Shown piece after piece: positions 1 to 64,000 of a DNA stretch of 64,000 nucleotides. The DNA lies in NCBI GenBank assembly GCA_947367055.1, contig CANBCI010000001.1:186001-250000 (forward strand). Direction: 5' to 3'. The notes beneath the pieces are model-generated. The model did not search any database. It was given only the letters and a program-made list of their open reading frames with translations, and was not told the DNA's origin. This DNA comes from an uncultured Alphaproteobacteria bacterium. GTDB lineage: Bacteria > Pseudomonadota > Alphaproteobacteria > Rs-D84. Position 1 is the stretch's first letter. Each line of letters starts with the position of its first letter. The position numbers and the translations under genes were made by a program.

Positions 1-1
1 C

Positions 2-577
2 GTTTTTGTACGAAACATTTCAATTTCAGCCGACGCCCCGGGCAAGGATTTATCCGCCCTGGCGGCCAGCGCGGCCATTGCGCCGGGAACACGCACGTAT
101 GCGGTCGACTTAAATTCGCTGGCGGCGCGCATCGGGGCGGTGCCCGGTGTCCGTGCGGTGGCGGTGCGGCGGCTGGCAAACGGGAATCTTTCGGTGCATG
201 TAAAACTGCATCATGTTGTCGCGCAATGGACGGACGGCGAAAAATTTTTCCCACTGTCCGTGGACGGAACAATTGTCAACACCCCGGAACAGACACGTGA
301 CAACGGCGGCATTTTGTTCCGCGGCGAGCTGCCCCGGGATGTTTCGCGCATAACAAACGCGGTTCAACGCATCGCCGGCGACATTGACTATATGGAATGG
401 ATTGAAAACCGGCGCTGGAATCTGGTGACGCGCGGCGGCATAACGGTGATGCTGCCGGAAAAGGGTGCGGCGGACGCAATCGGCACGTTGATTGTAATGA
501 ACGCTAACCACGGAATTTTGAACAAGCAAATCAGCGTCATTGACATGCGCGACGGCGCACGCATTCTGGTAAAATAA
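2..577 (+). CDS. ftsQ: FtsQ-like cell division protein, 5' truncated by window edge
   Basis: Frame is open from base 2 (VFVRNISISADAPGKDLSALAAS...), longer than the listed ORF 140..577; POTRA-like pattern ('AARIGAVPGVRAVAVRRLANGNLSVHVKLHHVVAQW') and directly upstream of ftsA. Confidence 0.6.
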   Translation, partial: VFVRNISISADAPGKDLSALAASAAIAPGTRTYAVDLNSLAARIGAVPGVRAVAVRRLANGNLSVHVKLHHVVAQWTDGEKFFPLSVDGTIVNTPEQTRDNGGILFRGELPRDVSRITNAVQRIAGDIDYMEWIENRRWNLVTRGGITVMLPEKGAADAIGTLIVMNANHGILNKQISVIDMRDGARILVK

Positions 578-584
578 AAACAAA

Positions 585-2366
585 ATGAACCTGTTTGATT
601 CATCTTTTCTGTGTCTTGACATCGGGACGGGTGGCGTTCGCGGAATTGCGCACCGCATAAAATCAGGCCAGATTGACAAATCCGCGGTGTTCTCAATCCA
701 AAGCCAGGATACGGCATTCGCCCTGATGTCGGTCGTGGACGAACTGGAACATCAGCTGGGCGTTCATTTTGATTCGGCATTCGTCACCGGAAACTTTGGG
801 CCCGCCGCATTCGACATATCGCTAAAAAGCATGCGCTGGTCCGGGGAACATAAAATAAGCCCCACCGACATTAAAATACTGGCTTCACAGATAACGCCGC
901 CGGACGGTTTTTTCCCGATGCACATAATACCGTTGCGCTATGACACGGCCACGGCGCGAAACATGGACACCCCGGTTGGGCACACGGACCGGCAACTGGC
1001 GTCAATATTTTCATCAATATCATACGCGCGCGCGCGACTGGACAAAATACAGGCGGCCTTGCGCCGCGCACATATCCAGGCCAACGGATTCTATGACCCG
1101 CAATTTTTAATGAACGCGACAATGCGTCAAAAAAAGCAAATCGCAATGTTCATTGATTTTGGAAACGAATTCGTATCGGCATCCATTTGGACGGACCGCG
1201 GTCCCGTATGGTTTGAAAAATTTCCAAACGGGGGCGGGGAAATCACGGCCGCAATTTCGGAAAAAATGCACATATCCCCGGCCGAGGCCGCCCGCATCAA
1301 GCACGCCAGCATCAGCATGATTCCACGCGAAATGGACCGGTTTACGCCGGCCGATACCGCGTACGAATTTTCACGCGCGGACATTTGCGAAATTGCGGTG
1401 CCATATATAACAAATGCAATCGCCGCCATACGCAACGCGGCCGGCGGTATGCTGGAAAAGTACAAACCGTCAATGATAACAATATGCGGCGGCGGCGCGG
1501 AAATTGACGGCATTTCGGACGCAATTGAAAGCGCCTTTGGCATACAGGTCAATGTCGCCCAAACGGACGCTGTTGTCCGTGCATTGTCAAATTACATATG
1601 GGACTGCGAAGACGCACACCGCAACGCCTATGCGGCAAGACGTGAAAGATTTGCGCGTTACAAAGAAAAAATGTCAAAATTATTTCACCGCCGTCGCACA
1701 AAAAAACGCGCGCGTTTTATCCCGATTATGCCCAGCACGCTGTGCTTTAACATGAAAAGCCCGGCAACATATTCCCTGTTCCAATCGGGCGGCATATCCA
1801 TGATTCATGTGGACATAATGGACGGCCTGTACGTCAACCGCATTGCGGGCGGAATTGAAGAGCTGAAATACATCCGGTCGCACACGCGCGCATACCTGCA
1901 TGTTCATCTGATGACCGAAAGCCCCGGCGTCTGGGCGGCGGACGCGGTTGCGGCGGGCGCCAACACGGTAATATTGTCGACAAACACATCAGGGCTGCGC
2001 GCGGCGTTGCGCGCCGTGCGGGCGGCGGGCCGACGGGCCGGTGTCGCACTGAATCCGGATTCACCGGTGTCATTGCTAAAACCGATTTTGCGCGATGTGG
2101 ATGAAATAATGGTGATGACGGTCGCCCCCGGTGCGGCCGGCCAGGCGTTTCACCCGGAATGTCTGCATAAAATATCCGTACTGGCGGCGGCGCGCAAAAA
2201 ATACGGATTAAAATTCACAATATCCGTCGACGGCGGAATAAACGACAAAACGGCCCCCCTGTGCTGGGACGCGGGGGCGGACCTGCTGGTCAGCGGATCA
2301 TACCTGGCGCGCAGTGCCGATTTCCCGCTTGCGGTGCAAAGTTTGTTAAAGAAAGGCAATGATTAA
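585..2366 (+). CDS. FtsA-like actin-fold protein fused to ribulose-phosphate 3-epimerase
   Basis: Single 593-aa ORF. N-terminal ~360 aa FtsA-like (CLDIGTGGVRG, FIDFGNEFVS, ITICGGGAEIDG); C-terminal ~220 aa Rpe-like (PSTLCFN, MIHVDIMDG, HVHLMTESPG, MTVAPGAAGQAF, ISVDGGIN). Confidence 0.85.
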   Translation: MNLFDSSFLCLDIGTGGVRGIAHRIKSGQIDKSAVFSIQSQDTAFALMSVVDELEHQLGVHFDSAFVTGNFGPAAFDISLKSMRWSGEHKISPTDIKILASQITPPDGFFPMHIIPLRYDTATARNMDTPVGHTDRQLASIFSSISYARARLDKIQAALRRAHIQANGFYDPQFLMNATMRQKKQIAMFIDFGNEFVSASIWTDRGPVWFEKFPNGGGEITAAISEKMHISPAEAARIKHASISMIPREMDRFTPADTAYEFSRADICEIAVPYITNAIAAIRNAAGGMLEKYKPSMITICGGGAEIDGISDAIESAFGIQVNVAQTDAVVRALSNYIWDCEDAHRNAYAARRERFARYKEKMSKLFHRRRTKKRARFIPIMPSTLCFNMKSPATYSLFQSGGISMIHVDIMDGLYVNRIAGGIEELKYIRSHTRAYLHVHLMTESPGVWAADAVAAGANTVILSTNTSGLRAALRAVRAAGRRAGVALNPDSPVSLLKPILRDVDEIMVMTVAPGAAGQAFHPECLHKISVLAAARKKYGLKFTISVDGGINDKTAPLCWDAGADLLVSGSYLARSADFPLAVQSLLKKGND

Positions 2367-2394
2367 AAATCCCGGGTAAACCCGGGATTTTTTT
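2366..2394 (+). terminator. Rho-independent terminator after ftsA-rpe
   Basis: aaaaatCCCGGGtaaaCCCGGGattttttt hairpin followed by T run. Confidence 0.8.
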
Positions 2395-2579
2395 CGAACA
2401 ATGCTCTTTTCTGAATTAAAATGAATCCATAGGGATGTGGGTTCGGGACTATAAAAAGCCCTCGACGGCAGTGCTCGCATGCGTTATTTATCCGCACGGT
2501 TGCTTTCGCAACAAAAGCACTATGCGCCATATTTAATAAAAATATAACAAGTACCTTTTCCCATGAAAAAATCCCCGCA

Positions 2580-2975
2580 CTATGACACGATAATTTTGCG
2601 ACCGTCATCATGCGTGGTGATATAAATGTGTATCGTGTCGGCCGGCAACATATCCGCCGCAATTTCCGGCCATTCAATCAGGGTTATGTCATTGCGCATC
2701 GCATGCGCCAGGCCGATTTCAACCAATTCCGACGGGTCTTCAACCCGGTACAAGTCAAAGTGCGAAATTCCGTCATACGATTGCACGATTGTAAATGTCG
2801 GGCTGGGGACAACCGTATCCTTACCGCGCAGCGTTTGAATTATCGTGCGCGCGATTTCAGATTTTCCCATTCCCAAATCCCCGTGCAGTGCAACAACCGC
2901 CGGCGCGGACAGACGCCCCGCAAAATCCGCCGCAAATCGCCGCGTTTGTTCCAGATTTTCGGTTATTATTTCCAT
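2580..2975 (-). CDS. tsaE: tRNA threonylcarbamoyladenosine biosynthesis ATPase TsaE
   Basis: Walker A 'LHGDLGMGKSEIARTII', 'VPSPTFTIVQSY', 'HFDLYR', 'LIEWPE' typical of TsaE/YjeE. Confidence 0.9.
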   Translation of the reverse strand: MEIITENLEQTRRFAADFAGRLSAPAVVALHGDLGMGKSEIARTIIQTLRGKDTVVPSPTFTIVQSYDGISHFDLYRVEDPSELVEIGLAHAMRNDITLIEWPEIAADMLPADTIHIYITTHDDGRKIIVS

Positions 2976-2991
2976 TTCTCGCCCTTTATAC

Positions 2992-3020
2992 TTGACTTTT
3001 TTTTTTTTTGTATGTATAAT
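2992..3020 (+). promoter_or_regulatory. Sigma70-type promoter with poly-T spacer
   Basis: TTGACT (2992-2997), 17-bp spacer, TATAAT (3015-3020); 13 consecutive T at 2997-3009. Confidence 0.65.
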
Positions 3021-3058
3021 ATATTATATATTTGTAAATGTAACAAAGGAGGAAATAA

Positions 3059-3583
3059 ATGGCAAACAATAAATTAAAAAAAGCCGCCCTGATGGCGGGA
3101 ATAAGCGCGGCATCAATGTTGCCGCTGAAATCATCGGCACAGGCACCAGTTAAAGATAAACAGGAAAATAAAATTGAAATATCGGTCAATCCCGACAAAA
3201 TACGCGGCGATATTCAATTGCTGCAAACAGATTCAACAAATATTGCGCGATTTGAAAATCTTTCCGACAGATATATTGCGACCAGCATTAAATACCTCAA
3301 GAACAATTCACAAGCACTGGAGGCGGGCAAAAAATTACTTGAGACAATGCATCATGCGTACGCAAGCGGTAATTTAAGCAAGGAAATTTATGATGAATTT
3401 ACACAATTCTTTATTAAATTTGCTGTTATGTCCGAATCAAACCAGGAATTAAACAAAAACGTCATTGAATTTTTGAATATGGGCGTCGCCACAAACACCG
3501 ATGCCAAAGCCATGGAAGATATAAATAATAAATTGGCACAACAACGAATGCTGCTGAAACTTATCGAAGAAAACACCAAATAA
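3059..3583 (+). CDS. Hypothetical, probably exported protein
   Basis: Intact ORF preceded by 'aaaggagg' RBS; N-terminus MANNKLKKAALMAGISAASMLPLKSSAQA resembles a signal peptide. Confidence 0.7.
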   Translation: MANNKLKKAALMAGISAASMLPLKSSAQAPVKDKQENKIEISVNPDKIRGDIQLLQTDSTNIARFENLSDRYIATSIKYLKNNSQALEAGKKLLETMHHAYASGNLSKEIYDEFTQFFIKFAVMSESNQELNKNVIEFLNMGVATNTDAKAMEDINNKLAQQRMLLKLIEENTK

Positions 3584-3596
3584 ACGCAATAAAAAT

Positions 3597-3622
3597 AACC
3601 GGCACCATGTGTGCCGGTTATA
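3597..3622. terminator. Terminator hairpin between 3059 ORF and uvrB
   Basis: aaCCGGCACcatgtGTGCCGGtt inverted repeat between convergent genes. Confidence 0.6.
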
Positions 3623-3630
3623 GTTTCCCC

Positions 3631-5622
3631 TTATTCCAGCAGCAGCAAATCATCCTCTAACTTATGTATCGCGTCACGCAGTTCGGCGGCCGTTTCAAAT
3701 TCCAAATCTTCGGCCGCACGGCGCATCTTTTTTTGCAGGTCCTTGATTTCCTTTCTGATTGACGCCGCATCCATAACGCCGCCCGATTTGTCGTAGACAA
3801 AGCGGCGCTTTTTATCGGTCTTTTCATCTTTGTCACCAACCTCGGCAAAGACTGCCTTGGAAACGGTTTTCGGCGTAATGCCGTGCGCCGCATTGTACGC
3901 CATTTGTTTTTCGCGGCGGCGCGCCGTTTCATCCAGCGCAGCGCGCATGGAATCGGTTATGTGATCGGCATACAGTATCACGCGCCCGTTCGCGTTTCGC
4001 GCCGCGCGCCCGATTGTCTGGATAAGCGACCGCGTCGAACGCAGGAAACCCTCCTTGTCCGCATCCATAATCGCAACCAGTTCGCATTCGGGAACATCCA
4101 ACCCTTCGCGCAGCAAGTTGATTCCGACCAAAACGTCAAACTTGCCCAACCTTAAATCACGCAGCAGTTCTATACGTTCCAATGTTTCTATGTCACTGTG
4201 CAGGTATCTGGCGCGCACACCGTTTTCATTGAAATAATCGGTCAACTGCTCCGCCATTTTTTTGGTCAGCGTCGTCACCAGCACGCGCCCTTTTATCCCC
4301 TTTACCTCTGCCAGCAGGTCGTCCACCTGATGTTCGGTGGGCCTTATCTCGCACACGGGGTCCAGTAGGCCCGTCGGCCGTATAACCTGTTCGGAAACAA
4401 TGCCGCCGGACTGTTCCAGTTCCCATGATGCGGGCGTTGCCGACACAAACACGGTCTGCGGACGCAATGCGTCCCATTCCTCAAATGTCAGCGGCCGGTT
4501 GTCAACACACGCCGGCAGGCGGAATCCGTATTGCGACAAGGTTTCCTTGCGCGCGCGGTCGCCACGGCTCATTGCGCCGATTTGCGGAACGGTCACATGG
4601 CTTTCGTCTATAAACAGAACCGCATTGCGCGGCAAGTATTCAAACAATGTCGGCGGCGGCTGTCCCGGGGCGCGGCCCGACAAATAACGCGAATAGTTTT
4701 CAATCCCGCGGCATGTGCCGGTTGATTCCATCATTTCAATATCAAAATTCACGCGTTCGCGCAGGCGCTGTTCCTCTATGTACTTCATGTTTTCATGAAA
4801 GTATTTCAACCGTTCATCCAAATCATCACGTATTTGACCGATTGCCTGCAAAATACTTGGCATCGGGGTCGCATAGTGCGTGTTCGGGTATATCGCAATG
4901 CGGTCAAGTTTATGCAGTTTTGCCCCGGTCAACGTGTCGAATTCCCAGATGTCCTCTATCTCGTCACCAAAGAACGATATTTTCCAGGCCCGGTCCTGGG
5001 AATGCGACGGGAACACATCAAGCGTGTCACCGCGCACACGAAAATCGCCGCGTTCAAACGCAGTATCGTTCCGCTTGTACTGAATATCGACCAATGCACG
5101 CATCACATCCTTCTGGCCGATTTTGTCCCCGGAATTCAAGACCAGTTTCATTCCCGAATACTGTTCCGGCGACCCCATACCATAAATGGATGATACGGAT
5201 GACACGACGACTACATCCTTTTCCTCCAGCATGGCGCGCGTGGCACTGTGGCGCATGCGGTCCAACTGTTCGTTTATGGACGCGTCCTTGTCGATATATG
5301 TATCGGTGGTCGGCATGTATGCCTCCGGCTGATAATAATCGTAATACGACACAAAATATTCGACATGGTTGTTCGGAAAGAATGATTTCATTTCCGTATA
5401 CAACTGCGCCGCCAGAATTTTGTTCGGCGCCATAATCAGCGCGGGCCGCCCCAGTTCTGCGATAACATTGGCCATGGTGAACGTCTTGCCCGAACCCGTC
5501 ACCCCCAGCAACACCTGCGAACGGCGACCGTCGTTTATCCCCGCCACCAGTTCGGATATGGCCGTCGGCTGGTCGCCCATGGGTTTGTAATCACTCTGAA
5601 GATCAAAGATTTTTTTATTCAC
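3631..5622 (-). CDS. uvrB: Excinuclease ABC subunit B
   Basis: '[17 protein letters not shown]', '[12 protein letters not shown]', '[11 protein letters not shown]', '[27 protein letters not shown]' and C-terminal UVR motif. Confidence 0.98.
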
Positions 5623-5669
5623 AAGGTTTAGTATAATTCATTATAATCAAAATACAAGAGGGAGAATAC

Positions 5670-8144
5670 ATGGCATTAAAACCTAGGTACAAGCGCAGAA
5701 TATTATGGACGGTTATTTCGGCAATCGGATTGCTGGCCGTGGCGGTTGTACTGGTGCCGCCCCTTATCACATTAAATTATATGAAACCTAAAATAGAGGC
5801 CGCAATCACGGCGCAAACGGGTGTCGCGGCAAAAATCGACGGGAATGTGCATTTCAGCCTGCTGGGGCGGGCAACAATCGTCGCACACGATGTTGTGATT
5901 CCAATGGGTACAATAAATTCCGCCGTGTTTGCCGTGCCGTTTTCATCCATATTTGACGCGGGTAACGCGACGCTGTCGGGCAATATCGTTATATACGGCG
6001 CAAACCTGCACATTGCGCGGTTGGAACCGCGGTCGTTCAATTACAATATTGAAATAAAAAATTCGCAGATAATGTTCATGGGCAAACCGTATTATATATT
6101 AAGCGGAACCGTTTCGGACGGAAAGTTCACCGGCCTTGTCCGCACAGACGACCATAAATACGAAATCGAATTTCAGGGCGACGCATTTCATGTGCGCAAC
6201 CGCGACAACGCGCTAAACCTGACCGGGTATTTGTTTTCGGACGGCGCGGCGCGCGGTAAAATCGCACTGGCGACCGATGACATAAACCGCTGGTTTGAAT
6301 TTGACACGCCACGCGTCGATCGCCCGATACAAATGACGGCAAACTTTGAATGGGACGGCGGCAACGGCGTTAAATTCCAAGACATACATGCAAATTCCTT
6401 TACCGGGAACATAGACTTAAACGCCGACGGGTCGCGGCGCGTGCAATTGGCGTCAAAAAACATGGACTTTGATTTTTCATTTCTGTTGAAACCGAACGAT
6501 GTCTTATACCGAACCGCATTTGATTTGGATTTTTACGGCGACATGAAATTGGGAACACGAAAAATTCATCATCTAAAAGTATTGGCAAACGGCGCCCGCG
6601 ATAAAATAGAAATCGGTGAAATAGTGGCGGACGATACAACAATATCGGGCGGATACATTGACGCAAATGGCGCACACAGCATTATGATACGCGCGCCGTA
6701 TGATGGGGCGACGGCGACATGCCTGTTTTCCGGGACGCCCGACAAATGGCACTGCGCTGAATTTTCATTTAATCGCATGACCGGCCGCATATCGGTTAAC
6801 GGCGACAGGTTTGATATATATGTATCGTCCCCAGAAAACACGCCCGGGGATGATGAAATCCACCGCATGGCGATGCGCTTTGGCAAACGCGGCACGGTTG
6901 AATTCAAATTCAACGACGCGGCCGGCCGCATGGAAATAAACGACAAAAAGATGTCGCGCGAATACACCTTTGCAAAAAATAAAAACATTGAATGGTTTGG
7001 CGGTGACTTGAAATTCATGCCGGAATTTATGCGGCGTGAGGCGGGCGATTTTACCTGGGCGGCCGACCAAATGCGTTTCAAACCGCAATCCGGACAGTGG
7101 ACGCTAGTTCTGCAGGGCGGCAAATTTATTATCCGCGGAAAAAACGCCAAAGACTGGCTGCCCGGCATTGATTTGCAGGCATTGAATGACCTGCCCTACG
7201 AAATATCGGGGACATATGCGGGCGGCGCGATTGACAATCTGAAAATAACAATCGCCGATCAGGAATTTTTTGGCACCGCAACGGCTGGCGCAATAACATT
7301 AAAAACAAACCTGCTGAATATGGACGCATTCGCAAGCCAGTCGTTCGTCGACAATTTCGAAGAATTGGAATTCACGGCGATGCATCCGCTGATGATACCT
7401 TTTGACATTGACACAAACATTTCTATTTCCGCGTCGCGCGTCATATACAACGGAAATGAATACAGCAACTTTGCGTATTCGCGTCGCGCGGACACCCAAA
7501 CATTTTCAATCACAGACAATGCGCGCGGCGGAATTTTGATGACTGTGCGCCGCGACAAAAACAAATATGACATTTCGGCCACACTGTCGCGTTTCAAAAT
7601 TGCCGGATTATTATTGAACAGCGCAATGCCGCTGAATGTGCGCGACACGCTGATTACGGGTGAAATTGAAATGACGACATCCGGCAAAATCGCGCACGAC
7701 ATAATTTACAACATGGCGGGCGATATTGACGCAACATTTGACGGCGGGATGATAACGGGACTTGGGGTCGACGGGTTTTATAAATCCGCCGAAAATGTGA
7801 CAAAACTGAACGCTGAATATGCATTGGCCGCGGCATTAACGGACGGCGAAACCGCACTAAAGAGCATGCGCGTCATCGGCCGATATAAAAACGGGAACTT
7901 TGAAACGACGCGTCCATTGGAAATATCAATGCGCCATTCGACGGCAACGGGCCAAATGCAGATTATGGACGGGCGCATGTCGGCTAGTCTACAAATCGTG
8001 ATGCGCGGCGTCGCGCCCGCGCCGTCGCCGATTGACCTGCAGATAAATCCAAACGGCACGCGCAATTATTCGCTGTCCCAGATAATGATGGATTTGGACA
8101 CGGGATACATGCGCGAATTTGTAAAAACGCACGGAAAGTTTTAA
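5670..8144 (+). CDS. AsmA-family protein
   Basis: N-terminal TM, 'PKIEAAITAQTGVAAKIDGNVHFSLLGRATIVAHDVVI' AsmA N-terminus, and C-terminal 'GDIDATFDGGMITGLGVDGF'. Confidence 0.75.
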   Translation: MALKPRYKRRILWTVISAIGLLAVAVVLVPPLITLNYMKPKIEAAITAQTGVAAKIDGNVHFSLLGRATIVAHDVVIPMGTINSAVFAVPFSSIFDAGNATLSGNIVIYGANLHIARLEPRSFNYNIEIKNSQIMFMGKPYYILSGTVSDGKFTGLVRTDDHKYEIEFQGDAFHVRNRDNALNLTGYLFSDGAARGKIALATDDINRWFEFDTPRVDRPIQMTANFEWDGGNGVKFQDIHANSFTGNIDLNADGSRRVQLASKNMDFDFSFLLKPNDVLYRTAFDLDFYGDMKLGTRKIHHLKVLANGARDKIEIGEIVADDTTISGGYIDANGAHSIMIRAPYDGATATCLFSGTPDKWHCAEFSFNRMTGRISVNGDRFDIYVSSPENTPGDDEIHRMAMRFGKRGTVEFKFNDAAGRMEINDKKMSREYTFAKNKNIEWFGGDLKFMPEFMRREAGDFTWAADQMRFKPQSGQWTLVLQGGKFIIRGKNAKDWLPGIDLQALNDLPYEISGTYAGGAIDNLKITIADQEFFGTATAGAITLKTNLLNMDAFASQSFVDNFEELEFTAMHPLMIPFDIDTNISISASRVIYNGNEYSNFAYSRRADTQTFSITDNARGGILMTVRRDKNKYDISATLSRFKIAGLLLNSAMPLNVRDTLITGEIEMTTSGKIAHDIIYNMAGDIDATFDGGMITGLGVDGFYKSAENVTKLNAEYALAAALTDGETALKSMRVIGRYKNGNFETTRPLEISMRHSTATGQMQIMDGRMSASLQIVMRGVAPAPSPIDLQINPNGTRNYSLSQIMMDLDTGYMREFVKTHGKF

Positions 8145-8500
8145 CGCGACGAATCCTTGATTGCGTTGCGGAACGCATCGCGCGATATGACGCGCCCGGT
8201 GGCGTCGGCATAATACTTGTTCCGCCCAACCGTAATGCAATGAAATCCGCCCGCACAAAATTTTAATCCGCGCACCGAACGCAGCATGGTTTTTTCCGGC
8301 CCAATCAGGTCGGCGGTTTTCCCAAACAACAGACGCGAAATTCCGCGTATAAAGCCGTTGGCTGCATGCGGCGCGTAAAGGACGCCGCCGCGTTTTACCA
8401 ATCCATTCACGTCATATTTGCCCGCGGCCGATGTAATCGCCTCTGTCTGATACGGCGTTAAATTCATTGTGTCGCAAATTTTGTTTATGTCCGTTGTCAT
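8141..8500 (-). CDS. Hypothetical protein
   Basis: ORF between asmA-like and aspS; likely start MTTDINKICDTMNL rather than the upstream ATG. No recognisable family. Confidence 0.5.
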   Translation of the reverse strand: MTTDINKICDTMNLTPYQTEAITSAAGKYDVNGLVKRGGVLYAPHAANGFIRGISRLLFGKTADLIGPEKTMLRSVRGLKFCAGGFHCITVGRNKYYADATGRVISRDAFRNAIKDSSR

Positions 8501-8623
8501 GCGAAATCCCCCCATACGCTTTTTATAAAAATTATATACGGAAAAAATTCTGTCGTAATAGGTATGATTTCCGAATAAAAAAGGGGGCCGCAAATTGCGG
8601 CCCCGAATAAACGCGCATGGGCG

Positions 8624-10378
8624 TTAATTTTTCTTGCGCACGGTAATGTGCACTTCGCGCAGTTGGGTTTCGGTAACCTCGCGCGGGGCACCCAGCATTA
8701 AATCCTGGCCGCGCTGGTTCGTCGGGAACAGCACGACTTCGCGCAGGTTTGGTTCCGCCCGCATGATTTGAACCAAACGGTCGATTCCGAACGCGCATCC
8801 GCCGTGGGGCGGCGCGCCGTATTGAAACGCCGCATACATGCCGCCGAATTTTTCACGGACAACATCTTCGCCGTATCCGGCGATTGCAAACGCCTTTACC
8901 ATTGTTTCCGGATTATAGTTGCGCAGCCCCCCACTGCAGATTTCCGCGCCGTTTAACACCATGTCGAACTGGTTTGCCTTTATCTTTAACGGGTCGCCGT
9001 CCAATTCGCCCTTGGGGAGGCTAAACGGATTATGCCCGAAATCGATTGCGCCCGTTTCCTCGTTCAGTTCGTACATCGGAAAATCTTCTATCCAGCAAAG
9101 GCGGAATTCTGTCGGGTCAATCAGGTTCAAGTCTTCGCCCAGTTTGATGCGCAGTTTGCCCGCAGCCTTGGCCGCCGCATCAGGCGTATCGCATACAAAG
9201 AACAAAGACGAATTGTCGCCCGATATTTCACGCAGTTTTGCAATGCGCGCCGCGTCCAGTTTTTTTGCGACCGGACCCTTGGCCTCGTCCGCAAAGATGA
9301 TGTAGCCAAGTCCCCCCAGCCCCAGTTCGCGCGTTGCATAATCGCCCAGTTTATCAAACCAGGAACGCGGCCGGTCGGCGGAATTGGGGGCCGGAATTGC
9401 GCGCACAACAGCGCCCTTTTCAATTGCCGACGCAAAGATTCCAAAGTCAGAACCGCGGAAAACATCCGTCACATCATGGATGATAATAGGATTGCGCAAA
9501 TCCGGCTTGTCACAACCGTATTTCAGCATGGCCTCTTCAAACGGGATGTGCGGGATTTCCGGATGTATTTTTGCATTCGGCACAAATTCGCGAATCATCG
9601 CCGGCATCAGTTCGTCACCCACCGCCTGAATATCGCGCAGGTCGACAAACGACATTTCCAAATCCAATTGATAAAATTCCAGCAACCGGTCGGCGCGCAA
9701 ATCTTCGTCGCGGAAACACGGCGCAATCTGGAAATAGCGGTCAAATCCGGAAATCTGAACCAACTGCTTGAACTGCTGCGGTGCCTGGGGCAACGCATAG
9801 AACATGCCGTGATGATTGCGACTGGGGACGATAAAGTCACGGGCGCCCTCTGGGCTGGATACCGTCAAAATCGGGGTTTGAAATTCTGAAAAGCCCATGT
9901 CCCACATTTTGTCGCGCATGAATTTTATAACGCGGTTGCGGAACAAAATGTTGTTGTGCAGACTTTCGCGCCGCAAATCGATATAGCGGTATTTCAGGCG
10001 CAAATCTTCGGATACGTTGCCGTCGTCGCCGAACACCTGAAAGGGCAGAACATCGGCGTTCGTCAAAACAGACCAAGAGGTGGCCTGAACCTCAATCGCG
10101 CCGGTGGGCAATTTGTCGTTCACGGCGGACGCGTCGCGTGCAACCACGGTTCCCGTCACGGTAATAACGGATTCCGGGCGTACTTTTTCCAATGCCTCAT
10201 CCCCGCCGTCAAACACGCATTGCGTCATGCCATAATTGTCGCGCAGGTCAATGAACAATAGCGAGCCATGGTCGCGCTTTCTATGCACCCAGCCCGAAAG
10301 CGTTACGGTTTCGCCGACATTTTTCGCATTCAGTTCCCCGCAAGTGTGCGTTCTGTATTTTGATTTAAGTGATAACAT
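8624..10378 (-). CDS. aspS: Aspartyl-tRNA synthetase
   Basis: 'VTLSGWVHRKRDHGSLLFIDLRD', 'RYRYIDLRR'-like, 'FRDEDLRADR', 'GGCAFGIDRLVQIM'; start placed at MLSLKSKYRTHTCG. Confidence 0.97.
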   Translation of the reverse strand: MLSLKSKYRTHTCGELNAKNVGETVTLSGWVHRKRDHGSLLFIDLRDNYGMTQCVFDGGDEALEKVRPESVITVTGTVVARDASAVNDKLPTGAIEVQATSWSVLTNADVLPFQVFGDDGNVSEDLRLKYRYIDLRRESLHNNILFRNRVIKFMRDKMWDMGFSEFQTPILTVSSPEGARDFIVPSRNHHGMFYALPQAPQQFKQLVQISGFDRYFQIAPCFRDEDLRADRLLEFYQLDLEMSFVDLRDIQAVGDELMPAMIREFVPNAKIHPEIPHIPFEEAMLKYGCDKPDLRNPIIIHDVTDVFRGSDFGIFASAIEKGAVVRAIPAPNSADRPRSWFDKLGDYATRELGLGGLGYIIFADEAKGPVAKKLDAARIAKLREISGDNSSLFFVCDTPDAAAKAAGKLRIKLGEDLNLIDPTEFRLCWIEDFPMYELNEETGAIDFGHNPFSLPKGELDGDPLKIKANQFDMVLNGAEICSGGLRNYNPETMVKAFAIAGYGEDVVREKFGGMYAAFQYGAPPHGGCAFGIDRLVQIMRAEPNLREVVLFPTNQRGQDLMLGAPREVTETQLREVHITVRKKN

Positions 10379-10663
10379 TTCGGTCCCTTTTTTATTGCCG
10401 GGACGCATTAAATTGCGGCACCGGTATTGTTTTATGCACGGGGGCGCAAAATTATTCGCGCGGTGCCACCCCGAATTTATAACTTTTGGTTATGGGTTTT
10501 GAATATTCCGCGGTTGTCAGTCGCATCATCACATTCGCGCCCGAAAAATCTGTATCGGATTTTAACCCCGGCCAATCCAAAATGCAAGAAATTATTATTT
10601 TATGCGAAACAGCATTATATTATCATATTGCCACGACCGGTGGTCCCGACAAAATTAGAGCAA

Positions 10664-10691
10664 TAAAAATCCCCCGGCCGGGGGATTTTTT
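10664..10691. terminator. Terminator hairpin at the infB 3' end
   Basis: aaaaatCCCCCGGCCGGGGGattttt palindrome abutting the infB stop codon. Confidence 0.75.
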
Positions 10692-13071
10692 ACAACTTGG
10701 CGCGGACTTCCTCAACCTCATAACATTCGACGCGGTCGCCCTCTTTCAAGTCGTTATACTTGTCAAACGACATACCGAACTCAACGCCGCCAGATACTTC
10801 CTTGACCTCGTTCTTTTCACGACGCAGTTCGCCAATTTTGCCGTCGTATATAACAACATTGTTGCGCAACAGGCGTACAAACGCGTCTTTCTTTATCACA
10901 CCTTCGGTCATGCGACAACCGGCAACACGCGTGCCCTTGCCCACCGTGAACAACTGGATAACATCCGCATATCCGATAAAGTTTTCGCGCCGTTCCGGTG
11001 CCAGTTTCCCGGACAGGATTTCCTTTACCTCGTCCGTGATGCGGTACACGACACTGTGGTATCTGATGTCGACATTCGCACCGCGCGCCATGTCGCGCAC
11101 GGCCGCATCCGCACGAACATTAAACGCAATTATAACCGCGTTCGATGCCGCCGCCAGACGGATGTCGCCCTCTGTAATCTGTCCGACGCCGGATGACAAT
11201 ATTTCAACCCCGGCCTTGTCCGTGTTAATTTCGCGCAGCATGTCGGAAATCGCCTCTACACTGCCCTGGACATCGGCGCGCAGGATAATCGGCAAAATCA
11301 ATTTCTTGTTTTCATCGCGCTTGGCAAACAGTTCTTCCAGCGATGAACGCTTTACCGCGTTTGCCTTGTCGCGCGCCTTTTGCGTGCGGTATGCGGCGAC
11401 TTCGCGGGTTTGTGCCTCGGTTTCCATAACGCGCAGGTCATCGCCCGCCGCCGGCACGGAATCCAGCCCCAAAACAACCACAGGTTGACCAGGCTTTACC
11501 GATTTAACGCGTTCGCCCGCCGAATTTATAAGGCCGCGCACGCGTCCGAATGTTTCGCCGACAACAAACACATCGCCGATTTTAAGTGTCCCTTGGCGCA
11601 TCAAGACGGTCGCAACTGCCCCCAGGCCCTTTTCCATTTTCGCCTCGACCACATAGGCGACGGCCGGCATTTCCGGGTCAGCTTTCAAATCCATCATTTC
11701 CGCCTGCAGCAAAATCGCCTCTTCCAATTTATCCAGATTGATTTTTTTCGTTGCGGAAATTTCAACACATTGAACATCGCCGCCCATTTCTTCAACCTGA
11801 ACTTCCTGCTGCAAGAGATCCGTCTTTACGCGCTGGGCGTTCGCCTCTGGCAAATCAATTTTGTTAATTGCGACAATAAACGGAACATTTGCCGCGCGGA
11901 TATGGTTTATCGCCTCAATCGTCTGGGGCATGATGGAATCATTGGCCGCAACAACCAGGACAACAATGTCCGCCAACTGGGCGCCACGGGCGCGCATCGC
12001 GGTAAATGTTTCGTGCCCCGGCGTATCCAGGAATGTTATCACGGCGCCGGATTTCGTCTTTACCTCGTAAGACGATACATGCTGGGTGATGCCGCCGGCC
12101 TCCGATGCAACAACATTCGCGTTGCGGAATGCGTCCAAGAGTGATGTCTTACCATGGTCGACATGCCCCACAACCGTCACGACCGGTGCGCGCGGCTGCA
12201 ATTTTGCGGGATCGGGTTCGCGTTCCAAAATATCCGCGTATGGTTTCATATCAACGCGCTTTACCGTCGCGCCAAATTCCGTCGCAACCAGTTCAGCCGT
12301 GTCGGCATCAATCGACTGATTCACGGACGCCATCATGCCCATTTCCATCAGTTTCTTGATGACATTTCCAACCTTTTCCGCCATTGCCGCCGCCAGGTCT
12401 TTGACCGTTATCGTATCGCCCAGTTGCACAACATGTTCAACTTTTTGCGGGGCGGTGAACATTGCACGCGCCTTTTCCCGGAAACGTTTCAGTGACGCCT
12501 CACTACGCCGGCGGTTCGCCCCGCGCAGACCGATTTCATCATCGTCGTCGTCACCGCCGCCCATTACAATGTCATGCAGCGATATTTTCCCGGACTTTTT
12601 GAAATCACGGTTTTTCCCGCCATTAAATTTCGACGGGCGGGCGTCATCATCTTCGCCGCGCGGCGCGCGACGTGATGCGGACGGCTGCGCATTGTTTTGG
12701 AATTTCTTGGGTGCGGGCGCGGGCTCATCCACATCTTGGGCGGGTGCGCTTTCACGCGCAGCCAGTTGTTCCTTTACCTGCTCATACTCGCGCGTCTCTC
12801 TGGCGATTTCCGCCTCGCGTGCAAGGCGCTGCGCCTCTTCGGCGGCCTCGCGCGCTTTGCGTTCTTCCTCGCGGGCGCGGGCGGCCTCCAACACGGCGCG
12901 CAGTTTTTCATCGGCCGCATTTCGCGCCGGGGTGGGTGACGCGGGTTCGTCGCGCAATTCACGCGCGCCGGGTGCCACAACGCGACGACGGCGTTCAACG
13001 AAAACCGCGTCGCCCTTCTTGCTTGCGACCTGGTCTATGGTCACAGATTTTCCCAGTGTCAATGTTGCCAT
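10690..13071 (-). CDS. infB: Translation initiation factor IF-2
   Basis: '[23 protein letters not shown]', '[21 protein letters not shown]', 'VAINKIDLP', IF2 C-terminal domains. Confidence 0.98.
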
Positions 13072-13112
13072 TTAATCTACTCCGTTCAGTTGTGTGTTCG
13101 GGTTTGTGTTTT

Positions 13113-14648
13113 TTATTCCTCGTCCTGGGTGATGTTGTACGCCACCTCGCGCGCCTTCATGATTATGCGCGCCGCCAAACGCGGGGACATTGCGTCTTCG
13201 CCCAGAATTTCAATCAATTCGTCCGACGCCAAATCCGCCAGGTCTTCCAGCGACTTTATACCCGCACGCCCCAGCGCCATGATTGTCGGACGCTTGATGA
13301 AATCAAATTCCAGCAGGTCGTCCTTCATCCCCAGCGCATGGCCCTCGTCTTTGTAATCCTGTTCGATTTTGGCCAGATAATCCTTGGCGCGCTTTTGCAG
13401 TTCGGATGCCAGTTCCGCATTGAACCCTTCGATTGCGGTAAGTTCAGCCGCGTCCACAAACGCGATTTCTTCGATTGTGCGGAACCCTTCCGTAATCAGC
13501 AGGTGCGCAATCATTTCATCAACATCCAGCCCCTTGATAAACAGTTCGGTCTTTTCCTTGAATTCCTTGGCACGGCGTTCCTGCTCCTCGGCCTCGTTCA
13601 TGACATCGATGTTCCACCCCGTCAGTTGTGACGCCAGGCGGACATTTTGACCGCGCCGGCCAATGGCCAAAGACTGCTGGTCATCATTTACAACGACGGC
13701 CGCGGTGCGCGTGTCTTCATCAACGATGATTTTTGCGACTTTTGCCGGCTGCATCGCGTTGACGATGAACACCGCCGGGTCTTCGGAATACAAAATAACA
13801 TCGATTTTTTCACCGTGGCATTCGTTTATGACCGGCTGAATACGGGTACCCTTGATACCAACCGTCATGCCGACCGCGTCGATTGACGGATCCTGGGTTT
13901 CAACGGCGATTTTCGCATGTGAACCCGGCGCGCGCGCAACGGATTTGATTTTGATTATACCTTCGTAAATTTCGGGCACTTCCTGAACAAACAGTTTTTC
14001 CATAAACATCGGATGTGTACGGGTCAGGAAAATCTGCGGGCCGGAATTGGAACGCGCGACATCCATAATCAGCGCACGCACACGGTCGCCCACCGCCAGG
14101 CGTTCGCCCGGAATCAGTTCGGAACCCTTTATATATCCCTCTGCCTTGCCGTTGATGTCAACAAATATGTTGCCGAATTCAACACGTTTTACAACGCCGG
14201 ACACGATGTCGCCGATATTGTCCTTGAATTCTTCATACTGGCGACCCTTTTCCGCGTCACGGACGCGTGCGGTCATTATCTGGCGTGCGGTCTGGAACGC
14301 CATGCGGCCAAATTCCGGTTCCGGCAGCGGGTCTTCCACAAATTCGCCGACAACCGGGTTTTTGGAATATTTTTTAGCCTGCGCAACCGTCAGCATTGTG
14401 TTCGCATCATATTCTTCGACAGATTCCGGGGATTCAATAACCTCGAACAGGCGTTTAACATAAATCGCACCGTTTTTACGGTCGATGTGCGCCGTGATGT
14501 TGAATTCCTCGCCATACTTGTGCTTGGCGATTTTGGCGATTGCCGCCTCTAATGATTCTATGACTATTTCACGGTCAATCAGTTTTTCCTGGGCCAGGGA
14601 ATCGATGGCCAGCAGCAAATCCTGACGGGGCATTGAAACAAAAGACAT
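13113..14648 (-). CDS. nusA: Transcription termination/antitermination factor NusA
   Basis: 'IGIKGTRIQPV'-type KH motif 'GMTVGIKGTRIQPVINECHGEKIDVILYS', 'AIGRRGQNVRLASQLTGW', S1 domain; upstream of infB. Confidence 0.96.
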   Translation of the reverse strand: MSFVSMPRQDLLLAIDSLAQEKLIDREIVIESLEAAIAKIAKHKYGEEFNITAHIDRKNGAIYVKRLFEVIESPESVEEYDANTMLTVAQAKKYSKNPVVGEFVEDPLPEPEFGRMAFQTARQIMTARVRDAEKGRQYEEFKDNIGDIVSGVVKRVEFGNIFVDINGKAEGYIKGSELIPGERLAVGDRVRALIMDVARSNSGPQIFLTRTHPMFMEKLFVQEVPEIYEGIIKIKSVARAPGSHAKIAVETQDPSIDAVGMTVGIKGTRIQPVINECHGEKIDVILYSEDPAVFIVNAMQPAKVAKIIVDEDTRTAAVVVNDDQQSLAIGRRGQNVRLASQLTGWNIDVMNEAEEQERRAKEFKEKTELFIKGLDVDEMIAHLLITEGFRTIEEIAFVDAAELTAIEGFNAELASELQKRAKDYLAKIEQDYKDEGHALGMKDDLLEFDFIKRPTIMALGRAGIKSLEDLADLASDELIEILGEDAMSPRLAARIIMKAREVAYNITQDEE

Positions 14649-14685
14649 TTGTTTTTCTCCTTGCTTGTATTAAACGCCTTTATGA

Positions 14686-14717
14686 TTAAGGGCGAGGTTT
14701 TTTAACCCCGCCCTTAA
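14686..14717. promoter_or_regulatory. 14-bp-stem hairpin in the nusA/lptF divergent intergenic region
   Basis: TTAAGGGCGAGGTT-tttt-AACCCCGCCCTTAA, one wobble position; 38 nt upstream of the nusA start codon. Confidence 0.55.
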
Positions 14718-14833
14718 AAAATTATTTTTAAGAACATTCAAATTATACAGTCGTTTTGCGCAAATGCAAGGAAAAAGTCAAAAAAACATTAAATTATTTG
14801 ACGGTCGGGCTTTTGGGCTTTATACTGCGGAAT

Positions 14834-15892
14834 ATGAAGATTATTAATCGATATTTTTTGCGCCAATTGGTGACCGTTTTTATAATGCTGCTGATGGTGC
14901 TGACGGGTCTGGCCTGGATGGTGCAGATTATGGCGCTGATGAAATTCCTGCTGAACTATGGCGTCAATGTGACCAGTTTCCTGGGGCTGACCATTTTAAT
15001 GGTGCCGTTTATCGTATCAATTATCGTGCCGTTCGTCACCTTTATCGCCGTTATTTTTGTGTATAATAAAATGATTGCCGACAACGAAATAACGGTCATG
15101 GCGGCGTCAACCCTGTCGCCGGCACAGATTGCGCGGCCGGCGTTGAAAATGGCACTGGTGCTGACGGTGATTCATTTCATTTTGAACCTGTGGGTGGTTC
15201 CCGCGTCCCAGGCGCAGTTTTATAATACCCAGTGGAATTTGCGCTACGGCCTGGCGCACATGAAATTACAGGAATCGGCCTTTACGCAATTGTCGCGCGG
15301 GCTGGTTGTGTATGTGGACAAGGTGTCGGGACATGACCTGTCACAGGTAATGCTGTCCGACATGCGCGACGAACAATCAACAAAGACGATATTTGCAGAA
15401 AAGGGAAAACTGGTTTCAACCAGCCGGGGACTATCCATTGTGATGGACAACGGTTCAATTCAATCGACGGGCGATGTCGTTGTAATCGGAACATTTGAAT
15501 CATTTGACATGGATCTAAATGTCGCCGAAAAGAATATTGACGACGCGTTCCGCGTGCGGCGCATACCCACCGGCAAACTGTTGGCATCGGTGCTGGATTC
15601 CCCGACCGCCAAGCGGCACAAGGTTGTTGTCGGCGAACTGGCGAACCGGTTTCTGATGCCGTTTATGAATCTGTTGCTGGCGGCGCTGTGCACTTTGATT
15701 CTGCTGCGCACGTCGTTGTTACGGCGTCGCGCCAGTTTTGCGCCCGTATTGGCCGTCGGCGCAATGGCCGGAACAATGGGGCTGTTCATGGCCGCGGCCA
15801 GCATGATTGAAAATTTGACGCAGTTGGGTGTTCTGGCGCTGGCGGTGGCGATAGCGATAACTGTGGTATTTGGTGCGTTGTATAAGAAATGA
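14834..15892 (+). CDS. LptF/LptG-family LPS export permease
   Basis: 'INRYFLRQLVTVFIMLLMVLTGLAWMVQ' N-terminus, multi-TM, periplasmic domain and C-terminal TM helices; ATGA overlap with lptD. Confidence 0.88.
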   Translation: MKIINRYFLRQLVTVFIMLLMVLTGLAWMVQIMALMKFLLNYGVNVTSFLGLTILMVPFIVSIIVPFVTFIAVIFVYNKMIADNEITVMAASTLSPAQIARPALKMALVLTVIHFILNLWVVPASQAQFYNTQWNLRYGLAHMKLQESAFTQLSRGLVVYVDKVSGHDLSQVMLSDMRDEQSTKTIFAEKGKLVSTSRGLSIVMDNGSIQSTGDVVVIGTFESFDMDLNVAEKNIDDAFRVRRIPTGKLLASVLDSPTAKRHKVVVGELANRFLMPFMNLLLAALCTLILLRTSLLRRRASFAPVLAVGAMAGTMGLFMAAASMIENLTQLGVLALAVAIAITVVFGALYKK

Positions 15893-17901
15893 AGACCCAT
15901 GTCGCCCTTTTTGCCGTATTGCCGATTTGCGCGAACGCCACAGCCGCGCCCATGGATTTTAACACGCCAAAAACAATAACCGCCGATAAAATCGAATACG
16001 ACATAAAATCCGAATCAATCAAAACCAGCGGCGCAACGGAAATCGTAAACGCCGGCGGCGGCCGCGTAACCCTTACGGATTCATACCTGTCGCAGCGGGG
16101 CGAGGAACTGTCCGGCGACGATATAAAAATATGGCTGGGGCAGCATATTTACGTTGAATCCGACAACATAACGCGTGAAAACAATGAAACGATTGCGCGT
16201 GACGCACTGTTCACTGCATGCGACGGATGCGACCCGATTGGCAACGCGTGGGAAATCAGTGCGACAAAAATAGTATATGACGAAACCGATGAAATGATGC
16301 GGTTTCATAATCCGGTGTTCTGGATATACAACGCGCCGATTATATGGGTTCCATACTATGAAATGCCGGGGCCCGGCGTAAAATACAAAAGCGGTTTGTT
16401 AATGCCGGGCTTTGAATCAACCAACAACATGGGCAGCCAGATTAACCTGCCGATTTATGTGAACTTTTCGGACACGCATGACGCGACACTGACATTGTCG
16501 TACCTGACCAAGGAAAACCCACTGTTCCAGTTGCAGCATCGGTTAAACCTGCCGCATTCGGAATTTAGGACAAACGGGTCTTTTACGCACAACCGTTACG
16601 GCGAAAACCGCTGGCATATCTTTAACAACGACGTCATAGAAATGGGCCCGTATGCGCGCGCGTCGATATTCCTGGAACGCGCATCGGATAAAACCTACCT
16701 GCAGAAATACGGATTCTATGATGATCAGCCGTATTTGGATTCGGGCGCAAAACTGGAATTGTTCGGCGTATCCAGTTACATCGTTGCGGACGCGCATGTT
16801 TTCCAGGAACTGCGCAGCACGTCCGTAAACCATTCAACGCCGGCCGGAAACATCTTGCCCAATGTGCGCGCCGTATATCAGACAAAGCCGATATACCGGG
16901 AAACATACGCGACGTTTGGGGGCGACGTTCTGGGGATATACGCCGACGGCACGACCAGCCAGCGCATGATCGGCGAAGCGCGAATTGTGTCGCCGTGGAC
17001 GCTGTGGGGCGGCAACCGCATCACGGCAAGCCTGGCCACGCGTTACGACGTATATAATTTCAGCAACACGGATATGGTTGACGGTGACAAGTTCACGGGA
17101 CTGAAAACCAGATTCCTGCCCAGCGGGTATGTTGAATGGGGACTGCCGATGTTCCGGCCGACATCGACATGGACACAAATTCTGGAACCGCGGGCGCGAC
17201 TGACGATAATGCGGCACACTGGCAAAGACCAGTTTGCGCTTAACAATGACTCGGCGGGCGCGTTTTTGTCGGACACGACATTGTTTTCCGACAACCGATT
17301 CGCGGGCCTTGATTTGTGGGAAAATGGGACCTTTGCCGATTATGGCGTGCGCTGGGCGGCGTTTAACGACACGGGGCACAACTTTGAACTGTTTTTCGGT
17401 CAAACATACGATTTCAACGACCGCGCCGCCACAGACCCCAGCAGCGGATTTTACAACGGCCAATCCGACTATGTCGGGCGCATCAAATATTCAAACTCAA
17501 AGTGGGTCGATTTGTCGACCAGATTCCGCCTGGGGCGCGACAATCTGGCACTGCGACACATGGAAACCAGCGCGGTCATCGGAACCCCACGCAATTACTT
17601 CAACATAGGGCACATTTGGTCACAGCGTTTCATAGACGAACAAACGCTGGGGGACGATATAAACGAAGCGATAACGGGGATTGGTATCCAATTGACCGGA
17701 CGGTGGTCCGTGCGCTTTAATGCGGCATATAACTTCGAGGAAGGAATGTTCCAGCGTCACTCGGGCGAATTGCACTATGACCACCCGTGCTATTATCTGA
17801 CATTCGGATACCGCAGGGACAACGCATCCAAGGAAGACTATGTCGGGAACACAACCTACCAGTTCCGCTTTGGCATGAGCATAGAGGGTCAGCGCTACTA
17901 A
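15889..17901 (+). CDS. lptD: LPS-assembly outer membrane protein LptD
   Basis: N-terminal OstA-like 'ITADKIEYDIKSESIKTSGATEIVNAGGGRVT', 'PVFWIYNAPIIWVPYYEMPGPGVKYKSGLLMPGFESTNNMGSQINLPIYVN', C-terminal beta-barrel. Confidence 0.93.
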   Translation: MKTHVALFAVLPICANATAAPMDFNTPKTITADKIEYDIKSESIKTSGATEIVNAGGGRVTLTDSYLSQRGEELSGDDIKIWLGQHIYVESDNITRENNETIARDALFTACDGCDPIGNAWEISATKIVYDETDEMMRFHNPVFWIYNAPIIWVPYYEMPGPGVKYKSGLLMPGFESTNNMGSQINLPIYVNFSDTHDATLTLSYLTKENPLFQLQHRLNLPHSEFRTNGSFTHNRYGENRWHIFNNDVIEMGPYARASIFLERASDKTYLQKYGFYDDQPYLDSGAKLELFGVSSYIVADAHVFQELRSTSVNHSTPAGNILPNVRAVYQTKPIYRETYATFGGDVLGIYADGTTSQRMIGEARIVSPWTLWGGNRITASLATRYDVYNFSNTDMVDGDKFTGLKTRFLPSGYVEWGLPMFRPTSTWTQILEPRARLTIMRHTGKDQFALNNDSAGAFLSDTTLFSDNRFAGLDLWENGTFADYGVRWAAFNDTGHNFELFFGQTYDFNDRAATDPSSGFYNGQSDYVGRIKYSNSKWVDLSTRFRLGRDNLALRHMETSAVIGTPRNYFNIGHIWSQRFIDEQTLGDDINEAITGIGIQLTGRWSVRFNAAYNFEEGMFQRHSGELHYDHPCYYLTFGYRRDNASKEDYVGNTTYQFRFGMSIEGQRY

Positions 17902-17927
17902 TCATGCGCCACAAAAGGAAGAGACAA

Positions 17928-18746
17928 ATGAAAAAAATACTGATACTGATTGCGGCATTGTGGATTGCGCCGTTGCACGCCGCCAGCATTATCGCAACGG
18001 TCGCGGGCAACCCGATAACCGATGCGGACGTAACCGCGCGAACAAAACTTATGGCCCGCCAGGGCAGCACGCCCACCGACAACCGCCGGGTTGCGTTGCA
18101 AAACATCATTGACGACTATATAAAAACATCATATGCGTCAAATTTCGACGCGGTTCCCGACGACAAGACAGTCGAACAGGAATTAAAGAAAATGAACATG
18201 GAAGACATGTCCGCGACGGAATTGGAAATGGCGCGCCGCGCGCTAAAGGCGGACATCGCATGGCAGATTGTGGTCGCACGAACCATTTTACCCACGGTTG
18301 AAACATCGTCGGACGATATAAATGCGGAAAAACGTGCATTGGCGGCGGAACATGGCCTGCCGCTGGAAATGACGATAATCCGCCTGATTGACATACCGGC
18401 CGACATGGCGGATAAACTAACCAAGCCAAAAAGTTGCGACGACGCATTGAAAATGGCGGAAAGTTTGGGCGGCGCGCCGCAAAAATTCACCGCGATGCAG
18501 TATGAACTGTCCAAAGACATTCGCGAACGTGTTGCGGGACTTGGCAACCTGGTGTGGTCGCCGCGGGTTGATAATTCTATTTTATTGGTATGCAGTTCCA
18601 AAAAGACGGCCGAATACGGAAAAATCGACGAGATAATAAAACAAAACACAATGTTCAAACGCGCCATGTTCATCGCGGACCAGCAATTAAAACAACTGCG
18701 CCGCAAAGCGGTCATAGTAATAAACGACGACAGATATAAATTATAA
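17928..18746 (+). CDS. SurA-like periplasmic chaperone/peptidyl-prolyl isomerase
   Basis: Signal peptide MKKILILIAALWIAPLHAASIIATVAGNPITDADVTARTKLMARQ; position after lptD. Confidence 0.7.
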   Translation: MKKILILIAALWIAPLHAASIIATVAGNPITDADVTARTKLMARQGSTPTDNRRVALQNIIDDYIKTSYASNFDAVPDDKTVEQELKKMNMEDMSATELEMARRALKADIAWQIVVARTILPTVETSSDDINAEKRALAAEHGLPLEMTIIRLIDIPADMADKLTKPKSCDDALKMAESLGGAPQKFTAMQYELSKDIRERVAGLGNLVWSPRVDNSILLVCSSKKTAEYGKIDEIIKQNTMFKRAMFIADQQLKQLRRKAVIVINDDRYKL

Positions 18747-18760
18747 ATAAGGCGCATAAT

Positions 18761-19120
18761 ATGAAAACAACAGATAAAAAAACAAATATTACGCGGGCAG
18801 ATAAAGTCATACTTACCCTATCTCTGGTGCTATCTTGTTTGGTTGCAGCGGACTTGGTAACATCGGCTGAACGTACACGGGATATTATGAGAAAAATGAA
18901 CTCTCTGCAGGGACACAGGGATTATCTGCGCACAATGATAAGTATTTCTGATACACTCGTAACACGATACAATTCAACCGCAGCGCGCAAGGCAGCAAGG
19001 GACGCATCCTATGAATTACAGAAAATTGACAGCGCATATAATCGGGCTGTAATGGAATATGATGCAAACAAAATGTATCTTCAGCGCATAATTGATAAAA
19101 TCCAATCAAAAGAAAAATAA
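18761..19120 (+). CDS. Hypothetical small membrane-anchored protein
   Basis: Intact ORF with N-terminal hydrophobic helix, coding-like spacing between surA-like gene and rlmN. Confidence 0.55.
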   Translation: MKTTDKKTNITRADKVILTLSLVLSCLVAADLVTSAERTRDIMRKMNSLQGHRDYLRTMISISDTLVTRYNSTAARKAARDASYELQKIDSAYNRAVMEYDANKMYLQRIIDKIQSKEK

Positions 19121-19125
19121 TTATA

Positions 19126-20235
19126 ATGTCAAACAAACCCATTTTGTTTAACATGACCCGCGGCGAACTGGAAAAGTTCGTCACCGACATGGGCCAACCG
19201 CGTTTTCGTGCGACGCAAATCCGCGAATGGTTAAATCGCGGCGCGCCGGATGTGGCGGCGATGAAAAACCTGCCGGAAACATTTCGGCGGGACTTGGACG
19301 CGGCGGCGCAAACTCTGCCCGTGCAGATTGTTAAAAAACTGCAGTCAGCGGACGGTGAAACGACAAAATTCCTGTTGCAGCTGCAGGACGGCGAACAAAT
19401 CGAATGTGTTTTAATGCGGACAACATACGGCAACAGCGTCTGCGTCAGTTCACAGGCCGGGTGCGCCATGGGCTGCAAGTTCTGTGCAAGCACACTGCTG
19501 GGGCTGAAGCGTAACCTGACCATAAATGAAATGTTATCCCAGGTTTTAATCGCGCAATGGGAACTGCGCCGCACGCGCACAACAGAATACGCCGGGCGCC
19601 CCAACGGCGACCCTAACAACGGCGATGTGTCGCATATCGTAATAATGGGCACGGGCGAACCGTTGCAAAACACGGAAAACGTAATTGGATTTATTGAACG
19701 GGCGAACGCAGACCTGGGCATCGGGTGGCGGCGAATAACATTGTCCACATGCGGGGTCGTTCCCGGCATACGCGATTTGATAAACTGGGGCCGGCCGATA
19801 AATTTGGCGATATCGCTGCATGCGCCTACAGACGAATTACGCAGTCAAATTATGCCGATTAACAACCGGTATAAACTGACCGAAGTACTGGCGGCGGCCG
19901 ATGATTTTGCCGCACTGCACAACCGGCAACTGATGATTGAATACATACTGCTGGGGCGGCGGGATGAAAATGGCGAAACGGTTTTGTACAATTCATCACC
20001 CGAGCATGCGGAACAATTGTCAAAATTGCTGGCGGGAAAAAACTGCATGGTGAACCTGATACCGTGGAACGCGGTTGATGAACGCGATTTTGCATCAATT
20101 TCAGGCAACGCGGTGCACCGGTTCCAAGACACGCTGATAAAAAACGGAATTCATACGCGCATTCGCCGGGAACGCGGTACCGACATCGGCAGTGCATGCG
20201 GACAACTGCGACTAAACAGCGCCCGCAAAAAATAA
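19126..20235 (+). CDS. rlmN: 23S rRNA/tRNA adenine-C2 methyltransferase RlmN
   Basis: Radical SAM motif 'SSQAGCAMGCKFCASTLLGLKRNL', 'NIVIMGTGEPLQN'-like 'HIVIMGTGEPLQNTENV', 'IRRERGTDIGSACGQL'. Confidence 0.97.
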   Translation: MSNKPILFNMTRGELEKFVTDMGQPRFRATQIREWLNRGAPDVAAMKNLPETFRRDLDAAAQTLPVQIVKKLQSADGETTKFLLQLQDGEQIECVLMRTTYGNSVCVSSQAGCAMGCKFCASTLLGLKRNLTINEMLSQVLIAQWELRRTRTTEYAGRPNGDPNNGDVSHIVIMGTGEPLQNTENVIGFIERANADLGIGWRRITLSTCGVVPGIRDLINWGRPINLAISLHAPTDELRSQIMPINNRYKLTEVLAAADDFAALHNRQLMIEYILLGRRDENGETVLYNSSPEHAEQLSKLLAGKNCMVNLIPWNAVDERDFASISGNAVHRFQDTLIKNGIHTRIRRERGTDIGSACGQLRLNSARKK

Positions 20236-20262
20236 TAATCCGCCGTACGGCGGATTATTATT
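20231..20262. terminator. Bidirectional terminator between rlmN and the 20258 ORF
   Basis: Perfect palindrome AATAATAATCCGCCGTACGGCGGATTATTATT. Confidence 0.8.
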
Positions 20263-21136
20263 TTCCTTTGGCTTTTCGTTGGAACTGTGCTTTTTTGTAT
20301 ATATAAAAGAACTGCTGTGCACACGGAACCGAGTCTTTGCATTTTTTATAACTTGTGCACATGCCGCCGTGATTTGTACAAATCAGACTGCACGGAACAA
20401 CATACTTGCCGGGAGTAATTTCAACATTCGACAAAATTTCATCCGGACGCAATGTTAGCAATCTATCATTCTTTGGGCCGTATGTTATATGATATTTCGG
20501 CTGCGGCGAATTTACAAACGAAACCGTGTTAATTTTAATGTTTTTTGGCTGCTTATACGGTTTTGACTTATACTCATGACGAGCCATCGGCGCTTTTGAT
20601 AAATAAAAGAACTGCTGTGCGCACGGAACCGGGGCTTTGCGTTTTTTATGACTTGTGCATATGCCGATGCGGTTTGTGCAAACCACGCCGCATGGAATAA
20701 TGTACTTCCCCGGCACAATATCAGTATGCGACAGGATTTTGTCGGCAGCCACCGTCATAAACTTGTCATTTGATGCGCCATATGTTATACGGTATACGGG
20801 CTGCGGTGAATTTACGAATGAAATCGCGTTAATTTTAATGCTTTTTAGCGTTTTGTCTGGTTTGATAACAAAATCACATTTATAAACGGAATAAAACTGG
20901 CCCTGGCATTGGCATCCGCGGCCCCTTGGCTTTATACACATGCCGTCAGAGCCCTGACAACGATGCCTGCAAGACACCAACAGGCCGCCCGGATACGGCA
21001 AAGTTTTTCCTTTGATTTGTTCGCTTGAAATAGTCTCGCTGCCGCCGCTTACAAAATATACTTTATAGTCGCCGGATTTTGTTTTACCGACATCTTTGAT
21101 TATTCGACGCAACGATTTTTTATCGGTATCGTGCAT
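20258..21136 (-). CDS. Cys-rich protein with three tandem ~90-aa repeats, function unknown
   Basis: Repeat units '[KN]IKIN.[IV]SFVNSPQP.Y.ITYG...D..[ML]T...D.ILS...I.PGKY..PC..[VI]CTN..G[IM]CTS.KK....VPCAQQFFY'; first unit more diverged. Confidence 0.7.
   Translation of the reverse strand: MHDTDKKSLRRIIKDVGKTKSGDYKVYFVSGGSETISSEQIKGKTLPYPGGLLVSCRHRCQGSDGMCIKPRGRGCQCQGQFYSVYKCDFVIKPDKTLKSIKINAISFVNSPQPVYRITYGASNDKFMTVAADKILSHTDIVPGKYIIPCGVVCTNRIGICTSHKKRKAPVPCAQQFFYLSKAPMARHEYKSKPYKQPKNIKINTVSFVNSPQPKYHITYGPKNDRLLTLRPDEILSNVEITPGKYVVPCSLICTNHGGMCTSYKKCKDSVPCAQQFFYIYKKAQFQRKAKGK
20298..20664. repeat. Two ~65-bp near-identical direct repeats within the Cys-rich ORF
   Basis: 'ataaaagaactgctgtgc[a/g]cacggaaccg[a/g]g[t/g]ctttgc[a/g]ttttttat[a/g]acttgtgca[c/t]atgccg' at ~20298 and ~20602. 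Confidence 0.8.
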
Positions 21137-21141
21137 TTAAA

Positions 21142-21441
21142 CTACCTCTGCCGTGAATCAAACATACCAAGCGGCGCATTATATCGCACGGTATCGGGAT
21201 AAACAGACGGCAATATATATGATTGACGTTCGATTTTAGGGCCGGCAGATTTTGGTAACGCAACAACGGACGCAGATTGCGCGACACCATCCCTCAAAAG
21301 CGTATAATGATATTTCATCATTACAACGCACACCATTGAAAAACATCCCAAAAAAGCCATTACATACCATTCCGAATATTTATCCGGAGAGAAATTTTTC
21401 AACTTGTCAAAATTTATCATATTCTTATTCATTTTTTGCAA
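21142..21441 (-). CDS. Hypothetical small membrane protein
   Basis: ORF with one TM segment (WYVMAFLGCFSMVCVVMM), 5 bp upstream of the Cys-rich ORF on the same strand. Confidence 0.5.
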   Translation of the reverse strand: MQKMNKNMINFDKLKNFSPDKYSEWYVMAFLGCFSMVCVVMMKYHYTLLRDGVAQSASVVALPKSAGPKIERQSYILPSVYPDTVRYNAPLGMFDSRQR

Positions 21442-21519
21442 ACGCTTTCCCGTCTATGTTTTTACACACTATAATATAGACAAAATATACAAAAAGTCAA
21501 CTATTTTTATAAAAAATTA

Positions 21520-22269
21520 TCAGGATTTTGATTTTTTACGATTTTCGCGCGCCATTTCCTTGGCATCACGGGCGGCGCGCGCTTCCTCTATCAGTTTTAT
21601 TTTGTCACGCTTTATATTTTCAATATATGTCTGTTGGTATAATTCCTGGTATACATTACGAAAAAATCGGTCAAATACCGGCGCCAATTCATCCGGATAA
21701 CATGTCAAAGGAATCTTTTTAGACCTGTTGGATTCCTGGTCAATATACAATTCCCTGCACTGCCTGCGTTTTGCGTATAATTCGGGGTAATTTTTCCGTG
21801 CCTCGCTGTTAAAACGGCGGCTGACGGACAAATCTGGGCGAATTCCCACAACATCCCCCAGTTTGTTGTCAATAATATCTGACAACAACGGGTCGATACG
21901 TTCAAATGCGACAAAATATCCGTCCGGAACGCGTGTCAAATCTATATTGCTGCGACGGGCAATGTCCGCGGCCATGCCGGGGTCATGCTGAATTTCGTTC
22001 AACATCTTTGGCGTTAAATTTATATCTATTTTACACGTCTTGCATGATTTTCCCTGAACATCAGGATGCGTTCTTGATGCAATTATGTATGCCAGCGCAA
22101 CAAACCCCAGCACCATTACAACCAGTATCAATAATACAATTTTCCCGGATATTCCGCGGCTGTTGTTAATATTTGTTTCCGTTATGGAATTATTATTACC
22201 GCGTTGAATAACAGTCTTGCCGGATTTCGGTTTTATGAAACTGATAAGCCATGATAAAATCTTTGCCAT
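21520..22269 (-). CDS. Hypothetical single-TM protein
   Basis: 249-aa ORF, TM 'IVLLILVVMVLGFVALAYIIA', CKTC motif, charged coiled C-terminus. Confidence 0.6.
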   Translation of the reverse strand: MAKILSWLISFIKPKSGKTVIQRGNNNSITETNINNSRGISGKIVLLILVVMVLGFVALAYIIASRTHPDVQGKSCKTCKIDINLTPKMLNEIQHDPGMAADIARRSNIDLTRVPDGYFVAFERIDPLLSDIIDNKLGDVVGIRPDLSVSRRFNSEARKNYPELYAKRRQCRELYIDQESNRSKKIPLTCYPDELAPVFDRFFRNVYQELYQQTYIENIKRDKIKLIEEARAARDAKEMARENRKKSKS

Positions 22270-22335
22270 GAAAACAATCCCTTCCGCATTTTTATGATAT
22301 AGGATTTATTTCCTTTGGGCAAGCCACATTTCATT

Positions 22336-23406
22336 TTAACTCAATGCGGCGGTTATTTGATCCTGCATCTGGAAGGTTCCCAGAACAACCCACGCAATTA
22401 TGGCGGACACCAACAAAATGCCCAGACTGTTCATCGTGCTGGAAATGGATTCCATTTTTCGTATGGATTCATCCAGATAATCGTTCGCCACCGCGGACAA
22501 GTTTTCATCAAACCCGTTCATGTCCGCATATATTGTCAAATCTCCGATTATTTCGCGGCTTGGGAAATCGCGATCGGCATGGCTAAGCGCCATTCCCAGA
22601 TTGTCGCCGTTTGCAATGAAACCCAGCGTCCGTTCCAATATTGCACGCAAATATCTGTTTGCGTTATCGGCCAGCATGCGCATCGCCGCCGGTATCGTCA
22701 CACCCGCCGACACCATTGCCGCCAAACTCATCAGCCATGTAACGGACACTTGAATTTTATATATGCTCCACGGGGGGATTTCGTCAAATTTGGAACGCAA
22801 CCACCCGGACCAATTGGCCAAACTCATCCACACCACCAGCACGGCCAACAGAAACCCGATTACAATCGCGAACCAATAATTTATCGCAAAATCAGACATC
22901 CATATCAACCCGCGCGCGACGCCGCGCCAAACAACATCGTCACCCGCAACGGACGCCAACGGCGGCACCAGGTAAACACCGACCATGATGATTATGCCAA
23001 ACGTCAGTGCCAATAAAAACAACGGATAGGCAATCGCACTGCGCATGGCGCGCTTTATACGCTGCGTGCCCTCGACAACGCGTCCGACATTTTCCAGCGC
23101 AACCACCAAATTGGACAGATTTCCCGACGTCACCAGCAATGTTTCATCCATCGGCACCCAGCCGCGCGTCGCATCGGAAAAACTCATCCCGCGTTCCAGG
23201 TTTTTTTGCCATTCGCGCATAACAATCGCAAACGGCTCATTGGGCTTTTTTCCGTTGTTGCTTTCTATCATTTCAAGACGGCCCAGCGCGTCCATTAATG
23301 TAAAGTCATTGCGCAACAGCGACGCCAATTTGCGCGCCGTCGCCATGCGCTTTTGCGTATTGAGCCGAAACACCATCTTGGCATAAAGTTTTTCCAGCCC
23401 ATTCAT
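22336..23406 (-). CDS. Type II secretion F-domain inner membrane protein, PilR-like (type IVb pilus)
   Basis: T2SF features ('LASLLRNDFTLMDALGRL', 'MSFSDATRGWVP', 'VSAGVTIPAAMRMLADNANR', three TM segments); start MNGLEKLYAKM overlapping the ATPase stop. Confidence 0.85.
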   Translation of the reverse strand: MNGLEKLYAKMVFRLNTQKRMATARKLASLLRNDFTLMDALGRLEMIESNNGKKPNEPFAIVMREWQKNLERGMSFSDATRGWVPMDETLLVTSGNLSNLVVALENVGRVVEGTQRIKRAMRSAIAYPLFLLALTFGIIIMVGVYLVPPLASVAGDDVVWRGVARGLIWMSDFAINYWFAIVIGFLLAVLVVWMSLANWSGWLRSKFDEIPPWSIYKIQVSVTWLMSLAAMVSAGVTIPAAMRMLADNANRYLRAILERTLGFIANGDNLGMALSHADRDFPSREIIGDLTIYADMNGFDENLSAVANDYLDESIRKMESISSTMNSLGILLVSAIIAWVVLGTFQMQDQITAALS

Positions 23407-23407
23407 A

Positions 23408-25042
23408 TCAATACACCCCCGGTCGATCCAGCAGGCCAACCCATCTTTCCAATTCGTCGACACCAATTATACCACGCAGCATAAGTTCCATGGCCGATTC
23501 TTTCAAGGTGCGGCCATCCATTTCCTCCAGCCAATAACGCACGGCGCCGTCGGTATTGCCCGACAATGCCAGGCCCAAAAATTCACTGTTTGTGATGATG
23601 ATTTCACCGGCCTTGATGCGCCCCAGCGTTCCGGTTCCATTGCATTCCGTGCATCCGGCGCCGCGAATATAAACCTGACGCAGGCCGATTTCCCCGAACG
23701 CATCCAGAACACGCTGATACGCCGGATTTTCGGGATGATCCGCCAAACGTTCCCTGCAATACGGACACAGCTTTTTAAACAGGCGCATTGAAACCAGGCC
23801 GCGCATCATCGTTTCTTCTTTAAGTTTGAAACCCTCTATGCCCAAGTCCAGCAATCGCGTCAGCGCAGCAATCGCCGAATTTGCATGCAGTGTTGTCCAA
23901 ACATTGTGCCCGGACAACGCGCCACGTATCGTCAACTGCGCCGCGGCCAAAGTTCTGATTTCGCCAACCATCAGCGTGTCGGGGTCACTGCGCAACGCCG
24001 CGGCCAGTGCCTCGGTATACTTTTCGTCGCGCTGTTCTTCGGTGGTGGTGTTTACAACCGGCATCTGATGCGCACCGAAAATCTTTTGTTCGACCGGATT
24101 TTCCACCGTTATCATATTGATTTCATAGTGCCGCTCTTTCAGCATAAGCGACATGTTGCGCGCCAATGTGGTTGATTTTCCGGAACTGGTCGGACCGGCA
24201 ACAATTACCAATCCGGTCGGGAACGCGCGCAGTCGCATCAAAAGCCTTTGTTCATATTCGCCAAATTCCTGTTCGGTTTTTATGCCTTCGGACGGGTTGT
24301 CATACAGCAGTCGCATAACGACATAGCGGCTGCCGAATGCGATGGGATTGAACTGCATACGAATACTTAATATCCCCGCCGGCAGATATAAATCCTTGGT
24401 TCCGCGCAGTGGTGTGCGCCCGTCTTTTTGCGCGGATTGATATTCGTTCTGGGCATAGTTTGCGTTCGACATGTCGGACGACGCAAACGCCGCGCGAACA
24501 AACGATTCACCCCACCCCGAATTATATTCCAAAACAGGCTGCATACTGCCGTCAATACGGAAATAAATCGTCGTCTGGTCCGCCACCTCTATGTGAATAT
24601 CCGAAACCTTTTGCGCGGCGGCCTTGGCGATTATATCGACAAAATCCTTTTGCATTTGGTTGTCAAAATCACGTGTGGCGCGGCCACTGCCTAATTTTAA
24701 TTCATAAGACTTGTATATCGCGGAAACTAGCCCCAAATCGGAATAAAACGGCCGGCGCATCGCGCGCCCGCGCTTTTTCAGCAAATCCAAAAACGCCAAC
24801 ACACGCCCGTCGTACCGGTGCGTGCGCGAAATAATAATCTCGCCCCCGGAAAAATATGCAATCAGACTCTGCGTATCCTTGGGCAGTTCCAGTTCCGCCC
24901 CCGTCGCCGTCAGCAGCCTGTTCCCATTTGCAAACAGATAGTCGACCACGTCCTTTATTTCGGCATTTTCCAGCCCCGCCGGCACGGAATCCGTTTGTGC
25001 GGCGGAAATATTTTCCAAAGAATCGTTGTTCTGCTTTTTCAT
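23408..25042 (-). CDS. GspE/PilB-family ATPase, PilQ-like (type IVb pilus)
   Basis: 'GLVIVAGPTSSGKSTTLARNMSLML', 'LRSDPDTLMVGEIRTLAAAQLTIRGALSGHNVWTTLHANSA', 'CPYCRERL'. Confidence 0.92.
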   Translation of the reverse strand: MKKQNNDSLENISAAQTDSVPAGLENAEIKDVVDYLFANGNRLLTATGAELELPKDTQSLIAYFSGGEIIISRTHRYDGRVLAFLDLLKKRGRAMRRPFYSDLGLVSAIYKSYELKLGSGRATRDFDNQMQKDFVDIIAKAAAQKVSDIHIEVADQTTIYFRIDGSMQPVLEYNSGWGESFVRAAFASSDMSNANYAQNEYQSAQKDGRTPLRGTKDLYLPAGILSIRMQFNPIAFGSRYVVMRLLYDNPSEGIKTEQEFGEYEQRLLMRLRAFPTGLVIVAGPTSSGKSTTLARNMSLMLKERHYEINMITVENPVEQKIFGAHQMPVVNTTTEEQRDEKYTEALAAALRSDPDTLMVGEIRTLAAAQLTIRGALSGHNVWTTLHANSAIAALTRLLDLGIEGFKLKEETMMRGLVSMRLFKKLCPYCRERLADHPENPAYQRVLDAFGEIGLRQVYIRGAGCTECNGTGTLGRIKAGEIIITNSEFLGLALSGNTDGAVRYWLEEMDGRTLKESAMELMLRGIIGVDELERWVGLLDRPGVY

Positions 25043-25064
25043 TTGCTGCGCTTGTTATTTTGGT

Positions 25065-25778
25065 TTATCGGTTTGCACTGATGTTCAGGTTTTGGGTCAT
25101 GCCGTCTTTGATAAATTCAACCCCGTCGTACAAGGAAATCGATTTGACCGTAAACCCGTCCAGTGTCTTGCCAACGGAAATCCGCTTGTTCTGGCCGGTT
25201 TCCAAATCCGTAACCGTTGCCTGCAACTGGGAACCCGCACCGAACACATTGACCAGGCGGTATTTTTCACCCAAATCAACATCCGTTTCAACCGGTTCCG
25301 GAACGGACGCTGATGCCGGCGCGTTTGTTGCGGCGGCTTCGGCCTGGGCCTGCAGACGTTCCTTTTCACGGGCCAGACGGGCGGCCTCGGCCTCCAGTTT
25401 GGCCTTTTCGGTTTCTATTTCCTGTTTCTGCGCCTCGGCACGGCCGGACAGTGTGTCTATTTCCATGTGCAGCTTTATTTTCTCTGCGGCCAGTCTGTCC
25501 AGTTCCAAATCCAGCTGGGCGCGTTCTTTTTCCAACTGCATCAAAACCTTTTCCTGTTCCAACGTGGTTATCTGCTGAAACAGTGAACCATCAGCGTTAT
25601 ACGCCGCAACCGCATCCGCCGTCAGCGAATCCAATTCTTCATCAGTGTACTGTGCGTCCGCCGCCTGCATGGCAACCGGTTCTGTTTCCAAATCAAATGC
25701 GTCAATTTCCGCAAATACCGGCGCGGCACATGTCGCGACAAAAACAGACATCATGAAAATACTTATCTTATTTGGCAT
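25065..25778 (-). CDS. Type IV pilus biogenesis protein PilP-like
   Basis: Signal peptide, coiled coil, C-terminal 'YRLVNVFGAGSQLQATVTDLETGQNKRISVGKTLDGFTVKSISLYDGVEF' as in R64 PilP-type proteins. Confidence 0.75.
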   Translation of the reverse strand: MPNKISIFMMSVFVATCAAPVFAEIDAFDLETEPVAMQAADAQYTDEELDSLTADAVAAYNADGSLFQQITTLEQEKVLMQLEKERAQLDLELDRLAAEKIKLHMEIDTLSGRAEAQKQEIETEKAKLEAEAARLAREKERLQAQAEAAATNAPASASVPEPVETDVDLGEKYRLVNVFGAGSQLQATVTDLETGQNKRISVGKTLDGFTVKSISLYDGVEFIKDGMTQNLNISANR

Positions 25779-27030
25779 ATATTATCACCTCATAGTTCCA
25801 TATGCGACGCGCCGCATTCCACGCACACCGCGTCATATAAACACCGCCGAATTCATCGAATATGCGCATAAACTGCGACGGCACAAGTTTTGATTCAACC
25901 GCAATTTCCACAATGTTTAGCGACATCGTGTCAACCCCGTTCGACAAAACGTCAACGACAATCTGGGATTCGATTGACGCACCAATTGACTGAAACGCAG
26001 ATTGAACATCACGCAAAAGCGTTTCCGCATCGCGCTCGTCCTGGCTTGCCACCGACGAAACCGCCGGCACAGGCACACTGACCCGCAGCATGTCTTCATT
26101 TTGCTTGGCAACGACGGCACCCGGCATCAGTTCCGTTGCCATTGCGTAAAAATCATCAAGGGTTCCGAAATCCCGCTGAAATTCCGCAACCGCCTGTGTC
26201 TCTCCGCACTCGACAGATGTCTGGTTCCAACCGGTCACATTCTGCATCAGAAACGCCATTGCGCGAAAGCACATGTCCGCGCGCGCGGCTACATTTGGCA
26301 AATTCTCGTACGGGGGAACAATCGGTTCCGGTTCCGGCGCCTTCTCAATATTAAACTCGGCGTCCAGTTCGCGGTTTTTTTCCTCTATTTGACGCTTGTA
26401 CTCGGCCGCCAGTTCCGGATTTATCTGCGAAACCTGGGGACGCGGCATCATCATTTGACGCAGCGGTTCGCGAAATATCGACCCGATAAGCGCCAGAAAT
26501 AAAACGATTATCAAAACCGGCACCAGACCGGCGCGAACACGACTGATTGAATGCAGAACGGCACGTACGCCGCCGGGGACAATCTCTGTAATCAATCGTT
26601 CGACCGCACGCGGCATGCCCCATGCACCGGGCGCCACAAACGCCCCCCAATCGGGTATCTGCGACAATTTTGAATATTCGGCGCGGGCCTCGCTTTCCGT
26701 TGGGAACAATTTATCTTCTAAAATAACGCCGTTTCGCATCGCGACCAGGTAATATCCCCTGTCCACCTGAAACACGGCCAAAAACGATGAAAATTCCGGG
26801 AACGCGTCCACAATGGACGCCGCCGCGGACGGCATTCCGGCCCGGTGCCCGAATTTTCGCGCCCCCAGCCCCACCATTGAACGATATTCCGTGAACAGGT
26901 TGAGTTTTTTATCAACACCCCGTGCAAGATTGCGCGCATAATTGCGCGCAAAAAATCCGCTTGCAATCGGTTGCCAAAACAGACCGACCGCGTATTTTTT
27001 CCTGTTAACAGATATGACTTGGTTTGCCAA
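25768..27030 (-). CDS. Pilin accessory protein PilO-like (type IVb)
   Basis: Likely TTG start (GAGGGAG RBS then TTG GCA AAC CAA) MANQVISVNRKKYAVGLFWQ; one TM, gene order PilO-P-Q-R as in IncI1 R64 thin pilus. Confidence 0.72.
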   Translation of the reverse strand: MANQVISVNRKKYAVGLFWQPIASGFFARNYARNLARGVDKKLNLFTEYRSMVGLGARKFGHRAGMPSAAASIVDAFPEFSSFLAVFQVDRGYYLVAMRNGVILEDKLFPTESEARAEYSKLSQIPDWGAFVAPGAWGMPRAVERLITEIVPGGVRAVLHSISRVRAGLVPVLIIVLFLALIGSIFREPLRQMMMPRPQVSQINPELAAEYKRQIEEKNRELDAEFNIEKAPEPEPIVPPYENLPNVAARADMCFRAMAFLMQNVTGWNQTSVECGETQAVAEFQRDFGTLDDFYAMATELMPGAVVAKQNEDMLRVSVPVPAVSSVASQDERDAETLLRDVQSAFQSIGASIESQIVVDVLSNGVDTMSLNIVEIAVESKLVPSQFMRIFDEFGGVYMTRCAWNAARRIWNYEVIIYAK

Positions 27031-27141
27031 TTTCTCCCTCTTATGACAAATTATAGCACAAAAAGATAAACCTTGGCAAATATAGAATGAAAAATACCCG
27101 ACGAAAATATCGCCGGGCATGAAAAATCTTTTATATGCACA

Positions 27142-27555
27142 TTACTGGCAACCGTACACCGGATCGCACACCGGCGCGACGCCGTACACCGCGGCCGAAC
27201 CCGCGCCGTTTGACGCCGTGCGGACACGGTTTGGATACGGGCAATCATAAACATTCGCCGCCAACACAAACGCGCGTTCCGGGCCAAATATCACCCATTC
27301 GTTCGGACGCGTGCGTTGACTGGTTATCCAGTACGCGTTGCCGCCGCGGGCCTGGTCCGCAATGCGGTTTTCCAAATAACGGCGGGCGTCATCCGCGTCA
27401 TAGACGGAAACTTCTGATTCTATTTTATACAAATATGTGCAACCCATAGGTTCCGCATCAAGTTGCGTCAAATATTCACTGCCGTTTTCATTCTTTATCA
27501 TTCCGCCGCACGCCGCCAACATGGCCAGCATTGCAACCGTAAAAATCTTTTTCAT
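27142..27555 (-). CDS. Putative lipoprotein
   Basis: Lipobox MKKIFTVAMLAMLAACGG. Confidence 0.75.
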   Translation of the reverse strand: MKKIFTVAMLAMLAACGGMIKNENGSEYLTQLDAEPMGCTYLYKIESEVSVYDADDARRYLENRIADQARGGNAYWITSQRTRPNEWVIFGPERAFVLAANVYDCPYPNRVRTASNGAGSAAVYGVAPVCDPVYGCQ

Positions 27556-27569
27556 TGTTTGTTCCTTTT

Positions 27570-28514
27570 TTACTTACTTTCAACTATATCATAATTTGCC
27601 GGGTCGCTAAACAATTTTTTCAGCACCAGATTGTTCATGGCGTGGCTGCCCTTGTATGATTCCAGACAACCGCACACAAATCCGCCGCTTGTCGCCATGT
27701 CGCCGATTGCGTCTATGATTTTATGCCGCACAAATTCGTCGGGCCAAATAACCGGGTTCAACGTGCCGTCACCGGCATCGTTTAACGCAATTACATTCGT
27801 CGCATCCGCGCCGCGCCCCATGCCGCGCGCCTTTAGATATTCCCATTCGGAATATTTTCCGAATGTGCGCGCGCGCGATATATTCCGAACAAAGTTCGCA
27901 ACAGATTTTTTCGACCCGTCAAAAGAATATTCAAAAGTCTGCGTACCGATTATTTTTTCTGGATAAACCAATGTTGCACGCACATCCAGCGTTTTACCGC
28001 CATTTGGCGAAAGCTTTACAAAACCATTTGACCGACGCCCGGAAACAAGGTTAAAAAAATGAATTTTCATGCGCGTCAAAAACGGCAGTTCGCGCAAAAT
28101 TTCACGCGCCCTTGCAATAACCGGTCGCCGTACTATCACGCGGCGCATGGGTGCGGATGCGGGTTGCGCGACCCCTGAAATCCTGGCATAAAATTCGGCC
28201 GCGCTGCCGTCCAGTATCGGCGTTTCGGGCCCGTCAATTTCAATAACAGCACTGTCAACGCCCGACAAAAACAGCGCCGCCATCAAATGTTCCACCGTTT
28301 GAACATGCGCGCCGTGTATGCCGCCAACCGTGGTGTTGCGCATTTTTGTTTCACCAACATTGTCATATCGCGCCGCGATTAACCCCGAACCCTTTATATC
28401 CGTGCGGCGGAAAAATATGCCGTAATTTTTTGACGGCTTTATAACCATGTTGACCGGCAACCCGGAATGTATGCCGACGCCGGAAATTTTAATTTGTTTG
28501 GCAACCGTTCTCAT
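27570..28514 (-). CDS. lpxC: UDP-3-O-acyl-N-acetylglucosamine deacetylase
   Basis: 'VGIHSGLPVNMVIKP', 'VQTVEHLMAALFLSGVDSAVIEIDGPETPILDGSAAEF', 'DEFVRHKIIDAIGDM', 'KGSHAMNN'. Confidence 0.95.
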   Translation of the reverse strand: MRTVAKQIKISGVGIHSGLPVNMVIKPSKNYGIFFRRTDIKGSGLIAARYDNVGETKMRNTTVGGIHGAHVQTVEHLMAALFLSGVDSAVIEIDGPETPILDGSAAEFYARISGVAQPASAPMRRVIVRRPVIARAREILRELPFLTRMKIHFFNLVSGRRSNGFVKLSPNGGKTLDVRATLVYPEKIIGTQTFEYSFDGSKKSVANFVRNISRARTFGKYSEWEYLKARGMGRGADATNVIALNDAGDGTLNPVIWPDEFVRHKIIDAIGDMATSGGFVCGCLESYKGSHAMNNLVLKKLFSDPANYDIVESK

Positions 28515-29416
28515 TTTATTTTGTCCCCCAGCCATTTGAAAAACTCATCATCTATTTTTGTAACAAGTTCTGCGTATTTTATTTTTTCGCGCGCCCCATT
28601 CGGCAGGCGGACCCAGTCCTTTTCAGTTGTGACCAGTTTTGCGCCTTTTTTCTGGGCCAGTGCGAACAATGATTCCAAATCCGCATCTGTGTACTGATAG
28701 TGATCCGCAAACGCGCGCGTCGCCACAACATTCGGCAGTGAGGCAAAAAACTTTTTCGGATACCCGATGCCCGCAAACGCAACCAGTTTTTCATCTGCCC
28801 CATACGGATTTTGCGTTTCATTTTCCGCATAAAACACCGGCACCGTGCGCGGCAGGACAAAGTCTTTTCTGGGGCGCGACGCGCGTATAACAATTATCGC
28901 ATCTGCGCGGCGCGCGGCGCGCTTGGGCTCACGCAGGGGGCCGGCCGGCAACAAAAACCCGTTGCCATAGCCGATTCCTTCGTCAAAGACGGCAATTGTC
29001 ACATCCTTTTTTATCAACGGATTTTGCATTCCGTCATCCATTATAATCGGACGCCGGTCGCCCTTTTGCCGGTTAAGCAATATGATATTGCTCTTTCTGT
29101 CGCCGGTGTGCACCTGCAATCCGTTGCGGGACATCATTGTCGCCTCGTCCCCGGCGTTTCCGGTCTGCGCGCTTTTTTTATATCCGCGCATAACAACCGG
29201 CGCATCAAAGTAATTTGCAATCGCGCGCACAACCGGCGTTTTGCCAACGCCGCCCGCCAATATGTTGCCAACGCACACAATCGGCCGACGCGACGACATG
29301 GCAAACATGCGCCGCCACAACCAAACTATGCGCCCAATGACATAATACAGCGCGGCCACCGGCAATAATAAAAATGATACCGGCGTTTTATGCATAAACC
29401 ACCAAGGTGTTTTCAT
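28511..29416 (-). CDS. lpxK: Tetraacyldisaccharide 4'-kinase
   Basis: 'KTPWWFMHK', 'VCVGNILAGGVGKTPVVRAIA', 'IIMDDGMQNPLIKKDVTIAVFD'; ATGA overlap with lpxC. Confidence 0.94.
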   Translation of the reverse strand: MKTPWWFMHKTPVSFLLLPVAALYYVIGRIVWLWRRMFAMSSRRPIVCVGNILAGGVGKTPVVRAIANYFDAPVVMRGYKKSAQTGNAGDEATMMSRNGLQVHTGDRKSNIILLNRQKGDRRPIIMDDGMQNPLIKKDVTIAVFDEGIGYGNGFLLPAGPLREPKRAARRADAIIVIRASRPRKDFVLPRTVPVFYAENETQNPYGADEKLVAFAGIGYPKKFFASLPNVVATRAFADHYQYTDADLESLFALAQKKGAKLVTTEKDWVRLPNGAREKIKYAELVTKIDDEFFKWLGDKIK

Positions 29417-29425
29417 AACAGTTCC

Positions 29426-30223
29426 TTATTTTTTCAAACGCTTTTGCGTTTTCTTTTGTTTTTTTGCATCCCGCATACTTTGTTTAAATTCGCCCGCATT
29501 CAAATCCTGTTCCACTTTGAACAAGTTGAATTCGGCATCCATTTCGCGAACCTGTTTGACCATTTCGTCTTCTATGCCGCGGCGGATTGATTCAAATTCT
29601 TCGGGCGACGTCTTGGCGTCAATGAACACAGGTTTTGAAACCCTGCATGTTATTTTTGAAAACGGCAACGCAACCAAATATCTGTCCCAGCGCTTTTGAA
29701 ACCATGCGTGCGACGCGGAAAAGCACACCGGAATAATCGGTGCGCCCGTCATTTTTGCAAAATATAGGGCGCCGTCCTGAACCCGCATGGACGGGCCGCC
29801 GGGACCGTCGGGTGAAATGCATATGCCGTAACCGCCGCCGCGCAGGATTCGTACCCCCTGGCGCAAAACGGATATGCCGCCGTCGGACGTGCTGCCATAA
29901 ATCGGCTTTAATCCGAACAGCCTTTGCAGTTTTGCCATCATGCGCCCGTCACTGTGGCGCGACGCAACCGCGTACGCGTGCATCCCCCCCAGCGCAATAA
30001 TCGGCGACAGCATCATGCTGCGCCCGTGCCAGAATACAAAGATAGCCGGTTTGCGGCGATACTCCTTGAATATTTCATAGCCCGTTATACGCTTGCGCGA
30101 TGTGAAATACACAAACCAAATGCACAGTGCCATAAACCCGGCAATCGTCCATTGAATAATCGGGCAATGCAAAATCGGCTGCCAGAATTTTTTCCAAATT
30201 TTTCTAAAAGTTTTGTTATTCAT
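29426..30223 (-). CDS. DUF374-type lysophospholipid acyltransferase family protein
   Basis: 'AIFVFWHGRSMMLSPI', 'VASRHSDGRMMAKLQRLFGLKPIYGSTSDGG', 'ISPDGPGGPSMRVQDGALYFAKMTGAPIIPV'. Confidence 0.85.
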   Translation of the reverse strand: MNNKTFRKIWKKFWQPILHCPIIQWTIAGFMALCIWFVYFTSRKRITGYEIFKEYRRKPAIFVFWHGRSMMLSPIIALGGMHAYAVASRHSDGRMMAKLQRLFGLKPIYGSTSDGGISVLRQGVRILRGGGYGICISPDGPGGPSMRVQDGALYFAKMTGAPIIPVCFSASHAWFQKRWDRYLVALPFSKITCRVSKPVFIDAKTSPEEFESIRRGIEDEMVKQVREMDAEFNLFKVEQDLNAGEFKQSMRDAKKQKKTQKRLKK

Positions 30224-30334
30224 AAATATTCCTTTAACACAAATCCGTAGGAATATTAGCAAGAATAAAATCCCATTTCAAGGCGGACGCTTAAAACCAT
30301 TATATTTTTATTTTTTTATGATAAAATGCATATT

Positions 30335-30733
30335 ATGACCAAGGCACTTACATTATGGCAGCCGTATGCGGCCGCAATTGCATGCGGATTAAAGCAGTAT
30401 GAAACGCGCAGTTGGGCGACAAAGTACCGTGGGCCGTTGCTGATACACGCATCAATGCGGCAATTGGACCGGGCGGGGCGCGAACTGGTCGAAAAATACA
30501 ATATATTGGCGCCTGCGCGCCAAACGGGTGAATTTGTTGCGATATGCGACCTTGCAGATTGCATTGAAATGACGTCAGAATTTATCGCCGAACAAAGCGA
30601 AACCGAACAAGATTTTGGAATCTGGACCGTTGGGCGATATGCCTGGAAACTGGAAAACATTCGGCCATTGACGGATGGCGTAAAATCCCGCGGATATCAG
30701 GGATTATGGAATGCGCCATATCCCATGCAATAA
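30335..30733 (+). CDS. ASCH-domain protein
   Basis: 'MTKALTLWQPYAAAIACGLKQYETRSWATKYRGPLLIHAS' ASCH signature, 'GYQGLWN'. Confidence 0.8.
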   Translation: MTKALTLWQPYAAAIACGLKQYETRSWATKYRGPLLIHASMRQLDRAGRELVEKYNILAPARQTGEFVAICDLADCIEMTSEFIAEQSETEQDFGIWTVGRYAWKLENIRPLTDGVKSRGYQGLWNAPYPMQ

Positions 30734-30802
30734 TCATAACCTGTCGTTCATACCGTACAAACCAACAGTGCTATGCCATTCGTCAGATCCACAGGGCCTT
30801 TT

Positions 30803-31063
30803 TCATGACAATATGTAACAGATACCCGACTCAGCGGTATGATTTCGGTCAAAATGCTTTTGGTTAGTGAAACGGCGTTCCATGCTGCGACATATATTCC
30901 GTCGTTTATAATCGCATTTAATGCCGCCATTATCTGATTCAGAATGATGAGATTCTGCCATAGCCGTTGACACGTATGTTTGCATAACATTGTCGTATCT
31001 TTCATGGTTAGTATGACACGCCGCCAACGACGCACAAATGGCAATAAATAGTAGCTTTTTCAT
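30803..31063 (-). CDS. Putative small lipoprotein, possibly frameshifted
   Basis: Lipobox MKKLLFIAICASLAACHT; downstream half looks more protein-like in the overlapping frame (30748..31044). Confidence 0.4.
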   Translation of the reverse strand: MKKLLFIAICASLAACHTNHERYDNVMQTYVSTAMAESHHSESDNGGIKCDYKRRNICRSMERRFTNQKHFDRNHTAESGICYILS

Positions 31064-31065
31064 GA

Positions 31066-31479
31066 TTATTTTTCCAACTTTTTTGCTTTATCCTTTACTG
31101 ACGGCATAACACACATACCGGCAATGAACCAATCTATACATGCCATTAGCCATCCAATCGCATTCAAGTCTTCTTCATAATATCTGTTTTCCCAGTTTAA
31201 CAAATCAATTCCTGTAATAAATATCCCCGCCACAATCGGAATCCATATCGGCATTTTCATATCATTAAAGCGACGAACGGTTAAAGAAATATTGGGGACA
31301 ATTATAACCAAATCAAATAAAATACGCATTTCTGTTGGCGTTTTGGCTTCCATCATTCCGAGCAAAATCCATATTATCGCCAAAAATAATTGGGCATATC
31401 AAAATTCAGACCGTGACGCCCGCCCTTTAAATTGAAAGTAATTTTTCCAAAATGCACCGATTGAATCTAAAAAAGTCAT
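31066..31479 (-). pseudogene. DUF805 family membrane protein interrupted by in-frame TGA
   Basis: From ATG 31479: MTFLDSIGAFWKNYFQFKGRASRSEF*YAQLFLAIIWILLGMMEA...; stop TGA at 31399-31401 sits where DUF805 proteins have Trp (RxSRSEFW). Confidence 0.75.
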
Positions 31480-31490
31480 TTTTCTCCTTT

Positions 31491-32495
31491 TTATTGGTAT
31501 ATTTGTTGATGAAATTCCTGTTCTGAATTTTTTCTAAAATCAGCCAAACCTCTATAAAATTTTATATTGTCAACAGAGTCTGTGGGCTCTATGATTTTTA
31601 ACGTGGTAAGTTCATTAAATGCATTTTCGCTGATTTGTTTGGGTAGCATGCAGTTTTTCTGGTCTTTTTTTGTCCACGGCAATCCCTTGAGTTTATTACG
31701 TTCCTTTTCTCGTCTGCAACGTTCCGCATGATTATATTGTTTTTCTAATGATGCTTTATAATTTATACAAGATATGGTTTCGTCTTTAATGGCATGATAT
31801 ACGGTATACTCCGTTTCTCGACGAAAACAAATATGTTTGGTTTTATCTAGAATATTACGATTTATATAATAATCAATATACTCTTTCCAAGGATTAAACT
31901 TATAATCGATTTTTGTCATATATGCACATCCTTGCCCATTTATAAACGCATAGGGTTGATGCAATGCGTTAGGGTTTATTGGCGGACAATACTCTCTGGT
32001 TAACTCTGGACATTCATCATCAAGAGCAAAGTATTTAGGATCTTCATCTTTTGAACGAACAATAACCCGAGTAGATACGACCCGACAAGTATCCAATTTA
32101 ATAGGTATCAAATTATATCGGAATAATTCAATGTCGTTTAAATGAGTATCAATCGCATAGAAAAAGTACCCGTCTTCATTGTCAAGAACATCATATAAAG
32201 TAAATATTGAAATATCTGCGGGCTTATCTTGTTGTATAATATGCAAGTTTTCGCTGTCATGTTCAATAGATTCATTCTCATTTAATGGGTCTATAACAAC
32301 AAATGCTATAACAACAATTAGCGTCCCCATAAAAAGCAGCCCAGTCCATTTCAAATATTCAAAATATTGTTGTGTAAAACCTTTGAATGCTAACTTATCG
32401 CCTAGCAAATAGTCTAATAATCCTTGGAATAGACAGAAAATTAACCCTGAGATAAGAATAGTTATAATAATTGCACACACTATTATCATTATCAT
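31491..32495 (-). CDS. Hypothetical membrane-anchored protein
   Basis: 334-aa ORF with two N-terminal TM segments and several Cys in the C-terminal region. Confidence 0.6.
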   Translation of the reverse strand: MIMIIVCAIIITILISGLIFCLFQGLLDYLLGDKLAFKGFTQQYFEYLKWTGLLFMGTLIVVIAFVVIDPLNENESIEHDSENLHIIQQDKPADISIFTLYDVLDNEDGYFFYAIDTHLNDIELFRYNLIPIKLDTCRVVSTRVIVRSKDEDPKYFALDDECPELTREYCPPINPNALHQPYAFINGQGCAYMTKIDYKFNPWKEYIDYYINRNILDKTKHICFRRETEYTVYHAIKDETISCINYKASLEKQYNHAERCRREKERNKLKGLPWTKKDQKNCMLPKQISENAFNELTTLKIIEPTDSVDNIKFYRGLADFRKNSEQEFHQQIYQ

Positions 32496-32497
32496 GA

Positions 32498-32914
32498 TTA
32501 TTTAGTCTCTTGTTTTTGTGGTAATAATAAGCATGTTATAAACACAATGCCGTCGGCTATAAAAGTGCACCATGCCAATTTATTCATAGGATTATCGGAG
32601 CATGTGTTCTCATAATTAAAAAAGTCCAGGGCCGTTGTTATAATGCATACCCAGAATCCAACAATTCCTGGCAGTCCAATATCATTAAACCGTCTTGAAA
32701 CTAATGATGCATATGGAATAGCGGATATTGCAGAAATAAGAAGAATCAATTTGTTTAGATTGCCGTTAGGCGCTATAAACAGCATCGAAAAATATAATAA
32801 CAATGTCACCACAAATAAAAATAATACAGAATAAAAATATTCTAATCGTGATGATGTTGTGCCTGCGTCTAGAGCCTTTGTCCACAAATCAACAGAACTA
32901 CTGATAAATCCCAT
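32498..32914 (-). CDS. DUF805-like membrane protein
   Basis: 'TTSSRLEYFYSVLFLFVVTLL' and 'SRRFNDIGLPGIVGFWV' DUF805 pattern. Confidence 0.65.
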   Translation of the reverse strand: MGFISSSVDLWTKALDAGTTSSRLEYFYSVLFLFVVTLLLYFSMLFIAPNGNLNKLILLISAISAIPYASLVSRRFNDIGLPGIVGFWVCIITTALDFFNYENTCSDNPMNKLAWCTFIADGIVFITCLLLPQKQETK

Positions 32915-32932
32915 TTTTTCCCTTTTTGTTAT

Positions 32933-33118
32933 TTATTCTTCATATAGCCACTTATGACCTGACTGTTCGACGGATATAGTTTCAATGTTTTCTATTGTTG
33001 GTTCATTTGCAAAAAGAGATTGTGCTGACTCAAAAGGCACACGATCCCATATTTGGGTAACTAGCTTTAATATAAGGAAAGTTGCTACCATATAAGAGGT
33101 AGAATATTTGTTTTCCAT
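32933..33118 (-). CDS. Hypothetical small protein
   Basis: 61-aa ORF within a same-strand cluster; low intrinsic evidence. Confidence 0.35.
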   Translation of the reverse strand: MENKYSTSYMVATFLILKLVTQIWDRVPFESAQSLFANEPTIENIETISVEQSGHKWLYEE

Positions 33119-33149
33119 TAGATAATCTTTTTTATTATATTGTTTTTAA

Positions 33150-33407
33150 TTACCATATGCCCGGTTGAGGCATATTTTGATCACCCGCAGACACATCTGT
33201 GTTTATAGAACTCCCTTGAGACGCTATATTACGAAGCAGCATGTGTGCAGCGTATTCCTCTGCTGCCTTTTGCCGATTCCGTTCTTGTATATGATTAACC
33301 AACAACCAACAGGCTAGTATTCCAATAGCAACAACTATCAATTTCCCATTTGAACTCAGCCCATTAAACCAGTTTTTTGCATCATCAATAACAGAATTTG
33401 TCGCCAT
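33150..33407 (-). CDS. Hypothetical small membrane protein
   Basis: 85-aa ORF with RBS 'aaaggagcat', one TM helix. Confidence 0.55.
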   Translation of the reverse strand: MATNSVIDDAKNWFNGLSSNGKLIVVAIGILACWLLVNHIQERNRQKAAEEYAAHMLLRNIASQGSSINTDVSAGDQNMPQPGIW

Positions 33408-33418
33408 AATATGCTCCT

Positions 33419-33748
33419 TTAGTCGGCTAAAATTTCTTTACGCAGTTTTTTGTATTCTTTGTCTGAAATAACTTTGTTTTTGTGTAATTCAGATAGTTGT
33501 TTTAATCTTTCCAAGTCTGTCGGCGCTTCGTCTTTTGAAATCCAATCATCGCTATGCCACAAAAGCGCCAAGCCCAAAGCTATAAACCATGTAATGCCAT
33601 AAAATAATAATCCGCACCACGACAAAATAGCAATTGTTGTAAGTTCTGAACCTGTAATTCCGCGATTTTTAGCAATGTTTATTGGTATCTGAACAAGCCA
33701 AAAAACAAAGATTAAAATTATCACAAATATGAGTATCAATAATCCCAT
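33419..33748 (-). CDS. Superinfection-immunity-like membrane protein with C-terminal SHOCT-like motif
   Basis: Two TM helices; C-terminus 'DLERLKQLSELHKNKVISDKEYKKLRKEILAD' matches SHOCT pattern. Confidence 0.6.
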   Translation of the reverse strand: MGLLILIFVIILIFVFWLVQIPINIAKNRGITGSELTTIAILSWCGLLFYGITWFIALGLALLWHSDDWISKDEAPTDLERLKQLSELHKNKVISDKEYKKLRKEILAD

Positions 33749-33770
33749 ATAATCCCCCTTTTTGTAATAA

Positions 33771-33795
33771 AAAGACCGTCATTGGATTGACGGCC
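33771..33795 (-). terminator. Putative terminator
   Basis: GCCGTCAATCCAATGACGGTC followed by TTTTTATT on the minus strand. Confidence 0.5.
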
Positions 33796-34101
33796 GGGGT
33801 GGTTCGAAAATCATCTTATCATTGATTCCATTGGTCTTTCGGATAAAGCCGTATTTTATAACCAACAGCCCCCCGACCTCTTTACAGTCAGGGACAAATA
33901 ACGATGTCAAAACACAGAAAACATATCGGATTAACGATGTCCTACTGCGTTGCACCGGATAAGATAGGCTTTCGACAGCCCCGAACACGTTTCCCAACGG
34001 GTTCATTAAAAATCCTAATAAAAGCGCCGAAAAAAATCAAGCGATTTTATGCGCGCATCAAGGTCTGAAACGGCAAAATCTTTAATTGTAATTATTTTTA
34101 A

Positions 34102-34129
34102 TTGACATACCGCATATTTGATATATAAT
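34102..34129 (+). promoter_or_regulatory. Promoter of initiator tRNA gene
   Basis: TTGACA (34102-34107), 16-bp spacer, TATAAT (34124-34129). Confidence 0.75.
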
Positions 34130-34142
34130 GCACATACTTTAT

Positions 34143-34219
<77 letters not shown>

Positions 34220-34223
34220 GTTT

Positions 34224-34246
34224 TCCCCGGCACGCCGGGATTTTTT
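34224..34246 (+). terminator. Terminator following the reconstituted tRNA
   Basis: CCCGGcacgCCGGGattttttatt. Confidence 0.65.
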
Positions 34247-34630
34247 ATTGCCTGCATCATACAAAATTTTTCCGTTTGCCATGATCGGCATTAATAATAG
34301 TTCATAAAAAACGTTGAATATTCAAAATATTAGGCCACGCTTCATTATACAAGTAAGCATATAATGACACACGAAAAGAAAATATCTGATTACCCGGATA
34401 ATATATTTAAGTCAATCAGAACTTTTATCCGAAACATCAGGAAAGGATCAAACTATCCCAAGAAGAGGAAAGAAAAGCACATAAAAAGAGTGCAATCAAA
34501 TAAATCCCACCTCAATCCCGGCACAACGTTATTTTAACACCAACTCCCACAATCTGCGCCATTTTACAAATGCAATTTTAATAATAAATATATGGATTTA
34601 TTTCAAGGTATTATTCTATAATCAGCCTAA

Positions 34631-35674
34631 ATGATAACTACTAGAGATTATATGTTCAATATAGAAAACAGACGTTATGTAGGCAATAAATTCAAGTTGA
34701 TGAATTGGATACAGTCAACTATGGATCAAGAGTGCCCTAACTGCGACTCTATATTTGATGTATTTGCAGGGACTGGCGCCGTATCAAGATGCCTGTTAGA
34801 TAGATATAATTCATTTATTATAAATGACTTTCTATATTCAAATGAGGCCATTTATCGTGGTTTTTTTGAAAATTCAAAATATTCTAAAAACAAAATAAAC
34901 GAGCTAAAAACAAAATATAACTCCCTTGATCTGAACCAAAACACATATTCTAATTACGTATCAAACAACTATGGTAATAAGTTTTTCTCATTACACGACG
35001 CGCTAATAATTGGTTATATCAGGCAGGATATTGAGGATTTATATACATCAAATCAACTATCATCAAAAGAATACTATATTCTTTTAGCATCACTATTATA
35101 TTCAGCGGACAGAATCGCCAATACTGTTGGACATTACGATGCATATATAAAAAACAAACTTATCCGTGGTGGATTTGTTTTTGATTTAATTTCTCCACTC
35201 AATGTCAAAAACAAGAAAATACAAATTTTTCGTAAAGATTCTAATGAACTAGCAAAACATATCAAATGCGATATTGCTTTTATTGACCCACCCTATAATA
35301 GTCGTCAATACAGCAGATTTTACCATGTGCTAGAAACAATAACAAAATGGGATAACCCAGAATTATATGGGACGGCCATGAAGCCAAAAGAAGAGAACAT
35401 GTCTGAATATTGCAAATCTTCTGCCCCAAAAGCATTTGAAGATCTTATAAAAAGCATTTCAGCTAAATATATAGTAGTGACATATAATAACACTTACAGC
35501 TCAAAAAGTTCTTCCTCACAAAACAAAATTACTTTTGAACAAATAAAACAAATTTTAGATGAAAGGGGCCAGACAAAACTCTTTGAAAAACCTTATAGAT
35601 TTTTCAACGCGGGAAAAACAGACTTTTCCGACCACAAAGAATTCTTATTCATAACAAAGGTGGGGCAGCAATGA
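34631..35674 (+). CDS. D12-class N6-adenine DNA methyltransferase (M1)
   Basis: 'NRRYVGNKFKLMNWI', 'IFDVFAGTGAVSRCLL', 'AFIDPPYNSRQYSRFYHVLE'. Confidence 0.9.
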   Translation: MITTRDYMFNIENRRYVGNKFKLMNWIQSTMDQECPNCDSIFDVFAGTGAVSRCLLDRYNSFIINDFLYSNEAIYRGFFENSKYSKNKINELKTKYNSLDLNQNTYSNYVSNNYGNKFFSLHDALIIGYIRQDIEDLYTSNQLSSKEYYILLASLLYSADRIANTVGHYDAYIKNKLIRGGFVFDLISPLNVKNKKIQIFRKDSNELAKHIKCDIAFIDPPYNSRQYSRFYHVLETITKWDNPELYGTAMKPKEENMSEYCKSSAPKAFEDLIKSISAKYIVVTYNNTYSSKSSSSQNKITFEQIKQILDERGQTKLFEKPYRFFNAGKTDFSDHKEFLFITKVGQQ

Positions 35675-36576
35675 TAAACAGCAATATTATTCGATCCCCA
35701 TTCTTCTATATCGGTGATAAATTCAAACTTATTTCGCAAATAAAGCAATCGTTTCCTAAAAAGATAAATCGGTTTATAGAACCTTTTTGTGGTGGCGGTA
35801 GCGTATTCCTTAATACAGATGCTAATGAATATCTTATAAATGATATAAATTCTTATATGATTCAACTTCACAATATGCTGATACAAAGTAGCCACGATGA
35901 GAAGTTTTTTTGGGATAACATAAAAAGACTAATAGAAGAATACGGGCTTTCTGCAACATTTTTAAATAAAGATATTCCAACAGAATATAGACAGCTTTAT
36001 AAGAAAACATATTTTGCTAAATATAATAAAGACTCTTATACAAAGTTGAGAGCCGATTTCAATAAAGATAAATCAGATATGATACGTCTATATCTTCTAT
36101 TGATATATGGATTTAACAGGATGTTAAGATTTAATGCAAAAGGCGATTTTAACCTTCCTGTTGGCAACGTAGATTTTAATAGTAATGTTGAAAAAGCGCT
36201 CCATGATTATTTTAATCTGGTAAAAAATAAAAATATACATACATACAACATGGATTTTTTAGATTTTCTCAATCTTGCCAATCCAACCACAGAAGATCTC
36301 GTATACTTAGATCCGCCATATTTAATTACATTTAGCGAATATAATAAATTATGGAATAATTTAGATGAAATACGAATGTTAAAAACACTGGACAAGTTAG
36401 ACAAGATCGGCGTAAAATTTGCTATATCAAACGTCATTTGGCACAAAAACCGATATAATGCAATATTTAATGAATGGGCCAAAAATTATAATATTAAAAA
36501 AATAAAAAGTAATTACATAAGCTATCACGATAATACAGAAAAAGACTCATATGAAGTGTTAGTTACAAACTTTTAA
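35671..36576 (+). CDS. Dam-like D12-class N6-adenine DNA methyltransferase (M2)
   Basis: 'RSPFFYIGDKFKLISQI', 'FIEPFCGGGSVFLN', 'YLDPPYLITFSEYNKLW'; ATGA overlap with M1. Confidence 0.93.
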   Translation: MINSNIIRSPFFYIGDKFKLISQIKQSFPKKINRFIEPFCGGGSVFLNTDANEYLINDINSYMIQLHNMLIQSSHDEKFFWDNIKRLIEEYGLSATFLNKDIPTEYRQLYKKTYFAKYNKDSYTKLRADFNKDKSDMIRLYLLLIYGFNRMLRFNAKGDFNLPVGNVDFNSNVEKALHDYFNLVKNKNIHTYNMDFLDFLNLANPTTEDLVYLDPPYLITFSEYNKLWNNLDEIRMLKTLDKLDKIGVKFAISNVIWHKNRYNAIFNEWAKNYNIKKIKSNYISYHDNTEKDSYEVLVTNF

Positions 36577-36589
36577 AAAGGATCAAGAT

Positions 36590-38161
36590 ATGACAAGAGA
36601 GCACAATAGACAATTTAAGCCATTATCTTTTTCTACCACCATGCGAAACCCAGAAAGAATCGTCGATTTCTTAAAGTATCTATTACCATTTGAAGGCCAA
36701 AAACTAGATAATAACATAATAGACCAAGTCGTTATCTCTTTGATACAAAACAAAATATATAAACCCACAATCATAAACAAGGTAGCAAAGTATCGCACAG
36801 CATTTAACGCCTCAGAACCATTTAGTAGAAAAATGGCAGAAGAAATTATGCAAAAAAGCCCTCAAAAGCACAAAGAAGCGGGATTCGACAAAGGTTGGCC
36901 TTCCAGATTTGATACATGGTATAAACTTCCCATGGAATTTGGTTTTATTTTTTATGAAATGAATAAAACAATTAAATTTTCTACCACAGGACATATGCTT
37001 ATAGAATCTCTAAGCGATGAAACGTTTGACGAACAGAAAATACAAAAAGTATTTCTTAATGCCCTTATGAAATACCAAACGCATAATCCTTTTAGGAAAA
37101 ACGCCAATACAAATGCCCCATTACCTCTTTTATTAAACGTCATAAAATTGCTAAAAGAAGACCCAGAAGAAAATGGAGCAGGAATTTCTAGAGGAGAGCT
37201 ATCTTTTATTATATGTTCTCCAAACAATGATGCACATGCTATTTATAACCAAATTAAATCATTACGCAAAAAATACGGTTTTACTTATAGCGATGAAGTT
37301 ATTTACGATATTTGCTTAAAAATTCTTGGCGCAACAGAAGCCCAACACAACCGATTCAAAATATCTCATATAACCGGTGAAGCTGTCGATGATTTTATAA
37401 GAAAAATGAGAATTACAGGTATTGTTTCTTTGCGTGGCCAAGGAAGGTTTATCGATTTTAACTCTTTTGAAAAAGAAACTATAGATTACGTAATTAAAAA
37501 ATATACTAATTACCATTCTTTTGAAACGAAAGAGGCATATTTTGACTATATGGGACAGATAGATAGCAATATCTTATCAGCAAAAAAAACCGATGCAACC
37601 GTAGCAAATGATGTACGCCAAAAAACTTTATCTTTTTGGGCGATCAATAAATCGCCTGAGTATATTGCATCAGAACTGAAAATAATTTCTAAAAAAGACG
37701 AAAGTAAAGACGATGTGTTAAAATACATATCAAAGCCAACACGTCTAGAATTTTTAACAAGTATTTTGCTGAAACAGAGATTTCCAGATATGGATATTAA
37801 ACCGAATTACAGTGTTGATGACGAAGGTTTTCCAATATTCACTGCTGCCGGCGGTATGGCCGATATAGAGTGTTTTGACACTGATAATAATCCATTGATA
37901 GAGGTCACTCTTACAACTTCTAGAAATCAATCTAGCACAGAAATACCGGCAATTACACGTCATCTGCAAGAAGCAAGGGACAAGTATCCGAACAAATATG
38001 TATTTTCTATATTTGTTGCACCAACTATACACCCGGATAGCATCTATATGACAGAATTTTCTAAATCAAGATACAATGTTGATATTTTTCCCTGCTCTAT
38101 AGATGAATTTATATTAAAAACATCTAACATAAAGCAATTAAAACAAATGGTTTCTTTATAA
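36590..38161 (+). CDS. AlwI/BstNBI-family Type II restriction endonuclease
   Basis: N-terminal 'FSTTMRNPERIVDFLKYLLPFEGQKL', C-terminal 'AAGGMADIECFDTDNNPLIEVTLTTSRNQSSTEIPAITRHLQEARDKYPNKYVFSIFVAP' resembles remembered N.BstNBI/BspD6I C-terminal region. Confidence 0.85.
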   Translation: MTREHNRQFKPLSFSTTMRNPERIVDFLKYLLPFEGQKLDNNIIDQVVISLIQNKIYKPTIINKVAKYRTAFNASEPFSRKMAEEIMQKSPQKHKEAGFDKGWPSRFDTWYKLPMEFGFIFYEMNKTIKFSTTGHMLIESLSDETFDEQKIQKVFLNALMKYQTHNPFRKNANTNAPLPLLLNVIKLLKEDPEENGAGISRGELSFIICSPNNDAHAIYNQIKSLRKKYGFTYSDEVIYDICLKILGATEAQHNRFKISHITGEAVDDFIRKMRITGIVSLRGQGRFIDFNSFEKETIDYVIKKYTNYHSFETKEAYFDYMGQIDSNILSAKKTDATVANDVRQKTLSFWAINKSPEYIASELKIISKKDESKDDVLKYISKPTRLEFLTSILLKQRFPDMDIKPNYSVDDEGFPIFTAAGGMADIECFDTDNNPLIEVTLTTSRNQSSTEIPAITRHLQEARDKYPNKYVFSIFVAPTIHPDSIYMTEFSKSRYNVDIFPCSIDEFILKTSNIKQLKQMVSL

Positions 38162-39073
38162 GTGAGGAATATTATGGCTAGCAAATTTGTAACAAATGTA
38201 GAATCTATATTATCAAAATATCCAGATAAGCAATTCACAGCAAAGGAATTGGCGAACCTTATACTTAATGAAGGGAAATCATATTTATCAAAAAGAAAAG
38301 ATTTCGGGGTAAAAACCACAGAACAATTACAAGAACAACTTGTCAGGGAGATTTATGCAGCAAACTCGTCCGATAGCTTTTCTGAAAATATAAAAGCAAC
38401 AAGTGATACCCCAAAGAAATTCTATTTTTATAATACAAAAGAACAAGATATTATAGAATCTGATGTAGAAGAAACATCATTACAAGAAAAAGAACTTTAC
38501 CCTATATTATGTGAATATTTATCCAATGTATTGCGAATATACCCTAAGCGGATTGACGAGAAAAGATCTTCAAATACATACGGCAAAAATGGAAATAAAT
38601 GGTTACATCCAGATATTGTCGGTCTTCAAATTGTATCTGAATCATGGAACGAAGAAGTAAAAAAGTGTATTAAATTGCATGGGGAACCCCAGATAAGCTT
38701 ATGGTCTTTTGAAGTTAAACGGAAAATCACACGTTCAAATGTTCGCAAAACCTTCTTTCAAACTGTTTCTAATTCATCGTGGGCCAATAATTCCTATTTA
38801 GTTGCTGTAGATATTGAAGATAAGGCTTTAGCAGAATTACAAATATTGTGCAAGGGACATAAAATTGGCGTTATTCAACTTAATACAAAAGACCCAAATG
38901 ATAGTCAGATACGCATTCCAGCAATAGAAGATTATGAACTTGATTGGGGTATAATAAACAGAATCTGCCAAACAAATACCGACTTTAAAGATTATGTAGA
39001 AAAAATCAGTGAATTTTACCAAACAGGTAAAATCAAGAAAGCTGAATGGGATATAAATAACAAATATGATTAG
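38162..39073 (+). CDS. HrgA-like (COG2958) protein: N-terminal HARE-HTH, C-terminal PD-(D/E)xK-like domain
   Basis: N-terminus 'ESILSKYPDKQFTAKELANLILNE' HARE-HTH-like; 'LHPDIVG...SLWSFEVKRKI' gives D-(~35 aa)-ExK pattern. Confidence 0.75.
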   Translation: MRNIMASKFVTNVESILSKYPDKQFTAKELANLILNEGKSYLSKRKDFGVKTTEQLQEQLVREIYAANSSDSFSENIKATSDTPKKFYFYNTKEQDIIESDVEETSLQEKELYPILCEYLSNVLRIYPKRIDEKRSSNTYGKNGNKWLHPDIVGLQIVSESWNEEVKKCIKLHGEPQISLWSFEVKRKITRSNVRKTFFQTVSNSSWANNSYLVAVDIEDKALAELQILCKGHKIGVIQLNTKDPNDSQIRIPAIEDYELDWGIINRICQTNTDFKDYVEKISEFYQTGKIKKAEWDINNKYD

Positions 39074-39130
39074 AAATACATATTTATCTTGGATGAGCTA
39101 TATCATTTCTAATTTGTGGCAAACAATTTC

Positions 39131-39174
39131 CAAGATTATTGTATTCTTTAAGATTATAGTTCAATAATCTTTTA
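39131..39174 (+). terminator. Possible terminator after the restriction operon
   Basis: AAGATTATTG-20 nt-CAATAATCTT followed by TTTTAAGG. Confidence 0.35.
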
Positions 39175-39189
39175 AGGTTATTATCAATC

Positions 39190-39440
39190 TCACTTTTGTA
39201 CAGCCAATTCTAACTTTTGCATAGATTTACGGACGGCGTCGGCTGACAATCCGGGGTAAACAAAAGTGCGTTATTGGATTTATACCACAGAAACTTGCCG
39301 ATCATGCTTGTGCTGGCACCCGTTATGGCTTAATAACTACCCCTTGTGCGATGCAGGTCATGCTGGCACAGATTTTCTATTCCGGCACGTGTCAACAAAT
39401 CCCCCACGGTCTTTTCGGATATTCTAAATGGCTCTATTTG
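39190..39440 (-). pseudogene. C-terminal remnant of a tyrosine-recombinase integrase
   Basis: Minus strand: QIEPFRISEKTVGDLLTRAGIENLCQHDLHRTRGSY*AITGASTSMIGKFLWYKSNNAL then -frameshift- LSADAVRKSMQKLELAVQK*; contains HxLxRT and GKxLGHKS-like motifs, one TAA and a frameshift. Confidence 0.8.
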
Positions 39441-39552
39441 CTACCATTTTTGATTAATTTATATTAAACTCACATCCAGACACAATTCGCAGAAAATCAA
39501 AGAAAATTTAGAATTATTTATCACAATTTATCGTCTGACCCATTAACTGAAA

Positions 39553-39583
39553 GTCTGTGGTTCAAATCCACACTCCGCAACCA
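39553..39583. repeat. attR: 31-bp duplicate of tRNA-fMet 3' end
   Basis: Identical to 34189-34219; a further 15 bp upstream match 12/15. Confidence 0.9.
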
Positions 39584-39596
39584 AGATTCATCTCTG

Positions 39597-39620
39597 TCCC
39601 CAAAAAACTTTGGGGATTTT
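39597..39620 (+). terminator. Probable ancestral tRNA terminator, now downstream of attR
   Basis: TCCCCAAAaaacTTTGGGGAtttt. Confidence 0.6.
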
Positions 39621-39626
39621 ATAAAA

Positions 39627-40037
39627 CTATACCTCGCCCGTCTTCATATCTGCGCCGACATAATATTTGTACTTTTTCGGCACAAAACGCATCAATATAA
39701 AATTTTCACCATCGGGGCCGCCGTATCCGAACTTTTCATATTCATCGCGCCAGTATTTATTTCGTGTGGCCGCATCGGCCACAAATTCAATAACTCCAAA
39801 CAACCGCAGCGCATGACGCGTCGCATCATCAAAATAATACAGGCTGCATCGGGCGTCTTGTGACAACTGTGCATATTTTGGTGTTGTGCGCCCCGTCATA
39901 AAATACAAAGGTGCAGCAAATGCGTCACGATTCATTGCATTTGTTATATGACGCGTTTCCGGGTACCCGTCCGCCCCGTTTGTAGACAAATGCACAGATG
40001 TGCACGCACGAATTATTTTCATTATATCGTCATTCAT
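39627..40037 (-). CDS. Pyridoxamine 5'-phosphate oxidase-like (general stress protein 26-like) protein
   Basis: 'VHLSTNGADGYPETRHITNAMN', 'LYFMTGRTTPKYAQLSQDARCSLYYFD'. Confidence 0.8.
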   Translation of the reverse strand: MNDDIMKIIRACTSVHLSTNGADGYPETRHITNAMNRDAFAAPLYFMTGRTTPKYAQLSQDARCSLYYFDDATRHALRLFGVIEFVADAATRNKYWRDEYEKFGYGGPDGENFILMRFVPKKYKYYVGADMKTGEV

Positions 40038-40137
40038 TATCGCCCCCGTTTATTCAAATAAATATAGCAAAACATATTTTTAATTTCATCCAGAATAAAA
40101 CCTTGCACACGGCGGATAAATTCATACAATAATCGGC

Positions 40138-41751
40138 ATGCGGGCGCACAATTTATCTTTGTCATTCGGCACAACCGTAATTTACGACGGCGCGGAATTT
40201 AACCTCGGGCCGCGTGACAAATGCGGCATAGTCGGCGTGAATGGTGCCGGAAAAACAACACTGTTTCGAATAATAACCGGCGAAATATCACCCGACGCAG
40301 GCTTTGTGGACACAGGCGGCCGGCGCATAGGCTATCTGCCACAGGTGATAAAAATCGAAGCCCAAAATCAAACCGTATGGGACTTTTTATTATCGGGCCG
40401 CCCCATTGAAAAGTTAGAGGCGCAGATGCGCAGCCTCTACAACCAACTGGCGGAAAATCCCGACGACGAAAACTTATCCACGCAAATCGCCGACACGCAG
40501 CATGAACTGGACTACTACCAAGTGTACACCGCCGAAGATGAATTATTGCAATTGATTGAAAATATGGAAATCGCCCCGGAATGGCTGGATATGAAACTAT
40601 CGGAATTATCCGGGGGCCAAAAATCCAAGGTCGCGTTTGCACGAATGTTGTATTCCATGCCGGAAATATTACTGCTGGACGAGCCGACAAATCATCTGGA
40701 CACCAAAACGCGCGAGTTTGTGGCCGGTTATCTTAACAAATACCGGGGCTGCATTTTGGTAATCAGCCACGACAGCGATTTCCTGAACACGGTTGCGGGC
40801 AAAATCATGCTGATTGACAAGCGGGACAAGAAAATATCCGTATTTGACGGTAATTATGACGCATATTTGAACAAGGCCGCCGAATTAAAGCGTGCCCGCG
40901 CCCAACAAATAGAATCAGAAAACAGAAAGATTGAACATCTGTCGGACTTTGTAAAGCGCGCCGACGCCGCCAGTCCCACGCGCCACGCCATGAAACGCGC
41001 GGGCAAGGTTCGCGCCGCAATTTTGGAAAAAATCATTGCAAACCGGACAGAGCGCGAGGCGGTATATAAAAAGGTTCGAATGAACCTGGCGCCAAAAAGT
41101 GACGGGGCAAAATTCCCGATTACAATTGACGACCTGTGGTTTCGGTATCCGGGCGCGCGATTGCTGTATCGGAAACTGTCCTTTTACATAACGGGCGGCG
41201 AACGGTTTTTAATTGTTGGTGAAAACGGCGCGGGGAAATCCACACTGCTGAAACTGATAATGGGGTTACTGTCACCGGAACGCGGCAAAATTGAAATCAA
41301 CCCAAAGACCGACATCGCATACTATGCCCAGGAACTGGAACAACTGGATTTATCAAAAACGATTATGGAAAATGTCGCATCCGACGAATACACGGATGAA
41401 CAATTGCGGGCGGCGCTGGGGAATTTTTTGTTTTCCGGAACAGACGTGTTCAAAAAACTGGACACATTGTCACCCGGCGAACGCGCGCGCGTGGCATTAT
41501 GCAGGGTTTTATTACGGCGTGCAAACATGCTGATACTGGACGAACCAACCAATCATCTGGATCCGGAAACCCAGCGCATAATTGGCGACAACTTTCGCGA
41601 TTTTAGTGGAACAATTATTGTTGTAAGCCATAATCCCGATTTTGTTGAACAAATCGGAATAACACGCATGCTGGTGCTGCCCGACGGTCGCATAGAGGAT
41701 TATGACCACGACAAACTGCAATACTATTACGAATTAAACAGCGAAAAATAA
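40138..41751 (+). CDS. ABC-F family ATPase
   Basis: Two ABC domains (GVNGAGKTTLFRIITG, LSGGQKSKVAFARML, LLLDEPTNHLD; GENGAGKSTLLKLIMG, LSPGERARVALCRVLL, LILDEPTNHLD). Confidence 0.95.
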   Translation: MRAHNLSLSFGTTVIYDGAEFNLGPRDKCGIVGVNGAGKTTLFRIITGEISPDAGFVDTGGRRIGYLPQVIKIEAQNQTVWDFLLSGRPIEKLEAQMRSLYNQLAENPDDENLSTQIADTQHELDYYQVYTAEDELLQLIENMEIAPEWLDMKLSELSGGQKSKVAFARMLYSMPEILLLDEPTNHLDTKTREFVAGYLNKYRGCILVISHDSDFLNTVAGKIMLIDKRDKKISVFDGNYDAYLNKAAELKRARAQQIESENRKIEHLSDFVKRADAASPTRHAMKRAGKVRAAILEKIIANRTEREAVYKKVRMNLAPKSDGAKFPITIDDLWFRYPGARLLYRKLSFYITGGERFLIVGENGAGKSTLLKLIMGLLSPERGKIEINPKTDIAYYAQELEQLDLSKTIMENVASDEYTDEQLRAALGNFLFSGTDVFKKLDTLSPGERARVALCRVLLRRANMLILDEPTNHLDPETQRIIGDNFRDFSGTIIVVSHNPDFVEQIGITRMLVLPDGRIEDYDHDKLQYYYELNSEK

Positions 41752-41780
41752 AAAATACCGGCAAATGCCGGTATTTTTAT
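41752..41780 (+). terminator. Terminator after ABC-F gene
   Basis: aaaaatACCGGCAaaTGCCGGTatttttat. Confidence 0.8.
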
Positions 41781-41787
41781 ACACATT

Positions 41788-42627
41788 TTAATGTGAATTT
41801 ACCGCAAATTCAGCCAATGCTTTTTTCAAACTGTCGCGCCAATGCGGAACCAAAACACCAAAGTCGCGAACAATGTCTTCCTTGTCCAAAACACTGTAAT
41901 GCGGACGCTTTGCCGGTGTCGGATACTGCGCCGTATTTATCGGGTTGACATTGCACTTTAGCCCGGATAATTCCATTATACTGTGCGCAAAATCATACCA
42001 CGAACACGCGCCCGCATTTGAATAATGATATATCGCGCGCGTACCCGGCTTTAACGCACCTGCAACTTTCACAATCGCCGCCGCCAAATCCGCCGCCCAT
42101 GTCGGGGTGCCGATCTGGTCTGCGACAACATTCAATTCCGCGCGTTCCGCGCCCAGACGCCGCATTGTCTTTACAAAGTTGTTTCCGAATGCCGAATACA
42201 ACCATGCGGTGCGAATAATCACAAATGTTTTGGCCGAATTTGCAATTGCGTGCTCGCCGGCAAGTTTTGTACGACCGTACGCGGACACGGGCGATGTTTT
42301 ATCCGTCGGCAAATACGGTCTGTGGCCCGTACCGTCAAAAACATAGTCCGTTGATACGTGAATTAACGGCACGCCTGTTTCCGCCAGGTTTCGCGGCCCA
42401 TTTTCATTGACGGCCAACGCCAAATCGGGTTCTGATTCCGCGCGGTCAACCGCGGTGTACGCCGCACAATTGATTATTAAATCAATGTTGTTCGCGCGCA
42501 CGAAATTCGCAACCGCCGCCGCATCAGTTATATCCAGCATTTTAGAATCTGTAAAAACAGAATTCGGAATCAATCGGCGCAATTCGCAACCCAATTGCCC
42601 ATTAGCCCCGGTAACCAACCACATCAT
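41788..42627 (-). CDS. rfbD: dTDP-4-dehydrorhamnose reductase
   Basis: 'MWLVTGANGQLGCELRRL', 'VDRAESEPDLALAVNENGPRNLAE', 'STDYVFDG', 'AYGRTKLAGE'; start overlaps rfbC 3' end. Confidence 0.93.
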   Translation of the reverse strand: MMWLVTGANGQLGCELRRLIPNSVFTDSKMLDITDAAAVANFVRANNIDLIINCAAYTAVDRAESEPDLALAVNENGPRNLAETGVPLIHVSTDYVFDGTGHRPYLPTDKTSPVSAYGRTKLAGEHAIANSAKTFVIIRTAWLYSAFGNNFVKTMRRLGAERAELNVVADQIGTPTWAADLAAAIVKVAGALKPGTRAIYHYSNAGACSWYDFAHSIMELSGLKCNVNPINTAQYPTPAKRPHYSVLDKEDIVRDFGVLVPHWRDSLKKALAEFAVNSH

Positions 42628-43153
42628 CAAATCCTTTTGCCATTTTGTCTTTTTCAGAAATAACCGCCTTATCCGCCGGAATACGCCAATCAACGCCGAC
42701 CGTCGGGTCATCAAAACGCACACCGAATTCAGAGTCCTTGTTATACAGGTTATCGCATTTATAAGCAAAAATTGCCGTTTCACTTAACACCGAAAACCCG
42801 TGCAGGAATCCGCGCGGCATAAACAATTGACGGTTGTTTTCCGCGGACAATTCAACGGCGACATGTTTTCCAAATGTGGGCGAACCTTCACGAATATCAA
42901 CCGCCACATCAAGAACAGTTCCCTGCAAAACGCGAACCAATTTTGCCTGGGCATGTTCACCCAGCTGGCAATGCAGGCCGCGAATGACGCCGTATGACGA
43001 CTTTGACTGATTATCCTGAACGAACTTGTTCGTTATTCCGTTTTTAACAAATTCCGCCTCGTTATAACTTTCAAAAAAATATCCGCGGTCGTCGGCAAAC
43101 ACGCGCGGTTCAACAATTATGACGCCTTCTATTTCGGTTTTTATAAAGTTCAT
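42602..43153 (-). CDS. rfbC: dTDP-4-dehydrorhamnose 3,5-epimerase
   Basis: 'EGVIIVEPRVFADDRGYFFESYNEAEF', 'QDNQSKSSYGVIRGLHCQ', 'MPRGFLHGFSVLSE'. Confidence 0.95.
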   Translation of the reverse strand: MNFIKTEIEGVIIVEPRVFADDRGYFFESYNEAEFVKNGITNKFVQDNQSKSSYGVIRGLHCQLGEHAQAKLVRVLQGTVLDVAVDIREGSPTFGKHVAVELSAENNRQLFMPRGFLHGFSVLSETAIFAYKCDNLYNKDSEFGVRFDDPTVGVDWRIPADKAVISEKDKMAKGFDDVVGYRG

Positions 43154-43163
43154 TTTTCACTCC

Positions 43164-43775
43164 TTATTCAAAACATTTCTTAAGAGCGGCACCGGTATCC
43201 ACCTGATCTATGCGCTTGTTGCGTATTTCTTCGGCCGCCTTTATCTTTTGCTTGGCGATTATCAAATCCGGATGCGATTGCAGTTCTGTGTTCAATCTGT
43301 CAACCGCGTCGGTTATTTCGGATTCAGTTCTGACAAATATCGGCATAATCGAATCCGCCGCCCCATAAACAGCATTATATAGTTCGGTTTTGTTATCGTC
43401 AATAACAGATAAATATGCGCGGATATGTTCATCCTCGTGCGATAAAATCGCATTGTACGAACATGTATCCGGACTGTGCCGCAAATCAATTTTAACCAGA
43501 AAATCACTGTACCCTATGGTTGCCGCAACAGATTTTAACCCGACACAAAAACCGTCCTCAATCGGTGTTATATCCGCCGTTATATCATAATTGTCGACCA
43601 TGGTTGCAATGACATTCCCATGCAGATAATCCATCGGTGTCAGGGGTTGTACAACCTCCTTGGTCCAATCGGGGGTTTCAATATCAATTCGCGGCTTTAA
43701 TTTATAGTCCAGACAATCATCGGCATGCGCCGCCATCGCAAAAATCAAAAAAAATCCGATAATCAGCCGTTTCAT
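43164..43775 (-). CDS. Exported hypothetical protein with HEDEH motif
   Basis: Signal peptide MKRLIIGFFLIFAMAAHA; 'AILSHEDEHIRAYLS'. Confidence 0.6.
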   Translation of the reverse strand: MKRLIIGFFLIFAMAAHADDCLDYKLKPRIDIETPDWTKEVVQPLTPMDYLHGNVIATMVDNYDITADITPIEDGFCVGLKSVAATIGYSDFLVKIDLRHSPDTCSYNAILSHEDEHIRAYLSVIDDNKTELYNAVYGAADSIMPIFVRTESEITDAVDRLNTELQSHPDLIIAKQKIKAAEEIRNKRIDQVDTGAALKKCFE

Positions 43776-43835
43776 AATCGGATTATATCGGATAAAAGTA
43801 TAAATTTCTATTATTTTTAATCGGCACTTGCGGCA

Positions 43836-46256
43836 TTAAAAATCGCCCGCGCCCTGCTTCTTTAGATATTCGGCGACAAACGCGCTGCCGTATTGGCGGT
43901 ATAATTCCTCGGCCAGCAATACCGACGAACGCCCGGATTCAAACAGTCGCAGCAAACTGCCGAGCCCCCCAAGTTCCGTATTCAAAATAACGGATTCGCC
44001 CGTCACCGGCCGCGACAGCAATACCGCGCGCTTTAGATTCGGATATGCCTTGCCCTGGATAAACGCCATTTCAATCGGATTCAGATTCCAGTGCGCATAA
44101 TCGTTTGCGTCCGCGCCGGGATTACGGAAAAACATCACCGTCTGCGCCTGGCCGCGGACAACGTCGCCGATGCCCAGTTTATCAAGAACGTTCGCACGCT
44201 GGAATGCGACCATATATGCCTGACGATTCTTGCGCCCTTCCTGCAGGCCGGTGATAAAATTATCACGGAACATCTTGTTTTCCAGCATGGGCGCCGTTTC
44301 GTCAATCATAATCAGCGACGGATTTCCCCCCGACACCGTGACATTATTGATTCTGTGCAGAATATAGGATATAACCGCGGGGGCAAGCGTTTCATCCTGC
44401 AATATATCGGTAAAGTCAAACGTGGTAAGCCGCGCCTGCAGGTCCAGCGTATCTGACGCGTCATTAAACATATCGCCGTACTGCAGCGGATCAACCCATT
44501 TCTTTAACGCCGGACGCATGTTGCCGGCGGATGAAAAACAACTTTCCCACAGGTTTTTAAGCAATCTGTCGCGTTCCGGCAGATAATCAAAATTAACCGA
44601 AACCGCGCGCGCGATTTCATCCATTGATGCCGCATCGCTTTGCCCGGTTATCATCGCAAACCACCGCCGCAGAAAGGCCCTGTTTGCCGCCGTGTCCGCC
44701 ATTTTTAACGGATTTAATCTTGTTTCAAACTGTGCGGCCATGGGGTCGGTGTTTTTCTCGCGTCCCTGCATGGTGACGTATTTTCCGCCAACCGAAAGCG
44801 TAAATATCTCGGCACCCTTGTTTCTGTCAAAGAAAAACGCCTTTAACTTTTGATGACGCATCGCCTGTGCAATCAGGAAACTGAACAGTGTTGTTTTACC
44901 GCCGCCGGTCGGCCCGATGGTAAGCGTATGCCCCACCGCCGCCGGTGCGTCTGATACATGAAACTGGAATTGATACGGGGTTCCCTGCGCCGTTGGGAAT
45001 ACCACCAGCGGCCCCGGACCCCAGTCTGAATTTGCAACACCGCGCGGCTGGGTCGACATGGGAATACTGATTGCGGCCGTGCGTGACAACATCTTGAAAC
45101 TGCGCGGGAAAACATCAAATCCCGGAATCTGGGCGAACCATGAAACCTTGGATGCAAAGGTTTCAACTATCGGCGACACACCAAAAGATGCGGAAATTTT
45201 TCTAAATTCATCAATATATTTATCCAACTCGCCGGGCGTTTTTCCAAACAAGACAAACAACGGGTAAAAATTCACCAGACTTTGATTCCCCGACAGATTT
45301 TCATCCATGGCGCGGTTTGCGGCATCAATCTGGGAATGTGTGGAATCATTTTCATCTTCTGCGGTGGTGCGACGCTGGCGCAGGGCGACCTCAACATCCG
45401 CAGCCCCCATTATACGGAAACCGTTCATGCAAATCATTTCCGTCTGAATTGTGGAAACGGTGGTGAAAAATTCCTCGTCCAGGTAATCGGGCGATACACG
45501 GAACGACAGCATTGCCGCATATGATTCTTCGTTTCCGCTTATGTACCGAACCAGGCCGTTTTGTAAAAATTCCACATTGTCAACGGCGACCAAATCAGAA
45601 ATACTGTTATCGCAAACGGCGGGCGCGGGTTTTGAAATTGGGGACAAGATGCGCCCGAAAAACCGCGCCATATTGTCCGGCGATGTGTTTTTCAGCACAC
45701 TTGGCCTGTACGCTGCCAAAATTGATTCGATATAATTTCCATATTGATTTAATTTGTCGCGCGCCGACGCCCCCGACACCGACAGAACAATATAATAACT
45801 GTTCAGGAAAATACGCAGTCCCTGTGATTTCCATTTATCGTATATTTTCTGCAATACGGGCTGATGAAATTCATAATCTGTATTTTCATCGGCCGCATCA
45901 CGAACCATGTAAAAGCGCAAAGTTACATTCGGGTCATGAATCTGGTTGAACAGTTGCGTGCGCAAATCCAGAAATTTTTCACGGGTTGCGTCGTCCTGCA
46001 TGCTGGTTTGAACACCCGTGACACGATATGCGCGAATAAGCGACCCATCCGTCAATTCAATTGAATCATCATTAAAAACAGTCTTGAACGGCAGGTATCT
46101 GGCGTACGACGCGTAGCCAAAGCGCGGGAACACACGGCGAACCAATGCCGGTACGTACATCATCATCACGACAAACACCAGCACCGTTATCATCGCCAGA
46201 ACGATTGTCGTTATCGGGAATCCGCCGCCTGCAAAGTATTCAAAAAATCCGTTCAT
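43836..46256 (-). CDS. virB4: VirB4-family type IV secretion ATPase
   Basis: 'HTLTIGPTGGGKTTLFSFLIAQAMRH', 'SLIMIDETAPMLENKMFRDNFITGLQEGRKNRQAYMVAFQRANVL'. Confidence 0.9.
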   Translation of the reverse strand: MNGFFEYFAGGGFPITTIVLAMITVLVFVVMMMYVPALVRRVFPRFGYASYARYLPFKTVFNDDSIELTDGSLIRAYRVTGVQTSMQDDATREKFLDLRTQLFNQIHDPNVTLRFYMVRDAADENTDYEFHQPVLQKIYDKWKSQGLRIFLNSYYIVLSVSGASARDKLNQYGNYIESILAAYRPSVLKNTSPDNMARFFGRILSPISKPAPAVCDNSISDLVAVDNVEFLQNGLVRYISGNEESYAAMLSFRVSPDYLDEEFFTTVSTIQTEMICMNGFRIMGAADVEVALRQRRTTAEDENDSTHSQIDAANRAMDENLSGNQSLVNFYPLFVLFGKTPGELDKYIDEFRKISASFGVSPIVETFASKVSWFAQIPGFDVFPRSFKMLSRTAAISIPMSTQPRGVANSDWGPGPLVVFPTAQGTPYQFQFHVSDAPAAVGHTLTIGPTGGGKTTLFSFLIAQAMRHQKLKAFFFDRNKGAEIFTLSVGGKYVTMQGREKNTDPMAAQFETRLNPLKMADTAANRAFLRRWFAMITGQSDAASMDEIARAVSVNFDYLPERDRLLKNLWESCFSSAGNMRPALKKWVDPLQYGDMFNDASDTLDLQARLTTFDFTDILQDETLAPAVISYILHRINNVTVSGGNPSLIMIDETAPMLENKMFRDNFITGLQEGRKNRQAYMVAFQRANVLDKLGIGDVVRGQAQTVMFFRNPGADANDYAHWNLNPIEMAFIQGKAYPNLKRAVLLSRPVTGESVILNTELGGLGSLLRLFESGRSSVLLAEELYRQYGSAFVAEYLKKQGAGDF

Positions 46257-46259
46257 GTT

Positions 46260-46556
46260 TTACGCCACCAATTTATTCGGTATCTTCTTTTTCATCAGTT
46301 GTATTTTTGCCGCAACAATCTGGCCCAGTTGTGGGTCGCGCTTTGAAAAGGCCGCCAAAATCATGTGCACCGCAATCACAGACAATAAAAACCACAGCGG
46401 ATTTATTACGCCCTGCCCCCGGGTTAATATCAGGCTAGCAACAAAAATCACCATGAATATCAAAAACTGAATTGTAAAGTTTATCACAGCAAGCATGTAC
46501 GGCACATAAAATATGCGCGCCGGGTTTGCCAAGGCTTTCAATACCTGCTGTTTCAT
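46260..46556 (-). CDS. virB3: VirB3-like type IV secretion protein
   Basis: 'LKALANPARIFYVPYMLAVINFTIQFLIFMVIFVASL', 'FSKRDPQLGQIVAAKIQ'; immediately upstream of virB4. Start moved from ORF ATG to MKQQVLKAL. Confidence 0.8.
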   Translation of the reverse strand: MKQQVLKALANPARIFYVPYMLAVINFTIQFLIFMVIFVASLILTRGQGVINPLWFLLSVIAVHMILAAFSKRDPQLGQIVAAKIQLMKKKIPNKLVA

Positions 46557-46588
46557 AATCTCTCCTCTGATGTTAAAAATTATAACAA

Positions 46589-46781
46589 TTTCAACAATTT
46601 TCAACAAGCATAAAAAGCATATGAAATCTTTTGTTAAAAGTGTTGAAAACATGCGCACTTTTCAACTGTTAATTACGGGCGCAAATTTTCAACAAATTTT
46701 TAAAAAACCGCAGAAAATCAATAAAAAATTGTTGAAAACCTGTTAAAAAAATATAAAAAAGCGTTTTCAACCGTTTCAACA
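46589..46781. repeat. Cluster of eight TTTCAAC / GTTGAAA motifs
   Basis: TTTCAACA/TTTTCAACA at ~46589, 46598, 46659, 46686, 46764, 46774 and reverse TGTTGAAAA at ~46641, 46730; additional TGTTAAAA variants. Confidence 0.8.
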
Positions 46782-46816
46782 GGCACTATAAAAACAACAA
46801 ATAATATAATAATTAT

Positions 46817-46844
46817 TTGATTTTTTCCAAAAAGCGTTTATAAT
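46817..46844 (+). promoter_or_regulatory. Promoter of rpmJ-like gene
   Basis: TTGATT - 16 bp - TATAAT. Confidence 0.6.
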
Positions 46845-46866
46845 CGGCAGGCAAAAAGGATTTGAT

Positions 46867-47001
46867 ATGAAATTTTTGAGTTCATTAAAGGCTTGGAAAA
46901 AACGCGGCAATGTAAAACAGATTCGCCGTGGCAAGCAGGTTATCTTGATTGATCCGGATAATCCGAAGTTCAAGGCCAAGCAGGGCTTTAAGAAAAAATA
47001 A
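46867..47001 (+). CDS. rpmJ: 50S ribosomal protein L36 (zinc-ligand-free type)
   Basis: 44-aa ORF below the track's cutoff: MKFLSSLKAWKKRGNVKQIRRGKQVILIDPDNPKFKAKQGFKKK; L36-like with no Cys; RBS 'aaaaagga'. Confidence 0.85.
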   Translation: MKFLSSLKAWKKRGNVKQIRRGKQVILIDPDNPKFKAKQGFKKK

Positions 47002-47033
47002 GGCCTGGTGTCGTAATTGCGACATGTGAAATT

Positions 47034-47060
47034 TATGCCCTTTATCGGGCATATTTTTAT
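47034..47060 (+). terminator. Terminator after rpmJ
   Basis: tATGCCCtttatcGGGCATatttttattt. Confidence 0.7.
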
Positions 47061-47741
47061 TTAGAACAACGGCAAATCATTTATAAATGCATCACGCATG
47101 GCGATGTTGGCCTCTGCCCCGGAAAGACCGGAGGCACGTAAAAATTGTATTTGCGGGGCGCTGGGGTGAAATATGGCCGCACCGTGTTCGGCCGATTTTG
47201 GAACGGAATTTATTCTTTGCATGGGTATAAATGTTATTTTTGCCGTTTTGTGTGCCAACGCCGCGAATGAAATATCCGAAACCGCGCCCGTCGCATTTTT
47301 TTCAATTTCGGCCGCGCCGGACAATTTTGTCACAGAATTTTTGTCCGCAACTAGTTTTGTGTTAATTAAAATCGTTGTATCCGTGGCAATATGTTTCGCA
47401 TTTATATTCAAATTAAACATGTCGCCGTTTTCAATAATTACATGTCCGCGAATTTCAGAATTTTTCCCGGCGTTTTTTATTAAAAAATTCAAAAAGGCCG
47501 GCTTTTTATTTTTTAAATTTACGCTTACAAACACTTTTTGATTCGCCGCCCGCAGGTCCAGGTTCAATTTGTTTTCACCCGACAATTCACCAACATATAT
47601 TATATGAATTGGCAGATCATAATTCTTATCAATTACCCCGTTTTTTATTGTCGACAGTTCTGATGCAAACACGCCGTCGCGGTAAACTATTGTTTCCGCA
47701 GGAAATGTTTTTATATTGAATTGATTCCACATGTATGACAT
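47061..47741 (-). CDS. Short SufB/SufD-like protein
   Basis: C-terminus 'SAEHGAAIFHPSAPQIQFLRASGLSGAEANIAMRDAFINDLPLF' matches SufD pattern; start placed at MSYMWNQ, not at the listed ATG inside antisense ychF. Confidence 0.6.
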   Translation of the reverse strand: MSYMWNQFNIKTFPAETIVYRDGVFASELSTIKNGVIDKNYDLPIHIIYVGELSGENKLNLDLRAANQKVFVSVNLKNKKPAFLNFLIKNAGKNSEIRGHVIIENGDMFNLNINAKHIATDTTILINTKLVADKNSVTKLSGAAEIEKNATGAVSDISFAALAHKTAKITFIPMQRINSVPKSAEHGAAIFHPSAPQIQFLRASGLSGAEANIAMRDAFINDLPLF

Positions 47742-47768
47742 ATTATTTGCATTATAAAGGATTTTGAC

Positions 47769-48848
47769 ATGGGATTCAATTGTGGAATTGTAGGTCTGCC
47801 GAATGTCGGCAAATCGACATTGTTTAACGCCTTGACGCAAAGCGCCGCCGCAGACGCGCAAAATTATCCGTTTTGCACGATAGAACCGAATACCGGACGC
47901 GTGGTTGTGCCGGACGCGACACTGATGCGGTTGGCGGATGCGGCCAAATCGCAAAAAATTATTCCGACGCAGCTGGAAATAGTCGACATTGCGGGCCTGG
48001 TCAAGGGTGCAAGTGCGGGCGAGGGACTGGGAAATAAATTTCTGGGCAATATTTTGGCGACTGACGCGATAATTCATGTTGTTCGTTGCTTTGAAAACGA
48101 CGACATAGTTCATGTTAATGGCCGCATAGACCCACTGTCCGACATTGAAACGATTGAAACGGAACTGATGCTGGCGGATATGGAAAGCTTGGAAAAGCAG
48201 ATAAAAAATCTGGAGAAAAAGGCCCGTGGCCTGGACAAGGAGGCCGCAAAATTATTGTCTGATGCGTGTGCAATTCGTGATGCGCTGGCGCGCGGGGTGC
48301 CGGCACGTGCGGGTGATACGGATGCGGCGCCGTTTAATTTGCTGACGGCAAAGCCGGTTATTTATGTCTGTAATGTAGAAGAAGCCGCCGCCGCCAGTGG
48401 CAACAAATATTCGGACATGGTTCGCGAAAAATTTGGAAACACGGCCCCGGTATTGGTAATATCATCAAAAATTGAAATGGAAATTTCACAAATTGTTGAT
48501 GTGGACGAACGCAAAATGTTTCTGGATGATTTGGGTCTGAACGAATCAGGTTTGGACCAGGTTATAAAAACAGGTTATGCGACACTGGGCCTGCAGACAT
48601 TTTACACCGTTGGCCCCAAGGAGGCGCATGCCTGGACAATTACGCGCGGCATGACCGCCCCCCAGGCGGCGGGAAAAATCCACACCGATTTTGAAAAGGG
48701 ATTTATTCGTGCGGAAATTATAACGCCGACCGACTTTTTAGAATTAGGTGGCGAGGTTGCCGTCAAAGAGGCGGGACGCATGAAATTGGTCGGTCGTGAT
48801 TATGTAATGCAGGACGGTGATATTTGCCATTTCCTGTTCAATAATTAA
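47769..48848 (+). CDS. ychF: Redox-regulated ATPase YchF
   Basis: 'FNCGIVGLPNVGKSTLFNALTQ', 'FCTIEPNTGRVVVPD', 'DIAGLVKGASAGEGLGNKFL', C-terminal TGS domain. Confidence 0.97.
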   Translation: MGFNCGIVGLPNVGKSTLFNALTQSAAADAQNYPFCTIEPNTGRVVVPDATLMRLADAAKSQKIIPTQLEIVDIAGLVKGASAGEGLGNKFLGNILATDAIIHVVRCFENDDIVHVNGRIDPLSDIETIETELMLADMESLEKQIKNLEKKARGLDKEAAKLLSDACAIRDALARGVPARAGDTDAAPFNLLTAKPVIYVCNVEEAAAASGNKYSDMVREKFGNTAPVLVISSKIEMEISQIVDVDERKMFLDDLGLNESGLDQVIKTGYATLGLQTFYTVGPKEAHAWTITRGMTAPQAAGKIHTDFEKGFIRAEIITPTDFLELGGEVAVKEAGRMKLVGRDYVMQDGDICHFLFNN

Positions 48849-48857
48849 AATATTATA

Positions 48858-48886
48858 AAAATACCGGCATTTGCCGGTGTTTTTAT
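48858..48886. terminator. Bidirectional terminator between ychF and dnaG
   Basis: aaaaataCCGGCAtttGCCGGtgttttta. Confidence 0.75.
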
Positions 48887-50502
48887 ATCGAAATCAGTGT
48901 TTCCAGTTTGTCGTTGGTGCGGGCAATCTCGTTGTCTATGCGTATAATTTCTTCGCGCGCAAATTCATCGCCATTAAGCATTTTTGACATCAGTTCACGT
49001 TTTTGAAAATTTAATTTTTCAATATATTTTTGCGCCTTTAACGACACCAAATATTTTTCAGCCCCGTCGCGCGACAGGTTCATATCCGTTGCATCGCGGT
49101 CAAAGTCTATGTTTAATGACGCCAGAAAGTCACCATATCTTTCCGCTAAATCCGGGTATGCGCCGATAATATAGACCAGCGTATTTATCGTTACCGCGTC
49201 GATTTCGGGCACCGGGGCGGCCGACTTTGCATTACCGCCCTTTTTCCATTTGTGCCATTCGTTGAATTTTCGTGAATTGTATTCGTTGACGTATTCACGC
49301 CGCAGCGCGGGGTCTTGTATTTTTTCCAGTTCTTTGTCCAGGAATTTTTCCGCGGATGCGCGGCCGCCCGGGGTCGAAACCAGAAAATTATTGTTTGTTG
49401 TATTCCACAAGAAATCCACCAGCGGTGTTGCGTCGTCTATGATTTTTCGCATCTGTGCGTCGCCGCCGTTTTTTAGCACCTCGTCCGGATCCTTGCCGCC
49501 GGTGACGAATGCAAACCGAATGTCGGATGTGTCGCGCAAAAACGGCATCACAATTGCGCATGCGCGGGCGGCGGCCTTTTGTCCGGCCTTGTCCCCGTCA
49601 AAGCAAAACGTAATGTTTCGGTTTGATTTGCACAGGATTGCGATATGGTCTTCGGTCAGTGCGGTCCCAAGTGGCGCAACCGTTTCGCCAAAGCCGTGCG
49701 ACTGCATCTGAATTGCGTCAATCTGGCCCTCGACGACTATGCTGCGGCCGGCGCGATATATTGCGTCGCGCGCAAAGTTTAACCCGAATATCGTCTTGCG
49801 CTTGTGAAACATTTCGGTGTCGGTCGTGTTCATGTATTTCGGTTCCGATCCGTCCATACTGCGGCCGGAAAACGCAACGATTTGTCCGCGTGTGTTAAAT
49901 ATCGGAAACATCAACCGGTCGCGGAAAAAATCATACATGCCGTATTCGCCGCGCCGGCAAAGACCCGTTGAAACAAGTGCATCCTGTTTCACATTCGCCA
50001 TTGTGTTTGCGACGATATTGTTTTTCGGCGCGTATCCGATACGGTATTTTTTTATCATGTCATCCGTAAAGCCGCGCCCGCGGATATACGAAAGCGCATG
50101 TGCGCCCGCGTCTTCGAATAATTTTTGCTGATATAATTTTGCGGCGCGTTCCGTAATGGACAAGTATGTGTCTTCGCGCGCAACCTGTGCCGGGTCGCGT
50201 GGTTTATATTCGGGTAGTTTTAATCCTGCTTGATTTGCCAGTTCCGCAATTGCCGCACGAAAATCCATATTGTTCGTTTTCATGGTGAACGAAATTATGT
50301 CGCCGTGTTCCCCGCATCCGAAACAGTGGTAAAATCCCTTTTCCTCGTTTACGGAAAAACTGGCGGTTTTTTCATTATGGAACGGACAGCAACCCCAGTA
50401 ATTCTGCCCCTTTTTGACGAGTGGTACGCGCCGACCGACAACGTCCACGATTGATAATCGTGCACGCAGTTCATCGGTAAAATTGCGGTCATATCCGGCC
50501 AT
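48883..50502 (-). CDS. dnaG: DNA primase
   Basis: Zinc finger 'NYWGCCPFHNEKTASFSVNEEKGFYHCFGCGEHGDII', 'VEGQIDAIQMQSHGF', TOPRIM 'CFDGDKAGQKAA'. Confidence 0.97.
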   Translation of the reverse strand: MAGYDRNFTDELRARLSIVDVVGRRVPLVKKGQNYWGCCPFHNEKTASFSVNEEKGFYHCFGCGEHGDIISFTMKTNNMDFRAAIAELANQAGLKLPEYKPRDPAQVAREDTYLSITERAAKLYQQKLFEDAGAHALSYIRGRGFTDDMIKKYRIGYAPKNNIVANTMANVKQDALVSTGLCRRGEYGMYDFFRDRLMFPIFNTRGQIVAFSGRSMDGSEPKYMNTTDTEMFHKRKTIFGLNFARDAIYRAGRSIVVEGQIDAIQMQSHGFGETVAPLGTALTEDHIAILCKSNRNITFCFDGDKAGQKAAARACAIVMPFLRDTSDIRFAFVTGGKDPDEVLKNGGDAQMRKIIDDATPLVDFLWNTTNNNFLVSTPGGRASAEKFLDKELEKIQDPALRREYVNEYNSRKFNEWHKWKKGGNAKSAAPVPEIDAVTINTLVYIIGAYPDLAERYGDFLASLNIDFDRDATDMNLSRDGAEKYLVSLKAQKYIEKLNFQKRELMSKMLNGDEFAREEIIRIDNEIARTNDKLETLISI

Positions 50503-52775
50503 TATTTGCTTGTCTTTTTCTTGAACCTGGTCGACGGCTTTTTATTGTTTATCAAATCAATCGCCGTTTCCAAATCAGGCTGTGATTTCACGGATACATT
50601 AACCTTGTTTGACGATATATATGCGCCATAGCGCCCCGTCGGATAGAAATAAATCGGTTTTCCGGTCGCCGGGTTTTCGCCGATTTCAATCGGGTCCGCC
50701 TTTTTCGTGCCGCCGGCCAATAATTCGCGCGCAATTTCAAGTGTTATTGTTTCCGCCGTGTATTGCTTTGCCGCAACATTTTTTTCGCCGTTTGTCACAT
50801 ACGGGCCAAAGCGTCCAACGCGGAACGATATTCCATCCCCCAGTTCAATATTTGTTGGGGACACCTTTGCGGGGGCCGCGTCCGCGTCGCCGGATTTTTG
50901 TGCTTCATCCGCCGCGTCGTCCATGCGGCGTGTGTAATTGCATTCCGGATATTTTTCGCATCCGATAAACGCGCCGTATTTGGATAATTTTATCCCCAGT
51001 TTCCCGCCGCAATTCGGGCATATGCCGCCCGTGTCGCCGAACATGTGCGAATGCATGAATTCGTTTATTTCGTTTATTATTTCGGTTGTCTTTATATCGC
51101 GCGCGCCGTCAATCATTGTCTTGGTCGGCCCCCAGAAATTGGATAGCGCCACAATCTTGTCCTGTTTCCCGTTTGAAACATCGTCAAGCGTATCTTCGGT
51201 TTTTGCGGTAAAGTTCACATCCACCAATTCATTGAAATATTTGTTCAGGTACGATGCAATCACCCATCCGCCCGATGTCGGGTGAAAGCGACGCTGTTTG
51301 TCTTGTTCGACATACTTGCGGTCGACGATTGTGGACATGATTGTTGCGTATGTGGACGGGCGGCCGATACCCAGTTCTTCCAGTTTTTTAACAAGTGACG
51401 CCTCGGTATAGCGGGCGGGCGGCTGGGTAAAATGCTGCTCTGGGTCAAGTTTTGTTATCGTTATTGCATCGCCGACATTTAACGGCGGCAGTTTGGATTC
51501 CGCCGCATCATTTGCGTCATCGCGTGCCTCGGTATAGACGCGCATAAACCCGTCAAATGTCCGTGTGGTGCCGACCGCATGAAATAGCGCGGTATGGTTT
51601 TTGGTTTCTATGTCCGCGGATACGACATCAAATTCAGCATTGGTCATTTGGCACGCGATTGTGCGCTTCCATATCAGGTCGTAAAGTTTTCCCTCGTCCC
51701 CGGAAAGTGCCGGCGCGTTTCCGTCAAAATGCGTGGGACGAATGGCTTCGTGCGCTTCCTGGGCGTTTTTGGATTTTGTAACGTAAATGTTCGGTGTTTT
51801 CGGAACAAACTTATCGCCGTATTGCGCCGCAATGTAGGCGCGAATTTCCGAAACCGCGTCCGCCGCCAGGTTTGTCGCGTCGGTTCGCATGTATGTGATA
51901 AGCCCCTGTTCATAGAGTTTTTGCGCGGCGCTCATCGTGCGTTTGGACGAAAAATACAGTTTTCGTGCGGCCTCCTGCTGCAGGGTGCTGGTGGTGAACG
52001 GCGCGGCGGCGCGGCGTGTTGTTTTCTTTTTATCGATTGCCGCAACCGATGCGTTTATTTCCGGCGTGCCGATTTTGGCCAGTATTTCATCCATGCGCGC
52101 CCGGTTTGCAATGGACATTTTTTCAATTTTTTCGCCGGAAATTTCGGACAGATTTGCACCAAATGTTCCAGATTTTGCCGCACATTCCGCCCCCAGCGAC
52201 CAATATTCCACCGGGCGGAATGCCTCTATCTCGCGTTCGCGGTCAACAACCAGTTTTACCGCGACCGACTGCACACGACCGGCGGATTTACCTAGATTGC
52301 GCCGCCATAATAACGGTGAAATCCCAAAGCCGATTAAATAATCCAATGCGCGGCGCACCAAGTACGCGTCAACCAAATCCGTGTCTATTTCGCGCGGGTT
52401 TTCAATTCCGGCCAGAACCGCCTTTTTTGTAATTTCGTGAAACGCAACACGATAGACTTTTTTCCCGTCCAGCAATTTTTTTGATTTCAAGATATCCAGT
52501 ATGTGCCAGGCAATGGCCTCCCCTTCGCGGTCCGGATCGGACGCCAGATAAATTGCGTCGGCCTTTTTAACCTCGTCCGTGATAAGTTTGATTTGCTTTT
52601 CCTTGCCCGGCATAATCTGCCAGCGCATTGCAAAATTGTTTTCCGTATCAACACTGCCGTTTTCAGGCACCAGATCGCGCACATGTCCCACCGATGCGAT
52701 GACGCGCCATCCGCGCCCGAGATATTTTTCAATTGTTTTCGCTTTTGACGGTGATTCAACGATAAGCAGGTTCAT
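50502..52775 (-). CDS. topA: DNA topoisomerase I
   Basis: 'MNLLIVESPSKAKTIEKYLG', 'YLASDPDREGEAIAWHI', 'GLITYMRTDA', C4 zinc finger 'CPNCGGKLGIKLSKYGAFIGCEKYPEC'. Confidence 0.98.
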   Translation of the reverse strand: MNLLIVESPSKAKTIEKYLGRGWRVIASVGHVRDLVPENGSVDTENNFAMRWQIMPGKEKQIKLITDEVKKADAIYLASDPDREGEAIAWHILDILKSKKLLDGKKVYRVAFHEITKKAVLAGIENPREIDTDLVDAYLVRRALDYLIGFGISPLLWRRNLGKSAGRVQSVAVKLVVDREREIEAFRPVEYWSLGAECAAKSGTFGANLSEISGEKIEKMSIANRARMDEILAKIGTPEINASVAAIDKKKTTRRAAAPFTTSTLQQEAARKLYFSSKRTMSAAQKLYEQGLITYMRTDATNLAADAVSEIRAYIAAQYGDKFVPKTPNIYVTKSKNAQEAHEAIRPTHFDGNAPALSGDEGKLYDLIWKRTIACQMTNAEFDVVSADIETKNHTALFHAVGTTRTFDGFMRVYTEARDDANDAAESKLPPLNVGDAITITKLDPEQHFTQPPARYTEASLVKKLEELGIGRPSTYATIMSTIVDRKYVEQDKQRRFHPTSGGWVIASYLNKYFNELVDVNFTAKTEDTLDDVSNGKQDKIVALSNFWGPTKTMIDGARDIKTTEIINEINEFMHSHMFGDTGGICPNCGGKLGIKLSKYGAFIGCEKYPECNYTRRMDDAADEAQKSGDADAAPAKVSPTNIELGDGISFRVGRFGPYVTNGEKNVAAKQYTAETITLEIARELLAGGTKKADPIEIGENPATGKPIYFYPTGRYGAYISSNKVNVSVKSQPDLETAIDLINNKKPSTRFKKKTSK

Positions 52776-52778
52776 GTC

Positions 52779-53924
52779 TTAACTTCCTTTGGCCGATAAT
52801 TGCTGGTCTTTGTGAATGTGCGCGTTTTGGCAAAGTCCGAACCCGAACATCAGCGAGAGCAGACTGCTGCCGCCGAAGGACATCAATGGCAGCGGCACCC
52901 CAACCGTCGGCATCAGACCCAAAACCATGGAAATATTTATAAAATAATAAATGAAAAAGTTCAACATAAAACCAAAACAGATAAGTTGCCCGAATCTGTT
53001 CCGGCATGTCTTGGCGCACCAAAACAGCATCAATATTATAATGCTGTACAGCGCGATAAGCGCAAACGCACCGATAAATCCCAATTCTTCGCCCAGCATG
53101 GTAAAGATGAAATCCGTCTGCTTTTCCGGCAGGAATGATTGCTGGGACTGTGACCCGTTCATGTATCCCTTGCCCAGCATGCCGCCGCTGCCGAATGCGA
53201 TTTTTGCCTGGTTTATCTGGTATCCGGCGCCGCGCGCGTCGTGGTCGGGGTTTATAAATGTTATGATTCGCGCCCGCTGGTAATCGTGCAGGCCGCCAAA
53301 CCACACAACCGGCGCCGCCAATGCGCCCAAAATTGCGGCGATGATAAACCATTTCTTTTGCGCGCCGACAATATAGAATATGCCGACCGTAATCATCCCC
53401 AGCGACAATGCCGTGCCCAAATCAGGCTGCGCCACAATCAGCAAAAATGGAACCAGCAGCATAATCGTCGGCACCAGGTAATTTTTTATCTGCGACAATT
53501 CAACGGAATTCATCCAGGCAAAATACCGCCCCAGCGCCAACACCAACGCGATTTTTATCATTTCTGATGGTTGAATATGAATAAAGCCCAGGTTCAGCCA
53601 CCTTTGCGCCCCCATGCCCGTGTGGCCGACAAATGTCACCAATATAATCAGCAACAATGCCGCCGCATAAATCCAATATGCGGATTTTATCCATGTTTTT
53701 ATGTTTGTGAACGCCGCGATGAAAAACACGATAAATCCCATTATGATTTTTATTGTCTGGGATAATGCAAACGGCCGCCATGCGCCGCCGCCCGCGGAAT
53801 ACAATACAACGATTGACGTGGCCAGCACCAGGCACATCGGCACAAACAGGCCCCATGAAAAGCGGTTCAGCTTTTCTGATATAGTCATCATTGACGCATT
53901 TGAAACGCGTGTTTGTCGTGCCAT
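52779..53924 (-). CDS. rodA: Rod-shape SEDS protein RodA
   Basis: SEDS multi-TM with 'FIHIQPSEMIKIALVLALGRYFA', 'QPDLGTALSL', 'TVGVPLPLMSFGGSSLLS'. Confidence 0.95.
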   Translation of the reverse strand: MARQTRVSNASMMTISEKLNRFSWGLFVPMCLVLATSIVVLYSAGGGAWRPFALSQTIKIIMGFIVFFIAAFTNIKTWIKSAYWIYAAALLLIILVTFVGHTGMGAQRWLNLGFIHIQPSEMIKIALVLALGRYFAWMNSVELSQIKNYLVPTIMLLVPFLLIVAQPDLGTALSLGMITVGIFYIVGAQKKWFIIAAILGALAAPVVWFGGLHDYQRARIITFINPDHDARGAGYQINQAKIAFGSGGMLGKGYMNGSQSQQSFLPEKQTDFIFTMLGEELGFIGAFALIALYSIIILMLFWCAKTCRNRFGQLICFGFMLNFFIYYFINISMVLGLMPTVGVPLPLMSFGGSSLLSLMFGFGLCQNAHIHKDQQLSAKGS

Positions 53925-53928
53925 GGCG

Positions 53929-55704
53929 TCATTTCCCCGTCTTTAATAATTCACGCATTGTCGCGGCGGCGACGCGGGCGGCCGTTGAACTGGTGCCGCT
54001 GTGTTCCGTCACGACGCAAATTGCATAACGCGGCCTGTCCGTTGGCGCGTATCCCACAAACAGGCCGTGGTCGCGCATGTTCCATTGAATCTGGTCCTTT
54101 GGAATCTTGCCGCTTTCGCGTTCGGCCTTGGAAATGCTGCGCACCTGTGACGTTCCGGTCTTGCCGCCCATGCGCGCGCCGTTAACGTTTATCGCGCTGC
54201 CCGATGCGGTGCCGCCCTTTTTTGTCACCTGTTCCAGACCGTTCAAAACGGCGTTTACATTCTTGCGCTGCAGGCCCAGACTTTGAAATCTGGGAACCTT
54301 TTCCGTAATTAACAAACGCGGCAATATGTTCCGGTTTGTTGCCGCGCGGCCCATCATAACCGCCAGTTGTAGGCAATTTGTAAGAATATAACCCTGTCCG
54401 ATGCCGGAAATAATCGTATCACCGTGAACCCAATGTGCACCGATTTGTTTTTCCTTCCATTTTCTGTCTGGAATTATTCCCGGCATTTCACGTGATATTA
54501 CATCATCCATATATTTTTCCGACAGCCCCAGTTTTAATGCCATTTCCTTAATCGCATCAATTCCGATGCGAAGCGCCATCTGATAAAAGTATATGTCGCA
54601 TGAATGTTTCAGGGCACCGGCCAGGTCCACATATCCATGTCCCTTGTGTTCCCAGCAGTGATAGCGCCGGTCGCCGTAATCCCAGTGTCCCGGGCAGAAT
54701 ATTTTTTCATTCGGCGTTGTCGCGCCCGATTCCAGCGCGGCCAGCGCAACCACAATCTTAAAGGTGGAACCGGGCGGATAAAGACCCTCAACCGTCTTGT
54801 TCATAAAGGGTTTTGCAAAATCGGATCGCAGGGATGCGATGTACTCGTCCGCATCGTCGGCGTCAAACTTGTTTGCGTCAAAACTGGGTACCGACACCAT
54901 CGCCAGAATGTCGCCGTTTTCCAAATCCAGCGCCACGCCCGCGCCGGAACGGTTCTGGCTTAATGCGTCATACATCGCCTTTTGCGCGGCGGGGTTTATT
55001 GTCGTATGCAAATCGGTGCCGCGCACGGCGGGTGCGAATTGCGACTTGTCCTCGCCCGTAACGCGCCCCAGGGCATTGGTTATCATAACGGTTTGGCCGG
55101 GCGTTCCGAACAATTGGTCATTAAAACGTTTTTCCAGGCCGGTGATTCCGGTTGTGTAAAACGGCGTATTTGCAACCGCGCGTTCCGGGGCCCCCACATA
55201 GCCAAATATATGCGCGCCGGCCGGCCCCATTTCATAGTGACGCGAAAATCCGCTGGAAACACGCAGCCCAGGCAGATTTTTTGCCTGTAATTTAGCAAGT
55301 TGCGCCCAATCCGAATTTTCACTTAACAAAATCGGCTGAAATTTCGGCTGTTTTTTCATCTGTTTGCGGATTCTTTTTAGCGCCTTGTCCGACAGCCCCA
55401 AATCCACCGCCGCGATTTTTATCAGTTCTTCGGGGTCGGGCGCCTCTTCCGGAACAATATATATTCTATATATGTGTCGGTCGCCGGATATTGTCGTCCC
55501 GTCCGCCGCCAGGATTGATCCGCGTTCCGGCATATCATGCTGAATCCGGAAGGAATTGCTCTGGCTTTTTTTAGTGTATGTGCGGTAATTAAACAATTGC
55601 ATCTGCAGCATGCGCAGCACCAACACGGACGTCAAAATCGTCCCGCCCGTTAAAAACAAGGCCGATCTGCGATCGAATTGGCGCGCGACTTCGGTATCAA
55701 TCAC
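53929..55704 (-). CDS. mrdA: Penicillin-binding protein 2
   Basis: 'RGSILAADGTTISG', 'YPPGSTFKIVVALAALE' (SxxK), 'GKTGTSQVRSI' (KTG). Confidence 0.95.
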   Translation of the reverse strand: MIDTEVARQFDRRSALFLTGGTILTSVLVLRMLQMQLFNYRTYTKKSQSNSFRIQHDMPERGSILAADGTTISGDRHIYRIYIVPEEAPDPEELIKIAAVDLGLSDKALKRIRKQMKKQPKFQPILLSENSDWAQLAKLQAKNLPGLRVSSGFSRHYEMGPAGAHIFGYVGAPERAVANTPFYTTGITGLEKRFNDQLFGTPGQTVMITNALGRVTGEDKSQFAPAVRGTDLHTTINPAAQKAMYDALSQNRSGAGVALDLENGDILAMVSVPSFDANKFDADDADEYIASLRSDFAKPFMNKTVEGLYPPGSTFKIVVALAALESGATTPNEKIFCPGHWDYGDRRYHCWEHKGHGYVDLAGALKHSCDIYFYQMALRIGIDAIKEMALKLGLSEKYMDDVISREMPGIIPDRKWKEKQIGAHWVHGDTIISGIGQGYILTNCLQLAVMMGRAATNRNILPRLLITEKVPRFQSLGLQRKNVNAVLNGLEQVTKKGGTASGSAINVNGARMGGKTGTSQVRSISKAERESGKIPKDQIQWNMRDHGLFVGYAPTDRPRYAICVVTEHSGTSSTAARVAAATMRELLKTGK

Positions 55705-56152
55705 GGGACAGCCTCCTTATTATTTCGGTGACGGGGACGTACAATATTGTCGTCCATATAAACATCCAGCCCGCCCGCAGCAGGTTTGCCGCACTGATAT
55801 GCGTCAGAAACAAAATCGCGGTGCATATGCCAAAGTATGCCATAAAGGCGTGCACGCCATGCCGGTTCATTCGCGATATTTCGACAATTGTTTGGAATCC
55901 GTATGCGGCGTACACCATGCAGTATGTTGCCGTCCAGAATAAAACCGTGTCGAAATTATAGTCAATCAAAAAGCAAAACAGAACGCCAAACGGCGCGAAC
56001 CAAGGCACCGGACGCACGAATGTGCAGTAAAATATCGGTATTATCGCCAATATCCCGGCCGGATTCCACACCGGCGCCGACAGACGCCACAAAAACACCG
56101 TCGCGAAAAACGGGAACAACGCGCGTAAAAAATCAATAATGCTTTTTTTCAT
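55697..56152 (-). CDS. mreD: MreD-like membrane protein
   Basis: Hydrophobic 151-aa ORF located between mreC and mrdA. Confidence 0.7.
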   Translation of the reverse strand: MKKSIIDFLRALFPFFATVFLWRLSAPVWNPAGILAIIPIFYCTFVRPVPWFAPFGVLFCFLIDYNFDTVLFWTATYCMVYAAYGFQTIVEISRMNRHGVHAFMAYFGICTAILFLTHISAANLLRAGWMFIWTTILYVPVTEIIRRLSRD

Positions 56153-56974
56153 TTATTTGTATTTGTTTGCGTCGTCAAATCGCAGAACCATGACGCGCGA
56201 TATTTGCGAAGGTGCGTGAACCCTTACGTCGGTTTCGTTAATCATGTCGCCGACAATTACGCCGGCCGGCAGAACACCGGAAATATTGCTGGTGACGATG
56301 CGCTGGTTTGGCGCGGGTGTGAATTCCGGATCGCTAAACAGGCCGATTGTCGGGCGGTTTGTGCCGTTCCCGATCATAAATCCGTATATTTCGGTGCCCG
56401 CAACACGCACGGCAATATTGCTCTTGGAATCCGTCAGCGCGCGTACGCGTGAAAACCGATCGCCGGCGTCCGTTATTATTCCAGCCAGGAATCCATCCGT
56501 TGTAATGACGATCATTCCGTTTTCAATTCCATGGTCCGTCCCGCGGTTTATCATAAATGTTTCGTGGTTCAGTGCCGAATTATCGTGCACAACATCCGCG
56601 ATTATGGATGCGGTCGGCTGCGCATTGACCAAATCAAGTTCGCGCGTCAGTTTCTGGTTTTCATCAATTGCAATGCGGCATTCGTTCTGGTTTAGCAGCG
56701 CCGCGTCCAGCCTGGCGCGCAGTTCTTCGTTTTCCGCGCGTATCGACGCCAGTTCACGCATGTTTGCCGCCGCCCGCCCGATTGCGCGAACGGGCCATGT
56801 GATGACATCGCCGACCACGTTTGCCGCCGGAACCACAACATGCGCCAGCGCATTCATTATGCGATAGTCCGGTTTGGCAATCATTATGTACGTGAACAAT
56901 ATCGGCAAAACCGCCGCGGATGCCGCAGACTTTATCAGCGTGTGCGCCTTGGAAGATAATTTATTGGCTTTCAT
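56153..56974 (-). CDS. mreC: Rod-shape determining protein MreC
   Basis: Coiled coil 'IRAENEELRARLDAALLNQNE', 'FMINRGTDHGIENGMIVITTDGFLAGIITDAG', 'VRVAGTEIYGFMIGNG'. Confidence 0.9.
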   Translation of the reverse strand: MKANKLSSKAHTLIKSAASAAVLPILFTYIMIAKPDYRIMNALAHVVVPAANVVGDVITWPVRAIGRAAANMRELASIRAENEELRARLDAALLNQNECRIAIDENQKLTRELDLVNAQPTASIIADVVHDNSALNHETFMINRGTDHGIENGMIVITTDGFLAGIITDAGDRFSRVRALTDSKSNIAVRVAGTEIYGFMIGNGTNRPTIGLFSDPEFTPAPNQRIVTSNISGVLPAGVIVGDMINETDVRVHAPSQISRVMVLRFDDANKYK

Positions 56975-57113
56975 TGAATGATACTTTAATAATTAAAATG
57001 AAAACATTCAATAAAAACTTGATTTTTCCATTGTTTATGTCACAATACCCGATGCATAAGTCAATCCAAAGTGGCAAATTGGCTGCCACCAGGATAAGAA
57101 AAGAGGTAGAAAA

Positions 57114-57320
57114 ATGCCAAAATTGAAAACAAAGTCGTACTTGAAAAAGCGCGCATCCATGACTGCGACCGGCAAAATCCGTGTTGCCAGAAATGCCCAC
57201 AAAAAATTACTGCGTAAAAAATCGGCCCGTGCGAACAACGCCGGATCAAAGCCGCAGTATCTGAACGAAAACATGGTCGGTCAGGCAAGAATCTTGGCCC
57301 CATATGGTCTGAAAAAATAA
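57114..57320 (+). CDS. rpmI: 50S ribosomal protein L35
   Basis: 'MPKLKTKSYLKKRASMTATGKIRVARNAHKKLLRKKS', followed by rplT. Confidence 0.95.
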   Translation: MPKLKTKSYLKKRASMTATGKIRVARNAHKKLLRKKSARANNAGSKPQYLNENMVGQARILAPYGLKK

Positions 57321-57335
57321 TAAGGGGGTAGATTC

Positions 57336-57704
57336 ATGGCAAGAGTTAAACGCGGAACAACCGTAAAACAGAAACATAACAAGATATTGGCGCGTGCAAA
57401 GGGCTACCTGGGTCGTCACAGCACGACATACCGCGCCGCACGTGAAAAAACAGAAAAGGCGGGGCAGTACGCATATCGCGATCGTCGTGTTAAAAAACGC
57501 GAATTCCGCGGCCTGTGGATTGTCCGCATCAATGCGGCGTGCCGCATGAATGGCCTGACATACAGCCAGTTCATGAACGGCCTGAAAAAGGCAGACGTTG
57601 CCCTGGACCGCAAGGTTCTGGCCGAAATGGCGTATGCAGGGGATGAAAATTTCGCTAAATTGGTGGAAACCGCAAAACGATTTAACAGCACCGAATCCAA
57701 ATAA
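57336..57704 (+). CDS. rplT: 50S ribosomal protein L20
   Basis: '[68 protein letters not shown]'. Confidence 0.98.
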
Positions 57705-57737
57705 TCGCTTGGCGGTGGTGTTTCGTTTTGTAATAAT

Positions 57738-57764
57738 AAAGCCGTCAAATGACGGCTTTTTAAT
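57738..57764 (+). terminator. Terminator after rplT
   Basis: aaaGCCGTCAaaTGACGGCtttttaat. Confidence 0.75.
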
Positions 57765-57782
57765 TATCATTCGGGGTATAAA

Positions 57783-58742
57783 ATGCAGGAACAGATTAAA
57801 AATATACAAACTTTGGAAGAATTGCAGGCGCTTTATTCGTCGGTGTTCGGCAAAAACGGTTCAATGACCGCAAAATTGCGCGAAATGAAAAATCTGGACA
57901 ATGATGCGCGTGCGGCGCTTAATGCCGAAAATGTAATGCTGCGCGAATTGTTCAAAACGCGCCAGGCGGAAATTGAAAACGCGGTGATATTGGCGGGGCT
58001 GGAAAAGCAGAAACTGGACCCGACACTAAATCCGATGCCGGAAAATCGCGGGACGCTGCACCCGTTGACCAAGTCGTTGTGTGAAATTTCCGCGATTTTG
58101 GAATCTTTTGGCTACGAAATGCGCACCGGCCCCGAGATTGAGGATGACTGGCATAACTTTACGGCGCTTAACACACCGGCGCACCACCCCGCGCGCGATA
58201 TGCAGGATACATTCTTTTTGGAAAACGGGAATGTTTTGCGCACCCAGACATCCGCCATTCAAATCCGCGCGATGGAGGCGGACGGTGTCCCAATCAAAAT
58301 GTTCGGTATCGGCGTCACATACCGCAAGGAAATGGATGCGACGCATACCCCGATGTTTCATCAGGTAGAGGGACTTTATATTGACAAGAAAATAACAATG
58401 TCCGACCTGATTGGCGATATTCGTGCGTTTTTAAAGCGCTTTTTCGAATTGGATGATGTGGAACTGCGCATACGGCCGTCTTATTTCCCGTTCACCGACC
58501 CCAGCATAGAGGTTGATATCAAATGGCACGGCGGCAAACTGGACGGAAAATGGCTGGAAATCATGGGGGCCGGAATGGTTCACCCGAATGTATTGAGAAA
58601 TTGCGGCATAAACCCGGATGAATATCAAGGGTTTGCATTCGGCTTCGGTTTGGACAGACTGGCCATGCTGAAATACGGTTTGGATGACTTGCGCGAATTT
58701 TATAACGGCGATGTGCGCTGGTTGCGCAACAGCGGGTTTTAA
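57783..58742 (+). CDS. pheS: Phenylalanyl-tRNA synthetase alpha subunit
   Basis: 'FNALNTPAHHPARDMQDTFF', 'HTPMFHQVEGLYID', 'GAGMVHPNVLRNCGI', 'GFGLDRLAMLKYGLDDLREFYNGDVRWLR'. Confidence 0.98.
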   Translation: MQEQIKNIQTLEELQALYSSVFGKNGSMTAKLREMKNLDNDARAALNAENVMLRELFKTRQAEIENAVILAGLEKQKLDPTLNPMPENRGTLHPLTKSLCEISAILESFGYEMRTGPEIEDDWHNFTALNTPAHHPARDMQDTFFLENGNVLRTQTSAIQIRAMEADGVPIKMFGIGVTYRKEMDATHTPMFHQVEGLYIDKKITMSDLIGDIRAFLKRFFELDDVELRIRPSYFPFTDPSIEVDIKWHGGKLDGKWLEIMGAGMVHPNVLRNCGINPDEYQGFAFGFGLDRLAMLKYGLDDLREFYNGDVRWLRNSGF

Positions 58743-58759
58743 AACAAAAGGATTTTGGT

Positions 58760-61063
58760 ATGAAATGGACTTTGGATTGGTTGCTGGAATATCTGAAAAC
58801 AGATTTAAGCGCGGATGAAATTGCCGATGTTTTGACCAAAACCGGGCTGGAGGTAGATGATGTTTTCGCGCCCGTGGCGCCCGTTGCGGCAAAAATTGTG
58901 GAATGCGCCCCGGTTGAGGGCAGTGACCACCTGCATGTATTAAAGGTTGACGATGGCGGCACAGAATTACGTCAGGTTGTATGCGGCGCGCCGAATGCGC
59001 GCGTGGGGCTGGTTTCTGCGTTGGCGCGTCCCGGGTGCGTTATTGCGGGCCACAAAATAGAATCGGGCAAACTGCGCGGTGTCGTGTCAAACGGCATGAT
59101 GTGCAGTGAACGTGAACTGGGTCTGTCGGATAATAACGACGGAATTATGGAATTGCCGGCCGATATGGCGCCGGGGACGCCCGTTTTGGATGTGGACACC
59201 GTCTTTGAGGCCGGAATTACGCCAAACCGCCCGGATTATCTGGCGGTGCGCGGAATCGCGCGGGATTTAATGGCGGTTGGCGTGGGCGAATACGTTGTGC
59301 CGTTGGCATCAGAAATTTCCGATGTGCCGTCTGCGCGGCGCGTTGTGGTTGAAACAGACAAATGCCCGATTTACAGGTTTTGTGAAATTCACGGCATCAA
59401 AATGGCGCCAAGCGACAAGAAAATCGCCCGGCGCTTGGCGGCAATCGGGATAAATCCGAAAAACGCGCCGGTTGATGCAACGAATTACATCTGCTATGAC
59501 ATGGGGCAGCCTATGCATTGCTTTGACGCGGATGAAATTCAGGGTGATATAATCGTTCGCATGGCAAAAAATGGCGAAGAATTTACCGATTTGTTCGGGG
59601 CAACGCACGCGCTGCGTGATACGGATATTGTAATTGCGGATAACGCCGGGATTTTGGCCCTGGCGGGGGTTATCGGCGGGGCGCGCGGCGCGACCACGGA
59701 TAAAACCGAAAATATTATTCTTGAAAGTGCCTATTTCGACCCGGTGTGTGTCCGCAAGACCTCAAAACGCATAGGGGTGTCGACCGATGCGTCATACCGG
59801 TATGAACGCGGAATCGACCCAAGCATATCCGGTGTTGCGATTGCGGCGGCGGCGCGCATTATAATGGGTGCGTGCGGCGGAAAAATTGTCGGAACGGGTA
59901 CGGGCGGCGACGGCGTTCAAAATGCGTCACAAATTGAATATTCGCCCGATTTGTTCAAGAAAAAAACCGGAATTGATATGCCCGCCATGCATCAGCGCCA
60001 GATTTTGGAAAAACTGGGCTTTATCGTTCGGGAATCCGGCAAAAAATGGGTTGTAACGCCGCGGGCGGCGCGCGTGGATGTTCAAATTCCGGAAACCATT
60101 GTTGCGGAATTGATGCGAATTTACGGATACGATAAAATTCCCGGTGCAAAACCAACCAATTGCACTGAACCGCGCCCCCATGATATGCATGAAATATCAA
60201 TAAAGACGCAATTGGCTGCGCGTGGAATAAATGAATCCAAATCGTTCGGTTTTGGCAATTCCATGATAGAGGCCGCATTGTTTGACCGGGCGCCGTTAAA
60301 AATTGCAAACCCGATTACGGCGGATTTGGATACGATGCGCGGTGATTTGCTGGGGAATTTGCTGATTGCGGTTGCAAATAATGAAAAGCGCGGCTATCCG
60401 GATTTGTCTTTGTTTGAATTGGGAACCGTCTTTACCGGATTTAACCCGGGCGACCAAAAAACGGCACTTACCATTGTTCGAGCGGGTGCGACGGGGCCAA
60501 AACATTGGTCAGGTCGCGCGCGTGAATATGACATATACGATGTCAAGGCGGATTTAATCGCGCTGATGCATGGGGGGCGCTTTACGGTTGATGCATCTAA
60601 TCCCCCGCGCTGGGCGCATCCGTTCAGATACGGCGCGATTTACCAGGGTAAAAAGAAAATTGCGGAATTTGGCGAATTATCGCCGGTTGTGGCAAAAAAA
60701 CTGCGGATAAAGACAAATGTTGTTGTTGCAATTGTTGACGACATTGCCAATTTGCCCGGCGCCAGACGGCCAAAGAACAAGGTTCTGTCTGATTTTCAGC
60801 CGATTACGCGTGATTTTGCGTTTATAACGGATGTCGCTGCCCCGGCCGAGAATATGGTTGCGGCCGCCCTATCGGCAGATGCGCGAATCACCGATGTCGT
60901 GGTGTTCGACGCGTTTGATATGGGGGACGGCAAGAAATCAATCGCCTTTACCATAACGGTTCAGCCGACCGCCAACATGTCGGACGATGATTTGGCTGCC
61001 CTGCAAAATGCGGTTATATCGCGCGTGGAATCAAAATGCGGTGCAAAAATCCGTGATAAGTAA
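58760..61063 (+). CDS. pheT: Phenylalanyl-tRNA synthetase beta subunit
   Basis: 'MKWTLDWLLEYLKTDLSADEIADVLTKTGLEVD', 'ITPNRPDYLAVRGIARDL', 'ESAYFDPVCVRKTSKRIGVSTDASYRYERGID'. Confidence 0.98.
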   Translation: MKWTLDWLLEYLKTDLSADEIADVLTKTGLEVDDVFAPVAPVAAKIVECAPVEGSDHLHVLKVDDGGTELRQVVCGAPNARVGLVSALARPGCVIAGHKIESGKLRGVVSNGMMCSERELGLSDNNDGIMELPADMAPGTPVLDVDTVFEAGITPNRPDYLAVRGIARDLMAVGVGEYVVPLASEISDVPSARRVVVETDKCPIYRFCEIHGIKMAPSDKKIARRLAAIGINPKNAPVDATNYICYDMGQPMHCFDADEIQGDIIVRMAKNGEEFTDLFGATHALRDTDIVIADNAGILALAGVIGGARGATTDKTENIILESAYFDPVCVRKTSKRIGVSTDASYRYERGIDPSISGVAIAAAARIIMGACGGKIVGTGTGGDGVQNASQIEYSPDLFKKKTGIDMPAMHQRQILEKLGFIVRESGKKWVVTPRAARVDVQIPETIVAELMRIYGYDKIPGAKPTNCTEPRPHDMHEISIKTQLAARGINESKSFGFGNSMIEAALFDRAPLKIANPITADLDTMRGDLLGNLLIAVANNEKRGYPDLSLFELGTVFTGFNPGDQKTALTIVRAGATGPKHWSGRAREYDIYDVKADLIALMHGGRFTVDASNPPRWAHPFRYGAIYQGKKKIAEFGELSPVVAKKLRIKTNVVVAIVDDIANLPGARRPKNKVLSDFQPITRDFAFITDVAAPAENMVAAALSADARITDVVVFDAFDMGDGKKSIAFTITVQPTANMSDDDLAALQNAVISRVESKCGAKIRDK

Positions 61064-61077
61064 GGCGGACAAACGCA

Positions 61078-61106
61078 TAAAAAACACCGGCATTTGCCGG
61101 TGTTTT
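61078..61106. terminator. Terminator between convergent pheT and gpsA
   Basis: aaaaaaCACCGGCAtttGCCGGTGtttttt. Confidence 0.8.
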
Positions 61107-61970
61107 TTATATGTTTAATTTTTCGCGCATCTGTTGCAAAACAGGTGTCGGCACATTATATTTTTCGGCACATGACAACAGCCCCGACAGTGCGGTAATC
61201 CCTTCGACCGTGCCGGCGGGCGCAATTCCGCGTGCAATATCCGCGCCGCCGGAAAAATTACGGCTGGTGTGTGATGTCGCCGACAGGAACAGGTCCCCTA
61301 TTCCGCATAATTCAAAAAATGTTTCAAGTTTTGCACCCGCGGCGGTTCCGATTTTTACAACCTCGCCCCAGGCGCGCGTGAATATCAATGCGCGTTCGTT
61401 TTCGCCGGCCGCCGCCACGGAATTATACCCGCAAATCAATGCGACGGCGTTTTTGCCGATTCCGCAGATTTCGGTGCCGATAACATCATCGCTATCGGTC
61501 AGGTACAGTTCGCGCAGCGCATTATGTGCACCGCTGCGTGCGGTGGGTGTGCCCGCTATGGTCGATCCCGTTGGGACGCCGCGCGCCACCTCTGCTGCAA
61601 ATTGTGGGCCGGATAAAATTCCAAAGTCCGAACATTCCGGTATTTCCGCCCGCAAAATTTCGGACATAAAGCAACCGGTTTCCGGTTCCGCCCCCTTGGT
61701 GCAGATTATAATCGGTACATTTTTGTAATGTTTTCTGGCTGTCTGCGCGGTTTTGCGAAAAAATGCCGCCGGTGTCACCATAATCCACGCCTCGCATCCG
61801 GTCAAATCGCCCATTTCGCGGGTTATGCGTATGTTTTTTGGGGTCTCAACACCATCAAAATCGGCGATTTTGCCGTCATATGACCATATTAAAACATCCA
61901 CGCCACCACGTGCCGCGCATATCCCCAACGCCGTGCCCCACGCGCCTGCGCCAATGATTCCAAGGTTCAT
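61107..61970 (-). CDS. gpsA: Glycerol-3-phosphate dehydrogenase [NAD(P)+]
   Basis: 'LGIIGAGAWGTALGICAARGG', 'LSGPQFAAEVARGVPTGSTIA', 'GIGDLFLSATSHTSRNF'. Confidence 0.96.
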   Translation of the reverse strand: MNLGIIGAGAWGTALGICAARGGVDVLIWSYDGKIADFDGVETPKNIRITREMGDLTGCEAWIMVTPAAFFRKTAQTARKHYKNVPIIICTKGAEPETGCFMSEILRAEIPECSDFGILSGPQFAAEVARGVPTGSTIAGTPTARSGAHNALRELYLTDSDDVIGTEICGIGKNAVALICGYNSVAAAGENERALIFTRAWGEVVKIGTAAGAKLETFFELCGIGDLFLSATSHTSRNFSGGADIARGIAPAGTVEGITALSGLLSCAEKYNVPTPVLQQMREKLNI

Positions 61971-63583
61971 TTTAATTTCCTTATTTTCTTTTTTAACTGC
62001 GGCGCCACGGTCAGACCGTCACCGGACAATTCCAGCGCGCGCATATACGCCTCGCGCGCGGCGGTGGCGTTGCCCATGGCCACATGTTGATCGCCGATAT
62101 TTTCAAACAACGCGGAATTTGAATTTGATACTTCGCCGACGCGTTCCAATAATTTTAAAGCTTCGTTCGCGCCTTCGCGGGCGGCAACAACGCGCCCCAA
62201 TGTATCCCACGCCATTACATCGGACGGGTCGCGCTTAATCAGTGCCATTGCATAATCGTATGCGTTTTCAATTTCGCGGTTCTGCATCGCCCATATTTTT
62301 GCCTGCAACGCCAATATTTCATCGTCCATTGACAGAACGGCCGCCGCGTCATGCAAATCCGCCTGGGCACGATCCAGGTCGCCAAACACGAAATAAACGT
62401 GCGCCCTGCTCTTTTTAAAGAATGCGCGGCCGTCTTCGCCCAGGTTTTTACTTTTCAGCGCCCGATTGACAACGCGCAGGGCCCGCTTTTGCTCGCCGCG
62501 TTCTATGTATTTTGCAACAAGAACGTTTGACGCCGGCACGAACAGCGGATTGTCGTCCAGCATTTTTTGTAGTGCGTTTATGTCATCGCGCTTTTCCGCC
62601 ATGCGCAGAACGGCGAACGGATAAAACGGGCTTTGGGGCTTTATCGCTTCAAAATATGCGGCCCAGTCGCCGGTGTTATTAAAGAAAAACTGGCCCAGAT
62701 AGTAATTTACGGCGTCGCCGTTTTTACTGAAATCTGGGCCAACTATTTGGGCGAAACGCAACAATAAAATCGCCAGATCGGAATACATCATAATCTGGGT
62801 GTGGGATACATTCTGAACCAAACTGAACGCCAGGGCGTTTCGAAAACCGGAAAACGTATTCCAATCCGGAAAGTCACGAAATTCGGCCATAAACATTCCG
62901 CCCGGCATTGCCGTAAAGCGTGTGCGCAGATTTTCGGCCGCCGCGTCCATGTCATGTGCGCGGAAAAACGCCATTAAATACAGATAATCATTGATGTTCA
63001 TAAATTCCGGGCGAACCTTTTCAAATTCGGCCGCGGCCTGATCCGCCTTGCCGGTTTCGGCATAAATCTGGCCGGAAACGAACGATTTCCATGACGCGTT
63101 CGTCGGCAGTTTTTTAATGAATTTCAATGCATCCTGGGCGCGTCCGGTTGCAACCGAAGACCAAACACGCAACGGCGCCGCCAGGGCCGATTCATCGTTC
63201 TTGTGGCGCTTGTATAATTCGTCCCAATTGTTTTCTGTGACCAGGTGGGCGTCGTATATCAATCGCGCGGCCAATCCGCCCTCTTCCGCCAATTGGTCGG
63301 CACCGTCGGGCATGCGTCCGCTTAAAAATTCCGACATCAGTCGCGTATTTTCAACAATCGGATAGTCTATGTCCGAAATTTTTTTTATTTCATCCGCGGC
63401 GCGGTTGAAATCATTTGTATAAATCGCGTGCTGGGCGGCCAAAAAGGCCCCGTATTTTGTCGTTTGTTGATTTTCGGCAACGGCTTGCACGTTGCGGTTA
63501 CAGTGTCGCCACATCGTGATTCCGGTTGTGGCAACGGCAGCCAATAATATTGCGCTGATAAATAAGTTTTCTCTTTTTCTCAT
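61967..63583 (-). CDS. TPR-repeat membrane-anchored protein
   Basis: TM near likely start MRKRENLFISAILLAAVATTGI; helical repeats ('AWDTLGRVVAAREGANEALKLLERVGEV...'). Confidence 0.65.
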   Translation of the reverse strand: MRKRENLFISAILLAAVATTGITMWRHCNRNVQAVAENQQTTKYGAFLAAQHAIYTNDFNRAADEIKKISDIDYPIVENTRLMSEFLSGRMPDGADQLAEEGGLAARLIYDAHLVTENNWDELYKRHKNDESALAAPLRVWSSVATGRAQDALKFIKKLPTNASWKSFVSGQIYAETGKADQAAAEFEKVRPEFMNINDYLYLMAFFRAHDMDAAAENLRTRFTAMPGGMFMAEFRDFPDWNTFSGFRNALAFSLVQNVSHTQIMMYSDLAILLLRFAQIVGPDFSKNGDAVNYYLGQFFFNNTGDWAAYFEAIKPQSPFYPFAVLRMAEKRDDINALQKMLDDNPLFVPASNVLVAKYIERGEQKRALRVVNRALKSKNLGEDGRAFFKKSRAHVYFVFGDLDRAQADLHDAAAVLSMDDEILALQAKIWAMQNREIENAYDYAMALIKRDPSDVMAWDTLGRVVAAREGANEALKLLERVGEVSNSNSALFENIGDQHVAMGNATAAREAYMRALELSGDGLTVAPQLKKKIRKLK

Positions 63584-63604
63584 GATTATGTTAGAATACC
63601 CAAT

Positions 63605-64000
63605 ATGAATAACAATGTCAAATTTGAACAATACGAAAAAATGTTGCGCGATTGGTCGTCGCGCATGAACCTGGTTGCGCCCAGTACGCTGTCCGACATA
63701 AAAACGCGACATTTTGCCGATTCGGCGCAGTTGGCGGATTTGCTGCCGCGTGATGCGCAGATTGTGGATTTGGGCAGTGGTGCCGGATTCCCCGGCGTGG
63801 TGTTGGCCATTTTGGGGTGGCGTGTTACATGTATTGAATCCATCGGTAAAAAGGCCGCGTTTTTATCCGCACTAAAAGATGAATTGAATTTGCCGAATTT
63901 GACCGTCTTTCATGGCCGCGTTGAAGACTATATGAAAAATTTGCGCCCGGCCCCGAAAAATTTAATTTTTACCGCCCGCGCGTTTGCGTCACTGGCAAAG
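63605..64000 (+). CDS. rsmG: 16S rRNA (guanine527-N7)-methyltransferase, truncated by window end
   Basis: 'MLRDWSSRMNLVAPSTLSDIKTRHFADSAQLADLLP', 'IVDLGSGAGFPGVVLAI', 'ARAFASLAK'. Confidence 0.93.
   Translation, partial: MNNNVKFEQYEKMLRDWSSRMNLVAPSTLSDIKTRHFADSAQLADLLPRDAQIVDLGSGAGFPGVVLAILGWRVTCIESIGKKAAFLSALKDELNLPNLTVFHGRVEDYMKNLRPAPKNLIFTARAFASLAK

What the first reader, a model, noticed from the sequence alone, without database searches (positions are those of the whole stretch)
34631..39073. Four-gene defence system: two adenine MTases + AlwI/BstNBI-type nuclease + HARE-HTH/PD-(D/E)xK HrgA-like protein
Genes are tightly packed (ATGA overlap M1/M2; 13-bp and <15-bp gaps after). Two D12-class MTases fit an asymmetric recognition site needing one enzyme per strand. 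The AlwI/BstNBI family includes strand-nicking large subunits that need a second small nuclease subunit (e.g. BspD6I). The downstream protein carries a DNA-modification-associated HARE-HTH plus an 'HPDIVG...FEVK' nuclease-like motif, so it may be the second-strand nuclease or a modification-sensing effector. HrgA is known as a restriction-linked gene of unknown role in Helicobacter pylori.
Basis: partly seen in the sequence, partly recalled or inferred. Interest (0 to 1): 0.8.

Follow-up and report, generated by a model that had tools for sequence, protein, structure and literature searches.

The report
AlwI-type restriction island with HrgA nuclease
A gut alphaproteobacterium carries, on a small island inserted at a transfer-RNA gene, an ordinary two-methylase AlwI-type restriction system followed by an uncharacterised predicted nuclease (HrgA) that turns out to be an interchangeable companion of many unrelated restriction systems rather than a missing half of this enzyme.

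Summary
The four ORFs are real, intact and packed as described. M1 and M2 are D12 adenine methyltransferases and R is a full-length AlwI-family endonuclease. This trio is an ordinary AlwI-type Type IIS system. It occurs without any HrgA on plasmids of Staphylococcus, Leuconostoc, Macrococcoides, Enterococcus, Apilactobacillus and Helicobacter, and in a genome of the same genus. So R probably does not need HrgA, and the "second-strand nuclease" idea is not supported. The fourth gene is an HrgA homologue. Its C-terminal domain models as a PD-(D/E)xK fold (pLDDT 91, pTM 0.89), with P146, D147, E180 and K182 invariant in 76/76 homologues. Its N-terminus models as a winged helix but does not match the HARE-HTH profile. 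HrgA homologues lie beside Type I systems in 38/80 sampled loci, Type III in 6/80 and AlwI-type in 1/80; many stand alone. Two same-genus genomes share a 94%-identical hrgA segment at one locus but carry different Type I systems beside it. The cluster lies on an integrase-less 5,364-bp island (34220-39583) in tRNA-Met, bounded by 31-bp repeats; a relative has the empty site. Best reading: a complete Type IIS system plus an independent nuclease, probably a Type IV-like sensor of modified DNA (inferred).

The parts
34143..34219 (+). tRNA-Met (CAT); its 3' end is the left attachment site (31-nt core 34189-34219)
   Evidence: ARAGORN; direct repeat D1; relative G045 has the same tRNA at an empty site
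34220..39583 (.). 5,364-bp island inserted at the tRNA-Met 3' end; no integrase; lower GC than the DNA to its right
34631..35674 (+). M1, D12-class N6-adenine DNA methyltransferase (347 aa), DPPY motif intact
   Evidence: PF02086 2.4e-30; PDLC03373 420 bits
35671..36576 (+). M2, Dam-family D12 N6-adenine DNA methyltransferase (301 aa), overlaps M1 by ATGA
   Evidence: PF02086 1.2e-37; TIGR00571 157 bits, above cut-off; PDLC03383 354 bits
36590..38161 (+). R, AlwI-family Type IIS restriction endonuclease (523 aa); E387, D425, E438, E451 invariant in 9/9
   Evidence: PF09491 6.6e-39; PDLC03507 589 bits; BspD6I small and large subunits in PDB; alignment A4
38174..39073 (+). HrgA homologue (299 aa): winged-helix N-terminus (1-89) and PD-(D/E)xK-like nuclease domain (105-299)
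39531..39583 (+). right attachment site: partial tRNA-Met 3'-end copy (31-nt exact core 39553-39583); the DNA beyond matches the empty-site relative

Best explanation
The cluster is a self-sufficient AlwI-type Type IIS restriction-modification system (M1 and M2 each methylate adenine on one strand of a short asymmetric site; R cuts unmethylated sites) plus a separate, swappable accessory nuclease, HrgA, delivered together on a small tRNA-Met island. HrgA most likely works on its own as a Type IV-like enzyme: its winged-helix domain recognises DNA with modifications that protect phages from classical restriction, and its PD-(D/E)xK domain cleaves that DNA, closing the gap left by whichever R-M system it accompanies. 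Shown: gene content, intact catalytic motifs, island boundaries, occurrence of the R-M trio without HrgA and of HrgA without R, HrgA's linkage to several R-M types. Inferred: nuclease activity, modification sensing, the trigger (probably not plain 6mA, since this genome encodes a CcrM-like MTase, M1, M2 and a Type III-like Mod), and the phage-defence role.
For: Trio identity. Trio without HrgA on plasmids of six genera, some whole plasmids only 10-11 kb (no HrgA by tblastn), and in same-genus G135. AlwI itself is one R (GGATC 4/5) with two MTase activities, one per strand (PMC4081073). HrgA loci: 38/80 beside Type I genes (33 with at least two subunits), 6/80 Type III, 1/80 AlwI; phylum sample 4/14 beside Type I against 0/20 control regions. 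All four HrgAs found among 201 genomes of the order sit beside R-M genes of different kinds. G027 and G031 share hrgA DNA at 94.6% ending at its start, with unrelated DNA beyond. PD-(D/E)xK topology and invariant P146, D147, E180, K182; fold hits MspJI, NucS, NucC, FokI. CcrM-like MTase in the own genome, Type III-like Mod. Literature proposes HARE-HTH-REase fusions as modification discriminators (PMC10853773).
Against: Fold-search E-values are weak (0.036 at best, TM about 0.3-0.4), so the nuclease fold rests on topology plus conserved motif. The N-terminus does not match HARE-HTH by profile, so modification sensing is inferred from domain type. No activity data for any HrgA were found. Frequent tight packing with R-M genes (gaps of -4 to about 20 nt) could mean a closer functional tie than mere co-residence. 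Two of three full-length AlwI-type R genes in the order have HrgA next to them, more than chance would give.
Confidence: 0.55

Rival explanations
1. One reading: R is a BspD6I-like nicking large subunit and HrgA is the small subunit that cuts the second strand, so the four genes form one heteromeric restriction enzyme.
For: Tight gene order and 12-nt gap; R's catalytic domain matches BspD6I small and large subunits in PDB; HrgA has a nuclease-like domain.
Against: M1-M2-R occurs as a unit without HrgA in many lineages; R scores 589 bits on a restriction-enzyme model against 113 and 22 on nickase models; BspD6I's small subunit resembles R's own catalytic domain whereas HrgA does not resemble R; HrgA is mostly found with Type I systems or alone.
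Confidence: 0.05
2. HrgA is a post-cleavage or entry-degrading helper: it degrades DNA ends or stalled complexes produced by whichever R-M system is next to it, enhancing restriction without sensing modification.
For: Association with different R-M types and tight packing between S and R or after R; retained while the R-M partner is exchanged.
Against: Many copies, including the closest relatives outside the genus (49-54% identical), have no R-M gene detected nearby; Type I, III and IIS enzymes leave very different ends; a winged-helix DNA-binding domain is conserved.
Confidence: 0.2
3. HrgA is a passenger: defence genes accumulate in the same mobile islands, and HrgA has no functional tie to R-M systems or to modified DNA (a stand-alone nuclease of some other trigger).
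For: Solitary copies; other defence genes such as SMODS CD-NTase or YhcG also lie beside it; genus relatives carry it on phage-like elements with terminase and serine recombinase genes.
Against: Type I genes are by far the commonest neighbours (32-34 loci for each subunit; the next family 9) against 0/20 controls; packing is often at operon distance.
Confidence: 0.2

Closest known systems
AlwI Type IIS R-M system (GGATC 4/5)
   Same: AlwI-family R with two adenine MTase activities, one per strand of an asymmetric site (PMC4081073)
   Different: MTases are separate genes here (fused in AlwI); recognition sequence unknown; HrgA gene attached
R.BspD6I / BstNBI (nicking large subunit plus small subunit)
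   Same: Shared catalytic domain with R
   Different: Weak similarity only; no small-subunit homologue in the genome; HrgA is unrelated to R's catalytic domain by profile
HrgA of Helicobacter pylori / Campylobacter Cj1602, R-M-linked gene of unknown role
   Same: Helicobacter plasmid genes annotated HrgA share the nuclease domain (32-33% identity); reported in R-M loci (PMC4615327, PMC4687069)
   Different: In H. pylori it replaces the R gene hpyIIIR; here it follows an intact R. The N-terminal domain is diverged
HARE-HTH-REase fusions of Dnd and BREX neighbourhoods (PMC10853773, PMC12839542)
   Same: HTH plus PD-(D/E)xK architecture in defence loci, proposed to discriminate modified DNA
   Different: The window protein lacks a PF05066 match; linked to classical R-M, not Dnd or BREX
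Type IV modification-dependent nucleases (e.g. MspJI; wH-fusion endonucleases of PMC11037411)
   Same: Proposed way of working; MspJI is the top fold hit of the C-terminal domain
   Different: Modification dependence of HrgA untested; no sequence match

Membership tests
AlwI-type Type IIS R-M system | RE_AlwI-family endonuclease with intact catalytic residues | tested here: met
   PF09491 134 bits; PDLC03507 589 bits; E387, D425, E438, E451 invariant in 9/9; their match to BspD6I catalytic residues is from memory plus the alignment
AlwI-type Type IIS R-M system | Two adenine MTases, one per strand | tested here: met
   Two D12 MTases; same trio in relatives. Strand specificity itself not testable
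AlwI-type Type IIS R-M system | Cuts both strands outside an asymmetric site | not testable with these tools
   Needs biochemistry or a methylome
BspD6I/BstNBI heterodimeric nickase | Separate small subunit homologous to the large subunit's catalytic domain | tested here: not met
   Only one AlwI-family chain in the own genome; HrgA and R profiles unrelated
HrgA family | Homology to proteins annotated HrgA over the length of the protein | tested here: met
   38-43% identity over 94-98% of the query to plasmid homologues, several annotated HrgA
HARE-HTH proteins (PF05066) | N-terminal match to the HARE-HTH profile | tested here: not met
   No hit in the window protein or its N-terminus; hits only in more distant homologues. 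The model shows four helices and a two-strand wing
PD-(D/E)xK nuclease superfamily | alpha-beta-beta-beta-alpha-beta core with conserved PD...(D/E)xK | tested here: met
   Topology and pLDDT 91; P146, D147, E180, K182 invariant in 76/76; weak fold hits to PD-(D/E)xK enzymes
Type IV (modification-dependent) restriction | Cleaves modified DNA only | not testable with these tools
   Functional inference only
tRNA-site integrative island | Flanking repeat of the tRNA 3' end and an empty site in a relative | tested here: met
   53-nt repeat with 31-nt exact core; precise empty site in G045
tRNA-site integrative island | Own integrase | tested here: not met
   No integrase ORF in the island; only two tyrosine recombinases in the genome, both elsewhere and of XerC/XerD size

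The most novel reading that the evidence does not exclude
HrgA is a general-purpose companion nuclease of restriction-modification systems: a conserved module that stays in place while its R-M partner (Type I, IIS or III) is exchanged, giving each a second, modification-sensing line of attack against phages that evade restriction. This would be a two-layer R-M/Type IV pairing spread over roughly 4% of sampled genomes of this phylum, with no curated Pfam, NCBIfam or PADLOC model found for it here.
Probability: 0.3. Interest if true: 0.65.

Novelty: new variant of a known kind. Interest (0 to 1): 0.45.

Why it matters
HrgA has been listed for two decades as a gene that replaces a restriction gene in H. 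pylori, with no known role. Here a nuclease active site is predicted, its independence of any one R-M type is shown by counts, and a natural partner swap (same hrgA, different Type I system) is found. That makes its role directly testable in laboratory E. coli and points to a defence-gene family that the annotation libraries searched here miss. The restriction trio itself is ordinary.

Tried and rejected
Single-sequence search of genome contigs with HrgA found nothing; the alignment query did. HrgA against PDB by sequence found nothing. Full-length HrgA fold search was diluted by its two domains, so the C-terminal domain was modelled alone. Profile comparison of the N-terminus with two HARE-HTH homologues was inconclusive. 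No HrgA or R in phage records. The 44 E. coli genomes sharing 97 nt of an hrgA have no full match; in the one inspected an IS903 transposase gene lies just after the match, so no intact copy to study. Rejected: HrgA as BspD6I-type small subunit (see rivals). Thought unlikely: plain 6mA as the trigger, because the host encodes a CcrM-like MTase as well as M1 and M2. The recognition sequence could not be predicted; restriction avoidance was not computed because the island looks recently acquired. The Pfam hits RlmN_N and Forkhead on HrgA homologues are below cut-off and treated as winged-helix noise. Promoter and terminator scans gave no more sites than shuffles.
Full report
Observation. The window carries four intact + strand ORFs: M1 34631-35674, M2 35671-36576, R 36590-38161 and HrgA 38174-39073 (in-frame GTG at 38162). 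M1 and M2 overlap by ATGA, R follows M2 by 13 nt, and HrgA follows R by 12 nt with a GAGGA motif before its ATG. M1 and M2 are D12 adenine methyltransferases and R is an AlwI-family endonuclease; all three match full-length Type II models in PADLOC. HrgA matches no curated Pfam, NCBIfam or PADLOC family, nor do its homologues at a convincing score.

The trio is a complete, ordinary Type IIS system. On plasmids of Staphylococcus, Leuconostoc, Macrococcoides, Enterococcus and Apilactobacillus the order is M1-M2-R, and on Helicobacter plasmids M2-R-M1, mostly with the same tight packing and with no HrgA (tblastn). Two of these plasmids are only 9.8 and 11.4 kb long. A genome of the same genus (G135) carries M1-M2-R at 62, 50 and 51% identity, also without HrgA. 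The AlwI system itself pairs one R with two methylase activities, one per strand (PMC4081073). R scores 589 bits against a restriction-enzyme model and 113 and 22 bits against nickase models. Its catalytic domain aligns with the BspD6I subunits, and E387, D425, E438 and E451 are invariant among nine relatives. The genome has no second AlwI-family chain that could serve as a small subunit.

HrgA as a protein. An AlphaFold2 model from 76 homologues has mean pLDDT 87; the C-terminal domain alone has pLDDT 91 and pTM 0.89. Its order alpha, beta, beta, beta, alpha, beta, with P146-D147 before the second strand and E180-x-K182 in the third, is the PD-(D/E)xK core (a further helix lies between the second and third strands), and these four residues are identical in 76/76 sequences. 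Foldseek's leading PDB hits are mostly PD-(D/E)xK enzymes (MspJI, NucS, NucC, FokI), but with weak E-values from 0.036 upwards. The N-terminus models as helices plus a two-stranded wing. It does not hit HARE-HTH; two homologues with the same nuclease domain do (Leptospira, Persicobacter). So 'HARE-HTH' should read 'winged helix, possibly HARE-HTH-derived' for this protein.

HrgA is not R's partner. Profiles of HrgA's nuclease domain and of R do not match. In 80 loci from the genome collection, 38 have Type I genes within the fetched flanks (33 with two or more subunits), 6 have Type III genes, and 36 have neither (Pfam checks; some of these contigs are short, so this is a lower bound on linkage). 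One of the 36 (L024, the same contig as G138) has an AlwI-type system convergent with HrgA. In Proteus and Vibrio plasmids the order is M-S-HrgA-R. The sample is the 80 best of 572 matches, so it is not random. An evenly drawn set of 399 genomes of the phylum gave HrgA in 16 and R in 2; of 14 such HrgA loci (the window and G138 left out), 4 had Type I genes nearby against 0 of 20 control regions taken from five of the same genomes.

Partner exchange. Among 201 genomes of the order, four have HrgA, all beside R-M genes: the window (AlwI-type, tandem), G138 (a different AlwI-type system, R 26% identical, convergent), G027 and G031 (two Type I systems). These four HrgAs form one group in the tree (SH-aLRT 99, quick search; long branches are present, so the grouping is provisional). 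G027 and G031 share the same locus: 94% identical DNA over a terminase region and 94.6% over hrgA, the second match ending at hrgA's start, with no DNA similarity in the R-M genes beyond it. On the tree of 83 sequences the neighbour label needs 15 changes. Of three full-length AlwI-type R genes in the order two have HrgA; by hand the hypergeometric chance is about 0.0009, so the link is not pure chance, but it is to R-M systems in general.

Island. The tRNA-Met gene 34143-34219 has a partial copy of its 3' end at 39531-39583, 89% over 53 nt with an exact 31-nt core. In relative G045 the tRNA is followed directly by the sequence that follows the right copy in the window. The insert is therefore 34220-39583, 5,364 bp, and its coding part runs at 28-35% GC against mostly 41-54% to the right. 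It has no integrase; the genome's two tyrosine recombinases are elsewhere and of XerC/XerD size. In G138, G027 and G031 HrgA instead lies on phage-like elements with a terminase, DUF5681 and a serine recombinase; no such genes were found in the window.

Mechanism. Shown: gene content, motifs, boundaries, occurrence of R without HrgA and of HrgA without R. Inferred: HrgA cuts DNA and is triggered by modification. A Type IV-like role would explain why it accompanies any R-M type and also stands alone, since modified phage DNA evades them all. Plain 6mA is an unlikely trigger because this genome encodes a CcrM-like methylase (426 bits to CcrMI), M1, M2 and a Type III-like Mod. Papers propose a modification-discriminating role for HARE-HTH-REase fusions (PMC10853773) and suggest that HARE-HTH senses cytosine modification (PMC11037411); both are proposals. 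H. pylori hrgA replaces hpyIIIR (PMC4687069), and in a Campylobacter comparison (C. upsaliensis, C. cuniculorum) hrgA flanks a Type II R-M system (PMC4615327). The original hrgA and HARE-HTH papers were not held.

Host.

Verdict. Observation confirmed with one correction; interpretation partly supported. The R-M trio is ordinary. The interest lies in HrgA as an unmodelled, swappable R-M companion nuclease.

Noticed in passing
window 30719-34095: A low-GC stretch of about 3.4 kb directly upstream of the tRNA-Met promoter, with small hypothetical genes, is also absent from relative G045, where the flanks join directly; a second insertion, or a deletion in G045.
   Followed up: partly
L134 (G138), L135 (G027), L136 (G031), L190, L191: Same-genus relatives carry hrgA with different R-M systems on phage-like elements holding DUF5681, a terminase large subunit and a large serine recombinase; looks like a defence hotspot on a phage or satellite element.
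   Followed up: partly
L049:6144-6989 and four similar loci: A SMODS (CD-NTase) gene lies immediately upstream of hrgA, 11 nt away in L049, between HsdR and HrgA; possible CBASS genes nested in a Type I locus.
   Followed up: no
L060:7936-8988 and eight similar loci: A YhcG-type PDDEXK nuclease gene (PF06250) lies near hrgA, in L060 directly downstream of it within a Type I locus.
   Followed up: no
L188 (E. coli D4) and 43 other E. coli genomes: E. coli genomes match only the first 97 nt of an Escherichia hrgA; in D4 this follows AAA-ATPase and TPR genes and an IS903 transposase gene starts just beyond.
   Followed up: partly
L013, L014: Helicobacter plasmids carry the AlwI-type trio in the order M2-R-M1 instead of M1-M2-R.
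   Followed up: no
window 34364-34537: A 57-codon ORF between the tRNA and M1 inside the island, no function assigned.
   Followed up: no
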